NCBI RefSeq assembly: GCF_018531465.1 | Contig: NZ_JAHDTF010000006.1 | Span: forward strand, 1-64,000 | Source of the DNA: Sphaerisporangium fuscum | GTDB lineage: Bacteria > Actinomycetota > Actinomycetes > Streptosporangiales > Streptosporangiaceae | DNA: 64,000 bases | Reading direction: 5' to 3' | In this document: positions 1 to 64,000 of the stretch, one piece after another | How positions within the stretch are numbered: position 1 is the stretch's first letter | Layout of the letters: each line of letters begins with the position of its first letter | Program-made: the position numbers and the translations under genes | Notes under the pieces: generated by a model | Seen by the model: only the letters and a program-made list of their open reading frames with translations | Database searches by the model: none | What the model was told of the DNA's origin: nothing

Positions 1-129
1 ACCACGCGCGCAGAGGAACAAGACCCCGCGCATTCAGCCGAACCCAAGGGCTGAAACCATCCATGATGCGTGAAGACCTCTCGGTTCGGCCTGATGAACC
101 TTCAGTTCGCGTGAACTCTGAGAGATCTT

Positions 130-167
130 CGGGTGCCACCGGAATACGGCAGAAACGGGCCGCAGAC
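130..167 (+). repeat. Solitary Tn3-type terminal inverted repeat, family (i)
   Basis: A 38-bp stretch reading cGGGTGCCACCGGAATACGG and on through AGAAACGGG matches the ends of the 196-bp elements at 1658-1853 and 4559-4754 at about 30 of 38 positions; the outermost G is replaced by C. The outer end faces left. It lies 14 bp beyond the stop codon of the serine recombinase, where a Tn3-family transposon would have its end next to tnpR. No matching right end with the same outer flank was found, so the element that owned it is incomplete. Confidence 0.6.
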
Positions 168-181
168 TGCATGGCCGCAGC

Positions 182-763
182 TCAGCGTTGAGCCAGCGCC
201 TCGTACGCGGTAGAGCGACCGATCTTGAGCGTGCGGGCAGCCTCAGTGACCGAGGTGCCGTCGGCGACCAGCCGGCGCAGCGTGGCCAGCTCGGCGGGAC
301 CGATGACGCGGGGACGGCCGGTCTTCTTCTTGCCGGGCAGCATGGCACCGGTGGCTTCGCGGCGCTTGGCGGCGGCGATTCCCTCGGCCTGGCGCTCGGC
401 GCGCAGCTCCAGCTCGTACCCCACGGCCGCGGCCAGAACCGCGAACATGAACCGGCCCTCCTTGGTGCCCAGATCGAAGTTCTCCGTCAGCGACACCACG
501 GTAATGCCGCGGTCGCGCAGCTCGTTGACGGTGGTCAGCACGTGCCCCGCCGAGCGGCCCCAGCGGTCGGACTTCCAGAACTTCAGCGTGTCGCCCGCCT
601 GTGGCAGCGCCAAGAGCGCCTCCCATTCCGGTCGCGCGACACCGCGCTTGCCCGATTCCTTTTCCACGACCAGCTTGTCGTAGCCGCTGGCCGCCAAGGC
701 GTCGAGCTGGAGCTGCGGGTTCTGATCCCGCGTCGAGAGTCGTGCGTACGGCTCGCGCACCAT
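182..763 (-). pseudogene. Serine recombinase (TnpR/resolvase type), 5' end replaced
   Basis: Site-specific serine recombinase of the Tn3 resolvase type, about 190 residues. Visible parts are YARLSTRDQN with the catalytic Ser, the resolvase core (LKFWKSDRWGRS, TVVSLTENFDL, GRFMFAVLAAAVGYELELRAER) and a C-terminal helix-turn-helix (GRPRVIG, SVTEAARTLKIGRSTAYEAL). The first residues of the family (M-x-x-G before YAR) are missing. The only Met in place (complement of 761-763) lies in DNA that, on the other strand, codes for xanthine dehydrogenase, so the start is borrowed across a rearrangement joint near 745-750. The protein could still be made from this ATG, but it is safer to treat the gene as 5'-truncated. 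It belongs with the Tn3-type end at 130-167. Confidence 0.75.
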
Positions 764-1335
764 GTTCACCGTGGGCTCGGCCGTACTGCAGGCAGCTCGG
801 GAACTGCGCCGGACCGACGGAGGGCCGCTGAGCGTCGAAGGGCGGTTCGCGCCACGCCAGAGCGACCCCATCACGCCCGGTATCCCGCATGCCGCGTTCG
901 CCTCCTCCGCGCAGATCGTGCTCGTGGAAGTCGACACCCTGACCGGCGAGGTCGATGTCCTGCGCGTCGAGCACTACCTCGACGCGGGCCGCGTCATCGA
1001 CCGGGCGGGAGTCGAGGCTCAGTCGGAGGGCGCGATCGCCCAGGGCCTGGGACTCGCCCTGCTCGAAGATGCCATCATCGAGGACGGCGAGCCGCGCACC
1101 ACCAGGTTGTCGACCTACCTGATCCCGTCGGCGCTGGACGTCCCGGCCGACATCGTCACCTTCATCGTCGAAGAGCCCGAGCCGCTGAGCCCACTGGGCG
1201 TGCGCGGGATCGGCGAGATAGGCATCAGCGCCACGGCCGCCGCGGTCGCCAACGCGATCTATGACGCCCGTCGGCAGGAGATTCGCCCGCTTCCCCATCA
1301 CTCCGGAACAGGTACTGGAAGCTCTCAGCTCATGA
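745..1335 (+). pseudogene. Molybdenum hydroxylase large subunit, 3' fragment with frameshift
   Basis: C-terminal about 195 residues of the molybdopterin-binding subunit of the xanthine dehydrogenase/aldehyde oxidase family. Typical blocks are GRVIDRAGVEAQSEGAIAQG, TTRLSTYLIPSALDVP and GVRGIGEIGISATAAAVANA; the Glu of GIGE is the usual active-site base. The reading frame breaks after NAIYDA (about 1268). The expected C-terminus RFARFPITPEQVLEALSS with its TGA (1333-1335) continues in another frame from 1279, so a frameshift separates them. The 5' three quarters of the gene are gone, cut at the joint with the recombinase. The TGA overlaps the ATG of the next remnant (ATGA), the normal coupling in such operons. 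Confidence 0.8.
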
Positions 1336-1430
1336 CAGCCATCGAACTGACCATCAACGGCGCCGGCCACCAGGTGACCACCGACCCCCGCACGCTCCTG
1401 CTGCATGTCCTGCGGGAAGAACTGGGCCTT
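1332..1430 (+). pseudogene. 2Fe-2S subunit of molybdenum hydroxylase, N-terminal fragment
   Basis: Starts MTAIELTINGAGHQVTTDPR and runs through LLLHVLREELGL, the first third of the plant-type [2Fe-2S] domain of the small subunit of xanthine dehydrogenase-like enzymes. The family would continue with TGTKxGCDxxxCGAC, which binds the cluster. Here the sequence changes after GL (about 1428) and no cluster cysteines follow, so the gene is broken. It was translationally coupled to the large-subunit remnant through an ATGA overlap. Confidence 0.75.
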
Positions 1431-1501
1431 CCGGTAGCTCAGACGACCACCGACCATAACCGGGTGTGCCCCCAGGCCTCCAGCTATGACCTGTGCAAAT
1501 C

Positions 1502-1594
1502 TCCCGGCGACACACACCTGAACGAAAAGTCACGGTAAGCCACTCAACTCTCCTCTGCTAACGGGATTTTTCGTTCGGATGCTCGTCATGCCCC
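1502..1594. mobile_element. Pair of canonical Tn3-like ends facing each other (miniature element)
   Basis: The right arm, complement of 1557-1594, starts GGGGCATGACG and ends GAACGAAAAATCCCGTTAGC. It is 38 bp long and fits the Tn3 terminal repeat as I remember it at about 27 of 38 positions. The left arm (1502-1539) ends GAACGAAAAGTCACGGTAAG, 18 of 20 to the inner part of the Tn3 end, but its outer half is diverged and lacks GGGG. The arms are inverted with about 17 bp between them. No target-site duplication is visible. It could be a very small TIME-like derivative or two ends brought together by deletion. Confidence 0.5.
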
Positions 1595-1648
1595 GACAAC
1601 TACGGCACGCACAAGGCCCCGGCGATCAAGGCACGAACCCGAGTGGAG
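1595..1648 (+). pseudogene. IS630-type transposase fragment
   Basis: An 18-codon remnant, DNYGTHKAPAIKARTRVE, matches the DDE block of IS630-family transposases (LxLVxDNYxTHKxPxIKxWL), including the catalytic Asp of DNY. It starts directly after the outer GGGG of the Tn3-type end at 1594 and is cut on the right by the composite element at 1658. Nothing else of this transposase is left nearby on the same strand. Confidence 0.6.
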
Positions 1649-1657
1649 GGCCCTCTA

Positions 1658-1853
1658 GGGGTGCCACACGAATACGGCAGAAACGGGTCGCCGAGTCTCT
1701 GACCTGCGGCGTTGCGAGGCCAGCCGCTCGCCGCCCAGAAACGTACGCGTTCTCGGACGACGAGTTCACCTGCGCGAACGCCGTCCGAAAACCTGTGTCC
1801 GAGAGGTCCCTGCGGCTCGGCAGCCCATGTCAGCCGTATTCCGGTGGCACCCC
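1658..1853 (+). mobile_element. Tn3-derived miniature element (TIME), copy 1
   Basis: A non-coding 196-bp element. The left end is GGGGTGCCACACGAATACGG and the complement of the right end is GGGGTGCCACCGGAATACGG. Both can be followed for 38 bp, to ...GCCGAG, at about 30 of 38 matches. Length, GGGG start and 38-bp size are those of Tn3-family ends. It differs from copy 2 at one base (GGCACCCC here, GACACCCC there). The subterminal motif TCTCTGACCTG is also found inside the second group of Tn3-type ends in this window. Confidence 0.8.
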
Positions 1854-1899
1854 TTTTTGGGCTGTTGCCGGGATTGTGACGCCGAAATGATCTGCGGCC

Positions 1900-1980
1900 G
1901 TGAACCGATCCTCGTTGAACCCTGGGGACCTGGTTGAGCACTGGACGCTGGTCGGTGCCGAGCAGGACCTGGTCCCGGTC
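1900..1980 (+). pseudogene. Tn3-family transposase, N-terminal remnant
   Basis: From a GTG start the first residues read VNRSSLNPGDLVEHWTLVGA and then EQDLVPVKIG. This resembles the N-terminus of actinobacterial Tn3-family TnpA proteins (DUF4158 region, of the form xELVEHWTLxxxExxLVxxKxG). Similarity stops after about 27 residues, where the family continues with ATRLGFAxLLK. Just upstream (about 1857-1895) lies GC-rich sequence beginning GGGCTGTTGCC that could be the matching end, but I cannot confirm it. Confidence 0.45.
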
Positions 1981-2140
1981 AAGATCGGGCCCTTTACCCC
2001 GGGTACCGGGACTGTGGTCGGCGTGCCTGGTCTCGCCAGGCCTAGGCACGGCGTGCTGATGGCTGCGTCGTGGCGGCTCGGCGAAGCTCTCAGAGCAGGC
2101 CGGAACGGTTCCCGGCCGTCGTACAGAGAGAAGCAAGATC

Positions 2141-2995
2141 ATGAGTGTTTGGTTCGTTACCGGTTCCTCCCGCGGTTTCGGCCTGGAGATCGCCCGCGAG
2201 GCGCTGAACCGCGGCCACAAGGTCGTCGCCACCGCGCGCCGCTCGGACGGCATCCGCGACCTGCTGCCCGACGCGGGTGACCGGCTGCTCACCCTGGACC
2301 TGGACGTGACCGACGAAGCCCAGGCGAAGCGGGTGGTGGACGCCGCCGTCGCGCGGTTCGGCCGGATCGACGTCGTCGTCAACAATGCGGGTCGGGGTCT
2401 GCTCGGCGCCGTCGAAGAGGCCTCGGACCAGGCGGTGCGTGCCGCCTTCGACGTGAACGTCTTCGGCGCCCTGAACATCCAGCGCGCCGTCCTGCCGTAC
2501 CTGCGCGAGCAGCGCTCCGGGCACATCGTCAACATCAGTTCCGTGGCCGGCGTTGTCGGGTTGCCTGGCTGGGGCCTCTACAACGCGACCAAGTTCGCCA
2601 TGGAGGGCTTCAGCGAGGCCATGTCCCATGAGCTCGCCCCGCTCGGCGTCAAGGTCACCCTCATCGAGCCCGGCTACTTCCGGACCGACTTCCTCGACGT
2701 CTCCAGCCTGAGCACCGAGACCACGATCATCGATGACTACGCCGCCACCGCCGGCGCCACCCGCACCCACGCGCAGGGGGTGAATCACGCGCAGCTGGGT
2801 GACCCGGTCAAGGGCGCCAGGGCGATCGTCGACGTCACCGAGGTCACCGAGCCGCCGCTGCGCCTGGTCCTCGGCTCCGACGCCTACGGTTTCACTCAGG
2901 CGAAGCTCGACACCCAGATCGCCGAGCTGCACGCCTGGCGCAAGGTCTCCGAATCCACCGATCACGACGACCAGGTACAGGCCGGCCAGAACTGA
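2141..2995 (+). CDS. Short-chain dehydrogenase/reductase (SDR)
   Basis: Classical SDR of 284 residues, a cytosolic NAD(P)-dependent oxidoreductase of unknown substrate. The cofactor motif TGSSRGFG (7-14), NNAG (about 81-84) and the active site S-x12-Y-x3-K (ISSVAG ... YNATKFAMEGFSEAM) are all present. Length and the C-terminal substrate-binding half are normal. The ATG is preceded by GAGAGAAGCAAGATC, a usable ribosome site. It is the only intact gene inside the composite element at 1658-4754, so it may have arrived with it. No partner gene is coupled to it. Confidence 0.85.
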   Translation: MSVWFVTGSSRGFGLEIAREALNRGHKVVATARRSDGIRDLLPDAGDRLLTLDLDVTDEAQAKRVVDAAVARFGRIDVVVNNAGRGLLGAVEEASDQAVRAAFDVNVFGALNIQRAVLPYLREQRSGHIVNISSVAGVVGLPGWGLYNATKFAMEGFSEAMSHELAPLGVKVTLIEPGYFRTDFLDVSSLSTETTIIDDYAATAGATRTHAQGVNHAQLGDPVKGARAIVDVTEVTEPPLRLVLGSDAYGFTQAKLDTQIAELHAWRKVSESTDHDDQVQAGQN

Positions 2996-3129
2996 GCTCG
3001 GCATAGCCAGGGTTCAGTGCGCGGCGGCCAGGTCACCGGGGCCCGCCGCGCCGGACTCGGCGAGTATCGCCTCGATCTGGGCGGCGGTGGCGGGCCGGAC
3101 CCCTATTCGAGATTAAAAGCGTGGTGTCG

Positions 3130-3429
3130 TCAGGGTGGGGCGGGGACGAGTCCGGTGCCGAGGAGGCAGCCGTCGAGGACGTCGTGGCGGTATTGGAGTC
3201 GGCGTAGGCCTTGGCGGACGGTGGTGATCAGGTCGTTGGGATCGGTGAAGGCGCGGTTGGCCATGGTGGTGCGGCGCAGTATCGACCAGATGCTTTCCAC
3301 GGGGTTGAGGTCAGGGGCGTAGGTCGGGAGCTGGTAGACGGTGAGCCAGTCCCGTTCGGCGATGTAGCGGCGCATCCCGGCGGTCAGGTGGGTGTTGAGG
3401 TTGTCCCACACCAGGACGATTGGGCCGGC
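3130..3429 (-). pseudogene. IS630-type DDE transposase, C-terminal fragment
   Basis: The last about 100 residues of a DDE_3-type transposase: PIVLVWDNLNTHL with the second catalytic Asp, then DWLTVYQLPTYAPDLNPVES with the final Glu, and a helical tail QGLRRLQYRHDVLDG. The frame stays open upstream to 3639, but the residues before GPIVLVW do not look like this family, so the 5' part is lost or scrambled. The miniature element at 3578-3736 lies just upstream. The fragment cannot be a working transposase. Confidence 0.7.
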
Positions 3430-3577
3430 GCCTGCCTGCGCGCCGACGGCGCCCACCTGCAGCACAGCCTCGTGCGCGACGCCCTGGCCGCTGGACTTGA
3501 CCGGTGGGCCCTGGGAGAAGTGCCGGCCATGCACCCCCAAGCCGCAGTCGCCCGCCCTGTGCAGTACCACCACATGC

Positions 3578-3736
3578 GGGGTCCCGGTATTTTCGGCCGA
3601 AAATCCAACGAGCCTATCTCTGACCTGCACCGTCTCCACAGCAAGCCGGGGCGGGGGGCGTGCTGACCGTGCCTTGTGTGAAGAGCCAGGTTAGAGAAGG
3701 GTTCGTTGGATTTCCGCGATTGCCACCTGCACCCCC
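3578..3736. mobile_element. Second miniature Tn3-type element, family (ii) ends
   Basis: The left end reads GGGGTCCCGG and continues to ...AATCCAACGAGCC; the complement of the right end reads GGGGGTGCAGG to ...AATCCAACGAACC. Both blocks keep CCAACGA at the same distance (residues 28-34) from the outer G run and are followed by TCTCTGACCTG or TCTCTAACCTG. The unit is 159 bp and non-coding. Flanks are CATGC (left) and GAAGG (right), so there is no target duplication, which suggests later rearrangement. A third end of the same type is at 6555-6592. Confidence 0.55.
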
Positions 3737-4113
3737 GAAGGCAGAAGCGGCATATCAAGGGAGTTGAATAACCGCACTATGTAGAACCACGCGCTCAGCG
3801 CTTGGCCTGCTGGTCGGCCTCGCTGACGCGGGCGTCGGCCGCCCACCGCTGCGCCTTGCCGGTCACCTGCTCGATGAACTCAGCCTGTGTCAAGTGGCCG
3901 TGCGTCGCCCACACTCTTGCAGCTCATCCGACTGAGGGTCGAGGTTGGCGGCGCACAGCTCGGCGAGTGCGCCTGCCCGGCCCAGGCGCTGAACATCGGC
4001 TACGCGCCCGTGGCTAACTCTTCGCATATCGCCCAAGTGGCCTCAAGCCGGGGTGGCGGCTCGCCGTAGCTGTAGGAGGTCCAGGCGGGGTAGCGGCACG
4101 TCCGCTCAAGGTC
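3737..4113. other. Degraded sequence inside the composite element
   Basis: About 380 bp without an intact gene. On the minus strand a short open piece ending at about 3795 reads LTQAEFIEQVTGKAQRWAAD and then ARVSEADQQAKR before its stop. Farther upstream TCRYPAWTSYSYGEPPPRLE also reads like a real protein but ends in another frame. These may be pieces of one or two former genes. I do not recognise the family. Confidence 0.4.
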
Positions 4114-4558
4114 CTACTCGGGGCGCTTGGTCGTCAACTGGTCCTTGATCAGGCTGGCCAGCCGCTCCAGGTGCCCGGCCTGCACCTCGACCCGGTAGCG
4201 TGCCCCGGTCTGGTGCTGGATCTCCACAGACGCGACCACCGCCCCATCGCCGGTTGGGTAGGTGGCGCACAGCTGCTGCAGGAGATCGGCCAGGCGCTCG
4301 GCGTCCTGCGCGCCGCCCGGCGCGGCCAGGGGCACGGCGCTCGGAGAGAGCAGCGCATCGACCTCGGCCAGCAGCGTACGAACCGGGACCTTCAGGGGCG
4401 GGATGTCCGGGGAGCTCCACGGCCCCCCTCTCCCACTCGCCCCCGCCGGCGGCGATCGCCCGGTAGTCGTCGAACGCCTCCTCCGGGTCCAGGTCGATCT
4501 CGGCGAGGAACTCCGCGGTGCTCAGCCTGCGCAGCGCAAAGCGCGATGACCGCTCGTA
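4114..4558 (-). pseudogene. Hypothetical protein, truncated by TIME copy 2 and frameshifted
   Basis: Two reading frames join to one protein: RFALRRLSTAEFLAEIDLDP ... AFDDYRAI (upstream), then after one extra base IPPLKVPVRTLLAEVDALLS ... LADLLQQLCATYPTGDGAVV ... VEVQAGHLERLASLIKDQ. The frameshift lies near 4405. The 5' end is replaced by the miniature element: the apparent start MWHPY is written by the element's own terminus. The family is not recognised; the C-terminal part looks like a small soluble alpha/beta domain. Confidence 0.5.
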
Positions 4559-4754
4559 GGGGTGCCACACGAATACGGCAGAAACGGGTCGCCGAGTCTC
4601 TGACCTGCGGCGTTGCGAGGCCAGCCGCTCGCCGCCCAGAAACGTACGCGTTCTCGGACGACGAGTTCACCTGCGCGAACGCCGTCCGAAAACCTGTGTC
4701 CGAGAGGTCCCTGCGGCTCGGCAGCCCATGTCAGCCGTATTCCGGTGACACCCC
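4559..4754 (+). mobile_element. Tn3-derived miniature element (TIME), copy 2
   Basis: Same 196-bp sequence and orientation as the copy at 1658-1853, with one mismatch near the right end. Its inner flank is TCGTA and its outer flank CTCTA; the outer flank equals the left flank of copy 1. It interrupts the hypothetical gene on its left and abuts the stop codon of the tyrosine recombinase remnant on its right. Confidence 0.8.
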
Positions 4755-4756
4755 CT

Positions 4757-5595
4757 CTACGGCGCGTCATCAGATTGACTGGCGACGAGCTCACCTCGCT
4801 CCTCGTACTTGTTCTCGAGGTCGTACAGCGGGTGTCCGGTGAGCGCGGTGCGGCGCCGGTCGTAGCGCAGCGTGGTGTCCACCGAGGCGTGCAGGGCGAT
4901 GTCTTTGACCCGGTCGGCCGGAACGCCTTGCTCCAGCAGTTGGGTGAGCACGGTGGCGCGCAGCATGTGCGGGTGCAGGGCACGCGCCCGCTTCTTCGGG
5001 ACGCCGCCGGCGATCGCCGCCTGGGTGATCGCCGCGCTGACCCACCACCGGTCGACGGGCCGGCCGTCCTCCCGGCGGAATAGCAGTGCGCTCGCCGGCC
5101 GCCCGGCCCGCAGCGGCTGGAGCAGCTCGGCGGCGAGTTTCGGCACGGGCAGCGATTCGGTCTTGCCGCCCTTGTTGCGGAACCGGAGGGTGGTGTGCCG
5201 GGTGCCGTCGGCCTCGCGTGCGGTGCGGATGTGGCCGACGGTCAGCGCGGGCAGCGCGCCGATCCGGGTGCCGATGCTCGCGAGCAGGGCGACTGCCGCG
5301 GCCGCCGCTGGACGATGCCTGCGCGCAGCTGGTACTGCTCCTCGACGGTCAGTGCCTCGGTGGTGCCGTCGCGGGAGACCGCGGGCGGGCGGACGTCGAG
5401 CGCCGGGTTGTGCGTGAGCACCTTGCGGTGCCGGGCACGAGGACAGGATGTTGCGCTGTTTGGCCACGGTCGTGGCGCTCAGCGGCTTGCCCGGGGTGCG
5501 CACGCCGACGGTGAGCGTGCCGGTGGCGGCGGCGCGTCGCCGGTGTCGGAACCGGGCCGCGCCGGGTCGGGCTCAGCGGCCGAGTGCGGGCTCAT
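4757..5595 (-). pseudogene. Tyrosine recombinase (phage-type integrase), frameshifted
   Basis: The C-terminal catalytic domain is complete: Arg in SIGTRIGALPALTVGHI, Lys in FRNKGGKTESLPVPK, the HxxR box HPHMLRAT, His in IALHASVDTT and the nucleophile Tyr in TLRYD. In the N-terminal core-binding domain the frame is broken: SATTVAKQRNILSSC continues as ARHRKVLTHNPALDVRPPA in another frame, then returns. A likely start is the ATG at 5595 with GGGGTGAGCG before it. The stop TAG lies inside the CTCTA target site of the composite element. It is probably inactive through frameshifts. It may have belonged to a separate integrative element. Confidence 0.7.
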
Positions 5596-6457
5596 CGCTC
5601 ACCCCTGCTCGGTTGCGGCGGGCGACGGCGTCGGTTGCGGTGGCGAAGGTGACCGCGAGCAGGCGTCGCTGCGCCAGGAACCGGCGCCGCTCCCGCGGCA
5701 GCATCGACAGATCCAGCAGATGCGCGTCCATGGCGCGCAGGTACATCAGCTTGTCGATCGCTAACTTGATCGACGTCGGTGTCGCCTCCACCGCGGGCGT
5801 CGTCAGCCACGCCAGCCGGGTCGTTCCGATCTCCGGATCGTGCACCAGCAGCCGGTCTAAATCCGCCCGCATCGGCCCGGGCAACAGATGATCGACTTTC
5901 TCCGACGTCAACGCACCCGCCGCCTTACGCGCCGACCCGACCATCTTCATCAACACGACCACACCGGGCCTCACCACCTTCGAGCTGATCAGATGCTCGG
6001 CCGCCTGATGGAACAGCAGCGACGGCGTGTCATGCTCCATCGCCCGGTCAAGCAGGAACTGCCAGCTCCTTGAGCGTCTCGCCCCTGGTCGGAACCGGTT
6101 TCCAGCCCAGGTACTTCAGCACCAGCTTCAAATGATCGCTACGGGTTTGCGCCCGCAGTCCGTACTGCTCCAGGGCTCCCGGAAACACCGCCAGCTGGTT
6201 CGCCAGCCGCTGGACCGCCGCCTGCGGCACCGACCGGATGTCGTCCGGTACGCGAACCCCAGCCACGGCAACGTGCACAGCTGCACCGCCAACCCCAAGC
6301 GCGCCGCCGAACCCCGGCCCCCGCCCCGGCTTAAGTTGTCGATGAACCCCAGATCCTTCCGCGTCAACGTGAAGAACCTGACCAACTCCTCCCTGCCGAT
6401 GTCCGGATACGACCGAAGCCGCTCCATCTGCTCGTCGGAAAAGAACTGAACCGCCAA
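5573..6457 (-). pseudogene. Tn3-family transposase TnpA, N-terminal third, two frameshifts
   Basis: DUF4158-type N-terminus of a Tn3 TnpA: AVQFFSDEQMERLRSYPDIG, LVRFFTLTRKDLGFIDNLSR, SAARLGLAVQLCTLPWLGF. After a 2-base slip it continues VPDDIRSVPQAAVQRLANQL; after another slip QFLLDRAMEHDTPSLLFHQA and further to LSMLPRERRRFLAQ (about 5669). The family is about 1,000 residues long; everything after about 310 residues is missing and the frame ends in unrelated sequence over the recombinase start. The likely original start is TTG 6457, reading inward from the Tn3-type end at 6555-6592. Confidence 0.75.
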
Positions 6458-6554
6458 CGCCCACCAACCTCCACAACCGCACCGAAACCGTACGAACCGT
6501 AGTTGCAAAGATCGACAGGCGTTCCCTCAACTCAAATAACACCAGGTCAGAGGC

Positions 6555-6592
6555 GGGTTCGTTGGATTCTGCTCCGTTGCTGCCGGGACCCC
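6555..6592 (-). repeat. Tn3-type terminal inverted repeat, family (ii)
   Basis: The complement begins GGGGTCCCGGCAGCAACGGA and runs to AATCCAACGAACCC, 38 bp, followed by CCTCTGACCTGG. It shares GGGGTCCCGG, CGG at 17-19 and CCAACGA at 28-34 with the end at 3578. Its inner side faces the transposase remnant that begins about 100 bp away, the expected layout of a Tn3-family element. The outer flank is GTTCG. Confidence 0.6.
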
Positions 6593-6734
6593 GTTCGGTT
6601 GCTGCTCAAGCCCCGTCACCTGGTCGGCCTGCTCGGAATCGGTGTGCCCGATCCCGCGGGCACGCAGGCGCGAACGGGCACGCATCCGAATACGAAACCT
6701 GTGTTGCGTAATGCGTGAGGTGCCTGTAGCTTCT

Positions 6735-6758
6735 ATTTCGCTACTCCGGTACCGAAAT
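6735..6758. promoter_or_regulatory. Candidate TetR operator
   Basis: Imperfect palindrome ATTTCGCTAC-TCCG-GTACCGAAAT, 9 of 10 paired bases in each arm, ending 10 bp before the TetR start. Its size and place fit autoregulation of the TetR gene and its coupled cupin. Confidence 0.5.
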
Positions 6759-6768
6759 TGGAGGCATG

Positions 6769-7368
6769 ATGACACCCCGCGGACGCCCGCGTGACACGCA
6801 GGTGGACGAGCGTGTGCTGCGAATCGCCGCCGCCTTGATCTTCGAGCACGGCTACGCAGGCCTTTCCATCGATGAGGTGGCCGAGCAGGCGGGCGTGGCC
6901 AAGACCACGCTGTACCGCCGCTGGCCGACCAAGGATCACCTGGCCGTCGCGGTGGTGGCACGGCTGCAGGCCGACCACGAGATCACCGAGACCGGCGGCA
7001 TCCGAACCGACCTCGTCGACAATCTGGACAAGGTCGCCACCGCGCTCAACCGCATGCGCGCGGCAGGCGGCCGCGAAGGCCCCTCCGCGGGGGTCGCGGG
7101 CGAGCTCGTGGCGGCCGCAGCCAGGCACGAGGACATCGGCAAGCTGGCCCGTGAGCAGTACGCCGAGCGCAACGCCCTCGCGCTCGCCCTGATCGAGCGG
7201 GCACGCGTGCGCGGCGAGCTGCGCGCCGACGTGGACGCCGAAGCGCTCTTCGACCAGCTGGCCGGCGCCCTCTACTACCGAGTGCTGATCACAGGGGCGC
7301 CGGTCGACCGAGCCTACGTAGAACGGCTCGTGTCCTCCGCGCTCGAAGGGAGCCTGACATGTCGATGA
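6769..7368 (+). CDS. TetR-family transcriptional regulator
   Basis: About 200 residues. The N-terminal TetR helix-turn-helix is clear (AALIFEHGYAGLSIDEVAEQ, AGVAKTTLYRRWPTKDHLAV), followed by an all-helical ligand-binding domain of the TetR_C type. Two ATGs are adjacent (6766 and 6769); GGAGG at 6760-6764 is better placed for 6769. The last codons overlap the start of the cupin gene by 10 bp, so both are made from one message. It likely represses this operon through the palindrome just upstream. The ligand is unknown. Confidence 0.85.
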   Translation: MTPRGRPRDTQVDERVLRIAAALIFEHGYAGLSIDEVAEQAGVAKTTLYRRWPTKDHLAVAVVARLQADHEITETGGIRTDLVDNLDKVATALNRMRAAGGREGPSAGVAGELVAAAARHEDIGKLAREQYAERNALALALIERARVRGELRADVDAEALFDQLAGALYYRVLITGAPVDRAYVERLVSSALEGSLTCR

Positions 7369-7847
7369 TCGTAGAAACGGCCATCGTCCGCGAGATCGAC
7401 GCCGAGACCATCATCTCGCCCACAGCCACCGGACGACTGCTGGTCGACTCCAGCGACACCGGCGGCGCGCTGAGCACCATCAGGATGACGCTCGCCGAAG
7501 GCGCGGACGGCGCCGTGCCCCACCACCACGCCACCTCTACCGAGCTGTTCTACATCTTGGAGGGCAAGGCCCGCGTCCTGGCGGGCGAGGAGATCGTGAC
7601 ATTGGAGGCGGGCGACGTGGCGGCCGTGCCCCCGCTGATGCCCCACGCCTTCGCCGCCGCCCCCGGCCACACCGCCGACCTCCTCATCGTCGTCGCCCCC
7701 GGCATCCAGCGCTTCGAGTACTTCCGCCTGCTCGACCGCCTGCGCAGGGGTGAGGCCACCCTCGAGGAACTGCTGGCCGCCCAGGACGTGTACGACAACC
7801 ACTTCCTCGACAGCCCTGCCTGGACACGTGACCGCCAGCCGTCCTGA
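7359..7847 (+). CDS. Cupin-domain protein
   Basis: A 162-residue single-domain cupin. Metal-binding motif 1 is HHHATSTELFYILEGKARVL (HxHx...E...G) and motif 2 is AGDVAAVPPLMPHAFAA (G...PxxxxH). The C-terminal part (RFEYFRLLDRLRRGEATLEE) resembles cupins linked to quercetinase-like or small-molecule isomerase proteins, but no substrate can be given. The start overlaps the TetR gene by 10 bp, and the two DUF4267 genes follow after 28 bp. Confidence 0.8.
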   Translation: MSMIVETAIVREIDAETIISPTATGRLLVDSSDTGGALSTIRMTLAEGADGAVPHHHATSTELFYILEGKARVLAGEEIVTLEAGDVAAVPPLMPHAFAAAPGHTADLLIVVAPGIQRFEYFRLLDRLRRGEATLEELLAAQDVYDNHFLDSPAWTRDRQPS

Positions 7848-7875
7848 CCCGCACCAGCATTGAGGGAGATCCTTG

Positions 7876-8298
7876 ATGTCCGCAAAACTGCTATCTCATA
7901 CCAGGATCGGTATTTTTCTCGCTTTCGTCGGCGCCCTGTTCATCGGCTACGTCGGGGTGTGTTACCTGCTGGCCCCCCAATCGATGGCGCCCAACTTCGG
8001 CCTGCCGAGCTGGCCACATGGCGAGGGTGCGGGATTCCTGCCCGTCAAGGGGGCGCGGGACCTGACGTCCGGCCTGGTGATTCTCACGGTCCTGGTGACG
8101 GGCAACCGCCGCGTCCTGGGGTGGGTCATGCTGGCCACGGCGCTCACCCCGATCGGGGACATGTTCATCGTGCTGCTCTCCGGCGGAGAACCCGCAACCG
8201 CCTTCGGCGTGCACGGTGCCACTGCCGCGACGGTCATCCTTGCCGGTGGCCTCCTGCTCAGCGGTTCCCGAACCCGGTCACCGCAACCCGTCGCCTGA
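7876..8298 (+). CDS. DUF4267 membrane protein, copy 1
   Basis: 140 residues, with four predicted membrane segments: IGIFLAFVGALFIGYVGVCY, the helix after KGARDLTSGLVILTVLVTG, LGWVMLATALTPIGDMFIV and GVHGATAATVILAGGLLL. The pattern GLPSWPxGEGxGFLPVKGARD matches the DUF4267 family of small actinobacterial membrane proteins of unknown role. ATG 7876 has GAGGGAGATCC upstream. It lies 28 bp after the cupin and is probably part of the TetR-cupin operon. Confidence 0.75.
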   Translation: MSAKLLSHTRIGIFLAFVGALFIGYVGVCYLLAPQSMAPNFGLPSWPHGEGAGFLPVKGARDLTSGLVILTVLVTGNRRVLGWVMLATALTPIGDMFIVLLSGGEPATAFGVHGATAATVILAGGLLLSGSRTRSPQPVA

Positions 8299-8383
8299 CA
8301 GCCAACCCAACAGTGCAGATTCCGGCCCACAGGCTGGGCCATGGGGCTCACCAAGCTCACGAAGACTCGTAAGGAGAAGAACA

Positions 8384-8809
8384 ATGTCGCTGAAGAAGAT
8401 CAACACCGTCCTGGCCGCCGCCTTCATCCTCTTCATCCTCTGGTTCGGGACGGAGTACATCCTGAGCCCGGAGACGACGGCGCAGAGCTTCGGCCTGCCG
8501 AGCCCGCCGTCGGGCGACGGCGGCGGCTTCCTGATCGTCAAGGGAATCCGTGACGTCATCATGGGCCTGGTCCTGGGCATCCTGCTGGTGACGGGCCACC
8601 GCCGGGCGCTGGGCTGGGTGCTGCTGGTGGAGGCCCTCGCCGCGTATGGCGACATGATCACCGTGCTGGCCCACCACGGCTCCGTGGCCACCGCGCTCGG
8701 CGTCCACTGCCTGACCGCGACGCTGATGGTGGTCAACGGCCTGCTGATGATGCGCGAGACCCGCAAGGTCGCGGCCGCTCCGGCGGCGCCCGCCCCGCAG
8801 ACCGCCTGA
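8384..8809 (+). CDS. DUF4267 membrane protein, copy 2
   Basis: 141 residues; paralogue of the preceding gene. Shared landmarks are SPETTAQSFGLPSPPSGDGG, GFLIVKGIRDVIMGLVLG and a final GVHCLTATLMVVNGLLMM. Four membrane segments and a short Ala/Pro-rich cytoplasmic tail (KVAAAPAAPAPQTA). AAGGAG at 8371-8376 gives a good ribosome site. A strong terminator follows at 8832-8866, closing the TetR-cupin-DUF4267-DUF4267 unit. Confidence 0.75.
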   Translation: MSLKKINTVLAAAFILFILWFGTEYILSPETTAQSFGLPSPPSGDGGGFLIVKGIRDVIMGLVLGILLVTGHRRALGWVLLVEALAAYGDMITVLAHHGSVATALGVHCLTATLMVVNGLLMMRETRKVAAAPAAPAPQTA

Positions 8810-8831
8810 TTGTGCCGAGCGAGGCGCAATC

Positions 8832-8866
8832 GGCCGGGAAGGGCGCAGCCCGCGCCCTTCCCGGCC
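8832..8866. terminator. Strong stem-loop terminator
   Basis: Perfect 14-bp arms GGCCGGGAAGGGCG and CGCCCTTCCCGGCC with a 7-nt loop, 22 bp after the second DUF4267 gene. There is no T run, which is usual for high-GC actinomycetes. Confidence 0.8.
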
Positions 8867-8993
8867 CTCCACGACGGCGGCCAGGAACACCGCGACGGCA
8901 CTTACGAGCCGGCCTGAGCGGGGCGTCCCCGGCCCGTCGTCCTGTGTGGAAGGGTGCGTTCTACATCACCAGTGGGTGTGGGAGGACGTGCGG

Positions 8994-10619
8994 GTGTCCA
9001 GCGAGAAACTGAAGCCGCTTGAGGCGAGCGACCCGAAGAAGGTCGGTGGGTACCGGCTGCTGGCGCGGCTGGGGGCGGGCGGGATGGGTCGTGTCTACCT
9101 GGGCCGCTCGAAGGGCGGCCGGCCGGTCGCGGTCAAGGTGATCCACCCGCACCTGGCGGAGGACGCGCAGTTCCGGCGGCGGTTCGAGGCGGAGGTCGCC
9201 GCGGTGCGGCGGGTGGGGGGCATCCACACCGTGCAGGTGGTGGACGCCCGCGCCGACGCCGATCCGCCCTGGCTCGTGACCGAGTACATCGCGGGGCCGT
9301 CGCTGCAGGAGGCCGTCGGCGAGCACGGCGCGTTCTCCGTGGTGGCGATCGCGGGGCTCGGCGCGGGCCTGGCCGAAGGGCTGATGGCGATCCACGAGCG
9401 GGGCGTCGTCCACCGGGACCTCAAGCCCGGCAACGTGCTGCTCGCCCAGGACGGACCCCGCATCATCGACTTCGGCATCGCACGCGCGCTCGACGTCACC
9501 TCGCAGACCACCCGCACCAGCGTGGTCGGCACGCCCGGGTTCATGTCGCCCGAGCAGCTTCGGGGCCGCGAGGTCGGGCCGGCCAGTGACGTGTTCTGCC
9601 TGGCTGCCGTGCTGGCCTTCGCCGCCACCGGCCGGCGGCCCTTCGGCGACGGCCCGATCGAGGCCCTCGGCTACCGCGTCGTCAACGAGGAACCCGACTT
9701 GACCGGCGTGCCGGCGCCGCTGCTCCCGCTGATCGCGTCCGGCCTGGAGAAGGATCCGGAAGACCGGCCCGGCCTCGAGGCGTTCCTCGAACATTGCTCC
9801 GTGCTCGCCGAGGACGGGGACGCTCCGCTGCCGGAGCCCGTCAGCACGATGATCGCCACGCGGGTGGCGGAGACCGCGGTGCTGGCGCCCCCGCCGCAGG
9901 ACGCGCCGGGGGACGGCCGGCGGTTTCCGCCGCTCGGACGAATGAAGCTCCCGGTGGCCGCGGTCGTGGGCGTCCTGCTGGTCGCATTCGCCGCCTGGGC
10001 CATCGGGCACGACGGAAACGCACCGGTCACCCCCAAGGCCATCGCCACTCCCAAGCGGACCCCGACTTCCCCGACGCCCGCGCCTCAGCCGTCCGAGACC
10101 GCGAGCGCCACCGACAGTGCCACCCCCACCCCCACATCCGATCCCACCCGCAAGGCGTTCGAGAAGATCTCGGCGGGCGACTGCCTCGACGCCTACGAGC
10201 GTCCGTCCGGCGAGTGGAGCAGGAGCAAGCCGCGCGCGGTCGGCTGCGGCCGCTCCGACGCCCACCTGAAGGTGCTCAAGGTGGTCGACGACTCCTCCGA
10301 GTGCAACAGGCACGGCGCGGATCTGGACGGAGAACTGTGGTGGACCTACGGCGAGGACGCGAACGAGATCGCCCTCTGCGTGCAGCGGCAGTTCCGCACG
10401 GGTGACTGTTTCCTGGCCACAAAGGGTGAGAACGAGAACTCGGTCGCCATCAGCAACGCGGATCTGATGACGTCGTGGCCGTGCGGGGCCGGCTCCGCTC
10501 CAGGGGAGTACGACTTCGTCCTCCGTATCACCGCGTTCACCAGTGGCGCCTGCCCTCCGGGCGGCAGAAGGGTCCACTGGGAGGTCCGAGGCCGCACCCT
10601 CTGCACCCGCATAGTCTGA
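8994..10619 (+). CDS. Membrane Ser/Thr protein kinase with cysteine-rich extracellular domain
   Basis: 541 residues from GTG 8994, chosen because GGGAGGA lies 7 nt upstream. The kinase domain is complete: P-loop LGAGGMGRVYLG, Lys in VAVKVI, catalytic HRDLKPGNVLL, DFGIA and the activation segment GTPGFMSPEQ. One membrane segment (LPVAAVVGVLLVAFAAWAIG, about 318-337) is followed by a Thr/Pro/Ser-rich linker. An outside domain of about 150 residues with eight or more Cys (AGDCLDAY, GCGRSDAHLKVLKVVDD, CNRHG, CVQRQFRTGDC) resembles septum-formation/LppU-like regions rather than PASTA repeats. It probably senses an envelope signal. It stands alone after a terminator. Confidence 0.85.
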   Translation: MSSEKLKPLEASDPKKVGGYRLLARLGAGGMGRVYLGRSKGGRPVAVKVIHPHLAEDAQFRRRFEAEVAAVRRVGGIHTVQVVDARADADPPWLVTEYIAGPSLQEAVGEHGAFSVVAIAGLGAGLAEGLMAIHERGVVHRDLKPGNVLLAQDGPRIIDFGIARALDVTSQTTRTSVVGTPGFMSPEQLRGREVGPASDVFCLAAVLAFAATGRRPFGDGPIEALGYRVVNEEPDLTGVPAPLLPLIASGLEKDPEDRPGLEAFLEHCSVLAEDGDAPLPEPVSTMIATRVAETAVLAPPPQDAPGDGRRFPPLGRMKLPVAAVVGVLLVAFAAWAIGHDGNAPVTPKAIATPKRTPTSPTPAPQPSETASATDSATPTPTSDPTRKAFEKISAGDCLDAYERPSGEWSRSKPRAVGCGRSDAHLKVLKVVDDSSECNRHGADLDGELWWTYGEDANEIALCVQRQFRTGDCFLATKGENENSVAISNADLMTSWPCGAGSAPGEYDFVLRITAFTSGACPPGGRRVHWEVRGRTLCTRIV

Positions 10620-10684
10620 CCACGCCCCCGGGTGGGGCCTCCCGGTCGGCCATGATGGCCGGCCCTGGTGATGAGGAGCGAGCA

Positions 10685-11001
10685 CGCGTCACCAGCGGGA
10701 CGGGAGACCGGCCGCTCAAGAGCTGGTGGCGCCTGGCGACCTTGCCGGGCAGGTCGCCCAGGTCTACCGCAACGTGGCCAGGGCGCTCGATGCGGCAGGG
10801 GCGACGTTTCACGACGTCGTCCGCTTCACGTGGTATGCCGCGGGTTGGAAGAGGGAGATGTACGACGCTTTCAACGCGGGCGTCGAGCAGGCGGCGCGCG
10901 AGTTCGACCTCGCCACGCCGCCGGCCGCGCTGATCGGGGTCGACATCCTCTTCGAACCCGGCATCCTCGTCGAGGCCGAGGTCACCGCGATCATCGACTG
11001 A
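10685..11001 (+). pseudogene. RidA-family protein, truncated and frameshifted
   Basis: Reads RVTSGTGDRP, then in another frame AAQELVAPGDLAGQVAQVYR ... ALDAAGATFHDVVRFTWYAA ... FDLATPPAALIGVDILFEPG ... VEAEVTAIID. This is the middle and end of a RidA/YjgF enamine deaminase. The family has about 130 residues; the first strand and the SHA region are missing, and a one-base slip divides GDRP from AAQEL. A shorter protein from GTG 10726 (91 residues) is possible but would lack half of the fold. Confidence 0.6.
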
Positions 11002-11906
11002 GCCGGCTCCGGCCGCCTCACCGACCGTCGTTGGGGCGACTCTCAGAGTGCGTATCGCTGTCGGGCGTCGGCGCGTGGAGCACGCCGGAACCGGTGCCCG
11101 GCCCAGCGGCATGGAGCGGCCGCCGGAACCGACGACCGCAGAGAAGCCGTCCAGGGACTCGGCCGGGGTGATCGCCGCCACCTCATCGGTCAGCCCCTCG
11201 GCCGGGGCCGGATCTCGAACTCGGGCCGGACGTGGGGCGGGTGGAGATCTTCTCGCTGGAGATCTTGTCGCGGTCGATTCGCGCTTCAGGGCGTCCAGTC
11301 GGGACTGGAGCTCCTGGGTGGGGGAGAAGCGATCAGCCTCACGGGTGACGTCGGCGGCGAATACAGCGCCTTCGCGCGGCTGAGGCGTCGGCCAAGCCCG
11401 AATCCTTTCACAAACATTTCTCAGAACCACATGGCTGGAGGACTTGAGTGAGAACGAGTTATGGGAAGGATTCGAGGGTGTCGGCCGTCCCATGAGGCGT
11501 GTTGGTGATCTTCTCCCGGAATCACTCGCTTGTTGGATACGTGCCGGGCCCGCTGTGATGAGGGGTCACGTCTGGGCCGAGCGGCGGGCGGACATTCACT
11601 GGTCGAGCCGGAGTTGCACTGCCCTGGGATGGAGTGTTAGCGTCACCGACGTCCGGTTGATCATCTCCCGGACTGTCTGCGTCCTAGCGATCCATCGGGA
11701 GCCTCGAGAACAAACGAACACCATGAAGAACCTTGATCGATAATCCCGTGACCGGGTGGATCAGGGTTGAGAGGGCCGAGTAGGCCGGTTCGCGTCGGGT
11801 TCACACCTGACCAATCCCATCTCCATCGCCCATTCAGGGCCGATGTTCTTCTTCCGTTCGTTCGCAGGCTCCGCTGGGGCTTGCTTCCCTGATCGCAAGG
11901 ATCTTC
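11002..11906. other. 905 bp without a recognisable gene
   Basis: No family could be recognised on either strand. A long open stretch on the minus strand (about 11050-11490) reads like protein in places (TQELQSRLDALKRES, GLTDEVAAITPAESLDGFSA) and could be a remnant. A plus-strand reading from TTG 11444 has GGAGGA upstream and begins MSENELWEGFEG, but its composition becomes unconvincing. The last about 250 bp before the efflux gene are lower in coding signal and probably hold its promoter. Confidence 0.4.
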
Positions 11907-13310
11907 GTGACTTCCCGTTCTTCCGCACCTGCCGTGACCGCGACGGCCGGTACGACCACAGTCGTGGTCCTCTTGATGGCAGCGGTCTTCCTGTCCCTGC
12001 TCGACTCGCAGATCGTCGCCACCGCGCTGCCCCGCATCGTCGCCGACCTTGGCGGCTTGGACCAGTTCGCCTGGGTCACCACCGGGTACCTCATCGCCGG
12101 CAGCGCCGCCGTTCCCGTCTACGGCAAGCTCGGTGACCTGTTCGGCCGCAAGCGCGTCTTCCTCATCTCGATCCTGGTCTTCTTGGCCGGCTCGGCTGCT
12201 TGCGGCCTGGCCCAGACCATGACGCAACTGATCGCTTTCCGCGTCATCCAGGGCATCGGCAGCGGCGGCCTGTTCATCTCGGTCCTGTCCATCCTCGGCG
12301 AGATGTTCACTCCTCAGCAGGGCGCCCGCTACTACGGCTGGTTCTCGCTGACCTTCGGCGCCGCGTCCCTGACCGGCCCGACCATCGGCGGCCTGCTCAC
12401 CGGCACGGCCGGCTGGCGCTCGATCTTCCTGGTCAACCTGCCCCTTGGCGCACTCGTCGTGGCCGTCATCTCGATCCGGCTGCACCTGCCCGCCCAGCGC
12501 GAACAGGCCCGAATCGACTACCTCGGCGTCATCCTCCTGGCCGCCGCGATCGTCGCGGTGAACCTGCTCACCACCTGGGCCGGCACCGCTTACGCCTGGA
12601 CCTCCCCGGTCACCCTCGGCCTGGCCGCCGCCTGCGTGCTGTTGCCGGTGCTGTTCGTGCTCGTCCAGCGCCGCGCAGCAGACCCGGTCATCCCTTTGCG
12701 CCTGTTCCGCGACCGCACGTTCTCCATCGTCGTGGCGGTCGGCTTCATCGCCGGGTTCCTCGGCCTGGGCATCGTCAACTACCTGGTGCTCTGGCTGCAG
12801 GCCGTCCTGTCCCTCAGCATCCAGACCTCCGGCTACCTGCTCACCGTGATGATGCTCGGCGTCGTGCTCACCTCCTACGTCTCCACCAAGCTGATCGCCC
12901 GCGCCGGCTCCTACCACCGCCATCCCATCGCGAGCATGGCCCTGTTCGCGCTGACCGGCCTGCTGTGCGCGGCCATCGACGCCGGCCCGGTGCTCGCGAC
13001 CGTGTTCCTGCTGCTGTTCGGCATCGCCGGCGGACTCAACTCCCAAGCCCTGAGCCTGGCCGCCCGCAATGCCGCCGGCCGTGACGACATCGGCGCCGTC
13101 CAGGGCACCGCCACCACGGCCCGGCAGATGGGCACCGCGCTGGGCACCTCCTTCTTCGCCGCCCTCGTGACCAGCAGGCTTCCGGCCCAGCCTGGCCCGG
13201 CCGCCTACGCCGACGCGCTGCACCTGGTCTTCCTCGCGATCATCCCGATCGCGCTGATCGGGCTGGCCCTGTCTCTGTTCCTCCCTGACGTCAAGCTCTC
13301 CCGTTCCTGA
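11907..13310 (+). CDS. MFS multidrug efflux transporter (DHA2/EmrB-QacA type)
   Basis: 467 residues, a proton-driven drug exporter with about 14 membrane segments. Family marks are LLDSQIVATALPRIVADLGG in segment 1, GKLGDLFGRKRVFLISI (motif A), RVIQGIGSGGLF and GPTIGGLL (motif C). The GTG start has AAGGATCTTC before it. The NmrA-type gene follows after 21 bp in the same direction, so the two are probably co-transcribed. No adjacent regulator is seen; the 900 bp upstream lack one. Confidence 0.85.
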   Translation: MTSRSSAPAVTATAGTTTVVVLLMAAVFLSLLDSQIVATALPRIVADLGGLDQFAWVTTGYLIAGSAAVPVYGKLGDLFGRKRVFLISILVFLAGSAACGLAQTMTQLIAFRVIQGIGSGGLFISVLSILGEMFTPQQGARYYGWFSLTFGAASLTGPTIGGLLTGTAGWRSIFLVNLPLGALVVAVISIRLHLPAQREQARIDYLGVILLAAAIVAVNLLTTWAGTAYAWTSPVTLGLAAACVLLPVLFVLVQRRAADPVIPLRLFRDRTFSIVVAVGFIAGFLGLGIVNYLVLWLQAVLSLSIQTSGYLLTVMMLGVVLTSYVSTKLIARAGSYHRHPIASMALFALTGLLCAAIDAGPVLATVFLLLFGIAGGLNSQALSLAARNAAGRDDIGAVQGTATTARQMGTALGTSFFAALVTSRLPAQPGPAAYADALHLVFLAIIPIALIGLALSLFLPDVKLSRS

Positions 13311-13331
13311 ACCCCGAGAAAGGACCCTCAC

Positions 13332-14180
13332 ATGATCCTCGTCACCGGTGCCACCGGCACCGTCGGCTCCGAGCTCCTCGCCCTGCTCGCCGACCGGAAC
13401 ATCCCCGTCCGGGCCATGACCCGCGACCCCGCCAAGGCCGCCTTCCCCGCCGGCGTCGAGGTCGCCACCGGCGACTTCGACCGGCCCGACAGCCTCGACG
13501 CCGCCCTCGACGGCGTCGAGCAGGTCTTCGTCCTGCCGCCCGGCTACGGCCCCGACGGCCCCGTCCAGGAACGGAACCTGGCCGCCGCGGCGGTCCGGGC
13601 CGGCGTCTCCCATCTGGTCAAGCTGTCCACCAGCGGCGTCACCTTCGACGCCACCGACCCCATCAGCACCGGCCACCGGCTCGGCGAACAGGTCATCATG
13701 GATTCCGGCCTGCCGTGGACGATGCTGCGCCCCGGCACCTTCATGACCTACCTGTACGGCTACGCCCCGGCCATCGCCGCCGAGCACACCATGTACGTCA
13801 CCGAAGGCGACCCCGTCTCCGCGATGATCCATCCCCGCGACATCGCCGCCGTCGCCGCGCACGTCCTCACCACGCCCGGCCACGACGGCCAGGCCTACAC
13901 CCTCACCGGCGGTCAGGCCCTCTCGCCCCGGGACCAGGCCGACATCGTCGGCCGGATCCTCGGCCAGCCGATCAAGCTCATCGAACGCACTCCAGCCGAG
14001 ACCCAGGCGGAATTCGACCGCCTCGGCTGGTCGGGACCTCGTCTGGAGGCGCTGCTGGAGCTCAAGCGCCAGTCGACCGCCTGGGACCGGAAGATCTTCG
14101 ACACCGTCGAAAGGCTCACCGGCACGCCGCCGCTGACCCTCCACGACTGGGTCCGCGAGAACATCCACATCTTCCGGTAA
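13332..14180 (+). CDS. NmrA-like NAD(P)-binding protein (atypical SDR)
   Basis: 282 residues. N-terminal Rossmann motif MILVTGATGTVGSELLALLA, then the NmrA-type pattern PVRAMTRDPAKAAFPAGVEV, GDFDRPDSLDAALDGVEQVF and LSTSGVTFDAT. The NmrA/QOR2-like family lacks the Y-x3-K pair of classical SDRs and can act as a redox sensor or a reductase; which one cannot be read here. AGAAAGGACCCTCAC gives the ribosome site. It lies 21 bp downstream of the efflux pump and shares its operon. Confidence 0.8.
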   Translation: MILVTGATGTVGSELLALLADRNIPVRAMTRDPAKAAFPAGVEVATGDFDRPDSLDAALDGVEQVFVLPPGYGPDGPVQERNLAAAAVRAGVSHLVKLSTSGVTFDATDPISTGHRLGEQVIMDSGLPWTMLRPGTFMTYLYGYAPAIAAEHTMYVTEGDPVSAMIHPRDIAAVAAHVLTTPGHDGQAYTLTGGQALSPRDQADIVGRILGQPIKLIERTPAETQAEFDRLGWSGPRLEALLELKRQSTAWDRKIFDTVERLTGTPPLTLHDWVRENIHIFR

Positions 14181-14262
14181 CGAGGTCGGCCCGACGCAGG
14201 CCGTGCTGCCGGCGATCCTGCATCGACCTCGGATCGGGCCTGAAGGCGATCGCGAGGCCCGG

Positions 14263-14925
14263 TCACGCGACCAGGCTCAGCCAGGCCGCCGCGAGTGCGG
14301 CGTGACCGGCCGGCGTCGGGTGCACACCGTCCTCGGCCCAGTACTCCGGCCCGGTCGTCGCGGCGAGTTCGGCGAACATGCCGTCGGCGGCGAGCAGGTG
14401 CGCGCCGTACTTGCGGGCGAGCTCGCGCACGACCTGGATCTTCGGGTCCAGGTCGGCGCGCCACTCCTTCCGCTCCGCTTCGCCGATGTGCACGTCGCCG
14501 ACCTGGACAAGGCCGCGGATCGGCAGGAGGAACGGCTCGATGAGGATCAGCTCCGTGCCCGCCTCGGCGAGGGGCGCGAGCAGGCCGTCGTAACCTGCCG
14601 CGAAGTCCTCCGCGGGGATCACGTAGCCGTCCGGGTCGTAGCTGTGCCAGCCCATGTCATTGCCGCCGACGAGGATCGACACCACGTCCGGGCGCGCGTC
14701 GAGCACGTCCGCCTGCCAGCGGGGTCCGAGGTCCATCACCTTGTCGCCCGCGATCCCGGTGTTCAGCCAGGTCACGGGCCGGTCCGGGTGCCGGAGGCCC
14801 CACTCGCCCGCGACGCGCAGCGGGTAGCAGAACCCGAGGCCGTGTTCGCTCTCCGACCGCTGGCAGTCGATGATCGAATCGCCGGTGAACATCACGGTGC
14901 TTCCCGGTCGGAGGGTGATCGTCAT
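14263..14925 (-). CDS. SGNH/GDSL-family esterase
   Basis: 220 residues, no signal peptide, so cytosolic. Block I MFTGDSIIDCQR holds the nucleophile Ser (GDSI), block II Gly is in NTGIAGDKV, block III is VGGNDM and block V is EDGVHPTPAGHAALA with catalytic Asp and His. All four SGNH blocks are intact, so a working lipase/esterase or acyl hydrolase is expected; the substrate is unknown. AAGGAG lies 5 nt before the ATG. It is separate from the monooxygenase gene upstream (190 bp). Confidence 0.85.
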   Translation of the reverse strand: MTITLRPGSTVMFTGDSIIDCQRSESEHGLGFCYPLRVAGEWGLRHPDRPVTWLNTGIAGDKVMDLGPRWQADVLDARPDVVSILVGGNDMGWHSYDPDGYVIPAEDFAAGYDGLLAPLAEAGTELILIEPFLLPIRGLVQVGDVHIGEAERKEWRADLDPKIQVVRELARKYGAHLLAADGMFAELAATTGPEYWAEDGVHPTPAGHAALAAAWLSLVA

Positions 14926-15115
14926 GTGTGCTCCTTGAAATCGGTTGAGGAGAGGAAAGGGGGATTGCCGGCCTCGCCGTTCAGGCGGCTCGCGATCCCA
15001 TCTCGGGCGGGGCGTGGAAAGCCGGTACCGGCTGCGCCATGGATGCGGGAACGGCAGCATCGTGATTCACTTGCGCGCCCTTGTAGCGTCCACGGCAGCG
15101 ACAAGGACGCGGAGC

Positions 15116-16624
15116 TCAGATCGCCGGGCTACCGAACCAACGGCCGGCGGCCCGCTCGAACGCTTCACGATCAGGGTCTCGATCGCCTGCCCAGGCGACC
15201 ACGCCGTCGGGTCGGACGAGCACGGCACCCGATCCGAGGTCGTCTATCGCCGGCCCGGCCGCATACCGGATCCGGCCCTCCCAGCCCATCGCTGAACCGC
15301 GCAGGCGTCGGTCGAGGCTGAAATCGAGCGCGACGCCTCGTCCCTCCCGCATCAGATCGCCGAGGCGGGTGCCGTCCTGAAGACGAAGGTCCGGGGCGTT
15401 GCGGCCGACCAGCGGCTGCTCGCTGCCAAGGTCGTAGCGGATCGACGACCCCGATACCTTCTCGAACACGTAGGTCGTTCCGTCACGGGTCCCGATCAGG
15501 TCGCGGACCACTCCTTGGATGGCCTGGGCATGCGCGTCCGGCCGCATGACCGCCGTCTGGGCGCGCGTCCAGTCCAGCGCCCAGGCGCCGACGGGGTGGC
15601 GCTCGCGGGTGTAGGTGTCGAGCAGCCCGTCCGGCGCGTGCCCATGCACGGTCGCCGCGAGCTTCCATCCCAGGTTCATGGCGTCACCGATGCCGAGGTT
15701 GAGTCCCTGCGCTCCGAGAGGAGAGTGGATGTGAGCGGCGTCGCCGGCGAGCAGGACACGTCCCTGCCGGTAGGTCGTCGTCTGCATCGCCCGATCGGTG
15801 AAGCTCGAGGCGAGATGGACGTCGCTCAGCGTCACGTCGGTGCCGGACACGCGGCGCAGGACCGCCTGGAGATGGTCGCGAGCCGGCCGCTGCGAGCGAT
15901 CGAACGCGCCGCCGTCGAACTCCAGCATGCCGACGTACCCCTTCGCGGGCGTCCGGAGGTACATGCCCGCCGGCGTCAGGTTGAACCCGGGGCGCAGCTT
16001 CTCGGGATCGGTGACGGTGGCGAGCACGACGTAGCCGGTGAACTGCGGCTCGGTGCCGACGAAGTCGAAGCCTGCGAGCCCGCGCACCGTGCTGCGTCCG
16101 CCGTCGCAGCCGACGAGCCAGCGCGCCGCGTACTCGTGCTCGCCGGCTCGCGCGACCACGAGCTCGTCGCCCTGCGCGATGGCCGAGACCGTGACGCCGC
16201 GCCTGACCTCCACGCCGAGCATGGACGCCCGCTCGGACAGCACCGTCTCGACCGCTTCGAGGTCGGTCATCACGCCCTCCGTCGCCGGACTGGGAAGCCG
16301 GAAGGGCAGGGCGGCGAGGTCGACGTTGGCCGGATCGAGCATCATGCCGGCGAAGTGGCCCACACTACGAGGGGATGCCACCTCGTCCCCGCCGGGATGA
16401 TCGTCGACGCCCGACGCCTTCAGCAGCGAGTGCAGCATCCCGCGGCGGTGGAACGCCTCGACCGACGTGGCGGACAGGCCCCGCATCCCGAGCGGGTCCG
16501 CCTTCCACGGGGAGCGGGGCTCCGGCTCCCGCTCGAGCACCAGGACAGAGCAGCCCGCGAGACCAAGCTCGCAGGCAAGGAACAGACCAACCGGGCCGGC
16601 CCCCACGATCACTACGTCATGCAC
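15116..16624 (-). CDS. FAD-dependent aromatic monooxygenase (class A)
   Basis: 502 residues from GTG 16624, preceded by GGAAGGGAAG at proper distance. The FAD motif VVIVGAGPVGLFLACELGLA, the middle GD block [20 protein letters not shown] and [20 protein letters not shown] are those of PHBH-fold hydroxylases of the tetracenomycin/pentachlorophenol type. A thioredoxin-like C-terminal part ends VLVRPDGVVAWAGDRDPDRE. It adds one oxygen atom to an aromatic ring using NADPH and FAD. It is transcribed away from the SARP-like regulator, whose candidate heptamer sites lie in the shared gap. Confidence 0.85.
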   Translation of the reverse strand: MHDVVIVGAGPVGLFLACELGLAGCSVLVLEREPEPRSPWKADPLGMRGLSATSVEAFHRRGMLHSLLKASGVDDHPGGDEVASPRSVGHFAGMMLDPANVDLAALPFRLPSPATEGVMTDLEAVETVLSERASMLGVEVRRGVTVSAIAQGDELVVARAGEHEYAARWLVGCDGGRSTVRGLAGFDFVGTEPQFTGYVVLATVTDPEKLRPGFNLTPAGMYLRTPAKGYVGMLEFDGGAFDRSQRPARDHLQAVLRRVSGTDVTLSDVHLASSFTDRAMQTTTYRQGRVLLAGDAAHIHSPLGAQGLNLGIGDAMNLGWKLAATVHGHAPDGLLDTYTRERHPVGAWALDWTRAQTAVMRPDAHAQAIQGVVRDLIGTRDGTTYVFEKVSGSSIRYDLGSEQPLVGRNAPDLRLQDGTRLGDLMREGRGVALDFSLDRRLRGSAMGWEGRIRYAAGPAIDDLGSGAVLVRPDGVVAWAGDRDPDREAFERAAGRWFGSPAI

Positions 16625-16688
16625 GAGAACTTCCCTTCCGAAGCTCGCCTTCCTGTTCTCTTCAGGCACGCAAAGACTGAAGCGGGCC

Positions 16689-16738
16689 GCTCACACGGGG
16701 CGCACACGGCGCTGACGGGGGCACTTATGGCGCTCACA
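16689..16738. promoter_or_regulatory. Candidate SARP-binding heptamer array
   Basis: GCTCACA (16689), GCGCACA (16700) and GCTGACG (16711) start exactly 11 bp apart, and GCTCACA appears again at 16732. SARP/BTAD regulators bind direct heptamer repeats spaced 11 or 22 bp. Read toward the monooxygenase, the nearest heptamer ends 8 bp before TCAGTCT (complement of 16674-16680), the usual SARP distance to a -10 box. Confidence 0.5.
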
Positions 16739-16812
16739 TCCCGTCTCGCGACGCGTCAGCGCCGAGTTCGAGCACCCGTGGTGACGTCGGCCGGGAAGGG
16801 CGGTGGCGGCCC

Positions 16813-19800
16813 GTGAGCAATGGGGAAGCCGGAGCCGTGCCTGATTTGGGGACTCGAGGGCGCGTGCGCGAAGATCGGGAGATGGACGGGGACGCGCGGC
16901 TTCGCGTCACGCTGCTCGGCGCCTTTCAGGCGTCCCGCGGTGACGCCGCCCTGCCCGTTCCTGGTGCGCGGTCGCAGGGCCTGGTCGCACGGCTGGCGCT
17001 CGCCGGCGGGCGCCCGGTCGAGCAGGGCGTCCTGGTCGACGCGATCTGGGCCGAGGACCCGCCGGCCGGCCCCGCCCACGCCCTGCAGGCCCTCGTCTCG
17101 CGGCTGCGCCGGACCCTCGGCTCGGCCGGCGACGTCGCGCAGGTCGCGGGCGGCTACCGGCTGGACGTGGACGCGGCCGACGTGGACGCCCTGCGGTTCG
17201 AGCAGCTCGCCGCAGCCGGCCGTGACCGCCTGCGCGCCGGCGACCCGGCTGCCGCGGCGGCCGTGCTCGGCGAGGCCGTGACGCTGTGGGGCGACCGTCC
17301 CGGCGCCGAGCCGCCGGTCGTCGCCGCGGTAGCGCCCGCCGCCGCGACCCGGCTGGCCCACGCCTCGATCGAGGCCGTCGCCGACCTCGCCGACGCCGAG
17401 CTGACGCTGGGCCGTGCCGACGCGGCCGCCGCCCGCCTGACCGCCCTGCTCGCCGAGCACCCCGTCCACGAGCGGGCGGCCGCGCTGCTCATGGACGCCC
17501 TTGCCGCCCAGGGGCGTCAGGCCGAGGCCCTGGCCCTGTACGAGCGGGTCCGCGAAACCCTGGCCGGCGTCCTCGGCGCCGACCCGGGCGCCGCACTGCG
17601 CGAGCGCCACCTGCGCCTGCTGCGCGCCGAGCGGCCCGCCCCGGACGCCGCGCAGACCAGGTCGGGCAATCTGCCGGCGCCGCTGACCAGCTTCATCGGG
17701 CGCGACGACGACCTGGCGCGGATCGACACGCTGCTCGCCGCCGGGCGCCTGGTCACCGTGCTCGGTCCCGGCGGCGCAGGCAAGACGCGTCTCGCCGTCG
17801 AGGCCGCCCGCCGTCACCGCCACGAGTACCGCGACGGCGCCTGGGTGATCGACCTCGCCTCGGTCACCGAGCCGTCCAAGGTCGGCGCGGCCGTGCTCGC
17901 CGGGATCGGGCTGCGCGGGGGCGCGATGTCCGAGGCCCGGATGCGGGTCGAGGGCGACGAGCTGGACCTGCTCGTCGACAAGCTCGGTGGCAGAGAGAGC
18001 CTGCTGCTGGTCGACAACTGCGAGCACCTGATCGACGCCGTGGCCCATCTGGTCGCGGCACTGCTGTCCCGATGCGCCGGGCTGCGCGTGCTCGCCACCA
18101 GCCGCGAACCCCTCGCGGTCGACGGCGAGGCGCTGGTGCCGCTCGGCCCGCTCGCGCTGCCCGCGCCCGACGACGGCGTCGAACAGGCCCGGCGGGCGGC
18201 GTCGGTACGCCTGTTCACCGAGCGGGCGGCGGCCGTGCGCCCGGGCTTCGACGTGGACGAGACGACGCTGCCCGAGGTCCGCAGAGTGGTGCGCAGCCTG
18301 GACGGGATGCCGCTGGCGCTGGAGCTGGCCGCGGCCCGGCTGCGGACGCTGTCGCTGCCCGAGCTGGCCGACGGGCTGTCCGACAGGTTCCGGCTGCTCA
18401 CCACCGGCAGCCGCACCGCGCTGCCCCGGCACCGCACGCTGCGCGCGGTCATCGCCTGGAGCTGGGAGCTGCTGGGCGAACACGAGCGTACGGTCGCCGA
18501 ACGCGTCTCGATCCTGCCCGGCGGCGTCACGGCGGCCTCGGCCACCGCGGTCTGCGCCGGCACCGCGGTGCCGGCCGCCGAGATCCCCGAGCTGCTCGCG
18601 GGCCTGGTCGACCGGTCGCTCCTGCAGCTCGCGCCCGAACCGGGCCGCTACCGCATGCTGGAGACGCTGCGCGAGTACGGCACCGGCCGCCTGGCCGAGA
18701 CGGGCGACCTCGGCACCGTCCGCGACCTGGCCGCCGGCCACTTCACCGAGCTCATGGCCCGGTACGATCCGCAGCTGCGCGGCCCCGGCCAGCTGGCGGC
18801 CATGCGGGTCATCAGCGCCGAGTACGACAACGCGCTGGCCGCCCTGCGCCGGCGGTGCGACACCGGCGACGCTCCCGGCGCGGTCGCGCTCGCCCTGAGC
18901 CTGACCTGGTACTGGCAGATGTTCGGCCGGCACCTCGACGCGGCCCACTGGCTGGGCGAGGCACTGGCGGTGCCCGGCGGCGAACCGACGCCCGACCGTG
19001 ACTGCGCCCAGGCGATCTACCTCTCCAACCGGGTCGACACCCGGCCAGGGATGTCCGCCGGGGAGGCCGCGGACGACCGGGCGCAGATACGTGAGCTGAC
19101 GAACCGGCTGCTCGCGTACCCGGAGCTGCCCGGCCCATACGGCGCCTACGTGCTCACGCTCGCGTTCCTGCAGGAGGAGAAGACCGCGCTCGCGATCGTC
19201 GAGCAGCTGGCCGACGGCGACGACGTGTGGCTGTCCGGGCTGGCCCGCATGTTCCGGGCCCGGCTCGCCGAGAACGCGGGCGAGCTCGACAGGACGCGCG
19301 CCGACGTGACCGCGGCCCTGGCCCGCTTCCGGCAGGTCGGCGACCGCTGGGGCCAGGCCACCGCGCTGCCGATGCGCGCCCAGCTGCGGCAGTACGACGG
19401 CGACCTCGACGGCGCGCTGGCCGATCTGCGCGAGGCCCGGTCGCTGGCCGGCGAGTTCGGCTCGCTCAGCCTCGGCGACCAGGTGTTCAGCGACCTGCGC
19501 TGGATCGACCTGCACCTGCGGCGCGGCGACACCGAGCTGGCGATCGCTATGACCGAATCGGCCCGCGAGCGGGCGCGGCGGGCGACCTCGAAGGAGCTGC
19601 TGGTTCTGTTCGACGCCTGGGAGGCCGGCTTCCGGGTGCGGTTCGGCGACCTGGACCGGGCCCGGGCACTCCTTGACGACGCCGAACGGGATCTTGACGG
19701 CGACACCACGTTCGCCGGGGACCACGTGCGGACGCTGGTCGGCAGCGTACGGGCCTCGCTCTGCCTTGAGCTGGGCGACCTGGCCGGCGCGGAGAAGATG

Positions 19801-20139
19801 CTGGCGAAGGCGTACGCGGCGGCGCTGGAGACCCGGGACCTGCCGATCCTTTCGCTGGTGGCGGTGAACGCCGCCGCGCTCGCCGAGGCGCACGGGCGGC
19901 ATCACGAGTCGGCCGTCCTGCTCGGCGCCGCCTCCCGGCTGCGCGGCACTCACGACCGCACCGATCCGCAGGTTCGCGAGCTCACCCGCCGAGGGCGGGT
20001 CGCGCTGGGCGAGGAAGCCTTCGCCGCCGCGTACGGGAAGGGCTGGGAGCTGGACGGGAAGACGGCCGTCACCGAAGCCGACCCGGCCCGCCTGCGCCGG
20101 GAACTCAGGACGGCTCACCCGGCCGGTGGCCGGACGTGA
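16813..20139 (+). CDS. SARP-like regulator with BTAD, NB-ARC ATPase and TPR domains (AfsR-type)
   Basis: About 1,085-1,108 residues. Domains in order: winged-helix DNA-binding (LRVTLLGAFQASRGD ... QALVSRLRRTLGSAG), BTAD helical repeats ending EALALYERVRETLAGVLGAD, an AAA/NB-ARC ATPase with FIGRDDDLARI, Walker A GPGGAGKTRLA (about 318-328) and Walker B SLLLVDNCEH, a winged helix with SLDGMPLALELAAARLR, then a long TPR-like helical tail. This is the architecture of AfsR/GHL-type activators. Possible starts are GTG 16813, GTG 16840 and ATG 16882; none has a strong ribosome site, and 16882 gives the best-aligned N-terminus. It is divergent from the flavin monooxygenase. Confidence 0.85.
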   Translation: MSNGEAGAVPDLGTRGRVREDREMDGDARLRVTLLGAFQASRGDAALPVPGARSQGLVARLALAGGRPVEQGVLVDAIWAEDPPAGPAHALQALVSRLRRTLGSAGDVAQVAGGYRLDVDAADVDALRFEQLAAAGRDRLRAGDPAAAAAVLGEAVTLWGDRPGAEPPVVAAVAPAAATRLAHASIEAVADLADAELTLGRADAAAARLTALLAEHPVHERAAALLMDALAAQGRQAEALALYERVRETLAGVLGADPGAALRERHLRLLRAERPAPDAAQTRSGNLPAPLTSFIGRDDDLARIDTLLAAGRLVTVLGPGGAGKTRLAVEAARRHRHEYRDGAWVIDLASVTEPSKVGAAVLAGIGLRGGAMSEARMRVEGDELDLLVDKLGGRESLLLVDNCEHLIDAVAHLVAALLSRCAGLRVLATSREPLAVDGEALVPLGPLALPAPDDGVEQARRAASVRLFTERAAAVRPGFDVDETTLPEVRRVVRSLDGMPLALELAAARLRTLSLPELADGLSDRFRLLTTGSRTALPRHRTLRAVIAWSWELLGEHERTVAERVSILPGGVTAASATAVCAGTAVPAAEIPELLAGLVDRSLLQLAPEPGRYRMLETLREYGTGRLAETGDLGTVRDLAAGHFTELMARYDPQLRGPGQLAAMRVISAEYDNALAALRRRCDTGDAPGAVALALSLTWYWQMFGRHLDAAHWLGEALAVPGGEPTPDRDCAQAIYLSNRVDTRPGMSAGEAADDRAQIRELTNRLLAYPELPGPYGAYVLTLAFLQEEKTALAIVEQLADGDDVWLSGLARMFRARLAENAGELDRTRADVTAALARFRQVGDRWGQATALPMRAQLRQYDGDLDGALADLREARSLAGEFGSLSLGDQVFSDLRWIDLHLRRGDTELAIAMTESARERARRATSKELLVLFDAWEAGFRVRFGDLDRARALLDDAERDLDGDTTFAGDHVRTLVGSVRASLCLELGDLAGAEKMLAKAYAAALETRDLPILSLVAVNAAALAEAHGRHHESAVLLGAASRLRGTHDRTDPQVRELTRRGRVALGEEAFAAAYGKGWELDGKTAVTEADPARLRRELRTAHPAGGRT

Positions 20140-20199
20140 TCGACTCGGCCTGACCGAGACGCTCTGGACCGATCTGCTGTCTTGGTGAATTGTCCAGTG

Positions 20200-20659
20200 T
20201 CAGGCGACTGTCACTCCGCCTTCGGTGGAGTCGGTGGAGCGGCTGAGTTCCCCCCAGGCGTCGAAGTCGTCCTGGACGCGTTGGCGCCCGGCGCTGACCA
20301 GGCGTATCGCGTCCGAGCCGAGCAGGATGTGCACGGGAGGCTTCTCCACCTCCAGGAGGGTGAGGATGGCGTCGCCCGCGCGATCGGGGTCACCGATGCC
20401 CTGACCCGCGAGGGCCTGGCGGCGAGTCCTGATCGGGTCGAACAGCGCGTCGTGGTCGGCGATGCTGCGTGGTACGCGGGCCAGTGACCTTCCTGCCCAG
20501 TCGGTCTTGAACGCGCCGGGAGCCACGGCCGTGACCCGCACGCCGTTTGCTGCCTTCGTAGAACGCCAGGCCGGGGAAGGTGGTGTGCTCGCCCATCGAC
20601 GTGATGACGAAGATGTGGCCGCCGCGCCGTTCCCGTGTGCCGGGGAGGACCGCTTTCAC
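20200..20659 (-). pseudogene. Short-chain dehydrogenase, truncated and frameshifted
   Basis: The upstream frame reads MKAVLPGTRERRGGHIFVIT, SMGEHTTFPGLAFYEGSKR; after a slip near 20535 the other frame continues NGVRVTAVAPGAFKTDWAGR ... DPDRAGDAILTLLEVEKPPV ... LLGSDAIRLVSAGRQRV. The Rossmann half (TGxxxGxG, NNAG) is absent, and the Y-x3-K site is at the break (YEGSK is still visible). It is a dead remnant of an SDR of the same broad group as the gene at 2141. It lies between the SARP-like gene and the MerR gene and has no partner. Confidence 0.65.
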
Positions 20660-20737
20660 GGTCGCTACCGGGGAAGGCTTCTGGTTCGCGCTCCGTCCCC
20701 GATGCCCGACATCGGCGACATCCTGTCCGTACCGGCG

Positions 20738-21529
20738 CTACCCGGGACCCACACCCGGTGTAGGGGCCACGCGCTCGAGCTTGGTCCAGCCCGTCCAGCC
20801 TCGCTGCTTCAGCAGCTCGATCAGCCGACGCGCCGGCGGCACGGTGTCGAACGCCAGCGCGTCCATCAGCTTGACGAGCGGTGACTCGATGTCGGTGTCG
20901 TCGACATAGTCCTCGCCCCGCTCGTCGGCCATACGTGTGATGTAGGCGGCCAGCTCGTCGGCCAGCTCGACCAGCCGCGGGTCGTCGTCGGTCCGGTCGA
21001 GAGCCTGGCTCAGGGTGAGGTAGAAGTCGACCAGCCGTGGATCGTCGAGCTGCTCCCGCTTGCGTGCCATCCACTCCGGGACCCGCGCGGGTGAATGCGT
21101 GGCCAGCGGGATCCAGCCGTCACGCTCGGCCCGGACGATCCGCTCGTCGACCCCGAGCGCCCGCAGCCGGTCGAGATACTCGACCACCTCCGGGGGCAGT
21201 ACCAGGCTGTCCCCGGAGGTTAGCCGGGCGATTCGCTCGAGGTGCCGCTGCCGCTCGCTGATCTCCGCCCGCAGCCGCCTGTCGATGTCCGCGACCGCCG
21301 CGGCGAACTCCTCCTCACTGGCCCGCAGCAGCTCCCGCACCCGCGCCAGCGGAACCCCGGCCTCGGCGAGGGTCCGGATTCTGATCAGCTCGATCACGGC
21401 GCCGGCGTCGTATCTGCGGTAGCCGGAGTGGTCCCGCTCGGGCTCCGGCAGCAGCCCCTTGGCGTGGTAGTGCCGCACCGCGCGCACCGTCACTCCGGCG
21501 TACGACGCCAGCTCACCGATGGTCAGCAT
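20738..21529 (-). CDS. MerR-family transcriptional regulator
   Basis: 263 residues. Typical N-terminus MLTIGELASYAGVTVRAVRH, YHAKGLLPEPERDHSGYRRY, then a dimerisation coiled coil (RRLRAEISERQRHLERIARL). The C-terminal about 140 residues (VDERIVRAERDGWIPLATHS ... RLIELLKQRGWTGWTKLE) form an effector domain like those in TipA/BltR-type activators. The start overlaps the end of the hydrolase gene by 17 bp, so the two are one operon. The dyad in front of the operon is probably its operator. Confidence 0.85.
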   Translation of the reverse strand: MLTIGELASYAGVTVRAVRHYHAKGLLPEPERDHSGYRRYDAGAVIELIRIRTLAEAGVPLARVRELLRASEEEFAAAVADIDRRLRAEISERQRHLERIARLTSGDSLVLPPEVVEYLDRLRALGVDERIVRAERDGWIPLATHSPARVPEWMARKREQLDDPRLVDFYLTLSQALDRTDDDPRLVELADELAAYITRMADERGEDYVDDTDIESPLVKLMDALAFDTVPPARRLIELLKQRGWTGWTKLERVAPTPGVGPG

Positions 21530-22442
21530 CGGATCGGTCTCCAGGAGTCGCTCGAGAGGTCGCCCGGCCGGCCGGGCCTTCTGCAGCGAGGATGATCCGG
21601 GCGATCTCCGGGGCATGGGTGAAGACCAGCTGATGATCGGCCTCGAGCCAGGTGGTGGCGATGTGGGGTTGCTCGCGGACAAGCCGCTCGACGCCGGCAC
21701 GCCAGTTCTGGTTGAAACGGGGCGCATGCCCTTCGCCGCTGTCGCCGGCCATCGCGGTCGACATGATCAGGCTGATGGGCCGGTCGATCTTCCTGTACCG
21801 GTCGAGGATCTCGGACCGGATCTCATCGATCTCGAGGTTCAGGTCGAGAATCTCCTTGGCGGTGAGCAACACCTGACGCGGGGTGCCCCGCTTGGCCTCC
21901 TGCTGCGTCGCCAGATCCTCCCACATGGCGCGGAACTCCGGCAGGACGGCCTCGGTGATGAACGGTTCGGGCACCGGGTTCGCCCCGTCGATGAGAACAA
22001 GCTCGGCGACGGTGTCAGGATGCTCCGAGGCGTAGTGCACGGCCAGGTCGGCGCCCAGCGAGTAGCCCACGAGCACGGGCGCCGCTGGCAGGCCGAGGTT
22101 TCCCAGCTCGGCCATCACCGCGACGAGATCGCTGAGGAAATCCTCGAAGGAGTACCGGCCGGCGGCGGAGGCGAGGCCATGGCCCCGCAGGTCGAAGGTC
22201 ACCACGTCGTGGTCGCGCCGCAGCAGCATGGTCAGCTGGCGCAGGTCCGCCTGTGTCGAGTTCAGCCCAGGGCACAGGACCAGCGGTCGCCCCTGGCCGC
22301 CGCGGGACACCGGGATCGTGACGCCGTCGTGCTGGATCGTGAAGTGCCGCATCGTCCTGTCGCCTCTCTCCGCCCGCTGTCCAGCATTGTTGTGCTCGTC
22401 GTACAGCTCGTCGACCTCAATCGCCTTGGTTTCCGTGGTCAT
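21513..22442 (-). CDS. Alpha/beta hydrolase
   Basis: 309 residues if begun at ATG 22442; a shorter start at 22352 (MRHFTIQHDGVTIPV) is equally close to the fold start. Oxyanion region GQGRPLVLCPGLNSTQADLR, DLRGHGLAS, nucleophile elbow LVGYSLGADLAVHYA with Ser, and a His in WLEADHQLVF show an active hydrolase; the substrate cannot be told. ATG 22442 would be leaderless behind the MerR-type dyad. It overlaps the MerR gene by 17 bp. Confidence 0.8.
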   Translation of the reverse strand: MTTETKAIEVDELYDEHNNAGQRAERGDRTMRHFTIQHDGVTIPVSRGGQGRPLVLCPGLNSTQADLRQLTMLLRRDHDVVTFDLRGHGLASAAGRYSFEDFLSDLVAVMAELGNLGLPAAPVLVGYSLGADLAVHYASEHPDTVAELVLIDGANPVPEPFITEAVLPEFRAMWEDLATQQEAKRGTPRQVLLTAKEILDLNLEIDEIRSEILDRYRKIDRPISLIMSTAMAGDSGEGHAPRFNQNWRAGVERLVREQPHIATTWLEADHQLVFTHAPEIARIILAAEGPAGRATSRATPGDRSDADHR

Positions 22443-22460
22443 GCCACCATGCTGAGAGCC

Positions 22461-22479
22461 TGACCCTGCGTCAGGGTCA
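22461..22479 (-). promoter_or_regulatory. MerR-type operator/promoter of the hydrolase-merR operon
   Basis: Perfect 8-bp arms in TGACCCTGCGTCAGGGTCA with a 3-bp centre, overlapping TTGACC on the minus strand as a -35 box. CAGCAT about 20 bp further on could be a -10, followed by 6 bp and ATG 22442. A dyad inside an over-long 19-20-bp spacer is the hallmark of MerR-activated promoters. Confidence 0.55.
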
Positions 22480-22582
22480 AGCGGCGTGGCGACATGACGC
22501 CCGTACATCCGCGATCGCCGCTTTCCGGACCACGCCTGCCCGCAGGGCTTTGACGGTGAGGAGCCGCCGGGCCTGGTGACGA

Positions 22583-22618
22583 GTTCGCACACGATCGGAT
22601 CGCCGGTCGTGTGCGAAC
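22583..22618. terminator. Stem-loop terminator after the nucleoside hydrolase
   Basis: Perfect 12-bp arms GTTCGCACACGA and TCGTGTGCGAAC with a 12-nt loop, 20 bp beyond the stop codon of the nucleoside hydrolase gene and before the promoter of the hydrolase-merR operon. Confidence 0.75.
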
Positions 22619-22637
22619 GGGTGGTAGGGAGGGTGGC

Positions 22638-23606
22638 TCAGGCTGGTGCGCCGCCGTCGTGACGAGTGAAGACGTCGAGCAGTAGCTCCGCCAGGAGCTT
22701 GGCGTCCGCTCCGAAGGCGACGTCGGCGTTGGGCTGCTGGGCCGCCCCGAGCCGGGTGTCCATCACGGTGCGGCCGACGGTGAGGGAATCGGTGGTCTCG
22801 ACGGCGACGTGCAGGCTCCGAGTGGTGATGACCTGGGGCTGGACGAGGTAGGCGGTGCAGACCACGTCGTGCACCGGTGCGGCGTCTTCGGCGGACACGA
22901 CGCCCTGATAGGCGGAGATCCGTCGCGAGATGAACCGGGAGGCGGCGATCCCGGCGGGAGTCCCCGACTTTTCCAGCTGGAGGCAGGTGTCCCTGGTGAC
23001 CAGCGCCTGGTAGGTGGCGTCGAGCGGCACCAGGGTGGTACGGGTGAACCCCGCGGACAGGACCATGCTCGCGGCCTCGGGGTCGGCCCAGATGTTGAAC
23101 TCGGCCGACGCGGTCACGTTGGTCACGGCGTGGCCGCCGCCCATCACCACCAGTTCGTCGACCGCTTCCGTCAGGGAAGGATCGATGGCGAGGACGGTGG
23201 CGATGTTGCTCAGCGGTCCGACCGGTACCAGGGTGATCTGTTCGGTTGTCGCCCGGAGCGTCTCGACCAGGAACTCGACGGCCCCGGTGTTCTGGCGCGT
23301 GCTGCGCGGTGGCGGGATCGGCAGGGCGCTGCCGTGCGGGTCGACGTCGGAGTCCCGCTCGAAGTGCTTGGTGGAGGGGAAGCCGCGCCTCGCGATGGGA
23401 CGGCTGAGCCCGGCGAAGACCGGGATCCGGGACCTGCCGATCCAGTCGAGTACCCGCAGCGTGTTGTCGGTGGTGTTCTCCAGCGGCACGTTGCCGTTGA
23501 CGGTGGTGACACCGATCAGGTCGAGTTCCGGATGCAACGCCGCGAACATGATCGCTACTGCGTCGTCGGTCCCGGTGTCGACGTCGAGAATGACCTTTCG
23601 GCTCAT
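22638..23606 (-). CDS. Inosine-uridine-type nucleoside hydrolase
   Basis: 322 residues. The N-terminal calcium/ribose motif DVDTGTDDAVAIMFAAL, TTVNGNVPLENTTDNTLRVL, PVGPLSNIATVLAIDP and the ribose-binding FNIWADPEAASMVL are those of the IUNH family, which splits nucleosides into base and ribose. A late Asp/His context is kept in PVHDVVCTAYL. The ATG overlaps the transporter stop (ATGA), so the two genes are coupled; the transporter may import the nucleoside. It is controlled by the divergent GntR regulator. Confidence 0.85.
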   Translation of the reverse strand: MSRKVILDVDTGTDDAVAIMFAALHPELDLIGVTTVNGNVPLENTTDNTLRVLDWIGRSRIPVFAGLSRPIARRGFPSTKHFERDSDVDPHGSALPIPPPRSTRQNTGAVEFLVETLRATTEQITLVPVGPLSNIATVLAIDPSLTEAVDELVVMGGGHAVTNVTASAEFNIWADPEAASMVLSAGFTRTTLVPLDATYQALVTRDTCLQLEKSGTPAGIAASRFISRRISAYQGVVSAEDAAPVHDVVCTAYLVQPQVITTRSLHVAVETTDSLTVGRTVMDTRLGAAQQPNADVAFGADAKLLAELLLDVFTRHDGGAPA

Positions 23607-25057
23607 GAGTACGCCTTCCCTTCCATAGTGGCGGTGAGCAGGCCGTCGCCGGCGGATCGGTGACGGGGGATCTCGGCGGCTGTGGGCCGCGGGATGAGGT
23701 ACGAGGTGGCGAAGGCGGCGACCGTGATGACCAGGCCGCAGCCGATGGCGGCGGCGTAGCTGCCGGGGGCCGATGACCAGGCCCGGCCGCCGGCGAGCTG
23801 GACGACGGGCAGGACGGCGAAGCTCAACCCGGCGCCGAAGTTGAACGCGCCGCAGTTGGCGCCCGGCAGGAATCCCTGGGCGTCTTGCGGCGAGAGCACC
23901 ACGGCAAGCCCGTTCAGCATGATGTTGGCCATGCCGGCGTAGGCGATACCGAGCAGCACGACCGCGGTGATGAGCAGCGGCAGCGACGTGAGACCGGCGG
24001 CGGCCATCAGCGCCAGCGCCACGACGCTGCCCCCGAGGCCGAGACGGAGCACGCGCAGGTAGCCCATGTGGGGGGCCAGCCTTCCCGCGAAAGGACCGAC
24101 CGCCCAGCCGACGAGCGCGTAGGGGCAGAGGAGCAGCAGAGACGTCGCGTCCGCCGCGAGCCCGAACCCGATCTCGCGGTTCTGAGCGAAGGCGACCACC
24201 AGTCCGTTGACCGTGGCGAAGATCCCGGTCAGCGCCAGCGTGGTGGTGAGCAGAAGCGCCCAGGTCGAGCGTTGCCGTAGCCGTGCGGGACTGGCGAGGG
24301 CGTGCGGAGTCGCCCGCTCGACGAACCAGAAGACGGTGAACGACACCAGGGCGACCGCACCCAGCACGACGACCAGCACCCAGTTCGCGGCGGCGAGCTT
24401 GCTCACCTCGTTGAGCGCGACGAGGACGCACCCGATCGCCACGACGAGCGGGACCACGCCCCGCCAGTCCATCACGGCCTGCTCCGACGGCCGGGACTCG
24501 GGTGCCAGCCAAGCGACGAGGACGGTCGCGCCCAGCGCGACGACCGCCATGAGCCAGAAGACCGGCCGGAACCCGGAGTGGGTGGCCAGGAACCCGCCGA
24601 GCAGCACGTCGACGCCGGCGATGCCGCCGTTGACGGCGGTGACCACGCCCATGAGGGCGCCGTAGCGGCGGGCGTCGGGAACGGCGGCGCGCAGCATGAG
24701 CAGGCAGATCGCGATCACAGAGCCGGAACAGCCCTGGATCACACGCGCCACGTCGAGCACGAAAATGCTGGGCGCGAGGGCGGCGAGGACGGACCCCACC
24801 GCGACGAGGGCGAGGGTGACGACGAGTACACGCCGTCTGCCCTTGATGTCGCTCAGGCGCGGTACGAAAACGGCGAAGAGGGCTGCGGAGGTGAAGAACG
24901 CGGTCTGCGACAGGCCGACCGCCGCCTCATCGACGCCGAGCTCGGTCGCGATGGAGGGGAGGACCGGGCTGAGCATGCTCGCGTTGAGCTGGAAGGCCAC
25001 GCATGCGCTCAGCAGCGCGACCATGAGCGCGCCGGTTCTCATTGTTCGGTCATTCAT
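23603..25057 (-). CDS. MFS transporter, probably nucleoside-related
   Basis: 484 residues with about 14 membrane segments. MRTGALMVALLSACVAFQLN starts the first helix; motif A is RLSDIKGRRRVLVVTLAL, and ARVIQGCSGSVIAICLLM follows. The family is DHA2-like, often drug export, but coupling with a nucleoside hydrolase (4-bp overlap) suggests a role with its substrate or product. ATG 25057 (MNDRTMRTG) is taken as start; 25045 is possible. The gene is divergent from a GntR gene with two operator-like palindromes between. Confidence 0.8.
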   Translation of the reverse strand: MNDRTMRTGALMVALLSACVAFQLNASMLSPVLPSIATELGVDEAAVGLSQTAFFTSAALFAVFVPRLSDIKGRRRVLVVTLALVAVGSVLAALAPSIFVLDVARVIQGCSGSVIAICLLMLRAAVPDARRYGALMGVVTAVNGGIAGVDVLLGGFLATHSGFRPVFWLMAVVALGATVLVAWLAPESRPSEQAVMDWRGVVPLVVAIGCVLVALNEVSKLAAANWVLVVVLGAVALVSFTVFWFVERATPHALASPARLRQRSTWALLLTTTLALTGIFATVNGLVVAFAQNREIGFGLAADATSLLLLCPYALVGWAVGPFAGRLAPHMGYLRVLRLGLGGSVVALALMAAAGLTSLPLLITAVVLLGIAYAGMANIMLNGLAVVLSPQDAQGFLPGANCGAFNFGAGLSFAVLPVVQLAGGRAWSSAPGSYAAAIGCGLVITVAAFATSYLIPRPTAAEIPRHRSAGDGLLTATMEGKAYS

Positions 25058-25112
25058 GACGCCTCTACTTCCGGCCGGGGACGCTCTGAACAAGCGAATC
25101 TCCCCAAGTGGT

Positions 25113-25206
25113 GGTATACCGTATGCCTACTGCCTGAAGTTCGCGAACGTCAAGCATTCGCCTGGAATTCGAGGTAGATTGGCATATTGCTGGGATGCGG
25201 TATACC
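25113..25206. promoter_or_regulatory. Two GntR-type operators, inverted to each other
   Basis: GGTATACC occurs at 25113-25120 and 25199-25206. Extended, both read TGGTATACCGYATSCC, the second on the opposite strand. They flank the about 80-bp divergent promoter region between the transporter and the GntR gene. FCD-type GntR proteins often bind T-GTATAC-A-like palindromes. Confidence 0.65.
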
Positions 25207-25227
25207 AAGAGGTGAGAGGAGGTGGAC

Positions 25228-25917
25228 ATGTCGCGTCAGCCCAAGACGCCGCTGGGTCTCGCGCATACGTCGCTGCGCGACCAGGTCCGGCTGGAGATCC
25301 GGAACCGCATCGTGAAGGGGCAGCTTCCGCCTGGTAGCAAGATGGTCGAACGCGAGCTCGCAGACGAACTGGGTGTATCTCGAGTCCCCGTGCGCGAGGC
25401 CCTGCGGATGCTCGAGTCCGAGGGATTCGTCCATGTCGTGCCGCGACGGGGAGTCGTCGTCAAGCATTTGTCGCAGACCGACGTCCAAGAGCTCTTCGAC
25501 GTACGCGAAGCGCTAGAGGCGTTCACCGCCCGCCGCGCCGCCGAGCACGCGAGCAAGGCCGACATACGGCGACTCAAACGGCATCTCGACAAGGCGAGCC
25601 GGGCCGCGGCGGCGGGCAACGTCGACGACTTCGGTGACGCCAACATGGCCTTTCACGAGGAGATCACGGCCATCGCCGGCAACAACCTCCTCGGCACCAT
25701 CCTGGAACCCCTGCACGGTCGTCTGGACTGGCTGTTCCGCCAGACCGACGACCCTGAACGGCTGTGCACCGAACACAATCGGTTGTACGAGGCGATCGCC
25801 TCTGGCGATCCGGCGGCGGCCGCCGCCATCGCCGTCGAGCACGTGACCAGTAGCCGGAAGACCGCACTGCGCATCTTGTTCGGCACCTCGCCGACCGCCA
25901 CCGGCGGCCCTGCCTGA
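25228..25917 (+). CDS. GntR-family (FCD) transcriptional regulator
   Basis: 229 residues from ATG 25228, with AGGAGG 5 nt upstream; GTG 25222 is less well placed. The winged helix is LRDQVRLEIRNRIVKGQLPP, ERELADELGVSRVPVREALR, MLESEGFVHVVPRRGVVVKH. The FCD ligand domain keeps metal-type residues (FDVREALEAF, FHEEITAIAGN, EHNRLYEAIASGD, EHV). It likely represses the divergent transporter-nucleoside hydrolase operon and itself through the two GGTATACC sites. Confidence 0.85.
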   Translation: MSRQPKTPLGLAHTSLRDQVRLEIRNRIVKGQLPPGSKMVERELADELGVSRVPVREALRMLESEGFVHVVPRRGVVVKHLSQTDVQELFDVREALEAFTARRAAEHASKADIRRLKRHLDKASRAAAAGNVDDFGDANMAFHEEITAIAGNNLLGTILEPLHGRLDWLFRQTDDPERLCTEHNRLYEAIASGDPAAAAAIAVEHVTSSRKTALRILFGTSPTATGGPA

Positions 25918-25992
25918 ACGCGGCCCGAGCCGATACGGCCAAGGGCACGGGCTTCGAGGAACAGCCAACGACGAAGAGCCGGCAGCCGCGGA

Positions 25993-26958
25993 TCAGACGG
26001 CGGTACCGGGAGGGGACTTCAGCAGCGGCGCGGCCTCATCGAGGTAGCCGCCACGGCGCTGCCGCAGCGCGTTGGCCGCCATGCGGACGAGGTCGATGTT
26101 GACTCCGGCGGCGCCACTGGGGTCGTGCACCGTCAACTTCACATCCAGGGACACCGTGGTCTCGCCCCAGGCCTGTGCCTCGATGTTGATGTGCGCCACC
26201 TTGTGCGACTTCAGGTGCGGAAGGTATCCCAGCGGAGCGACCTGCACCCGGCCGGGCGCTTCGCTCTCGGAGGCGAGGGCGTTGAGCTTGGACCGCATCT
26301 TGGTGTCGCCGTTCTCGACCAGGTTACGGAAGTCCTCGGTTCCTCCCAGGTTGACCTGATAGGAGCTGGTGAGGGAGAGCCCGCGTTCCTCCAGCAGCCG
26401 CAGCAGGGCGTGATGCACGGCCGAGGTGCCGAACTGGCTGGTCAGGTCGTCGCCCAGCAGTGGCAGTCCGGCCCTGGCATAGCGGTCCAGCAACTGCGGA
26501 TCGCGGGCCACCGGGTCGGCGGTGGTGTTGATGAACGCCGCTCCCGCCCGCAACGCCGCTTCCGCGTAGGCGTGCGCTGTCTCCGGCCGGCCACTGGGAG
26601 CGGCATAAAGCACGACCTCCGCTCCGGCGAGTTCCCCGGCCACCCGGTCCACTTCGGTGGCGTCGGCGGTGTCGGTGATGCCCCGGCGCACCGTGACGCC
26701 GGAGAGCGGCAGCTCGCCGGTGATCCGCGGATAGTTGTTGGGCGGCAAGAAGATCACCTCGGACAGGTCCCGCCCGATCTTCTCCGGCGAGGTGGCGAAC
26801 GCCGCCACGAAGTCGACATCGCCCACGCCCAGCCCCTCCAGCACCGGCCGGCGGATCCCGGTCACACTCCCCGAGGCCCGGTACAGCGCTATTCCTTGCA
26901 CCAGCGCGGACACGTTGTTACCGACACCGACCACCGCGACCTTCACCCGTTCGACCAT
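25993..26958 (-). CDS. Myo-inositol-1-phosphate-synthase-like protein
   Basis: 321 residues. VKVAVVGVGNNVSALVQGIA is the NAD-binding start, followed by VDFVAAFATSPEKIGRDLSE, TTADPVARDPQLLDRYARAG, LPLLGDDLTSQFGTSAVHHA, and the catalytic-like QVNLGGTEDFRNLVENGDTK with SHKVAHINIEAQAWGE. This is the actinobacterial/archaeal type of inositol-3-phosphate synthase, which turns glucose-6-phosphate into inositol phosphate. Slightly shorter than the usual about 360 residues. It is a single gene, divergent from rox. Confidence 0.75.
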   Translation of the reverse strand: MVERVKVAVVGVGNNVSALVQGIALYRASGSVTGIRRPVLEGLGVGDVDFVAAFATSPEKIGRDLSEVIFLPPNNYPRITGELPLSGVTVRRGITDTADATEVDRVAGELAGAEVVLYAAPSGRPETAHAYAEAALRAGAAFINTTADPVARDPQLLDRYARAGLPLLGDDLTSQFGTSAVHHALLRLLEERGLSLTSSYQVNLGGTEDFRNLVENGDTKMRSKLNALASESEAPGRVQVAPLGYLPHLKSHKVAHINIEAQAWGETTVSLDVKLTVHDPSGAAGVNIDLVRMAANALRQRRGGYLDEAAPLLKSPPGTAV

Positions 26959-27054
26959 GAACGCAAGGCTACGGCCGCCCCTCCCACGGCCCCGTTCGGG
27001 GTCGTGATCAGGTGGTTGGGAAAGGAGTGGACGGGACGATGCTCGGGCTTGTAG

Positions 27055-28749
<1,695 letters not shown>

Positions 28750-28828
28750 CTTCGCCTGAGCAACCGGACCACGCTCTCGCCAGCCTCCCAGAGCAGCGCT
28801 CTTGCGTTGCCGGCCGGCGGAGGGCTGC

Positions 28829-30178
28829 TCACGGCTTGAGCCGCCACAATGCGGGCCTGGTTTCTTCGGCCGACCGCTTGGAGCCGATGCCGCCGAGGGC
28901 GTAGATCTCACCGCCCGGCGAGCCGGCCAAATCTCTGATCACCGGCACCCCCTTGTCGACGGGCGCCTGCTCGCGTGTCCAGCGCCCGTCCGACAGATGC
29001 CACAACATGCCGAGCTCCGTGGCCGCCCACAGCCCGCCCCGTCCGTCGGACACCGCGTCGACGAACGGATCGGGCTGATCGTCGTCGGTCGGGCCCCACC
29101 AGCAGCTCCACCGGCCGGCGACGTTGCGCATCACCAGCCTCCTGGAGACCGGGATGTCCTCCTCGTCGACGGGCTCGTGCTCGCCCCAGCTGAACGTGCC
29201 CGCGACCCAGAACTCCTCCGGCCCGGTCCGCGCCACACCCGCGATTTCCGTCAAGGGTTTGTCCGGGTGGATGGCCTTGGTGCCCGGAGGCAGGGTCATC
29301 CCTTCAGGCAAGGGGACGGCCTGCCAGCCTTGGTCCGTCCATCTCGACAGCTGGATCTGTGCCTCGTCCTCGTCGTCCGGGTCGGGAGGGGCGATCACCC
29401 ACGGCTCTTCGGTGGTGCCCGCCACCTGGTAGCTGTAGGAGTGCAGGGGCGCGGTCTGCCATGCCTTACCGCTCCAGCGCATCGCGCGATCGCCGAGCAG
29501 CACCCAGGCCCCCTGCGCCGCCAGTTCTTCGCCGCTGGCGGGCCGCACCCCCAGGTCCACCCGCTCACTCCGCCACGCGCGGCCGTCCCAGGTGGACACG
29601 ACGTAGGTCGCCGGCGGGTCGTCGGGAGACATGGGCGGCGCGCTCTCGACGATGATCCAGGCCCTGTCAGCCGATGCGGCTCCCAGCCTGACCTGGGGGT
29701 CCTTGCCGAGCGGGAGCGCGGGGAGCTTCTGCCAGGCCGAACCGGTCCACCGCACCGGCTCCTGGGTGCGGCCGGTCTCGTGAAGAGCCCAGAGCGCGCC
29801 GTCCGGCGTGACCGTCGCCTGGCCGAGCTCGCCCTCCTCCGCCGTCGCCGAGGCCAGTTCCCAGTTCGAGCGGGGCAGGGTGATGGGGCGTAGCTGGTCG
29901 ACGTTCCTGCCAGGTGATGGGCAGGTGCCGGTACCGCGCTTCATCGGCGGTCCCAGCCGGTCGGTCAGCACCTCCAGTTTCAGGGACGCGATGCCTGTCG
30001 CAGACGGGGCGGGGGTGGCCGGGGACGCCGGTGGCGTGGCCTTGCCCGTCGCGCACGCCGCGAGCAAGAAGACACCGGCTAACGGGGCCAACCGCCGCAC
30101 GACGGTGAGCGGCCGCGCCGCCTGGTCGGGATCCTCTGGCGGCAGGTCGAACAACACGGCGCACGCCTCCTGAGACAT
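28829..30178 (-). CDS. Secreted lipoprotein with repeated beta-type units
   Basis: About 449 residues from ATG 30178, or about 423 from GTG 30100, which would put the signal peptide VRRLAPLAGVFLLAAC at the very start and is attractive. The lipobox LAAC is clear. The mature part is rich in Trp and repeats of the type GALWALHETGRTQEPVRWTG, PQVRLGAASADRAWIIVES, RGGLWAATELGMLWHLSDGR, EIYALGGIGS, which suggests a beta-propeller. Function unknown; cell-surface location inferred. Its promoter region faces the ABC-F gene. Confidence 0.7.
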   Translation of the reverse strand: MSQEACAVLFDLPPEDPDQAARPLTVVRRLAPLAGVFLLAACATGKATPPASPATPAPSATGIASLKLEVLTDRLGPPMKRGTGTCPSPGRNVDQLRPITLPRSNWELASATAEEGELGQATVTPDGALWALHETGRTQEPVRWTGSAWQKLPALPLGKDPQVRLGAASADRAWIIVESAPPMSPDDPPATYVVSTWDGRAWRSERVDLGVRPASGEELAAQGAWVLLGDRAMRWSGKAWQTAPLHSYSYQVAGTTEEPWVIAPPDPDDEDEAQIQLSRWTDQGWQAVPLPEGMTLPPGTKAIHPDKPLTEIAGVARTGPEEFWVAGTFSWGEHEPVDEEDIPVSRRLVMRNVAGRWSCWWGPTDDDQPDPFVDAVSDGRGGLWAATELGMLWHLSDGRWTREQAPVDKGVPVIRDLAGSPGGEIYALGGIGSKRSAEETRPALWRLKP

Positions 30179-30432
30179 GCCGTCAAGATAGCCTTGACGA
30201 TCAGCGCCGGCCAGCGGATCCCACGTTCTCCCGCGCCATCGCAGCCGGAGCGCTGAACCGCTGGGGCTGCTGGGCAGTCTCGCCGCCGACTCATAGGTCA
30301 CCTGCGACCACTCGTGGACGAACGCGACGGAATCCCGGTGCGAAGGCGGTTTCGCGGCTCGTCGCACGGTTCTTGACGGCGCCCGGACGAGACCGGAGAG
30401 GTGCGGCGTGCGGGGTGTCGTAGCATGGGCCC

Positions 30433-30456
30433 ATGTCCACGCCCCGAGTTTCCTAG
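30433..30456 (+). CDS. Leader peptide of the ABC-F gene (MSTPRVS)
   Basis: Seven codons and a TAG, 58 nt before the ABC-F start. TAGCAT (30421-30426) lies 6 bp before its ATG, so the message could begin with this ATG (leaderless). Its stop codon overlaps the left arm of a stem-loop. Ribosome-mediated attenuation by short leader ORFs is known for antibiotic-inducible ABC-F genes; that this one works so is inference. Confidence 0.5.
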   Translation: MSTPRVS

Positions 30457-30496
30457 CTGAGGACCCGCTTCCACGCCAGAAGTGTGTCCTCTAGCT
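30455..30496 (+). promoter_or_regulatory. Leader stem-loop of the ABC-F gene
   Basis: AGCTGAGGAC (30455-30464) pairs with GTCCTCTAGCT (30486-30496), one bulged base. A smaller competing stem TCCT/AGGA at 30451-30463 uses the same left arm, so two folds exclude each other. The ribosome site CGGAG (30501-30505) follows directly. Confidence 0.5.
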
Positions 30497-30514
30497 TTCT
30501 CGGAGCGTAACATC

Positions 30515-32119
30515 ATGATTTCCGTTCGCGATGTCGCGTTGCGCGCGGGTGCCCGCCTGCTGCTCTCGGACGTCTCCTTCACCGTGTCCCCCGGCGACCG
30601 GATCGGCCTGGTCGGCCGCAACGGCGCGGGCAAGACCACCTTGCTGACCGCCCTGGCCGGGCACACCGTGCCGGCCGCCGGGACGATCACCCGGACCGGG
30701 ACGGTGGGGTTCCTCGCCCAGGATTCCCGCGTGGCCGACCTCGCCGTGACCGTCACGGACCGGATCCTGTCCGCCCGCGGCCTGGACAAGGCTCTGCACC
30801 GGTTGCGCGCGGCCGAGGCCGCGATGGCCGAGGCCGCCGGGTCCGCCGCCCTGGAGCAGGCGATGAACGCCTACGCCCGCGCCGAAGCGGCGTTCCAGGC
30901 CGGTGGCGGGTACACGGCCGAGGCCGAGGCCGCCCGGGTCTCGGCCGGACTCGGGCTGCCCGACCGAGTGCTGACCCAACCGGTCGGCACCCTCTCCGGC
31001 GGGCAGCGACGCCGGGTCGAGCTGGCACGGATCCTGTTCGCCGACCACGGCGGCACGCTGCTGCTGGACGAGCCGACCAACCACCTGGACGCCGACTCGA
31101 TCGCCTGGCTGCGCACATTCCTTCAAGGCCATCAGGGCGGCCTGGTGCTGATCAGCCACGACACCGGGCTGCTCTCCAAGGTCGTCAACCGGGTCTTCCA
31201 TCTGGACCCCACCCGCGCGGCGATCGACATCCACAACACCGGCTGGGACACCTACCTGACCCAGCGCGAGGCGGACCGCCGGCGGCGGGAGCGGGAGCGG
31301 GCGAACGCCGAGCGCAAGGCCGCCGCGCTGCACGCGCAGGCGGACAAGATGAAGGCCCGCTCGGCCACCGCCGTCATGGCCCGCAGCATGGCCCGGCGGG
31401 CGGACCGCATGCTGGCGGAACTGGAACCGGCCCGCCGGACGGAGAAGGTGGCCAAGATCCGGCTGCCCGAACCGGCCCCGTGCGGGCGGATGCCGCTGGG
31501 TGCGGTCAGCCTGGCCAAGTCCTATGACGGCCACCAAGTCCTCGACGGGGTCGACCTGGCCGTGGACCGGGGGAGCCGGCTGGTCGTCCTCGGTCTCAAC
31601 GGCGCCGGCAAGACCACTCTTCTGCGCATCCTCGCCGGCGAGGAACCGCCGGATGCCGGGCGTGTGGTGCACGGGCACGGGCTGCGTCTGGGCTACTTCG
31701 CCCAGGAACACGACACCCTGCGCGCCGATCGTACGGTCCGGCAGAACCTGACGGACGCCGCCCCGCATCTGACCGACGGCGAAGCCCGGCAGGTGCTGGG
31801 CGCGTTCCTGTTCAGCGGCGACGACGTGAACAAGCCCGCCAGGGTGCTTTCCGGTGGGGAGAAGACCCGCCTGGCCCTGGCCGGGCTGGTGCACTCGGGA
31901 GCGAACGTGTTGCTGCTGGACGAGCCGACGAACAACCTCGACCCCGCCTCCCGGGACGAGGTTCTGGCCGCCGTCGGCTCCTACCCTGGGGCGATCGTGA
32001 TGGTCACCCACGACGAGGGCGTGATCGACGCCCTGCGTCCCGACCGCGTCCTGCTCCTGCCCGACGCGGACGAGGACCTGTGGAGCGAGGACTACCGCGA
32101 CCTGGTCGCCCTCGCCTGA
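30515..32119 (+). CDS. ABC-F family ATPase (ribosome protection/translation factor type)
   Basis: 534 residues with two ABC domains and no membrane segments. First domain: Walker A GRNGAGKTTLL, signature LSGGQRRR, Walker B LLLDEPTNHLD. Second: GLNGAGKTTLLRI, LSGGEKTR, LLLDEPTNNLDP. The linker between them (about 235-315) is charged and helical (QREADRRRRERERANAERKA ... MARSMARRADRMLAELEPAR), like the P-site-tRNA interaction motif. ABC-F proteins release antibiotics from the ribosome or aid translation. CGGAG lies 9 nt before ATG 30515. Leader ORF and hairpin suggest antibiotic induction. Confidence 0.85.
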   Translation: MISVRDVALRAGARLLLSDVSFTVSPGDRIGLVGRNGAGKTTLLTALAGHTVPAAGTITRTGTVGFLAQDSRVADLAVTVTDRILSARGLDKALHRLRAAEAAMAEAAGSAALEQAMNAYARAEAAFQAGGGYTAEAEAARVSAGLGLPDRVLTQPVGTLSGGQRRRVELARILFADHGGTLLLDEPTNHLDADSIAWLRTFLQGHQGGLVLISHDTGLLSKVVNRVFHLDPTRAAIDIHNTGWDTYLTQREADRRRRERERANAERKAAALHAQADKMKARSATAVMARSMARRADRMLAELEPARRTEKVAKIRLPEPAPCGRMPLGAVSLAKSYDGHQVLDGVDLAVDRGSRLVVLGLNGAGKTTLLRILAGEEPPDAGRVVHGHGLRLGYFAQEHDTLRADRTVRQNLTDAAPHLTDGEARQVLGAFLFSGDDVNKPARVLSGGEKTRLALAGLVHSGANVLLLDEPTNNLDPASRDEVLAAVGSYPGAIVMVTHDEGVIDALRPDRVLLLPDADEDLWSEDYRDLVALA

Positions 32120-32198
32120 CCCGCCGCCGGGCGGTGACGGAGGATGGCCTCCAGGCCCCGGGAGGAGGCTCGCGGCGCCACGAGGTGGAGGGGAATCG

Positions 32199-32528
32199 AT
32201 GCGCAGGGGACCAACGGCGGGCACGGCGAGATCCCTCGGCACGGCCTTGACGGCGACGGCCCTCACCGCCGTGCTCGCGGCGAGCGGTTGCGCGTCCGGG
32301 CGTCCCGACCCGCTCGCCGTACGGGTCAACCCTTTGCCGCCCGGCGTCCGCGCGCCCGGAGCCGCCGTCTTCCTCGCCCGGGTGCCCGACGAGCGGCGCT
32401 CCGACCTGCTCGGCCTGATCAGGGTCGGCGGGTTCGGCGACGCGCTCGCGAACGGCACACTGGTCGTCGCCCTGCGCCCGGCTCGGGCACGTCCCCGGCT
32501 CCGGGCCCTCGGGATGAGATCGTCCTGA
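32199..32528 (+). CDS. Small putative lipoprotein
   Basis: 109 residues. Signal peptide MRRGPTAGTARSLGTALTAT then ALTAVLAASGC with a lipobox (LAASGC). The mature part is short and Arg/Pro-rich with VFLARVPDERRSDLLGLIRV. GGAGGGG lies just before the ATG. No family recognised. It follows the ABC-F gene by 79 bp in the same direction. Confidence 0.55.
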   Translation: MRRGPTAGTARSLGTALTATALTAVLAASGCASGRPDPLAVRVNPLPPGVRAPGAAVFLARVPDERRSDLLGLIRVGGFGDALANGTLVVALRPARARPRLRALGMRSS

Positions 32529-32652
32529 CCCGTCTCGACGGAGCGGGCGCCCCCTCGTCCTCTTTCGCGGCGCCATCCTCGCGAGCGTCTCCACCGGATG
32601 ACCCGCGGGCGTACCCGTCGCCGGCCCGCCGCCGTCCCTGGATTCTCCTGAA

Positions 32653-33081
32653 TCAAGCCGTCCAGGCGCTTCGGTAGGCGTTGACGAGCCATCGGTTGAC
32701 CCGGTCCATGTCCGGCTCCTCCGGGAGATCGCAGGTGGGGATCAGCTGCTCCAGGCGGGCCTCCAGGCCGGCGGCGATGCCGAGGACTTCGTCCCGGCTG
32801 TGCTTGCCCTGCCGGACGTCGACGATGAGGGACCGCCACGGTACGGGCATGGGCAGGGTGATCCGCCCGGTTTCGAGGAGCTCGACGCCTTGGACGCCGA
32901 GGCGGATCATGTGCCCGGCGTACTTGGTGTCGTACCCGTACTGGGCTATGAGCTCGGGCCGGTTGGTGCGTTTGCCGTCCGGGTGCTCGACCATGCGGTC
33001 CCGCTGGGCGCGCAGGTAGCCGAGGAAACGGTGGCCGGCCTGCCGGGACAGGACGAGGCCGGGGTCCGCGCGGAGCCGAGG
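32653..33081 (-). pseudogene. Nucleotidyltransferase-superfamily protein, 5' truncated
   Basis: C-terminal half of a DNA polymerase beta-type nucleotidyltransferase (RlaP-like): HRFLGYLRAQRDRMVEHPDG, TNRPELIAQYGYDTKYAGHM, VQGVELLETGRITLPMP, EPDMDRVNRWLVNAYRSAW. The N-terminal catalytic part with GSxxxG and the DxD aspartates is absent; an in-frame TGA lies 29 codons before the first Met and no start precedes it. A 113-residue protein from ATG 32994 would lack the active site. Confidence 0.65.
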
Positions 33082-33198
33082 TCAGGGGGCGGCGATGTCT
33101 ACGCAGCACACGAATCCGGCGTTTCCTCCATAGCTCGCTCGTCCGCCGGCGGTGAACACCGGCCCGGCCGAGATCGGCGATCGCTACAGTCCGGTCTC

Positions 33199-33924
33199 AT
33201 GTCGACGGTTACAACACGCACGGTCGAGTATCCGGCCGACGGCCTGACGATGATCGGGCATCTCGCGCTCCCGGCCGGTGTCGACCGCCGGCCCGCGGTC
33301 CTGGTCGGGCCCGAGGGGATGGGGCTCAGCGACGTCGAGCGCCGCCGGGCCGATGCGCTCGCCGAGCTGGGATACGTCGCGCTGGCCTTCGACCTCCACG
33401 GCGGGCGCTATTTGGCCGACCCCGAGGAGATGCTGGCCCGTTGCATGCCGCTGCTCGCCGACCCTGACCGGATGCGGGGCATCGGCGACGCGGCGCTCGA
33501 CGTGTTGCGCGCCGAACCGCGGACCGACCCCGGCCGGATCGCCGCCATCGGCTACGGCACGGGGGGCGCAGTCGCGCTGGAACTCGGGCGCGACGGGGTC
33601 GACCTGCGCGCGATCGGGACAGTCAACGCACTGACCACGGGCCGACCGGGCGAGGCGGCGCGCATTCGCTGCCCGGTGTGGGCGGGGGTCGGTTCGGAAG
33701 ACCCGATCATGCCGTCCGCGCAACGGGAGGCGTTCACCGCCGAGATGCAGGCCGCGGGCGTCGACTGGCGCCTCGTGGTCTACGGCGGCGCCTTGCACGC
33801 CTTCCACCACCCGCCGGTCGACCACACCGTGGTCCCCGGCGTCGGCCACCACCCGCGGCACGCGCGGCGAGCCTGGCGCGACATCGTCGACCTGCTCGCC
33901 GAGTGCCTGCCCGTGACGGAGTGA
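33199..33924 (+). CDS. Dienelactone-hydrolase-like protein without the usual nucleophile
   Basis: 241 residues of the DLH alpha/beta fold: VEYPADGLTMIGHLALPAGV, LVGPEGMGLSDVERRRADAL, LGYVALAFDLHGGRYLADPE, HAFHHPPVDH with the acid/His end region. The elbow that should read GYCFGG or GYSxGG is IGYGTGGAVALELG: the nucleophile position is Gly. So it may be a non-catalytic or diverged member. TACAGT (33186-33191) stands 7 bp before ATG 33199, a possible leaderless start. Single gene. Confidence 0.75.
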   Translation: MSTVTTRTVEYPADGLTMIGHLALPAGVDRRPAVLVGPEGMGLSDVERRRADALAELGYVALAFDLHGGRYLADPEEMLARCMPLLADPDRMRGIGDAALDVLRAEPRTDPGRIAAIGYGTGGAVALELGRDGVDLRAIGTVNALTTGRPGEAARIRCPVWAGVGSEDPIMPSAQREAFTAEMQAAGVDWRLVVYGGALHAFHHPPVDHTVVPGVGHHPRHARRAWRDIVDLLAECLPVTE

Positions 33925-34007
33925 GCCGGTCGGCAACGGCGATTGCGGGCCCGCGCGTGACGGGCACTGCCGCGTCGAGACGTTCTCGAAGAAGTTGTCG
34001 CGGATGA

Positions 34008-34034
34008 TGTCGAGAACGGCCTGGCAGCTCCGTC
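34008..34034 (+). promoter_or_regulatory. ECF42-type promoter before the VOC gene
   Basis: TGTCGA - 17 bp - CGTC, followed by CCAGGG. The same motif, spacer length and downstream CCAGGG stand before the YCII-sigma operon at 38797-38823. Confidence 0.6.
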
Positions 34035-34084
34035 CCAGGGGTGAATGCGGCCGGCCTCGGCCCTGACGAACCAAGGAGACCAGC

Positions 34085-34525
34085 ATGACGATCCAGCGGA
34101 TGGACAACGTCCTCATCGTTGTCGACGACCTTGACGCTGTCATTTCGTTCTTCGTCGAACTCGGTATGGAGCTGGAGGGCAAGGCGCCGGTCGAGGGGCG
34201 TTGGGTGGAGCGTGTCATCGGGATCGACGACGTCCGGCAGGACATCGCAATGCTGCGGACCCCGGACGGCCACGGCCGGATCGAGCTGGCGATGTTCCAC
34301 ACGCCGAAGGCGATCAGCGCCGAGCCGAAGGACGCACCGGCGAACACGCTCGGCATCCGTCGCATCATGTTCACCGTCGACGACATCGACGACGTCGTCG
34401 CCCGCCTGCGCGCTCACGGCGCCGAACTCGTCGGCGAGGTGGCGCGGTACGAGGACAGCTATCGGCTCTGCTACGTCCGCGGCCCTGAGGGCATCATCGT
34501 CGGACTGGCCGAACAGCTCGGCTGA
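34085..34525 (+). CDS. VOC-family (glyoxalase/bleomycin-resistance fold) protein
   Basis: 146 residues with two beta-alpha-beta-beta-beta units: MDNVLIVVDDLDAVISFFVE ... HGRIELAMFHTPK and GIRRIMFTVDDIDDVVARLR ... CYVRGPEGIIVGLAEQLG. Metal-ligand-like positions (E in IELAMF, E in GPEG) remain. Role unknown; this class includes dioxygenases and lyases. CAAGGAGACCAGC gives the ribosome site. The leader from 34008 on is nearly the same as that of the YCII gene, so it is probably in the regulon of the ECF42 sigma factor encoded at 39279. Confidence 0.8.
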   Translation: MTIQRMDNVLIVVDDLDAVISFFVELGMELEGKAPVEGRWVERVIGIDDVRQDIAMLRTPDGHGRIELAMFHTPKAISAEPKDAPANTLGIRRIMFTVDDIDDVVARLRAHGAELVGEVARYEDSYRLCYVRGPEGIIVGLAEQLG

Positions 34526-34607
34526 ATGCCGCCGAAGCGACCGTGCGCCGAAGCACCATCGAGGCGGCCGCAGGTGGGACACTCCCATACTCGAGTGCGT
34601 CGTCCCG

Positions 34608-35216
34608 TCAGGCCGGTGGGGCCGCCGCGCCGTCGAGGACCAGGTCGATGATCTGCCGGCTGGCCTGTTCCGGGTCGAGTTGGTCGGTGCTGCCCGATGC
34701 CATGCGGGCGAGCAAGGGGGAGACGAGGAGTTCGGAGATCAGGTCGGGGTCGATGTCCGGGCGGATCTCTCCTCGTTCCACGCCGCGTCGTAGGACGTGG
34801 TTCATGGCTTCCCGCCGGGGGGCGACGATCTCCTCGAAGTAGCGCCTGTGCAGTCGGGGGAAGGTCACAGCCTCGGCGTTGAGGGCTCGCAGCATGCTGC
34901 TGGCCCGCTTGTCGACGACGCGCTCGGCCAGGGCCCGCAGGAGGACGGCCAGGTCGTCGCGAGTGCCGGCGCCGGTCGGCGAGGGCCGCGGCTTGTTGAT
35001 CGTCTCCAGCACGTCGAGGTAGAGCTCGTCCTTGGTCCTCCAGCGGCGGTAGACGCTGTTGCGGGAGACTCCGGCCTGCTTGGCGATGGTCACCAGTGAC
35101 AGGCCGGTGAGGGTGGCGCCGGCGGCGACCATGTCGAGGACCGCGTCGATGATGGCCGCGTCGGCGGCGGGGTCGCGCTGCCGCCCGCCGCGACGGCCCG
35201 GGACTTCCTCGTTCAC
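34608..35216 (-). CDS. TetR-family regulator
   Basis: 202 residues from GTG 35216. Helix-turn-helix: GLSLVTIAKQAGVSRNSVYR, RWRTKDELYLDVLETI. The C-terminal domain (VVDKRASSMLRALNAEAVTF, HVLRRGVERGEIRPDIDPDL) is of the TetR_C_11-like type. It is divergent from the flavin monooxygenase at 35307; two ACAGNNCTGT palindromes in the gap are its probable operators, one near each start. Confidence 0.8.
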   Translation of the reverse strand: MNEEVPGRRGGRQRDPAADAAIIDAVLDMVAAGATLTGLSLVTIAKQAGVSRNSVYRRWRTKDELYLDVLETINKPRPSPTGAGTRDDLAVLLRALAERVVDKRASSMLRALNAEAVTFPRLHRRYFEEIVAPRREAMNHVLRRGVERGEIRPDIDPDLISELLVSPLLARMASGSTDQLDPEQASRQIIDLVLDGAAAPPA

Positions 35217-35228
35217 GCCAGTAACGAT

Positions 35229-35283
35229 ACAGGGCTGTTTCGTTTGGTCCATTGCGTCAGGTAATAATGGAACAGACCTGTTC
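35229..35283. promoter_or_regulatory. Paired TetR operators
   Basis: ACAGGGCTGT (35229-35238) and GAACAGACCTGTTC (35270-35283) share ACAG-NN-CTGT. They lie in the 90-bp gap between the TetR gene and the monooxygenase. TAATAAT at about 35262 may be the -10 box of the monooxygenase. Confidence 0.55.
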
Positions 35284-35306
35284 TGATTCGTTTGATGGAG
35301 GTCCTC

Positions 35307-36956
35307 ATGTCCGATCTCGCCCCTGCAACCGTCACGGCAGGTGGCAGGACCGCTTCGGCGGCTGCCGATCCGCCGCCCGAACGCGTTCCCGTTCTGATCG
35401 TGGGCGGCAGCATCGTGGGGGCCTCGGCCGCACTGTTCCTCGCCGCCCGCGGCATCACTCCCGTCCTGGTCGAGAAGCACCCGGCGGTCTCGACCAGGCT
35501 GCGCGCCAAGCTGTTCTATCCACGCACAATGGAGGCGTACCGCTCTGTCGGAGCCGACCGGGACGTCTACGCCGTCCAGCACCGTCTCCCGCCCGCCGAT
35601 CACGCCGCGGTGGTCGCCTCGCTTGCCGGCCCGGAGCTGCGGCGCTGGCGGTTACCGGCCGCGCAGGACTTCAGCAGCGTCTCGCCGTGCCCCAGCGCCT
35701 TCGTCAGGCAGGCCGACCTGGAGAAGGTCGTCCGCGCGCACGCACACGCCGCCGGTGCCGACCTGCGGTTCGGCCACCGGCTCGTCGAACTGCGCCGGCA
35801 CGACGACCAGGTCGTGGCGGGGATCCGCGGCAGCGACGGCAGTGCGTACACCGTGGCGGCCGACTATCTGCTGGCCGCGGACGGAAACGGCAGCGCCGTC
35901 CGCGAGAGCCTGGGCATCGGCCGCAGCGGCACCGAGGTCATCGCCCACGTCATGGAGATCGGCTTCGAAGCCGACATGCGCGAGATGCTCGACGGCCGCC
36001 GGCTCGCCCTGGCCTTCACCGGCCCGCCCGAGAACGCGTACCTGTCCTGGAACACCGCGCAGGACCACGGGACGGTGTCGGTGACCTACGATCCCGCACT
36101 CACCGATCCGGCAGCGTTCGATGTCCAGCGGTGCCGTGGGATCGTCTCACGCGCGCTCGGGCTGCCTCCATCTCGTTTCACGCTCACCGGACGCCGCCCC
36201 TGGCAGATGGGCGGCTGGGTGGCCGACTCCTACCGGTCCGGCCGGGTCTTCCTGCTCGGCGACGCGGTGCACGTCACCCCGCCGGCCGGCGGCTTCGGCG
36301 CCAACGCCGGCATCCAGGACGCCTGGAACCTCACTACCAAACTGGTCTCGGTCCTGCGCGGCCACGCCGACCCGCGGCTACTGGAGGACTACGAGCCCGA
36401 GCGCCGCGCGGTGGGCCGGATCACGGTGGAGCAGGCGCTGCTGCGCGCCCGCGACCGCACCCGGGTCCCGATCGAGGACCGTCCGCTGCTCAGCGAGGCG
36501 GCGGTGGCCATCGGCTACCGTTACCCCGTGCCCGGTGACGATCCGGCCGCCGCCGATGCACCGTTGGCCGAGGAACCGGACCGCTGGCGTGGCGAGCCGG
36601 GCACCCGGCTGCCGCATCTGCCCCTCAGCGACCCTGACGGGCCCGGCTCCACGCTCGACCTGGTCCGCGATGGCCGCTACCTGCTTCTCGCCGGACCCGA
36701 AGGACGCCCCTGGATACAAGCCGCGCGCTGGCTGGACCCGCACGGCACCTTCCTCGACGCGACGCTCCTGCCCGGCCAGATCGCCGCGGCAGCGACACGA
36801 CCCGCGGACGCCTGCGGCATCGGCGACCACGGCGCCCTGCTGGTCCGTCCCGACCACGTGATCGCCTGGCGCGCTCCCCACGCCGCCCCCGACACCCTCA
36901 CCGCCCTCGCCCCCGCCGTACGACGGGCACTGGGAGCCGACAGCCCAGTCGGTTGA
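35307..36956 (+). CDS. FAD-dependent aromatic hydroxylase (class A)
   Basis: 549 residues from ATG 35307 with GGAGG 6 nt upstream. Motifs: [20 protein letters not shown] (FAD), the DG-like [37 protein letters not shown] and [21 protein letters not shown] thioredoxin-like C-terminal domain ends [19 protein letters not shown]. This is the type of hydroxylases acting on polyketides or tetracyclines (PgaE/RdmE, TetX-related). Divergent TetR control suggests induction by the substrate, for example in detoxification. Substrate unknown. Confidence 0.85.
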
Positions 36957-36987
36957 AGAGCGGCGTTTCCCGCGCGATCACAAGACC

Positions 36988-37188
36988 GTGGCGCCCGGCG
37001 TCATCGACACCGACATGCACCAGGGCAGACTCGTCGGGGTCGCGCTGGCCTGGGTGTCGTCCCTGTCTCCCATGGGCCGCGTGGGAACCCCCGAGGATGT
37101 GGCCGACGCGGTGGCCTTCCTGGCCTCCGACGACAGCCGCTGGGTGACCGGCCACTGGCTGGACGCCTCAGGAGGAACCCTGCTCTGA
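36988..37188 (+). pseudogene. SDR C-terminal remnant
   Basis: Last about 66 residues of a classical [53 protein letters not shown]. The cofactor and catalytic parts are missing, and only 31 bp separate it from the hydroxylase stop codon. It is a relic. Confidence 0.7.
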
Positions 37189-37207
37189 CGGGTCCCGGGG
37201 CCGGCGG

Positions 37208-38188
37208 CTAACTCTCGGGTTGAGACTCGTAGCGGGTGGCGATCGCGGCGGCGCGGTCGCGCAGGGAGGTGCGCAGCCACTGCGGGGCCAGGGCCTCCGC
37301 GTCCGTGGTGAGCTGCCACAGCGCCCATTCGGCGTGTCGCGGATCCTGGAAGGTCACCTCCAGGCGCAGCCAGCCGTCTGTGTCGGTTTCTTCGGCGCGG
37401 ACGGCGAGCGCGGTGCCCACCAGGTCCTCCCGCCGCGCCGGGTCCACCCGCACCAGCACGGTGACCTGGTCGCCGCCGGTCCGAAACCGCGTGCTGCGTT
37501 CCTGCCAGGCTTGGTCCAGATCGACCCGGTCTGGTCGTTGCGCGGGTTCGGCGAGTTCCTCGGCGGCCAAGATCCGGGACAGCCGGTAGGTGCGGTCCGC
37601 GCCGGACCTCGTGGCCAGCAAGTAGCCCTGGTCGCGTACGGTGACCAGGCCGATCGGGTCCACCGTGCGCCACTTCGGGGCCTGGTCCACGGCCGCGTAG
37701 TGGATGCGCAGCTTGTGTCCGGCGAGCACCGCGCGCCGGACCTCGGCCACTACGGCGTCGGGCACCTCCTCGGCGGCCAGACGACGCGAGAGGAGATCGG
37801 TCTCCGGGTCGATGAGCAGTCGCTCGGCCGCGCCGGCCGCGGTGTCCCGATAGCTTTCGGGTAGGGCGTCGACCACCTTGAGCATCGCCGAAGCGAGCGC
37901 CGAGCCGAGGCCGAATGCCTGCGCCCCGCGCCGCGATCCGGCGATCAGCAAGGCGAGGGCCTCGTCGTGGTTCAGTCCGGTGAGCTCGGTCCGGAAACCG
38001 GGCAGCAACGCGAAACCACCGTGCCGGCCGCGTTCGGCGTAGACCGGGACGCCGGCCGCCGACAGCGCCTCGATGTCACGCAGCACGGTGCGGGTGGACA
38101 CCTCCAGCTCGCGGGCCAGCGTGACCGCGGACAGCCGGCCGTGCTGCCGCAGCAGGAGCACCAGCGAGACCAACCGGTCGGCGCGCAC
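37208..38188 (-). CDS. WYL-domain transcriptional regulator (YafY type)
   Basis: 326 residues from GTG 38188. N-terminal helix-turn-helix LVSLVLLLRQHGRLSAVTLA, RELEVSTRTVLRDIEALSAA; then the WYL domain (KLRIHYAAVDQAPKWRTVDP, IGLVTVRDQGYLLATRSGAD) and the WCX extension (VRVDPARREDLVGTALAVRA, EALAPQWLRTSLRDRAAAIA). Such proteins repress a neighbouring small enzyme gene. It faces the RidA gene, and the palindrome at 38209-38227 lies just before its start. Confidence 0.85.
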   Translation of the reverse strand: MRADRLVSLVLLLRQHGRLSAVTLARELEVSTRTVLRDIEALSAAGVPVYAERGRHGGFALLPGFRTELTGLNHDEALALLIAGSRRGAQAFGLGSALASAMLKVVDALPESYRDTAAGAAERLLIDPETDLLSRRLAAEEVPDAVVAEVRRAVLAGHKLRIHYAAVDQAPKWRTVDPIGLVTVRDQGYLLATRSGADRTYRLSRILAAEELAEPAQRPDRVDLDQAWQERSTRFRTGGDQVTVLVRVDPARREDLVGTALAVRAEETDTDGWLRLEVTFQDPRHAEWALWQLTTDAEALAPQWLRTSLRDRAAAIATRYESQPES

Positions 38189-38208
38189 GCGAAAACACTA
38201 CAGGGATA

Positions 38209-38227
38209 CACGACACAGGATGTCGTG
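38209..38227. promoter_or_regulatory. Operator of the WYL regulator
   Basis: Perfect 7-bp arms CACGACA-CAGGA-TGTCGTG in the gap between the WYL gene and the RidA gene. Confidence 0.6.
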
Positions 38228-38309
38228 ATTCGCCGGGAGGCTTGGCAACACGACCGCGGCTACCGAGCCGACGGACGTACGTGATGTCGACGAATCGAAT
38301 GGAGCTGAT

Positions 38310-38711
38310 GTGGCAATGGAGCGAACGGCGGTCAACCCGTGGGCGTGGTCGGCTGCGCTGGGGTACAACCAGGGGGAGATCGTCTCGGGGCACACCCGGA
38401 CCCTGTACTGCTCCGGGCAGGCCGCGATGAGCGGCGACGGCAAGCCCGAGCATGCCGATGACATGGCGGCGCAGCTGGCGCTGAGCCTCGACAACCTTGA
38501 GGCCGTGCTGGGTGAGGCCGGCATGTCCCTCGCGAACCTCGTCCGGCTCAACGTCTACACCACCGACGTCGATCGGCTCTTCGAGCACTACGGCGTCCTG
38601 GCGTCGCGGTTGGGCGCCGCCGGGGTGGCACCGTCCACCACGATGCTCGGGGTGACACGGCTGGCGATCCCCGACCTGATGGTCGAGCTCGAGGGGACCG
38701 CCGTCGCGTGA
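38310..38711 (+). CDS. RidA-family protein
   Basis: About 131-133 residues. Complete family pattern: NPWAWSAALGYNQGEIVSGH, LYCSGQAAMSGDGKPEHADD, NLEAVLGEAGMSLANLVRLN, VYTTDVDRLFEHYGVLASRL, GVTRLAIPDLMVELEGTAVA. RidA proteins hydrolyse reactive enamines/imines or related compounds. The usual catalytic Arg (near CxR before LAxPDLxVE) is replaced by V-T-R-L, which keeps an Arg nearby. GTG 38310 has GGAG at 5 nt; ATG 38316 is possible. Regulated by the WYL neighbour. Confidence 0.8.
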   Translation: MAMERTAVNPWAWSAALGYNQGEIVSGHTRTLYCSGQAAMSGDGKPEHADDMAAQLALSLDNLEAVLGEAGMSLANLVRLNVYTTDVDRLFEHYGVLASRLGAAGVAPSTTMLGVTRLAIPDLMVELEGTAVA

Positions 38712-38796
38712 CCGTGCCTCGTGATCGCCTTCGGGCATGATGAGGTCCGCGCCCGCGCGGCATGGGGCCGGTCCGGGCAACGAATCGCGCGCACGT

Positions 38797-38823
38797 TGTC
38801 GAGAATGTGGTGTCGGCTCCGTC
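38797..38823 (+). promoter_or_regulatory. ECF42-type promoter before the YCII-sigma operon
   Basis: TGTCGA - 17 bp - CGTC, then CCAGGG; expected autoregulatory promoter of an ECF42 sigma factor. Same layout at 34008-34034. Confidence 0.65.
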
Positions 38824-38874
38824 CCAGGGACGAGAGTGGCCACCACGGGCCCCTGACGAACAAGGAGAACCACC

Positions 38875-39282
38875 ATGAAGTACCTGCTGCTGAAGCACTA
38901 TCGAGGTGGCCCGGACCCCGCGGTCGACCACGGGCCGATGGACCAGTGGACGCCTGAGGAGGTCGACGCGCACGTGCGGTTCATGCGCGACTTCGGGGCC
39001 CGCCTGGAGGAGACGGGGGAGCTCGTCGACGTCCAGGCGCTGGCGCCCGAGGGGACGTTCGTGCGGTATGACGGCGAGGGGCGCCCACCGGTGACCGACG
39101 GTCCGTTCGCCGAGACCAAGGACCTCATCGCCGGCTGGTACGTCATCGACGTGGACTCGTGGGATCGCGCGCTCCAGCTGGCCGCGGAGCTGTCCGCCGC
39201 TCCCGGGCCCGGCGGCGCGCCGATCCACGAGTGGCTGGAGGTCCGGCCGTTCCTCACCCAGCCGCCCACGGTGACCGAGTGA
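38875..39282 (+). CDS. YCII-domain (DGPF) protein
   Basis: 135 residues: MKYLLLKHYRGG, VRFMRDFGARLEETGELVDV, the family signature VTDGPFAETKDLIAGWYVID and a C-terminal strand IHEWLEVRPF. DGPF proteins are the usual companions of ECF42 sigma factors and are thought to take part in their signalling or stress response; a chemical role is not settled. AAGGAG precedes the ATG. The stop overlaps the sigma start (GTGA). Confidence 0.85.
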   Translation: MKYLLLKHYRGGPDPAVDHGPMDQWTPEEVDAHVRFMRDFGARLEETGELVDVQALAPEGTFVRYDGEGRPPVTDGPFAETKDLIAGWYVIDVDSWDRALQLAAELSAAPGPGGAPIHEWLEVRPFLTQPPTVTE

Positions 39283-40424
39283 ACGAGTCGCTGCTGCGGG
39301 AGCTCGTGCCCGCGGTGATCGGTGTCCTCGTCCGGCGCGGGGCCGACTTCGCGTCGGCCGAGGACGCCGTGCAGGAAGCCCTGATCCGGGCGCTGGACAC
39401 CTGGCCGGACGACCCACCGCGCGATCCGAAGGCATGGCTCGTCGCCGCCGCGTGGCGCAAGTTCCTCGACGCCGCCCGCGCCGAGGCGTCGCGGCGAGGG
39501 CGGGAGCTCACCGTACACGCCGAGCCTCCCGCCGGTCCGGCGCCCGTCACGGACGACACGCTGCGGCTCTACTTCCTGTGCGCGCACCCCACCCTGCCGC
39601 AGGGCTCGGCCGTCGCCCTGACGCTGCGCGCGGTCGGCGGCCTGACCACGCGGCAGATCGCGACGGCGTACCTCGTCCCCGAGGCGACCATGGCGCAGCG
39701 GATCAGCCGGGCGAAGCGGCGGATCGCGGGGCTGCCGCTGGACGAGCCCGGCGATCTCGGGACGGTGCTGCGCGTGCTCTACCTCGTCTTCAACGAGGGG
39801 TACAGCGGAGACGTCGACCTGGCGGCCGAGGCGATCCGCCTCACCCGCCAGCTCGCCGCCTCGACCGACGAGCCCGAGGTCGCGGGGCTGCTCGCGCTCA
39901 TGCTGCTGCACCATGCGCGCCGCGTGTCCCGCACCGGGCCGGGAGGCCGCCTGGTGCCGCTCGCGGAACAGGACCGATCGCGCTGGGACACCCGCCTGAT
40001 CGCCGAGGGGGTGACGATTCTGCAGGCCGCGCTGGCGCGCGACCGGCTGGGCGAATACCAGGCGCAGGCCGCGATCGCCGCCCTGCACGCCGATGCCCGG
40101 AGCGCCTCGGAGACGGACTGGGTGCAGATCGTGGAGTGGTACGACGAACTGCTGCTCCTCACCGGTAGCCCGGTGGCGCGGCTCAACCGCGCGGTGGCGG
40201 TCGGGGAGGCCGACGGACCGCAGGCCGGGCTGGCGGCGCTGGCCGAGGTGAGCCCCGACCTGCCCCGATATGCCGCGGTGACGGCGTACCTGCACGAACG
40301 AGCCGGTGACCTGGAGCACGCCGCCGAGCTGTACGCCGAGGCCTCCCGCGCCGCTGCCAGCGTGCCGGAGCGTGACCACCTCACTCGGGAGGCCGCGCGG
40401 GTGCGGCAGCTGCTGCGTCCGTGA
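39279..40424 (+). CDS. ECF42-type sigma factor with C-terminal TPR-like extension
   Basis: 381 residues from GTG 39279, 4-bp overlap with the YCII gene. Sigma region 2: ADFASAEDAVQEALIRALDT, WLVAAAWRKFLDAARAE. Region 4: LTLRAVGGLTTRQIATAYLV, PEATMAQRISRAKRRIAG. Then about 200 residues specific to ECF42, with LYLVFNEGYSGD, EVAGLLALMLLHHARRVSRT, GPGGRLVPLAEQDRSRWD and TGSPVARLNRAVAV. The extension replaces an anti-sigma factor in this group. It should read its own promoter (38797) and that of the VOC gene (34008). Confidence 0.9.
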   Translation: MNESLLRELVPAVIGVLVRRGADFASAEDAVQEALIRALDTWPDDPPRDPKAWLVAAAWRKFLDAARAEASRRGRELTVHAEPPAGPAPVTDDTLRLYFLCAHPTLPQGSAVALTLRAVGGLTTRQIATAYLVPEATMAQRISRAKRRIAGLPLDEPGDLGTVLRVLYLVFNEGYSGDVDLAAEAIRLTRQLAASTDEPEVAGLLALMLLHHARRVSRTGPGGRLVPLAEQDRSRWDTRLIAEGVTILQAALARDRLGEYQAQAAIAALHADARSASETDWVQIVEWYDELLLLTGSPVARLNRAVAVGEADGPQAGLAALAEVSPDLPRYAAVTAYLHERAGDLEHAAELYAEASRAAASVPERDHLTREAARVRQLLRP

Positions 40425-40575
40425 GTGCGAACGGCGCCGCCGCTGACCGGGAACGCCGCCCGCCGGGACGAGCTCTACCGGCCGCGGCGGCGCGGCGCCG
40501 GCACCGGCTCGCGCTCTGCCGCTGACAGTGGGGCACCGCGCGGGCGTTCTCGGCTGATCCGCGGGGTTTCCCGGG

Positions 40576-41598
40576 TCACGGGCGCAGGAGTGCCTTGATG
40601 GCGCGGCGTTCGTCCATGGCCTTGTAGCCTTCGGCGGCCTCGTCGAGGGGGAGGGCGAGGTCGAAGACCTTCCCGGGGTTGATCTTCCGGTCCCAGATCA
40701 GGTCGATCAGCTCGGGCAGGTACTGCCGGACCGGAGCCGGGCCGCCGTGCAGGTGGACCTGGGAGAAGAACAGCTCCAGGCCGTCGATGGCGACCCCGTA
40801 GTTGACGCCGACGAAGCCGACGTGGCCGCCGGGCCGGGTGGAGCGGATGGCCTGGAGCGTCGACTCCTGGGTGCCGACCGCCTCGACGACCGAGTGCGCG
40901 CCCAGGCCACCGGTCAGTTCCTTGATCTTCGCTACACCCTCGTCGCCGCGCTCGGTGACGAGGTCGGTGGCGCCGAACTCCAGGGCGAGCTTCTGCCGCG
41001 GCTCGTGGCGGCTCATCGCGATGACCCGCTCGGCGCCGAGCTGCTTGGCGGCCAGCACGGCGAGCAGGCCGACCGCGCCGTCGCCGACGACCGCGACGGT
41101 CTTGCCGGGCCCCGCCTGGGCGGCGACGGCACCGAACCAGCCGGTGCCCAGCACGTCGGAGGCGGCGAGGAGATCGGGGATCAGGTCGGGGTCGGGCATG
41201 CCCGGGGTGGCGACGAGCGTACCGTCGGCGTTCGGGATCAGGGCACGCTCGGCCTGCGTCCCGACGGCGTTCATGAACACCCGGTGGACGCAGGAGGACG
41301 GGTATCCGGAACGGCAGATCTCGCAGGTGCCGTCGGAGGAGACGAACGAGCCGACGACGAACTGGCCGGGCCTGATCGTCGTCACCTCGCTGCCGACCTC
41401 CTCGACGACGCCCACGTACTCGTGGCCCATGGGAGTCGGGCCCTCGAGCGGCTCGACGCCGCGGTAGGGCCACAGGTCCGACCCGCAGACACAGGCCGCG
41501 GACAGCCGGATGATCGCGTCGGTCGGGGCGAGGATCCTGGGGTCCTCGCGCTGCTCCACCCGGACGTCGCCGGGGGCGTGCATCACTACGGCTCGCAT
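40576..41598 (-). CDS. Zinc-dependent alcohol dehydrogenase (MDR family)
   Basis: 340 residues. Catalytic zinc ligands Cys in SAACVCGSDLWPYRG and the GHE motif (PMGHEYVGVV), structural-zinc-like region SDGTCEICRSGYPSSCVHRV with three Cys instead of four, and the cofactor site TVAVVGDGAVGLLAVLAAKQ. End VFDLALPLDEAAEGYKAMDE is typical. It oxidises or reduces a small alcohol/aldehyde with NAD(P)H; substrate unknown. Single gene, convergent with the sigma factor and divergent from an MmyB regulator 250 bp away. Confidence 0.85.
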   Translation of the reverse strand: MRAVVMHAPGDVRVEQREDPRILAPTDAIIRLSAACVCGSDLWPYRGVEPLEGPTPMGHEYVGVVEEVGSEVTTIRPGQFVVGSFVSSDGTCEICRSGYPSSCVHRVFMNAVGTQAERALIPNADGTLVATPGMPDPDLIPDLLAASDVLGTGWFGAVAAQAGPGKTVAVVGDGAVGLLAVLAAKQLGAERVIAMSRHEPRQKLALEFGATDLVTERGDEGVAKIKELTGGLGAHSVVEAVGTQESTLQAIRSTRPGGHVGFVGVNYGVAIDGLELFFSQVHLHGGPAPVRQYLPELIDLIWDRKINPGKVFDLALPLDEAAEGYKAMDERRAIKALLRP

Positions 41599-41852
41599 CT
41601 CATGTACTCCTTGGTTCTCAACAGCCCGTCTGGCCGGCCGGCGCCGCGATGAGTAAGAGTCGTCGCGCTGAATGTGGCTGTCCGGCTTCCGGTGGCGCCG
41701 GGGGAGCCCACGGCATCCCCCGGGTGCCCCGCTGGGCCGGGCCAGCGGCCACTACCCAGTAAAAGCGCTGGTCGGGCAGGCAGGAAGGCACTGGTGAAAG
41801 GTGTACTGGCAGGGCACCCCTGAGGGGCGGAAGGCCGCCTAGCCTGGGGAGG

Positions 41853-42749
41853 GTGGACAACCGCAGCGAGATCCGTGAGTTCCTGACCTCCCGGCGTGCC
41901 AAGATCAGGCCGCAGCAGGCCGGGCTGCCCTCCTACGGCACCCGCCGGGTCCCCGGACTGCGCCGCGCCGAGGTCGCCCAGCTGGCGGGAGTGAGCGTGG
42001 AGTACTACTCCCGCCTGGAACGCGGCGACCTGTCAGGGGTCTCCGACCACGTCCTGGACGCTCTGGCCCGCGCGCTGCGGCTCAACGACGAAGAACGCAC
42101 CCACCTGGAGGACCTGGCCCGCGCCGCGAGCCCCGGCCCACGCCGCCGGCGCCGCCCCGCCTCCAGGCAGGTGCGGCCCCCGGTGCAGCGGCTGCTGGAC
42201 TCCATCACCGACGCGCCGGCCTTCGTCATGAACGGCCGCGGCGACATCCTGGCCACCAACATCCTCGGCCGTGCCCTGTACGCGCCCATGTTCGAGGCGG
42301 CCCGCGGCGCCATCCCCAACCACGCCCGGTTCATCTTCCTCGACCCCCGCTCCCACGGGTTCTGGGGCGACTGGGACCGCGCCGCCGACGACACCGTCGC
42401 ACTCCTGCACGCCCAGGCTGGCCGGGACCCCTACGACAAAGACCTCACCGACCTCATCGGCGAGCTGTCCACCCGCAGCGACGACTTCCGCGCCCGCTGG
42501 GCCCGCCATGATGTCCGCCAGCACCACCTCGGCAGCAAACCTTTCCACCACCCGGTGGTGGGCGATCTCCAGCTCACCTACGAATCCCTGGATCTGACCG
42601 CCGACGGCCTCACCCTGGTCGCCTACGGCACCGAACCCGGCGGCGACTCCGAGGACAAGCTCCGTCTCCTGGCCAGCTGGGCCGCCGCCGAGATCAGTGC
42701 CCCTCAGCCTTACGAAGCCGCCGGCGGTCGGCGATCCGACCAGGTCTGA
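41853..42749 (+). CDS. XRE-family regulator with MmyB-like ligand domain, copy 1
   Basis: 298 residues from GTG 41853. Helix-turn-helix: VPGLRRAEVAQLAGVSVEYY, SRLERGDLSGVSDHVLDALA. The C-terminal PAS-like MmyB domain has VQRLLDSITDAPAFVMNGRG, ILATNILGRALYAPMF, WARHDVRQHHLGSKPFHHPV, GDLQLTYESLDL. These proteins bind a fatty-acid-like ligand and control a neighbouring enzyme, here probably the divergent alcohol dehydrogenase. TAGCCT lies 7 bp before the GTG, so the message may be leaderless. Confidence 0.85.
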   Translation: MDNRSEIREFLTSRRAKIRPQQAGLPSYGTRRVPGLRRAEVAQLAGVSVEYYSRLERGDLSGVSDHVLDALARALRLNDEERTHLEDLARAASPGPRRRRRPASRQVRPPVQRLLDSITDAPAFVMNGRGDILATNILGRALYAPMFEAARGAIPNHARFIFLDPRSHGFWGDWDRAADDTVALLHAQAGRDPYDKDLTDLIGELSTRSDDFRARWARHDVRQHHLGSKPFHHPVVGDLQLTYESLDLTADGLTLVAYGTEPGGDSEDKLRLLASWAAAEISAPQPYEAAGGRRSDQV

Positions 42750-42789
42750 CCAGCTACGGGCCCGCCGGCGGCGCTCGAACGGGGAGGTA

Positions 42790-43200
42790 TCACGCCTTGA
42801 TCTCCTGCTGGATCTTCACCATGTTGCCCGAGGGGTCGCGGAACGTGCAGTCGCGCGGCCCCCACGGCTGATCGACGGGCTCCTGCAGGACTTCGGCGCC
42901 GGACGCCCGTACCCGCTGGAAGGCCGCCTCGAGATCATCGGTGCTGAAGACGGTCATCGGCAGGGCGCCCTTGGTGAGCAGTCGTTGCAGGGCGTCGCCG
43001 TCGGCCTGGGAGCGGCCGGCGTGCGGTTCGGAGAGCACGATCTCGAGGTCCGGCTGGGTCGCGCTGCCCAGCGTGACCCAGCGGAAGCCCTCGGCGGCGA
43101 CGTCATTGCGCACGTCGAGGCCGAGCCCGTCGCGGTAGAAGACGAGCGCCTCGTCCAGGTCGTTGACCGTGATATGGCAGTACTGGAGTGCGATCCTCAT
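42790..43200 (-). CDS. VOC-family (glyoxalase-fold) protein
   Basis: 136 residues: MRIALQYCHITVNDLDEALV, FYRDGLGLDVRNDVAAEGFR, TQPDLEIVLSEPHAGRSQAD, VFSTDDLEAAFQRVRASGAE, GPRDCTFRDPSGNMVKIQQE. Metal-ligand candidates are His in YCHITV, Glu in LEIVL and the final Gln/Glu in KIQQE. The ATG overlaps the AraC stop codon (ATGA), so both are made together. Substrate unknown. Confidence 0.8.
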   Translation of the reverse strand: MRIALQYCHITVNDLDEALVFYRDGLGLDVRNDVAAEGFRWVTLGSATQPDLEIVLSEPHAGRSQADGDALQRLLTKGALPMTVFSTDDLEAAFQRVRASGAEVLQEPVDQPWGPRDCTFRDPSGNMVKIQQEIKA

Positions 43201-43652
43201 GTGGCCAACGTTAGTCCGGCGGCGTCGCGACCTGCTTCTCGAGCTCTGCTCGGCGAGATTCTCGTCGGCCGGGTGCGCAACTTCGCCACGCACGGGGGCA
43301 TCGCGGCCACCGCGCTGTGCTCCCGGCTGCGGTAGGCGCTCGGCGTCTCTCCCACGAGCTCGGTGAACCGGGAGCTGAACGAGCCGAGCGAGGTACAGCC
43401 GACCGCCATGCAGGCGTCGGTCACGCTCATACCTCCGCGCAGCAGCGCCATCGCCCGCTCGATCCGGCGGGTCATGAGGTAGCTGTACGGCGTCTCGCCG
43501 TAGACCGCCCGGAACTGTCGCGAGAAGTGCCCCGGCGACATGAGCGCCCGGCGGGCCATCGTCGGCACGTCGAGCGGCTGAGCGTAGTCACGGTCGATGA
43601 GATCCCGCGCCCGGCGCAGGTGGGCGAGGTTGGCGAGGTCTTCCGGGGTCAT
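43197..43652 (-). CDS. AraC-family regulator (stand-alone HTH domain)
   Basis: 151 residues: two helix-turn-helix motifs, LDVPTMARRALMSPGHFSRQ, FRAVYGETPYSYLMTRRIER and VTDACMAVGCTSLGSFSSRF, TELVGETPSAYRSR. There is no separate ligand domain; a basic tail (KLRTRPTRISPSRAREAGRD) follows. It is coupled by a 4-bp overlap to the VOC gene. Such AraC-VOC pairs are common in actinomycetes. Confidence 0.8.
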   Translation of the reverse strand: MTPEDLANLAHLRRARDLIDRDYAQPLDVPTMARRALMSPGHFSRQFRAVYGETPYSYLMTRRIERAMALLRGGMSVTDACMAVGCTSLGSFSSRFTELVGETPSAYRSREHSAVAAMPPCVAKLRTRPTRISPSRAREAGRDAAGLTLAT

Positions 43653-44023
43653 GAAGGGGAGGCTAGCAGCCGCCGGTGACAGAACCGCCGACTGCGCGAA
43701 CGGGCACCGGAGGACCTCCGGCGGCCGTGGGGGAGGGGGGCTCGCCGGGTCCGGGGCCGCGGGTCACCGGAACGGCCACGGAGGCGATCGCCCGCGATTA
43801 CACGACGTTCGCGGCGAAAGCCGGGTGATCGGACCGATCAGAAATGGAGAAGCGCCGGTCACCGGGCCGCGCCTAGCCTGGTCGGCCGTGGAACATTCCC
43901 TCGGGGTCGCGCACGACGCCCCAAGGGTTTCAGACATACTGCTCGAACTGGTCAGATATCGCCAGGCGACGCCGACGGAGACCGCGAACGCGGCCCCGCC
44001 CGACAGATGGAGACGCAATCAGC
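43653..44023. other. 371-bp intergenic region before the UvrA-like gene
   Basis: No gene recognised. TAGCCT at about 43874 resembles the -10 boxes of leaderless genes in this window and is followed by GTG after 8 bp, but the frame it opens overlaps the UvrA-like gene for over 1 kb and reads as noise. The region probably holds the promoter and a long leader of the UvrA-like gene. Confidence 0.4.
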
Positions 44024-46402
<2,379 letters not shown>

Positions 46403-46420
46403 CCGGCGCGCTCTCGCGTA

Positions 46421-46448
46421 CCGCCCCCTGCAGCACGGCCGGGGGCGG
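46421..46448. terminator. Stem-loop between UvrA-like and TetR genes
   Basis: CCGCCCCC and GGGGGCGG, perfect 8-bp arms with a 12-nt loop, between two convergent genes; serves both directions. Confidence 0.6.
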
Positions 46449-46463
46449 CACGTCCTCTCGCGT

Positions 46464-47087
46464 TCACCCCGGCAGGCCCAGCGTGGTGGCGGCGTGGTCA
46501 ACCCACGCGGCCAGGAAGCGCTCCTGCTCGACGTCGCCGGGGGAGTGCCCGATGAGCACACGAAGGAGCGGGTAGTACGTCAGCGACGCCACGAGCACGG
46601 CCGCGGTCGCCTCCGGGTCGGCCACCTCGCGGCCGCCCGCGCCCCGCCGCGCGGCGACCCAGGCGGCGCCCTGCCGGTAGACGCTCGCCAGCACGCCCTG
46701 CCACATCCGCTCGAACAGCTCGGGGAAGCCTTCGAACTCGCGCAGCATGATGCGGATGAGATCGCGGTCGGTCTCGATCACGTCCCACACCAGCTCCGCC
46801 ATACGGCGCAGCGCGGCCCGGCCGTCCTCCTCGGCAACGGCGCCGGGATCGGGCAGCAGGGCGGTGCGGCTGCGTTCGGCGACCTCCTCCAGGTGGCGGC
46901 GCACCGCCTCCTCCAGCAGCGCCCGCTTCGAGGGGAAGTGCTTGTACAGCGCCCCGGACCCGGAGGTCAGCCCGCACGCCACCTGGATGTCGGCCACCGA
47001 GGTCGCGGCGTACCCCTTGGTCGCGAAAAGCCGGACCGCCGCGTCGATGAGGCGCCGCCGGGTGACGCCTGGAGTGGATCTCGCCAT
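46464..47087 (-). CDS. TetR-family regulator
   Basis: 207 residues: RRRLIDAAVRLFATKGYAAT, SVADIQVACGLTSGSGALYK, HFPSKRALLEEAVRRHLEEV form the DNA-binding domain; the rest is helical with ELVWDVIETDRDLIRIMLRE. The start codon directly abuts a 22-bp palindrome which is the whole gap to the divergent epimerase gene. TACTCT plus six bases precedes the ATG, so translation is probably leaderless. It should repress both genes. Confidence 0.85.
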   Translation of the reverse strand: MARSTPGVTRRRLIDAAVRLFATKGYAATSVADIQVACGLTSGSGALYKHFPSKRALLEEAVRRHLEEVAERSRTALLPDPGAVAEEDGRAALRRMAELVWDVIETDRDLIRIMLREFEGFPELFERMWQGVLASVYRQGAAWVAARRGAGGREVADPEATAAVLVASLTYYPLLRVLIGHSPGDVEQERFLAAWVDHAATTLGLPG

Positions 47088-47109
47088 AGTGAGAGAGTAC
47101 TCTCTTTCT
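47088..47109. promoter_or_regulatory. Symmetric operator and divergent -10 boxes
   Basis: The complete 22-bp gap between two ATGs is a near-perfect palindrome with the core AGAGAGTACTCTCT. On both strands it reads TACTCT - 6 bp - ATG, so one dyad supplies both -10 boxes and the operator. Confidence 0.7.
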
Positions 47110-48042
47110 ATGGGTCTCAGAGTATTCGTGACGGGAGGCACCGGAGCGATCGGCGGTCACGCGGTCCCGGCGCTGGTCGGCGCCGGGCACACGGTGAGCG
47201 CGCTGGCCCGCACCCCGCGCAAGGCGGCGACGCTGGCGGCCCAGGGAGCGACCCCGGTCGAGGTGTCACTGTTCGACCGGGACGCTCTCGCCGCGGCGTT
47301 CGCCGGCCACGACGCGGTGGTCAACCTGGCGACGGCGATCCCGCCGATGTCGCGGTTCATGAGCGCCAAGGCGTCGCGGGAGAACGAGCGGGTCCGCAAG
47401 GAGGGCTCGCGCGCCGTGGCCGGCGCGGCTCTCGACGCCGGGGTCGGCCGGGTGATCCAGGAGTCGGTCACCATGCTCTACCGCGACCAGGCGGACCTCT
47501 GGGCCGACGAGGACACACCCGTCGACCCGTTCCCCATGGCCAGGAGCAACCTGGCGGCCGAGGCGAACGCGCGCGGGTTCACCGAGCAGGGCGGAGCCGG
47601 GGTCGTCCTGCGGTTCGGCTGGTTCTACGGCCCGGGCGCCGAGCACAGCGAGCAGCTGTTCGCCCAGGCCCGCCACCACGTCGGCCTGGTGCTCGGCCGG
47701 CCCGGCGGGTACGTCTCCTCGATCCACCTGGCCGACGCCGCGTCCGCCGTGGTCGCGGCGCTGACCGTGCCCGCGGGGACGTTCAACGTGGTCGACGACG
47801 AACCGCTGACCAAGCGCGAGTACGCCGCCGCGCTCGCCCGCGCCGCCGGCACCGCCATGTGGGTGCGCCTGCCCGGCAGGGCCGCCGAGCTCTTCGGCGA
47901 CCGGCTCACCTCGCTGACCCGTTCGCTGCGGGTGAGCAACGCCCGATTCCGGACGGCGACGGGCTGGGCGCCCCGGTATCCCAGCGCCCGCGAGGGCTGG
48001 CTCGCCACCGCCCGCACCCTCGACCACCGCACCGCGGCCTGA
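47110..48042 (+). CDS. NAD-dependent epimerase/reductase (extended SDR)
   Basis: 310 residues. LRVFVTGGTGAIGGHAVPAL is the cofactor motif; TPVEVSLFDRDALAAAFAGH, DAVVNLATAIPP, FGWFYGPGAEH, YVSSIHLADAASAVVAAL and FNVVDDEPLTKREYAAALAR follow the NAD(P)-dependent epimerase pattern. The usual Y-x3-K is not in the classical place. Substrate unknown. It is divergent from and probably repressed by the TetR gene; the transcript is probably leaderless. Confidence 0.8.
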   Translation: MGLRVFVTGGTGAIGGHAVPALVGAGHTVSALARTPRKAATLAAQGATPVEVSLFDRDALAAAFAGHDAVVNLATAIPPMSRFMSAKASRENERVRKEGSRAVAGAALDAGVGRVIQESVTMLYRDQADLWADEDTPVDPFPMARSNLAAEANARGFTEQGGAGVVLRFGWFYGPGAEHSEQLFAQARHHVGLVLGRPGGYVSSIHLADAASAVVAALTVPAGTFNVVDDEPLTKREYAAALARAAGTAMWVRLPGRAAELFGDRLTSLTRSLRVSNARFRTATGWAPRYPSAREGWLATARTLDHRTAA

Positions 48043-48110
48043 GCCTGGGCGACAAGCCCGGCATTCTTCTCGCCGGCCGACCACGGATCACGGGCCCCCT
48101 GCGAGCCCGG

Positions 48111-49004
48111 TCACGGGGCGCGCTGGTCCAGGACTTCCCTGGGCAGTGTCGCGTCGGTGGCGGCCCAGCTGGCCAGCAGCTTGAGGGCGTCTTCGTCGGG
48201 GGAGCCCGGTTCGGTGCTCATGGCCGTCAGGCTCAGGGAGGGCTGTGCGGGAAGTTGCATGGCGTCGAAGGTGAGGGTGAGGTCACCGACGATCGGGTGG
48301 CGGAAATGCTTCAGGCCGCTGTAGTGCAGGCGCACGTTGTGCCGGGCCCAAGCGGTGCGGAAGTCCGTGCTGCGGGTGACGAGCTCGCCGATGAGGTCGG
48401 TCAGGCCCTTGTCGTGGGGGGTGCGGCCTGCCTCGGTGCGCAGGAGCGCGACGGTGTTGTTCATCGATTCCTCCCAGTTGCGGCTGAAGAACTCGCGGCC
48501 CCGGGGGTCGAGGAACTTGAACCGGGCCATGTTCACCGGCGGCTTCCGCCCGTCGTGGAACATGGGCGCGTACAGGGCATAGCCGAGCCGGTTGGCGGCG
48601 AGGAGGTCCAGGCGGCTGTTGCGGACGAACGCGGGCGCGTCGGTCATGGAGTCGAGGATCCGCTGCACGCTGGGCGGGATCTGTGTCTGCTGGGGTACGC
48701 GACGGCGTCGTTGGGGTGTGGTGTTGGCGGCGCGGGCCAGATCGTTGAGGTGGTCGCGTTCGGCCTCGTCGAGTTGCAGGGCGCGGGCGAGGGAGTCGAG
48801 GACCGCCTCGGAGACGCCGGTGAGGTTGCCGCGTTCCAGGCGGACGTAGTAGTCGACGCTCATGCCGGCGAGCATGGCGACCTCCTCGCGGCGCAGGCCG
48901 AGGACGCGGCGGTTGCCGCCGTAGGCCGGGAGGCCGGCTTGCTGCGGGGTGATCCTGGCCCGGCGTGAGGCCAGGAACTCCTTGATCTCGTTCCTGCTGT
49001 CCAC
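48111..49004 (-). CDS. XRE-family regulator with MmyB-like ligand domain, copy 2
   Basis: 297 residues from GTG 49004. Paralogue of the gene at 41853: SRNEIKEFLASRRARITPQQ, RVLGLRREEVAMLAGMSVDY, YVRLERGNLTGVSEAVLDSL, SVQRILDSMTDAPAFVRNSR, HNVRLHYSGLKHFRHPIVGD. The 18 bp with its -10 box are identical to those of copy 1. It faces an efflux pump gene at 49215, its likely target. Confidence 0.85.
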   Translation of the reverse strand: MDSRNEIKEFLASRRARITPQQAGLPAYGGNRRVLGLRREEVAMLAGMSVDYYVRLERGNLTGVSEAVLDSLARALQLDEAERDHLNDLARAANTTPQRRRRVPQQTQIPPSVQRILDSMTDAPAFVRNSRLDLLAANRLGYALYAPMFHDGRKPPVNMARFKFLDPRGREFFSRNWEESMNNTVALLRTEAGRTPHDKGLTDLIGELVTRSTDFRTAWARHNVRLHYSGLKHFRHPIVGDLTLTFDAMQLPAQPSLSLTAMSTEPGSPDEDALKLLASWAATDATLPREVLDQRAP

Positions 49005-49214
49005 GTTCCCCAGGCTAGGCGGCCCGTGCAAAAGCTGGGGGGTACTGCCGTTACCTGGAACGGCTCTACCTTCCCCACCCGGGTGACCAGCGGTTTCATC
49101 GGATGCAGGCCGGTGGGAGCGCCGCCGGCGCGGCGACCCGTCTTCGGTGTCGTCGCCGCGCCGCGATCGGCCCCCGGCCCCCTGACCCGTCCCCTCACCC
49201 GTTGGGAGAACTTC

Positions 49215-50606
49215 GTGCCCACCACCCAGCGGCCGGCGGCCGCCCCGGCAATCCGCGACCGCGGCCGTCACGCGGTCGCGGCCCTCGCCGCCGCCGTGGT
49301 CGGCTTCTTCGTGATCACCCTTGACGCCACGATCGTCAACGTCGCCCTGCCCCGTATCCGCGAGGACCTGGGAGGCGGGATGACCGGCCTGCAATGGGTG
49401 GTGGACGGCTACACCATGATGTTCGCCGCGCTGCTGCTGTCGGCCGGCGCCCTCTCGGACCGGATCGGGGCCCGTCGGGCCTTCGGTGCCGGCCTGGCGG
49501 TGTTCGTCGCCGCCTCCGCGGCCTGCGGCCTGGCGCCCGGCCTCGGGCCCCTCGTGGCCGCCCGCTTCGTTCAGGGCGCCGGAGCGGCGGTGGTGATGCC
49601 CACCACGCTGGCGCTGATCAGGGAGGCGTACGACGACCAGGCCCGCCGAGCCCGTGCGGTGGCCGTATGGGCGATGGGCGGGGCAGCGGCCGCAGCGGCC
49701 GGTCCGCTCGTGGGCGGTGCGCTGACCGAGCTGAGCTGGCGGCTGATCTTCTTCATCAACGTCCCCGTGGGCGTCGCCGCCCTGCTTCCGCTCGCGCGGA
49801 TCACGCCGTCGCCGCACCGCAGGGTGCCGTTCGACCGGGCCGGTCAGATCGCCGCGATCGCGGCGATGGGCGGGCTGACGTACGGGGTGATCGAAGCCGG
49901 CGCGGACGGTTTCACCAGCCCCCGCGTGCTCACCGCCCTGGCGGTCGCGGTCGCCGGCCTGACCGGCTTCCTCATGATCGAGGCCCGCGCCGCGCATCCG
50001 ATGGTGCCGCTGGAGATGTTCCGCGACCGCACCATGGTGATCGCCGTCGCGGTCGGCTTCACCTTCATGATCGGCTTCTACGGGATGCCGTTCCTGTTCA
50101 GCCTGTACTTCCAACAGTCGCGCGGCCTGTCGTCGGTGGCCACCGGGGTGGCGTTCCTGCCGATGATGGCCTTCTCCGGACTCCTCACACCGGCCTCCAC
50201 ACGGTTGGTGCGCAGGGTCGGCCTGCGGGCCTCGATCACGGGCGGGCTGCTGCTGATGGCGGCAGGCATGATCTCCCTGGCGGCATTGCCGGCGACGGCG
50301 CCGCTCTGGGCGGTCGCCACCCTGATGATCCCCGTCGGCCTCGGCGGCCCGCTGATCATGCCACCGCTGACCGCACGGCTCCTCGACAGTGTGCCCGTCC
50401 ACCGGGCCGGGGTCGCCGCCGGCATCCTCAACACCGCCCGCCAGATCGGGGGCGCCCTGGCCGTCGCCGTCTTCGGCGCCCTGCTGGCGCGCCACGCCAC
50501 TTTCCTGAACGGGCTGCGCACCAGCCTGCTCATCGCCGTCGTCGTACTGCTGGCGACCGCCGCGGCGACCCCGCTGCTCGAGCAGCGCCCCCGCACCACC
50601 CCATGA
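49215..50606 (+). CDS. MFS multidrug efflux transporter (DHA2 type)
   Basis: 463 residues from GTG 49215 (GGGAGAACTTC upstream). VVGFFVITLDATIVNVALPR in segment 1, DGYTMMFAALLLSAGALSDR, IGARRAFGAGLAVFVAASAA (motif A form), ARFVQGAGAAVVMPTTLALI and GPLVGGAL (motif C). About 14 membrane segments. Proton-coupled drug export is expected. It is divergent from MmyB copy 2. Confidence 0.85.
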   Translation: MPTTQRPAAAPAIRDRGRHAVAALAAAVVGFFVITLDATIVNVALPRIREDLGGGMTGLQWVVDGYTMMFAALLLSAGALSDRIGARRAFGAGLAVFVAASAACGLAPGLGPLVAARFVQGAGAAVVMPTTLALIREAYDDQARRARAVAVWAMGGAAAAAAGPLVGGALTELSWRLIFFINVPVGVAALLPLARITPSPHRRVPFDRAGQIAAIAAMGGLTYGVIEAGADGFTSPRVLTALAVAVAGLTGFLMIEARAAHPMVPLEMFRDRTMVIAVAVGFTFMIGFYGMPFLFSLYFQQSRGLSSVATGVAFLPMMAFSGLLTPASTRLVRRVGLRASITGGLLLMAAGMISLAALPATAPLWAVATLMIPVGLGGPLIMPPLTARLLDSVPVHRAGVAAGILNTARQIGGALAVAVFGALLARHATFLNGLRTSLLIAVVVLLATAAATPLLEQRPRTTP

Positions 50607-50683
50607 GGCCCCAGAGCCCCGGGGCCAGGCCCTCTACATCGTCGAGGGCGTCGTACGGCGGCCGGCGCCGCGGCGCCTGACCG

Positions 50684-51682
50684 TCAGTGGGACACCGTGA
50701 CGACGATCTTGCCGACCTGGGTGTTGGACTCCATGTGCCGGTGTGCCTGCACGATCTCCTCCAAGGGGAACAGGCGGTCCACCACCGGGCGGAAGGATCC
50801 GGAGCGCAGGCCTGAGGCGACGAACGCGGCGGCGCGGCGCAGCCGCTGCGGGTCCCTGGTGATCTCGTGCACGGTGTACGTACGCATGTTGAGCGCGGGC
50901 ATGCCGAGGTCGAACCCCGGATAGGGGGTCGGTTGCCCGCTCTGCGCGCCCCACAGGAACAGCGTCCCGCCGGCGGCCACGGCCCGGCCGAGTTCCAGCA
51001 CGCCCGGTCCGGCGACGGCGTCGAAGACGTACTCGGCGCCCCTGCCGCCGGTCAGCTCCAGCACTCGTTCCGCGACGTCCTCCTCCTCCGAGACGATCAC
51101 CTCGGCCGCGCCCTCCTCGATCAGCCGCTGCCGCTTGGCGCGGGTGCGGGTGACGGCGATCGGTGTGGCGCCCAGGCGGACGGCGGTGTGGATCGCCGCC
51201 AGGCCGACGCTGCTGGAGGCCGCGTTGAGCACGGCGACGTCCCCCGCCCGCATGCCGCCGACCTCGACCATGGCGCCGTAGGCGGTGAGGTAGGGCATCC
51301 ACACCGCCGCCCCGGCCACCGCGTCCACTCCGTCCGGGCGGGGCAGCAGCGCGGTCGCCGGCACGATCGCCTGTTCGGCGTACACCCCGTAGTCGTTCTG
51401 GGAGAAGGCCGGCAGGACGCTGACCGCCTGCCCCGGCTCGAACCCGGTCACCCCCGGGCCGACCGCCTCGATCACGCCGGCGGCCTCGGTGCCGAGCCTG
51501 GCGGGCAGTCGCTCGACCGGCTCGATGTACCGGGCGGTCCGGAACAGCGCCTCCGCCCGGTTGACCCCGATGGCGTCCACCCGGATCCGTACCTCGCCCG
51601 GTCCCGGATCGCCGGTCTCCAGGTCCTCCAGCCGCATCACCTCGGGGCCGCCGATCTCGTGGAACCGCACTGTCCTTGCCAT
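50684..51682 (-). CDS. NADPH:quinone reductase-like (zeta-crystallin type) oxidoreductase
   Basis: 332 residues, MDR family without zinc ligands: RTVRFHEIGGPEVMRLEDLE, IGVNRAEALFRTARYIEPVE, LGTEAAGVIEAVGPGVTGFE, GDVAVLNAASSSVGLAAIHT for NADPH, and a C-terminal GSFRPVVDRLFPLEEIVQAH. Cytosolic enone/quinone reductase. It is divergent from the ArsR gene, whose operator-like arms lie between; likely induced by the ArsR ligand. Confidence 0.85.
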   Translation of the reverse strand: MARTVRFHEIGGPEVMRLEDLETGDPGPGEVRIRVDAIGVNRAEALFRTARYIEPVERLPARLGTEAAGVIEAVGPGVTGFEPGQAVSVLPAFSQNDYGVYAEQAIVPATALLPRPDGVDAVAGAAVWMPYLTAYGAMVEVGGMRAGDVAVLNAASSSVGLAAIHTAVRLGATPIAVTRTRAKRQRLIEEGAAEVIVSEEEDVAERVLELTGGRGAEYVFDAVAGPGVLELGRAVAAGGTLFLWGAQSGQPTPYPGFDLGMPALNMRTYTVHEITRDPQRLRRAAAFVASGLRSGSFRPVVDRLFPLEEIVQAHRHMESNTQVGKIVVTVSH

Positions 51683-51728
51683 GTCGCCGTCCTTCGCTAG
51701 TCGGGAACGGGCTCCACTGAAGCAGAGA

Positions 51729-51767
51729 AGTACGATCGTCGTCAAACTTCGATGCGTGTCGTACTAT
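51729..51767. promoter_or_regulatory. ArsR operator and leaderless promoter
   Basis: AGTACGA (51729-51735) and TCGTACT (51759-51765) form a 7-bp dyad. TACTAT (51762-51767) overlaps the right arm and stands six bases before the GTG start of the ArsR gene. Confidence 0.5.
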
Positions 51768-51773
51768 TGAGCC

Positions 51774-52097
51774 GTGGAACGTACCCCGCCGCACCCAGAG
51801 ATGGCGCAGTTCGACCTGCAGCAGGTGCTGGAGGCCCTCGTCGACCCGGTCCGCCGGAGCATCGTCACGCAGCTCGACGCCGCCGGTGAGGACATCGCGT
51901 GCGGCGGGTTCGACATGGCGGTGAGCAAGTCCACCGCCACGCACCACTTCAAGGTGCTGCGCGAGGCGGGCCTGATCCGGCAGTACTACGTGGGGACCTC
52001 GCGGATGAACGCCCTGCGCCGCGCCGAGATGGACGAGGCCTTCCCCGGCCTGCTCGACGCCCTCACCACCCGCCGGGCCACGTCGAGCAGGACATGA
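51774..52097 (+). CDS. ArsR-family regulator
   Basis: 107 residues from GTG 51774: FDLQQVLEALVDPVRRSIVT, QLDAAGEDIACGGFDMAVSK, STATHHFKVLREAGLIRQYY, VGTSRMNALRRAEMDEAFPG. The recognition helix (SKSTATHHFKVLREAGL) is typical. A single Cys (IACGGF) makes metal sensing unlikely; the partner gene suggests a quinone or electrophile. It controls the divergent reductase. Confidence 0.85.
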   Translation: MERTPPHPEMAQFDLQQVLEALVDPVRRSIVTQLDAAGEDIACGGFDMAVSKSTATHHFKVLREAGLIRQYYVGTSRMNALRRAEMDEAFPGLLDALTTRRATSSRT

Positions 52098-52113
52098 TCC
52101 TCCGCAGCGAGTG

Positions 52114-52926
52114 TCAGGACAGATCCCACAGCAGGCGGTAATAGGCGATGCGCTCGGAGTCGGGGGCGACGCCGTAGGCCTCGTACACGATGTGGTCGTA
52201 GCCCGGCCCGTAGTTCCACTCGGTGCTCCACGCCGCCACCGCCAGGTCGGCCCACCGGTCGGCCACGCCGAGCGAGCCGAGGTCCACGTGCGCGGCGAAG
52301 GTGCCGTCGTCGTGCAGCAGCGTGTTCGGGACGCAGGCGTCGCCGTGGCAGACGACCAGGCGGTCGACGGGCGGAGGATCACCCAGGCGCTTCCGGGCGT
52401 CGGCGAGGCCGAGATGGCGATGCTCGGGCGACCAGCCGGACGGGCCCCCGCCGCCGGCGATGCGCTCGTCGGCGCGGGCCCGGCGCCGTTCGACGCTCCA
52501 GTCGAACGGGCAGTCCTCGACCGGAAGGGTGTCGTGGAGCACGCGCAGTCCCCGGCCGATCGCGGCGGCCGCGGTCTCCGGTTCGGCGCGCCAGCGGGGA
52601 TCGACCGCGGAGACGCCCGGGACCTGCGCGGTGACCAGCCACGAGCCGGCCTCGCCGCTGCCGTGCCGCAGGACCTCCGGGACCGTCACCCATCGCCGTG
52701 CCCAGGTCAGCCGCTCGGCCTCTCGGGAGAGGTCGATCCCCGGGGTGCCGGCGGCGACCCACTTGACGTACCGGGTGCCCTCGCCCTCGGCCTCCAGGCG
52801 GAACGTCAGGCCGCCGAGCACGTTGCGCCACACGGGGGTGAGCGTGCCGCCACCGGCCAGCGCGGCGACCTCGGCGGGAACGGCCACGGGCCCGGTCGGG
52901 ATCTCGGAGATGACGGAGAGACTCAT
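52114..52926 (-). CDS. Aminoglycoside phosphotransferase-like kinase (APH(3') type)
   Basis: 270 residues from ATG 52926. Catalytic loop VVCHGDACVPNTLL (HGDxxxxN), metal-binding VDLGSLGVADRWADLAVAAW in place of DFG, and NVLGGLTFRLEAEGEGTRYV with the Lys of KWVAAG. The C-terminal WSTEWNYGPGYDHIVYEAYG matches APH(3') enzymes. It transfers phosphate to an aminoglycoside or related hydroxyl compound; whether it gives resistance is not known. Convergent with ArsR by 16 bp. Confidence 0.85.
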   Translation of the reverse strand: MSLSVISEIPTGPVAVPAEVAALAGGGTLTPVWRNVLGGLTFRLEAEGEGTRYVKWVAAGTPGIDLSREAERLTWARRWVTVPEVLRHGSGEAGSWLVTAQVPGVSAVDPRWRAEPETAAAAIGRGLRVLHDTLPVEDCPFDWSVERRRARADERIAGGGGPSGWSPEHRHLGLADARKRLGDPPPVDRLVVCHGDACVPNTLLHDDGTFAAHVDLGSLGVADRWADLAVAAWSTEWNYGPGYDHIVYEAYGVAPDSERIAYYRLLWDLS

Positions 52927-53097
52927 CCGCACATGATCCCGCCCTGGGAGGGGCCGGGGGCAAATGGATTTCCGCAGAAGCACCCCTGACTTTCGTCAGG
53001 GGTGCTCCCGGAAGGTCGGCGGATCCGCGGCGGCGGCGAGGTCGGCTAGGTTCTCCCGCATGCGACTGATCAGGTCACGGTCGGTAGGGTCGGCGAG

Positions 53098-54090
53098 GTG
53101 AGAAACGGCGCGATCCTTGCCGCGATCGCGGGGCTCGGGCTGCTCAACGGATACAGCCTCACCGACATCCCGCTCTGGCGGCAGTTCTTCTTCTTGGCCC
53201 TCGCCGTGGCGGCCTACCTCCACGGGCGCCACCTGCCCGCGCGGCGCGCCTGGCTGGTCCTGGCCACCGCCGCGGTCCCCGGAGCCGTCCTCGTCGTGCT
53301 GGACTTCTGGGCCGGGGTCGGTGCCCTCATGACCCTGGGGCTGTTCGTGGTGCTGCCGTGGCTGGCCGGGCGGTTCCGGCGGCAGCAGGCCGAGCTGGTG
53401 AAGGCCGGTCTGGAACGGGTCGCCCGGCTCGAGAGGGAGCAGGAGTACGTCGCCGAACGCGCGAGGCTCCGCGAACGCGCCCGCATCGCCGCCGACATGC
53501 ACGACTCCCTGGGGCACGACCTGGCGCTGATCGCGCTCCGGGCCGGGGCGCTGGAGCTGGCCTCCGACATGACGGAGCAGGCGCGCGAGGCCGCGGCCGA
53601 GCTGCGGACGGGGGCGGTGGCCGCCGCCGACCGGCTGCGCCGTACGGTCGCGGTGCTGCGGGAGACGGGGCCGGCTCCGGCCGAGCCGGCGGAGGAGTCC
53701 GTCCAGGCGCTGGTGGAGCGGGCGCGCGCCGCCGGCATGGCCGTCACCTTGCGCCACGACGGCGAGCGGGAGGCGCTTCCGCCGCTGGTCGACAGGGCCG
53801 CCCACCGGGTGGTGCAGGAGTCACTGACCAACGCCGCCCGGTACGCGCCCGGCGCCGACGTGCTCGTCCACATCGAACAGGCCCGTGACGGGATCACCGT
53901 GACGGTGAGCGACTCGGGGACGCTCCGCGCGGCGCCGCTCGCGCCGTCGGGCAACGGGAGCGGCATCGAGGGGCTGCGCGAGCGGGTGCGCCTGCTCGGC
54001 GGCACCCTGCGCGCCGGCCCTCTCGACGGCGGATTCGCCGTGACGGCACGGCTGCCGTTCGACGGGGAGCGGAACGGGACCGGCCGATGA
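53098..54090 (+). CDS. Sensor histidine kinase (NarL-type, HisKA_3)
   Basis: 330 residues from GTG 53098. Four membrane segments at the N-terminus (AILAAIAGLGLLNGYSL, FFFLALAVAAYLHG, AWLVLATAAVPGAVLVVLDF, GALMTLGLFVVLPWLAG), a coiled coil, the phospho-His box RIAADMHDSLGHDLALIALR and the ATPase (HRVVQESLTNAARYAPGADV, GNGSGIEGLRERVRLLGG). TAGGGT stands 7 bp before the GTG, a possible leaderless start. The response regulator follows directly. The signal is unknown and may be within the membrane. Confidence 0.85.
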   Translation: MRNGAILAAIAGLGLLNGYSLTDIPLWRQFFFLALAVAAYLHGRHLPARRAWLVLATAAVPGAVLVVLDFWAGVGALMTLGLFVVLPWLAGRFRRQQAELVKAGLERVARLEREQEYVAERARLRERARIAADMHDSLGHDLALIALRAGALELASDMTEQAREAAAELRTGAVAAADRLRRTVAVLRETGPAPAEPAEESVQALVERARAAGMAVTLRHDGEREALPPLVDRAAHRVVQESLTNAARYAPGADVLVHIEQARDGITVTVSDSGTLRAAPLAPSGNGSGIEGLRERVRLLGGTLRAGPLDGGFAVTARLPFDGERNGTGR

Positions 54091-54133
54091 CATGGGCGGA
54101 CCGACGGCACGGGTGGACGGGGAAGCGGGGACG

Positions 54134-54811
54134 ATGACGCACGGACGGGACGAGCGGATGATCCGGGTGCTGCTGGCGGACGACGAGGCGATGATCCGGG
54201 CGGGGGTGCGGTCGATCCTGGTCACCGACCCCGGTATCGAGGTGGTCGCCGAGGCCGGCGACGGCCGCGAGGCCGTCGAGCTGGTGCGCGCGCACCGGCC
54301 CGACGTCGCGCTGCTGGACATCCGCATGCCCCGCCTGGACGGCCTGGCCGCCGCGGCCGAGCTGCGCTCCGCCGCGCCGGAGGTGGCGGTGGTCATGCTG
54401 ACCACCTTCGACGAGGACGACTACGTCGCCAGGGCACTGGAGGAGGGCGCGTCCGGTTTCCTGCTCAAGGCCTCCGACCCCCGCGAGCTGATCGTCGGCG
54501 TGCGGGCGGTGGCCGGCGGCGCGGCGTACCTGTCACCGCGCATCGCCCGCAAGGTCATCGCGCGGCTGAACGGCGCCAGGCTCTCCAGGGCCGCCGAGGC
54601 CCGCGGACGGATCGAGCCGCTGACCCCGAGGGAGCTGGAGGTGCTGGCCCTGGTCGGCGAGGGGATGTCCAACCAGGAGATCGGCCGGGAGTTGTTCCTG
54701 TCGGAGGGCACGGTGAAGGGGCACGTCAGCGCCATCTTGGCGCGGCTCGGCCTGAACAACAGGGTGCAGGCCGCGATCACCGCCTACGAGGCGGGCCTGG
54801 TGCGCCGCTAG
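54134..54811 (+). CDS. NarL/LuxR-type response regulator
   Basis: 225 residues from ATG 54134 (GGGGACG upstream); ATG 54092, next to the kinase stop, and ATG 54158 are possible. Receiver: IRVLLADDEAMIRAGVRSIL, phospho-Asp in DVALLDIRMPRLDG, LTTFDEDDYVARALEEGA, Lys in GFLLKASDP. LuxR helix-turn-helix: LTPRELEVLALVGEGMSNQE, IGRELFLSEGTVKGHVSAIL. Works with the kinase just upstream. Confidence 0.9.
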   Translation: MTHGRDERMIRVLLADDEAMIRAGVRSILVTDPGIEVVAEAGDGREAVELVRAHRPDVALLDIRMPRLDGLAAAAELRSAAPEVAVVMLTTFDEDDYVARALEEGASGFLLKASDPRELIVGVRAVAGGAAYLSPRIARKVIARLNGARLSRAAEARGRIEPLTPRELEVLALVGEGMSNQEIGRELFLSEGTVKGHVSAILARLGLNNRVQAAITAYEAGLVRR

Positions 54812-54826
54812 CAGGGCCCCTCGGTA

Positions 54827-55795
54827 TCAACCTGCGTAGAGCTCGGCGAAGCGCTGGGCGCCGATGTTGCCGCCGGAGATGACGACGCCGACGCGCGGCG
54901 GGACCGGCTGGACGCGTCCGGCCAGCAGGGCGGCGAGGGCGCTGGCGCCACTCGGCTCGATTACGATCTTGAGGCGTTCGAACGCCAGCCGCATCGCCGC
55001 GCGGATGTCGTCATCGGTGACCAGGGTGATCTCGTCGACGAGCCGGCGGTTGATGGAGAACGTCAGCTCGCCGGGAATGCCGGCGGCCTGGCCGTCGGCG
55101 ATCGTGCGCGGGATGGGGATCTCGACCCGCCGACCGGCCTCCAGCGACCGCTTGGTGTCGTCACCGGCCTCAGGCTCGACGCCCACCACGCGGATCCCGG
55201 GGCGCAGGCCCTTGGCGGCCGTCGCGCAGCCGGCGATCAGTCCGCCGCCGCCGACCGGCACCAGCAGCGCGTCGAGGTCGCCGACCTCCTCGATCAGCTC
55301 CAGCGCGGCCGTGCCCTGCCCAGCGATCACGTGGGGGTGCTCGTAGGGAGGGACCAGCGCCAGACCCCGTTCGGCGGCCAGGGCCGCCCCGATGGCCTCA
55401 CGGTCACCGGTGTAGCGGTCGTAGGTGACGATCTCGGCGCCGTACCCGGCGACCGCGTCGGCCTTGGACCGCGGGACGTCCTCGGGCATGAGGATGACCG
55501 CGCTGCTGCCCAGCTCGCGCGCGGCCAGGGCGACGGCCTGGGCGTGGTTGCCTGAGGAGTAGGCGGCGATGCCCTTGGCCAGCTGGTCGGCCGACAGCCG
55601 GGAGATGGCGTTGTAGGCGCCGCGGAACTTGAACGCGCCCACCCGCTGGAAGTTCTCGCACTTGAGATGGACCTCGGCGCCGACGAGGGCGTCCAGGGTG
55701 CGTGAGCGCAGCACCGGGGTGCGGTGGGCGACGCCCTTGAGGCGCGCGGCGGCGTCGTGGACGTCGTCCAGGGTGACCGGGGGTGTGGTGGTCAT
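54827..55795 (-). CDS. Threonine dehydratase/serine racemase-type PLP enzyme
   Basis: 322 residues. PLP Lys in ENFQRVGAFKFRGAYNAISR, SSGNHAQAVALAARELGSSA, phosphate-binding VPVGGGGLIAGCATAAKGLR and the C-terminal VGVVISGGNIGAQRFAELYA. There is no ACT regulatory domain, so it is the catabolic or racemase-like short form. Deaminates Thr/Ser or racemises Ser. CGGGAGACACGA before the ATG. Single gene. Confidence 0.85.
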   Translation of the reverse strand: MTTTPPVTLDDVHDAAARLKGVAHRTPVLRSRTLDALVGAEVHLKCENFQRVGAFKFRGAYNAISRLSADQLAKGIAAYSSGNHAQAVALAARELGSSAVILMPEDVPRSKADAVAGYGAEIVTYDRYTGDREAIGAALAAERGLALVPPYEHPHVIAGQGTAALELIEEVGDLDALLVPVGGGGLIAGCATAAKGLRPGIRVVGVEPEAGDDTKRSLEAGRRVEIPIPRTIADGQAAGIPGELTFSINRRLVDEITLVTDDDIRAAMRLAFERLKIVIEPSGASALAALLAGRVQPVPPRVGVVISGGNIGAQRFAELYAG

Positions 55796-55962
55796 TCGTG
55801 TCTCCCGAGTGCTGTCGCAGACGAGCAGGGGAGTCACCGGCGCCGCGGCGGGGTGTTCCCCCAGAACGGAGCCACGTTATCGCAGGCGATCATCGGCGAT
55901 GCGCGGGCCGGCGGCCCCGTCCTGGGGTGTCACCCGACGGTGACGGCGAGGAACCCGAGAGG

Positions 55963-56889
55963 TCAGCGGTGCAGGATGGTCTCGCGCTCCATGTACGACA
56001 GCTTCTCGGGGTTGCGCACGGCGTAGAGCCCGGTGACGAGGCCGTCGTCGATGCGCACCGCCATGACGGTGTCGACCTCGCCGTCGAGCCGGAGGATCAG
56101 CGCCGGGTAGCCGTTGACCTGTGCCGGTTGCAGCGACAGCGCGGCGCCGAACCTGCTCAGCCCAGCGGCCAGGGGGGCCACGCGGTCGGCGCCGGTGATG
56201 GGCGCCGGCGCGGCCTGCGCGAGGCCGCCGCCGTCACCCACGAAGACCACGTCCGGTGCGAGGATGCCGAGCAGGTTCCGCAGGTCGCCGGTTTCGATCG
56301 CCCGCTGGAACGCCGCCAGCGCCTCGCGGGTCTCGGTCGCCGAGACGATCCCGCGTGGCCGGCGGGCGGCGACGTGTGACCGTGCCCGGTGGGCGATCTG
56401 GCGGACCGCCGCCTGGCTCTTGCCGACGGCCTCGGCGATCTCGTCGTAGTCCAGGTCGAACACCTCGCGCAGCACGAACACCGCCCGCTCGGTCGGCTGA
56501 AGCGTCTCCAGCACCAGCAGCATCGCCATCGAGACGCTGTCGGCCAGCTCGACGTCCTCGGCCACGTCCGGGGCGGTCAGCAGCGGTTCGGGGAGCCAGG
56601 GGCCGACGTAGGACTCCTTACGCCGGGCGAGCGTGCGCAGCCGGCCCAGCGCCTGACGAGTGGTGATCCGGACCAGGTACGCACGCCGGTCCCGCACCGT
56701 CTCCAGGTCGACGTCCACCCATCGCAGCCAGGTCTCCTGCAGGACGTCCTCGGCGTCGGCGGCCGAGCCGAGCATCTCGTATGCGACGGTGAACAGCAGG
56801 TTGCGGTGGGTGACGAACGTCTCCGTCGCGGAGTTCACGCCGTCCTCGTGAGCGACCGGCTCGACCGCGTCCGTCTCCCGCTCGCTCAC
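55963..56889 (-). CDS. ECF41-type sigma factor with SnoaL-like C-terminal domain
   Basis: 308 residues from GTG 56889 (CAGGAG upstream). Region 2: NLLFTVAYEMLGSAADAEDV, LQETWLRWVDVDLETVRDRR; region 4: LREVFDLDYDEIAEAVGKSQ, AAVRQIAHRARSHV. Group marks are GPWLPEPLL between the regions, the DGGG loop (VFVGDGGGLAQAAPAPITGA) and AVRNPEKL at the end. The SnoaL-like domain tunes activity in place of an anti-sigma. A candidate own promoter lies at 56934-56960. No carboxymuconolactone/oxidoreductase partner is adjacent, unlike many ECF41 loci. Confidence 0.9.
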   Translation of the reverse strand: MSERETDAVEPVAHEDGVNSATETFVTHRNLLFTVAYEMLGSAADAEDVLQETWLRWVDVDLETVRDRRAYLVRITTRQALGRLRTLARRKESYVGPWLPEPLLTAPDVAEDVELADSVSMAMLLVLETLQPTERAVFVLREVFDLDYDEIAEAVGKSQAAVRQIAHRARSHVAARRPRGIVSATETREALAAFQRAIETGDLRNLLGILAPDVVFVGDGGGLAQAAPAPITGADRVAPLAAGLSRFGAALSLQPAQVNGYPALILRLDGEVDTVMAVRIDDGLVTGLYAVRNPEKLSYMERETILHR

Positions 56890-56933
56890 ACCCGGCTCCT
56901 GCCTGTTCGCTCTCAACCTTGTCACACGCACAA

Positions 56934-56960
56934 GATGCCGGTCGCCGCCGCTTTGTGACA
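56934..56960 (-). promoter_or_regulatory. Candidate ECF41 promoter
   Basis: On the minus strand TGTCACA is followed at the usual distance by CATC (spacer 17 bp from TGTCAC), about 45 bp before the sigma start. The ECF41 consensus is TGTCACA with CGTC, so the -10 part has one mismatch. Confidence 0.45.
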
Positions 56961-57034
56961 CCCGCGTCCGGTGACGCACGTCACACCGGCGCGCCGTCAC
57001 GGCGACCCGCGTGGCCGCGCCGCGCCAACACCGC

Positions 57035-58267
57035 TCAGTTCGTATGGCGGGCCATGTCGCGGGTGGGGGCGGGCGTCTCGGGTGGGCGTCCGGCCGGGGA
57101 CCGGCCCAGGCGGTGTCCCAGGTCCTGCATCGGGCGCTCGACGAAACGGTAGGTCAGCACGCTCACCAGCACGCTCGCCGCCACCGCCGCCACCGCGACG
57201 GCGGCCTGCACGACGTGCGGCGCCCCGCCGAGGCCGCCGATCAGCTCGCGCAGGAACGTGAACAGCGGGTGATGCACCAGATAGAGCGAGTAGCTGATCA
57301 GGCCCAGCGAGGTCAGCGGCCGGGGCATCGGCCGTCCGCGCAGCGCCATCGCGGCCGCGAACGTCAGCCCCGCCCCTCCGACCGTCGTGATCCACACGCC
57401 CGGCTCGACCCACCACCATCCCGCCTCGACCGCCCAGACGGGCGCCAGCGCCACCAGCGCGGCGGCCAGCGCGACCGGCCGCAGTGTGCCCGTGCCCTGC
57501 TCCCAGCGCCGGATCGCGGTCCCGGTGAACATCACGGCCAGGATCGTCAGTCCGAGCCACGGGATCCGCCCGCTCAGCACCGGCAGGGTCAGTGCCATCA
57601 GCCCGAGCGCACACGCGGCCGCCGTACGGAATCTGCCCGACATCACGCAGGCGAGCCCGGCCGTGAACACCGCCGCCGAGGCGTAGGCGAGCGGCCCGCC
57701 CGGCAGCGGCGCCGCGGCGAGCGCCGCTCCCGCCACCACTGACGCCGCGGCGAACAGCACGGCGAACAGGCCGCTGCGCTCGTGCAGCCTCACCGCGAAC
57801 AGCGCGGTGACCAGCAGGTAGAAGACCATCTCGTAGGACAGCGTCCACATCGTGTCCGCCACGCCGCCCAGGCCGAGCACGTCGAGCAGCATCGTCAGGT
57901 GGGAGGCGACCGCCGATCCGTCGCGCGGCACGGCCTCGCGCAGCGGCACCCACCACGACAGCGCCACGACCAGCCCGCAGACGCCCAGGTACAGCGGGTA
58001 GAGACGGAACAGCCTGCTGAACCAGAAGGCGCGCAGGTCGCCGCGCCGCTCCAGCGAGGCCGGGATGATGTACCCGCTGACCAGGAAGAACACCATCACG
58101 CCGTAGACGCCCAGGCTGAACCAGTAGGGGCGCAGCGGCGGAAGCGCCCACGGCAGGTGCTCGGCCACCACGGCGAGCGCCGCCACGCCGCGCAGGGCGT
58201 CCAGCCAGGCCAGCCTTCCCGGGGGTCCGGTCTCGCGAGTCGACGGGGGATCGGGGGCGGTGGGCAC
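57035..58267 (-). CDS. Membrane acyltransferase (Acyltransferase_3 family)
   Basis: 410 residues from GTG 58267, with about ten membrane segments. RLAWLDALRGVAALAVVAEH holds the conserved DxxRGxxA and catalytic-type His; VMVFFLVSGYIIPASLERRG (FFxxSGF) and SRLFRLYPLYLGV (RxxRxxP) follow. Ends SYSLYLVHHPLFTFL and FVERPM. Such enzymes acetylate sugars, peptidoglycan or antibiotics at the membrane. TAGCTT lies 7 bp before the GTG (leaderless-type). Single gene. Confidence 0.8.
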   Translation of the reverse strand: MPTAPDPPSTRETGPPGRLAWLDALRGVAALAVVAEHLPWALPPLRPYWFSLGVYGVMVFFLVSGYIIPASLERRGDLRAFWFSRLFRLYPLYLGVCGLVVALSWWVPLREAVPRDGSAVASHLTMLLDVLGLGGVADTMWTLSYEMVFYLLVTALFAVRLHERSGLFAVLFAAASVVAGAALAAAPLPGGPLAYASAAVFTAGLACVMSGRFRTAAACALGLMALTLPVLSGRIPWLGLTILAVMFTGTAIRRWEQGTGTLRPVALAAALVALAPVWAVEAGWWWVEPGVWITTVGGAGLTFAAAMALRGRPMPRPLTSLGLISYSLYLVHHPLFTFLRELIGGLGGAPHVVQAAVAVAAVAASVLVSVLTYRFVERPMQDLGHRLGRSPAGRPPETPAPTRDMARHTN

Positions 58268-58556
58268 CCGGCCCAAGCTACCCTCCGCCGCCCCGCTGAT
58301 TCCGTGATTCCGCAAAGGCTCGCGCGCGGGCCGATGAAGGCTTCTCCCGTGCACGGGAATGTGATACGGATCACAGGGCAAACCGGAATTTTCCTACCAG
58401 TTAGAGAGGTTTGATCGCCTCGTGAGGTTCATCCCGGTGATCGTGTGGCTCGTCGAGCGCCTGCACGTCGACCTGTGCCGTCTGAACAGTCGTCTGTGTC
58501 CCTGAACGCCGTTCCCGCCCCCCTTCTCCTCCCGTGCATGCCACCCGTGCGTCGGC

Positions 58557-59879
58557 ATGCCCTTCCACCGGAGCGCGTTCGTGAAAAGAGTCTCCTTCTC
58601 CCTGCAACTGCTACTCGGTCTGGTGATAGGCGTCGTCCTCGGGTTCGTCGCCCGTGCCGGTGACGTCACCTGGCTCACCGCCACCCTGACCGAAGTCGGC
58701 AAGATCTTCGTCCAGCTCCTCAAACTCGCCGTCCCGCCGCTGGTCTTCACCGCGGTCGTCGTCAGCGTGGCGAACCTGCGCAACGTCAGCGGCGCCGCCA
58801 GGCTCGCGAGCAAGACGCTGCTGTGGTTCCTGGTCACCTCGCTGATCGCGGTGGTCTTCGGGCTCGGCCTCGGCCTGATCCTCAACCCCGGCCTGGGCGT
58901 CACCATCTCCACCGCGGGGGCCAAGGCCGTCGACCTCGAGGGCGCCGGGACCTGGCTGGACTTCCTGACCGGCATCATCCCGACCAACATCGTCACCGCC
59001 TTCACCGAGCTCAACGTCCTCCAGATCGTCTTCCTGGGAGTCGTCATCGGCGCCGCCGCCCTCGCGGTCGGCGAGAAGGCCGAGCCGTTCCTCGCCTTCA
59101 GCCGGTCGATCCTGGAACTGGTCCAGAAGGGCCTGTGGTGGGTCATCAGGCTCGCCCCGATCGGCACCGCCGGTCTGATCGGCAAGTCGGTGGCCAGCTA
59201 CGGCTGGGACCTGCTCGCCCCGCTCGCCAAGCTCAGCGCGGGCGTGTACATCGGCTGCCTGCTGGTGCTCCTGGTGAGCTACCCGCTGCTGCTCGCCTTC
59301 GTCGGCAAGGTCAGCCCGCTCACCTTCTACCGCAAGGCCTGGCCCGCGATCGAGCTGGCCTTCGTCTCCCGGTCCTCGGTCGGGACCATGCCGCTCACCC
59401 AGCGGGTCACCACCGAGCGTCTGGGAGTGGACCGCGACTACGCCTCCTTCGCGGTGCCCTTCGGGGCGACCACCAAGATGGACGGCTGCGCCGCGATCTA
59501 CCCCGCGCTCGCGTCGATCTTCGTGGCCCAGGTGTTCGGCATCCATCTCGGCGTGGGCCACTACCTGCTGATCGCCTTCGTCTCCGTGGTCGGTTCGGCC
59601 GCGACCGCCGGTCTGACCGGCGCGATAGTGATGCTCACCCTGACCCTGAGCACACTGGGCCTGCCCCTGGAGGGCGTCGGGCTGCTCCTCGCGATCGACC
59701 CGATCCTCGACATGATCCGTACCGCGACCAACGTCGCGGGGCAGATGGTGGTGCCCGTCCTGGTCGCCCGTTCCGAGGGCCGTCTGGACGAGGCGGTGTT
59801 CACCGCCCCGCCGCAGCCCCTGGACGAGGCCCCCGCCGCGGTCCGTCCCGCGGCCGGTCCCGAGCCCGCTCTCACCTGA
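58557..59879 (+). CDS. Dicarboxylate/glutamate:cation symporter (DAACS family)
   Basis: 440 residues. LLLGLVIGVVLGFV, IFVQLLKLAVPPLVFTAVVV, the hairpin SRSSVGTMPLTQRV (serine-rich HP1), FAVPFGATTKMDGCAAIYPA, and LAIDPILDMIRTATNVAGQM, where the substrate-binding D..RT..N are kept. Eight membrane helices plus two hairpins expected. Takes up C4-dicarboxylates or glutamate/aspartate. ATG 58557 or GTG 58581. A strong terminator follows. Confidence 0.85.
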   Translation: MPFHRSAFVKRVSFSLQLLLGLVIGVVLGFVARAGDVTWLTATLTEVGKIFVQLLKLAVPPLVFTAVVVSVANLRNVSGAARLASKTLLWFLVTSLIAVVFGLGLGLILNPGLGVTISTAGAKAVDLEGAGTWLDFLTGIIPTNIVTAFTELNVLQIVFLGVVIGAAALAVGEKAEPFLAFSRSILELVQKGLWWVIRLAPIGTAGLIGKSVASYGWDLLAPLAKLSAGVYIGCLLVLLVSYPLLLAFVGKVSPLTFYRKAWPAIELAFVSRSSVGTMPLTQRVTTERLGVDRDYASFAVPFGATTKMDGCAAIYPALASIFVAQVFGIHLGVGHYLLIAFVSVVGSAATAGLTGAIVMLTLTLSTLGLPLEGVGLLLAIDPILDMIRTATNVAGQMVVPVLVARSEGRLDEAVFTAPPQPLDEAPAAVRPAAGPEPALT

Positions 59880-59889
59880 GCCCCCGCCG

Positions 59890-59920
59890 CGTCCACCTGC
59901 CCGGGCCGGGCAGGTGGACG
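59890..59920. terminator. Strong stem-loop terminator
   Basis: Perfect 14-bp arms CGTCCACCTGCCCG and CGGGCAGGTGGACG with a 3-nt loop, 11 bp after the symporter gene. Confidence 0.85.
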
Positions 59921-60023
59921 CCGCGCTCAGGGCGCCCGGCACGCGTACCCTTGACGCTCGGCCTCCGCCGTCAGGGACGCGGAGCCGGGCGGTGACGCGG
60001 CGAGGTCGGAGGGCGGTGGGCGG

Positions 60024-61478
60024 ATGCCGGACGAGAACTGCCGGACGTGCGGTCGCGCGTTGCCGCGTGTCACCGGCAGGCCGGGACGCGCCTCGCTGTA
60101 CTGCTCGGCCGCCTGCCGCCAGAAGGCCTACCGCTCCCGCCAGGCCACCGGCGGGGACGGCGTCCACGAGCTGATCGACGACATCCGGCGGCGCGCCCAG
60201 GCACTCGCCCCCGAGCTGCCCGAGCCGTTCTACGCCGACGTCACGGCCCTGTCGTCCTCGGTCGGCAGGCTGCGCCGCATCGCCACGATCGCGTGGGAGG
60301 CCACGCGGGCCGGGGAAACCGTCACGCCGGCGCGCGTTACGCCATCTCCGGACGAGGCCGGGGAGACCGTCGCGCCATCTCCCGAAGAGACCACGGATAT
60401 CGTCACGGCGGAGAACGTGACGGAATCCGCCGATGTGCTGGACGCCGTCCGGTCGGGGGACGAATGGACGTTCGCGGGGCTGGTGGAGCCGCACCGGCGC
60501 GAGCTCCAGGTGCACTGCTACCGGATGGTCGGCTCGTTCGACGACGCGGAGGACCTCGTCCAGGAGGTGCTGCTGCGCGCCTGGCGCCGCCGCGACGGAT
60601 TCCAGGGACGCTCGACCCTGCGCGCCTGGTTGTACGGCATCGCCACCAATGCCTGCCTGGACTTCCTGCGGCGCAACACCCGCCGCCCGCAGCCGTACGG
60701 CCCCTCGCCGGTGCCGCCGACGGCCGGTGTGGAGGCGCCGCCGATGCTCGCCTGGCTGCAGCCGTTCCCCGACCGTCTCCTCGACGAGATCCCCTCCGCC
60801 GAGCTCGGGCCGGACGCCGCAGCGGTGTCCCGGGAGACGATGGAGCTGGTGTTCCTGGCGGCCATCCAGCACCTGCCGCCGCGTCAGCGGGCGGTGCTGG
60901 TCATGCGTGACGTGCTCGGCTGGCCGGCCGCCGACACCGCCCAGATGCTGGAGATGAGCGTCGCCTCGGTCAACAGCGCCTTGCAGCGGGCCAGGCCGGC
61001 CATGCGCGAGCACCTGCCCGGACGCCGTCCGGACTGGACGCGGCGAAACGGGCTCACGCGTGAGGAGGAGGACATCCTGCGCCGGTACGTGGACGCGGCC
61101 GTGCGGGGCGACACCTCGGCGATGGTCGACATGCTGAGCGAGGACGCCCGGATCACCATGCCGCCGAACCCGCTGTGGTTCGGGGGCCGCGACGCGATCA
61201 TGTCCTTCATGGAGCCGACGTTCGACCCCGCCTCGCCGCGCTATTTCGGCCGGTGGCGGCACCTGCCGACGCGGGCGAACCGGCAGCCGGCGCTCGGCGG
61301 GTACGTGCAGCGGCCGGGCACCGCGGTCTACCGGGCGCAGGTGCTCGACGTGCTGCGCGTCGAGGACGGCAGGATCGTCGAGATCACCTCCTTCGAGCCC
61401 CACCTCTTCCCGGCCTTCGGGTTGCCGCTCACCCTGCGCCCCGGCTCCGATGATTTCCCCGCCTGGCCCGCGTCATGA
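60024..61478 (+). CDS. ECF-type sigma factor with N-terminal zinc-finger-like domain and SnoaL-like tail
   Basis: 484 residues. N-terminal C-x2-C ... C-x3-C module (CRTCGRALPRVTGRPGRA, LYCSAACRQKAYRSRQA) of the kind found in small actinobacterial DNA-linked proteins, then an acidic linker with repeats (GETVTPARVTPSPDEAGETV). Sigma region 2: VQEVLLRAWRRRDGFQGRST, LRAWLYGIATNACLDFLRR; region 4: LPPRQRAVLVMRDVLGWPAA, SVASVNSALQRARPAM. The C-terminal SnoaL-like domain (ARITMPPNPLWFGGRDAIMS) is like SigG/ECF56-type. The fused finger is unusual. ATG 60024 has GGAGGGCGG upstream. The SDR follows by 48 bp. Confidence 0.85.
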   Translation: MPDENCRTCGRALPRVTGRPGRASLYCSAACRQKAYRSRQATGGDGVHELIDDIRRRAQALAPELPEPFYADVTALSSSVGRLRRIATIAWEATRAGETVTPARVTPSPDEAGETVAPSPEETTDIVTAENVTESADVLDAVRSGDEWTFAGLVEPHRRELQVHCYRMVGSFDDAEDLVQEVLLRAWRRRDGFQGRSTLRAWLYGIATNACLDFLRRNTRRPQPYGPSPVPPTAGVEAPPMLAWLQPFPDRLLDEIPSAELGPDAAAVSRETMELVFLAAIQHLPPRQRAVLVMRDVLGWPAADTAQMLEMSVASVNSALQRARPAMREHLPGRRPDWTRRNGLTREEEDILRRYVDAAVRGDTSAMVDMLSEDARITMPPNPLWFGGRDAIMSFMEPTFDPASPRYFGRWRHLPTRANRQPALGGYVQRPGTAVYRAQVLDVLRVEDGRIVEITSFEPHLFPAFGLPLTLRPGSDDFPAWPAS

Positions 61479-61526
61479 CGACCGAGCCGCGCGAGAGGCG
61501 CGCGGCCACGGGAACGGAGTGACGCG

Positions 61527-62315
61527 ATGCTGCTCGAGAACAAGAACGCCATCGTCTACGGAGCCGGCGGGTCGATCGGCGGCGCGGTGGCCAGGACCCT
61601 CGCCGAGGAGGGCGCCACGGTGTTCCTGGCCGGGCGCACCCGCCAGACGCTGGAGAAGGTGGCCGGCGAGATCACCGCGGCGGGCGGCCGGGCGCGGGTG
61701 GCCGTGCTCGACGCGCTGGACGAGCAGGCCGTGGAGACGCACGCCAGGGCCGTGGTGGACGATGCGGGCAGCCTGGACGTCTCGTTCAACCTGGTGACCC
61801 GGGGGGACGCGCAGGGCACGCCGCTGGTCGGCATGAGCACCGAGGACCTTCTGCGCCCGATCGTCACCGGGGTCACGGCCAACTTCGTCACGGCCCGCGC
61901 GGCGGCGCGCCACATGACCGAGCAGGGGTCGGGCGTCATCCTGACGCTGAACAGCGGCTCGGCCAAGGGGAGCCCGATGATGGGCGGCACCGGGCCTGCG
62001 GACGCGGCCATGGACACCCTGGTGCGCAACCTGGCCATCGAGCTGGGCCCGAGCGGCGTGCGCGTGGTGGGCATCTGGACCGCGGGGCTCGCCGAGACGC
62101 TGTCCCCCGAAAGGCTCGCGGAGGTGAATCCCGGCATGGTCGTGGACCAGGCGGGATTCGAGGATCTGCTGGCACACCTGAACGGGATGCGGATGCTGCG
62201 CCGCTCTCCGACGCTGGCACAGATCGCCGGCACCGCCGCGTTCCTCGCCTCCGAGCGCGCCGGGGCGATCACCGCGACGTTCGTGAACGCCACCGCCGGC
62301 ATCTTCGCCGACTAG
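61527..62315 (+). CDS. SDR-fold protein with lost catalytic Tyr/Lys
   Basis: 262 residues. Cofactor motif IVYGAGGSIGGAVARTLAEE is good, and RQTLEKVAGEITAAGGRARV and VRNLAIELGPSGVRVVGIWT are SDR-like. Where the family has S...Y-x3-K, the sequence reads LTLNSGSAKGSPMMGGTGPA, DAAMDTLVRN: no Tyr and Asp for Lys. NNAG is also replaced (FNLVTRG). So it may bind cofactor without classical catalysis. It lies 48 bp after the zinc-finger sigma gene and is probably co-transcribed. Confidence 0.8.
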   Translation: MLLENKNAIVYGAGGSIGGAVARTLAEEGATVFLAGRTRQTLEKVAGEITAAGGRARVAVLDALDEQAVETHARAVVDDAGSLDVSFNLVTRGDAQGTPLVGMSTEDLLRPIVTGVTANFVTARAAARHMTEQGSGVILTLNSGSAKGSPMMGGTGPADAAMDTLVRNLAIELGPSGVRVVGIWTAGLAETLSPERLAEVNPGMVVDQAGFEDLLAHLNGMRMLRRSPTLAQIAGTAAFLASERAGAITATFVNATAGIFAD

Positions 62316-62328
62316 CGCCGCCCTCGGC

Positions 62329-62361
62329 GGCCCGGCCGGGCACGTCGCGTCCGGCCGGGCC
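62329..62361. terminator. Bidirectional stem-loop terminator
   Basis: GGCCCGGCCGG and CCGGCCGGGCC, perfect 11-bp arms, 11-nt loop, between the convergent SDR and Lrp genes. Confidence 0.75.
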
Positions 62362-62384
62362 GAGGCACCGGCGCGCGGACCGGA

Positions 62385-62843
62385 TCAGTCGAGCACCTTG
62401 ATCTTCTTCATCGTCGGCTGGGAGATCACCCGGGCGACGCCGGGAATACCGATGATCTTGCCGGTCTGGAACGCCTCGTAGGCGGCGTAGTCGGCGACCA
62501 GGACGCGCAGGTGGTAGTCGGGCGTGGCGAACAGGCGGCGGAACTCGACGACCTCGTCGTACGCGGCGATCGTCCTCTCCAGTTCCTCCAGCGTCTTCAG
62601 ATCGCTCACGCTGACCTCGATGGAGACGATGACCTCCAGGCCGCCGCCGAGCAGTTCGTGGTTGACGGTCGCCCGGTAGCCGCTGATGACACCGGCCTCC
62701 TCCAGGCGCTTCACCCGCCGCAGGCATGGTGGCGGGGTGAGCCCCACGCGCCGGGCGAGCTCGACGTTGGTCAGCCGGCCGTCCCGCTGGAGCTGGAACA
62801 ATATTTCTCGATCGATGTCGTCCAGTGCGTGTTCATTGCCCAT
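62385..62843 (-). CDS. Lrp/AsnC-family regulator
   Basis: 152 residues: ALDDIDREILFQLQRDGRLT, NVELARRVGLTPPPCLRRVK, RLEEAGVISGYRATVNHELL for the helix-turn-helix, then the RAM/ligand domain (VVEFRRLFATPDYHLRVLVA, DYAAYEAFQTGKIIGIPGVA). Likely senses an amino acid and controls the divergent M20 peptidase gene; ATTCTAGAAT in the gap is a candidate site. Confidence 0.9.
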   Translation of the reverse strand: MGNEHALDDIDREILFQLQRDGRLTNVELARRVGLTPPPCLRRVKRLEEAGVISGYRATVNHELLGGGLEVIVSIEVSVSDLKTLEELERTIAAYDEVVEFRRLFATPDYHLRVLVADYAAYEAFQTGKIIGIPGVARVISQPTMKKIKVLD

Positions 62844-62889
62844 CCGGCCAGAATAGAGCCAGAATCCGAAATCAAATTAGGCGCTTTTC

Positions 62890-62899
62890 ATTCTAGAAT
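62890..62899. promoter_or_regulatory. Candidate Lrp-type operator
   Basis: Perfect 10-bp palindrome ATTCTAGAAT within the only clearly AT-rich stretch (about 62855-62905) of the 132-bp divergent gap. Confidence 0.45.
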
Positions 62900-62975
62900 T
62901 GCTCTAGGGCGTTTCCGCTGGTCAATGCCCCTTACGGCGGTCTTTCTCGCATCACATCGGCGAATGGTGGGCATC

Positions 62976-64000
62976 ATGACGGATCGGGTCGCGCGGGTCG
63001 GAGCCTGGCTGGACGAGCGGGCCGAGGAGATGGCCCGGTTCCTGGAACGCCTGGTGGCCGTCGACTCCGAGAATCCACCCGGGCGCGCGCTCGGCCGCTG
63101 TGCCCGCCTGCTGCGCGAGGAGATGGATCGTCTCGGCCTGTCCCCGGAGATCCTCGGCCTCCCCGAGGCGCCCGGGGACCTGGAGGAGCCGTGCCTCGTA
63201 CGCGGCACCGCCGGCGACGGCGGCGGGCTCGTCTACTTCCACGGCCACTTCGACGTGGTCCCGGCGCAGGACCGCGCGCAGTTCACTCCGGTACGCCGCG
63301 AGGGGAAGATCGTCGGGCGCGGCACGGCGGACATGAAGGGCGGCGTCGTCGGCATGCTCTACGGCGCCGCGGCCGCCAGGGAGCTCGGGCTGCTCGGCGA
63401 CGGGCGGATCGTCGTGCACCTGGTGTGCGACGAGGAGACCGGCAGCGTCGCGGGCTCCGGCCATCTGCGCGCGGCCGGACTGATCGACCCGGCCGCGCGG
63501 GCCATGCTCACCGCGGAGCCCAGCGGCGGGAGCATCTGGAACGCCGCCCGTGGCGCCATCTCCCTGCGTGTCGACGTCCAGGGCCGCGAGGCCCACGTCG
63601 GGCAGGCGAACCTCGGCGTGAACGCCTTCCAGCACATGCTGCACCTCGCCCGTCCCGTCGAGCGGTACGCCGCCGAGATGGCCGGTCGGCACACCGATTT
63701 CCCGATGGGCCCCGGCGACGCCCCCGGCAGCATGCTCGTGGTCGGGGGCCTGTCCGGCGGCGGCTCCAACTTCAACGTCGTCCCCGGTTCGGCCTACTTC
63801 ACCGTCGACGGCCGCTTCAACCCCGAGGAGGACCTGGACGGCGAACTCAAGCGCCTCACCGGCCTCATCGAGGACGCCGCCCGGGAGATCGGCGCCACCG
63901 TCGCGATCCGGACGACCCAGGTGCAGCCCTCCGCGAGCACCGGCCCGGATCACCCGGCGGCCGCCGCGCTCGCCCGCGTCGTCGGCGAGGTCCAGGGCGG
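62976..64000 (+). CDS. M20-family metallopeptidase/deacylase (partial, runs off the window)
   Basis: At least 341 residues, 3' end outside. Metal ligands: YFHGHFDVVPAQ (His, Asp), GRGTADMKGG (bridging Asp), CDEETGSVAGSG with the general-base Glu, and AMLTAEPSGGS. The dimerisation domain has GAISLRVDVQGREAHVGQAN, LGVNAFQHMLH. Family of ArgE/DapE/CPG2-type amidases. ATG 62976, or 62964 in the same frame; both lack a strong ribosome site. Divergent from the Lrp gene, its probable regulator. Confidence 0.85.
   Translation, partial: MTDRVARVGAWLDERAEEMARFLERLVAVDSENPPGRALGRCARLLREEMDRLGLSPEILGLPEAPGDLEEPCLVRGTAGDGGGLVYFHGHFDVVPAQDRAQFTPVRREGKIVGRGTADMKGGVVGMLYGAAAARELGLLGDGRIVVHLVCDEETGSVAGSGHLRAAGLIDPAARAMLTAEPSGGSIWNAARGAISLRVDVQGREAHVGQANLGVNAFQHMLHLARPVERYAAEMAGRHTDFPMGPGDAPGSMLVVGGLSGGGSNFNVVPGSAYFTVDGRFNPEEDLDGELKRLTGLIEDAAREIGATVAIRTTQVQPSASTGPDHPAAAALARVVGEVQG

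Follow-up and report, generated by a model that had tools for sequence, protein, structure and literature searches.

A candidate TIME-COMP framing an oxidoreductase gene in Sphaerisporangium fuscum

Within the window, the whole stretch of 64,000 nucleotides that was analysed, two near-identical short elements with Tn3-type ends lie on either side of an intact oxidoreductase gene. The question raised by this locus is whether the two elements moved the DNA between them as one unit, or whether the arrangement was assembled in another way. The simplest reading, with a probability of roughly 0.6, is that positions 1658–4754 form a TIME-COMP moved by one-step composite transposition. Units of this kind, in which two TIMEs bound a passenger, were described in 2014. 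Such arrangements have been described in other bacteria, and the present locus looks like a further case from a group not previously represented; in the open-access literature, the matches listed included no actinobacterial TIME or TIME-COMP.

Borders of the unit and its passenger

The unit proper is 3,097 bp long, and its borders comprise the following features:

1653–1657, no strand: target-site repeat CTCTA on the left
1658–1853, plus strand: TIME copy A, 196 bp, with imperfect 38-bp inverted ends
1854–1858, no strand: TTTTT, inner flank of copy A, without a partner on the left of A
4554–4558, no strand: TCGTA, inner flank of copy B
4559–4754, plus strand: TIME copy B, 196 bp
4755–4759, no strand: target-site repeat CTCTA on the right, sharing bases with the recombinase remnant's stop codon

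Copies A and B are direct repeats that agree at 195 of 196 positions, the sole difference (G in A, A in B) being at position 190 of the element, within the right-hand end. The left and right 38-bp ends of copy A match at 31 of 38 positions. With Tn3-type inverted ends of about 38 bp, a length of 196 bp and no tnpA, both copies are TIMEs, as the preliminary description of this DNA had recognised in calling them Tn3-derived miniature elements. It had also observed that a 5-bp repeat is confined to the outermost flanks, and this holds: copy A alone is flanked by CTCTA/TTTTT and copy B alone by TCGTA/CTCTA, and neither has a repeat of its own. Two TIMEs around a passenger, with repeats at the outermost flanks only, is the layout of a TIME-COMP and is expected for one composite insertion. 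The probability that two random 5-mers from the window agree is 0.0024, or about 0.0098 over the four flank pairings. The segment was originally delimited as 1653–4759, which is right when both CTCTA flanks are counted and slightly wider than the unit itself.

The passenger and the surrounding DNA contain:

130–167, plus strand: a further TIME-type end, the third, outside the unit and adjoining the resolvase gene
185–763, minus strand: serine resolvase gene (tnpR), of the kind whose res resembles the TIME core
1859–1982, plus strand: passenger stretch that matches, at 90% identity, a site in genome G263 where no TIME borders that edge; the similarity starts at the edge of A
2141–2995, plus strand: SDR-family oxidoreductase, 284 aa, frame intact (Pfam adh_short, 5.4e-54)
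3130–3639, minus strand: DDE_3 transposase remnant
4114–4558, minus strand: gene interrupted by TIME B, frame-shifted, with an uncut homologue in G216
4757–5503, minus strand: tyrosine recombinase remnant in the right flank, frame-shifted relative to its homologue in G005 (Phage_integrase, 1.8e-15)
5573–6540, minus strand: Tn3-type transposase, broken N-terminal pieces (DUF4158)

The claim that the passenger includes an intact SDR gene is borne out by its 284-aa frame. At the other side of the passenger, TIME B cuts a gene: the alignment with the G216 homologue (82% identity) reaches the last base of TCGTA and continues uncut in G216, while the remaining part of the gene was not found in window positions 1–7000. 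Among the matches listed, the genome has no donor copy of the unit elsewhere; of the SDR gene, just the final 291 bases reappear (contig C55, about 95% identity, in another setting). The resolvase gene is 0.9 kb from copy A, on its left side. Its first five codons are unlike those of its relatives, and beyond them lies a fragment of a molybdopterin-domain gene and no res.

A res-like site in the core of the TIMEs

The TIMEs, at first described as short and non-coding, are not featureless. The core of each is a res-like site of two subsites, about 80 bp in all, resembling the site that immediately precedes relatives of the resolvase gene at 185–763:

1733–1758, plus strand: res subsite I of copy A, with inverted half-sites
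1783–1809, plus strand: res subsite II of copy A, two half-sites in direct orientation
4634–4659, plus strand: res subsite I of copy B
4684–4710, plus strand: res subsite II of copy B

The predicted layout is Sin-like, combining an inverted subsite I with a direct-repeat subsite II at a fixed spacing, as beside the resolvase gene of the putative parent. Sin/resH likewise has a subsite I and a head-to-tail subsite II, over 86 bp as against about 80 bp here; Sin acts with a DNA-bending protein, and the likeness is one of site layout alone (PMC2428073). TIME244 of Enterobacteriaceae has a putative Tn21-like res and IS101 a functional one; the former resembles Tn21 at three subsites, whereas the present site has two, with subsite II a direct repeat (PMC13367494).

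The subsite-I pattern is present in 32 of 297 genomes, with 0 matches in each for a reversed-pattern control. At 11 of 30 such loci examined, a TIME-type end lies within 250 bp. When all 30 were searched by tblastn with the resolvase, seven of the 19 loci without a TIME-type end proved to have a tnpR relative (66–93% identical) whose alignment starts 34–44 bp away; in one it is 779 bp away, and in 11 there is none. Subsite II and the spacer played no part in choosing these loci. Upstream of the seven tnpR genes, they were matched by 0 of 5,000 shuffles in four cases, and by 1, 8 and 185 of 5,000 in the others, the last figure leaving subsite II unsupported in G230. Upstream of tnpR, the order of subsites is that of the TIMEs at loci L187–L192, more weakly at L190 and L192; L184 has no significant subsite II. 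A strict subsite-II pattern, perhaps too strict, gave 0 matches in the genome contig collection.

The distance between the starts of subsites I and II is 50 bp in 10 of the 12 TIME copies with both recognised (52 and 63 bp in the other two). Subsite I is changed in both window copies. Its left half-site reads GCCC in A and in the TIME of G217; among the 11 relatives with a recognisable subsite I, it is GTCC in 8 and GTTC in 2. As the G217 TIME has GCCC too, this half-site need not be damage.

The idea that the left arm of the TIME is a kept 3′ end of tnpR is unsupported: 238 of 3,000 shuffles were as good against the window tnpR, and 325, 941 and 2,646 of 3,000 against three other tnpR genes. 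The core as a site of the tyrosine recombinase encoded by the transposon on contig C48 was rejected, this transposon having no match to subsite I or II.

Relatives of the TIME and a candidate helper transposon

Relatives of the TIME with 74–91% identity occur in at least 15 places in at least 12 of 297 genomes of the family, and there were 0 matches in the plasmid collection and 0 in phages. Recurrence of the 196-bp sequence without 5-bp duplications had been named in advance as evidence against joint mobilisation, and it is found in part: an exact 5-bp repeat flanks two of 16 related TIMEs (CATCA in G217, CACCA in G079) and is missing from 14, the relatives being diverged and some of their ends damaged. 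Since so many are without an exact repeat, either their flanks were often changed by other means or the TIMEs are old. The same type of end is accompanied by exact 5-bp repeats in two further elements, TTTTG around one of 1,426 bp in G150 and CGGAC around one of 1,113 bp in G007 of the same genus. The loci scanned contain 24 pairs of such ends that face each other within 8 kb; four have an exact 5-bp repeat, against about 0.06 expected, and none a repeat with exactly one mismatch. The pairs are non-independent, five being combinations of ends in this window and three lying in L130. The scan excluded L058 and L060, and the conservation table excluded winB and G015.

A complete transposon with both matching ends and an intact Tn3 transposase is located in the same genome (C48:36305–42398). 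Its TnpA, 1,036 aa long and free of stops, has DUF4158 and DDE_Tnp_Tn3 domains that are nearly complete. The ends of this transposon share with those of the TIME 91% identity across 33 bp and 93% across 29 bp. The flanks, TCGAG/CTGAT, form no 5-bp repeat, and the recombinase that it encodes is of the tyrosine and not the serine type. The best named match to this TnpA among those listed is on a Saccharopolyspora pogona plasmid (NZ_CP031144.1, 67.8%). In the Tn3 transposon region of that plasmid, similar ends lie beside the TnpA match but differ at 5–6 of 20 core positions, and no subsite I was found in the stretch examined, even at up to 6 mismatches.

Routes to the present arrangement

Under one-step composite transposition, both TIMEs would most likely have been situated elsewhere beforehand, A beside TTTTT and B within a gene at TCGTA. 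With a Tn3-type transposase acting in trans, of which the C48 transposon is one possible source, the two outer ends, left on A and right on B, could have served to copy the whole segment into transposon debris beside the tyrosine recombinase gene, with duplication of CTCTA. With a two-subsite res in each TIME, a matching serine resolvase could resolve cointegrates. The same enzyme should delete a passenger lying between two direct res sites, and direct-repeat TIME-COMPs are considered unstable in the presence of resolvase (PMC13367494). That the unit persists may be due to the local resolvase gene having an altered start and to the changed half-site.

The preliminary description regarded the flanks as direct evidence of joint mobilisation. 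This is not secured, as a circle bearing a TIME that enters a single resident TIME yields the same sequence. A lone TIME with its CTCTA repeat could have been resident here, and a circle of passenger plus TIME, made by recombination of two direct TIMEs elsewhere, could have joined it by homologous recombination over 196 bp. The outer and inner flanks would be identical to those seen; two near-identical copies in direct orientation agree with this route, and so does the absence of exact repeats from most related TIMEs. Such a route was proposed for two direct-repeat MITESen1 TIME-COMPs whose site is occupied by a lone TIME in some plasmids (PMC13367494). It takes a crossover between a circle and a resident TIME rather than one event, and no lone TIME is known at this site, nor, among the matches listed, any genome with long matches to both outer flanks. 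This route is clearly less probable than one-step transposition.

The search for an empty site, proposed at the outset, found none: the joined flanks gave 0 matches as an exact 31-mer in the genome contig collection, and separate flank searches of 297 genomes (two candidates scored per genome) gave none with long matches to both flanks among the matches listed. In the latter search, and again among the matches listed, the right-flank recombinase matched G005 (86%) and G001 (83%), and a left-flank fragment (window 748–1431) matched G268 (98%).

Two unrelated TIME insertions with outer flanks alike by chance, or a mis-assembly, would be a very improbable source of the locus. The window begins at a contig end, and in a draft assembly of 93 contigs with 6.95% estimated contamination, 196-bp repeats could be mis-threaded; the chance of a match is about 0.01 over the four pairings, but neither copy alone has its own repeat, and the other part of the gene cut by B was not found in window positions 1–7000. 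Least probable is a part for serine resolvase, which would have united the circle with a resident TIME through their res sites or would move passengers between TIMEs in some other way: the TIMEs have the layout seen upstream of related tnpR genes and one such gene lies close to A, yet resolvases strongly prefer deletion to joining separate molecules, the start of the local gene is altered and both copies have a changed subsite I.

A wider reading is doubtful, namely that TIMEs are docking sites for swappable passengers, with their transposon ends serving in copying and their res in cutting: transposase would place a TIME-framed gene, resolvase would excise it as a circle, and the circle would enter another TIME. 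If true, this would amount to a small cassette system without an integrase, distributed across this bacterial family.

The closest parallels are TIME-COMP1 and TIME-COMP2 of Pseudomonas (2,469 and 3,892 bp), which are also transposase-less, with Tn3-derived miniature elements around a passenger and outermost 5-bp repeats, the copies in TIME-COMP2 being direct repeats as here (PMC4133298). Their TIMEs differ in length (262 bp) and sequence; transposition was shown with a trap plasmid, and a res was put forward as a guess. The TIME-COMPs of TIME244, IS101, MITESen1 and IMU in Enterobacteriaceae are similar in size (1.3–11.4 kb) and mostly have outer repeats of 5–6 bp, IMU excepted, but are plasmid-borne and carry resistance genes (PMC13367494). 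The present locus would extend TIME-COMPs to a further bacterial group and suggests that resistance genes are not the only cargo of non-coding stubs, which can also enclose and transport an ordinary metabolic gene. It adds a TIME family in which a res can be recognised, a related lineage of resolvases and, within the same genome, a transposon that may act as helper, which would make both movement steps testable. The third TIME-type end, at 130–167, is an addition to the features given in the preliminary description.

Borders, passenger and origin of the composite unit

The unit (1658–4754) consists of a passenger segment between two copies of a Tn3-derived miniature element (TIME), an arrangement known as a TIME-COMP.

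TIME copy A: 1658–1853, 196 bp, same orientation as copy B
TIME copy B: 4559–4754, 196 bp, same orientation as copy A

These exact borders bear out the two direct 196-bp copies of the preliminary description, and their single mismatch is located at position 190 of the element. The 38-bp ends of copy A match each other at 31 of 38 positions. A 5-bp duplication confined to the outermost flanks had also been claimed, and is indeed present (CTCTA/CTCTA outside; TTTTT and TCGTA inside). Random pairs of 5-mers in the window agree with a frequency of 0.0024, or approximately 0.0098 over four flank pairings. The right outer flank is a frame-shifted recombinase gene, the stop codon of which overlaps the CTCTA repeat. 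Left of the unit, approximately 110 bases (1486–1596) recur at 81–91% in at least a dozen genomes of the family and on contig C37 of the same genome.

The passenger carries an SDR gene with an intact frame, what is left of a DDE_3 transposase, and further debris. A copy of the final 291 bases of this SDR gene lies at C55:3170–3460 (~95% identity), fused to unrelated sequence. At both inner edges the TIMEs seem to have truly inserted into other DNA, since sequence matches in related genomes run up to them. At copy B, a gene with a homologue in G216 (82%) aligns through the last base of TCGTA, and the homologue continues past that point without a TIME; the rest of the interrupted gene was not found in window positions 1–7000. 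At copy A, approximately 125 bases starting at the edge are 90% identical to G263, which has TTTGA there versus TTTTT here, and its own TIME approximately 1.9 kb from the match.

A single composite transposition would give all flanks in one step, which fits the earlier claim that both elements moved the segment together. A circle integrating into a TIME already resident at the site would account for them too; this route is proposed in PMC13367494 for two direct-repeat cases for which lone-TIME plasmids exist. No relative with a lone TIME at the present place is known. No empty site was found either, by flank searches over 297 genomes (among the matches listed) or by an exact joined-flank search, so the choice between one-step insertion and circle integration rests on parsimony.

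TIME-COMPs were described in 2014 and their transposition demonstrated; the authors guessed that TIMEs may contain resolvase (res) sites (PMC4133298). A putative res site in TIME244 is reported in a 2026 paper (PMC13367494). An open-access literature search gave no actinobacterial TIME or TIME-COMP among the matches listed. The present unit, the res of which has two subsites, is a new TIME-COMP in another group.

TIME relatives and a putative parent transposon

In a search of 297 genomes from the same family, the element matched 57, the majority of the matches listed covering the ends only. Matches spanning at least 118 of the 196 bases occur at 15 or more places in 12 other genomes (74–91% identity), a lower bound because two candidates were scored per genome. 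Another relative (84% identity) lies on contig C21 of the same genome. Order-wide, 65 of 345 genomes matched, all in the same family among the matches listed. Among 16 aligned relatives (the 15 places plus the C21 copy), exact 5-bp repeats flank two, in G217 (CATCA) and G079 (CACCA); 14 are without them, and in several of these (G015, G130, G183a, G217b) the alignment stops short of one or both ends. The recurrence of the element without duplications, which the preliminary description set against its own reading, is seen in most relatives, although these are diverged and some have damaged ends. Exact 5-bp repeats occur in 4 of 24 facing end pairs at most 8 kb apart, some ends being common to several pairs:

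Present unit
TIME in G217
1,426-bp element in G150
1,113-bp element in the same-genus genome G007

By these counts, ends of this type do generate 5-bp repeats, yet lone TIMEs are mostly without them.

At four places (the window, contig C52 of the same genome, G230 and G015), the end of a resolvase gene and the outermost base of a same-type transposon end are approximately 53 bp apart; the gene is broken in C52 and G230, and only its last part is present in G015. In view of these arrangements, the TIME resembles a reduced relative of a transposon with the layout end-resolvase-res. A search for resolvase 3′ remains inside the TIME gave none. A 1,245-bp element in G015 (L137, G015:C43, 5125–6369) has both ends, res and the last part of the resolvase gene, resembling the TIME-RES type, with no 5-bp repeat at its flanks. 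The window resolvase starts MVREP, and its relatives MTVWA, MTIWA or MTVGA. A gene fragment with a molybdopterin-binding domain, 98% identical to G268, occupies the place beyond this start, so the res expected there is gone.

The res-like core

The TIME core contains a 26-bp inverted repeat (subsite I) followed by two direct half-sites (subsite II). Both subsites could be recognised in 12 TIME copies; their starts are 50 bp apart in 10 of these, and 52 and 63 bp apart in the other two. The Sin resolvase site has the same layout, with head-to-tail subsite II half-sites (PMC2428073). Across 16 aligned rows, the interior is about as conserved as the ends, and res therefore does not stand out by conservation alone.

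A search with the subsite-I pattern (at most three mismatches) gave matches in 32 of the 297 genomes; with the pattern reversed as a control, it gave 0 in each. A TIME-type end lies within 250 bp of subsite I in 11 of the 30 loci obtained. In 7 of the remaining 19, a serine resolvase gene (tnpR) related to that at window 185–763 aligns from 34–44 bp away (92, 93, 91, 85, 74 and 73% identity, and one broken copy at 67–85% in pieces); in one it is 779 bp away, and in 11 there is none. These 11, with no TIME-type end within 250 bp and no such gene anywhere in their 3 kb, are L141, L143–L145, L148, L149, L151, L159, L161, L162 and L167; some of their subsite-I matches are near-perfect palindromes. 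An extra place in G230, outside the 30 loci, has a broken tnpR copy (88–92% in pieces) 35 bp away.

Because the loci were selected by subsite I, the remaining res parts (subsite II and spacer) were tested separately upstream of seven tnpR genes (L184, L187–L192), with 5,000 shuffles each. No shuffle did as well in L187, L188, L189 and L191, compared with 1 in L190, 8 in L192 and 185 in L184. Excepting L184, subsite II and spacer scored 25–36, versus 10–18 for stretches 200 bp farther upstream. With subsite I added, six of the seven loci were better than all 2,000 shuffles (L184, 13/2,000).

Reading the core as a res favours neither one-step insertion nor circle integration. According to PMC13367494, direct TIME-COMPs should be unstable if their res works; a changed half-site in both copies, together with an altered resolvase, may explain the persistence of the present unit. 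This half-site change is also present in the G217 TIME, the 5-bp repeat of which is clean.

Candidate helper transposon and other repeats

Contig C48 of the same genome carries a candidate helper transposon of 6,094 bp. Both of its ends are present, it encodes a tyrosine recombinase, and its 1,036-aa TnpA spans 160 of the 165 DUF4158 positions and 388 of the 389 in DDE_Tnp_Tn3. The flanks of this transposon show no 5-bp repeat (TCGAG/CTGAT). Among the matches listed, the best named relatives of this TnpA are on actinobacterial plasmids (67.8% in Saccharopolyspora pogona), the ground on which the host is taken to be actinobacterial.

The same ~98–128 bases directly precede three different Tn3-type ends (window 1–128, C48:42399–42527, C21:1–98) and form the contig end in all three, as if a repeated element adjoins such ends. 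Ends of a second type (window 3603–3716 and 6543–6593, C64:8197–8256) resemble sequence close to a different Tn3 transposase, on C64; the stretch 3603–3716, within the passenger, looks like a further ~114-bp miniature element. Elsewhere in the window, two similar genes in opposite orientation (41853–42749 and 48111–49024; 75–83% DNA identity in pieces), which by eye we take to be regulator-like, enclose genes that, from their translations, are presumably excinuclease-A-like and epimerase-like.
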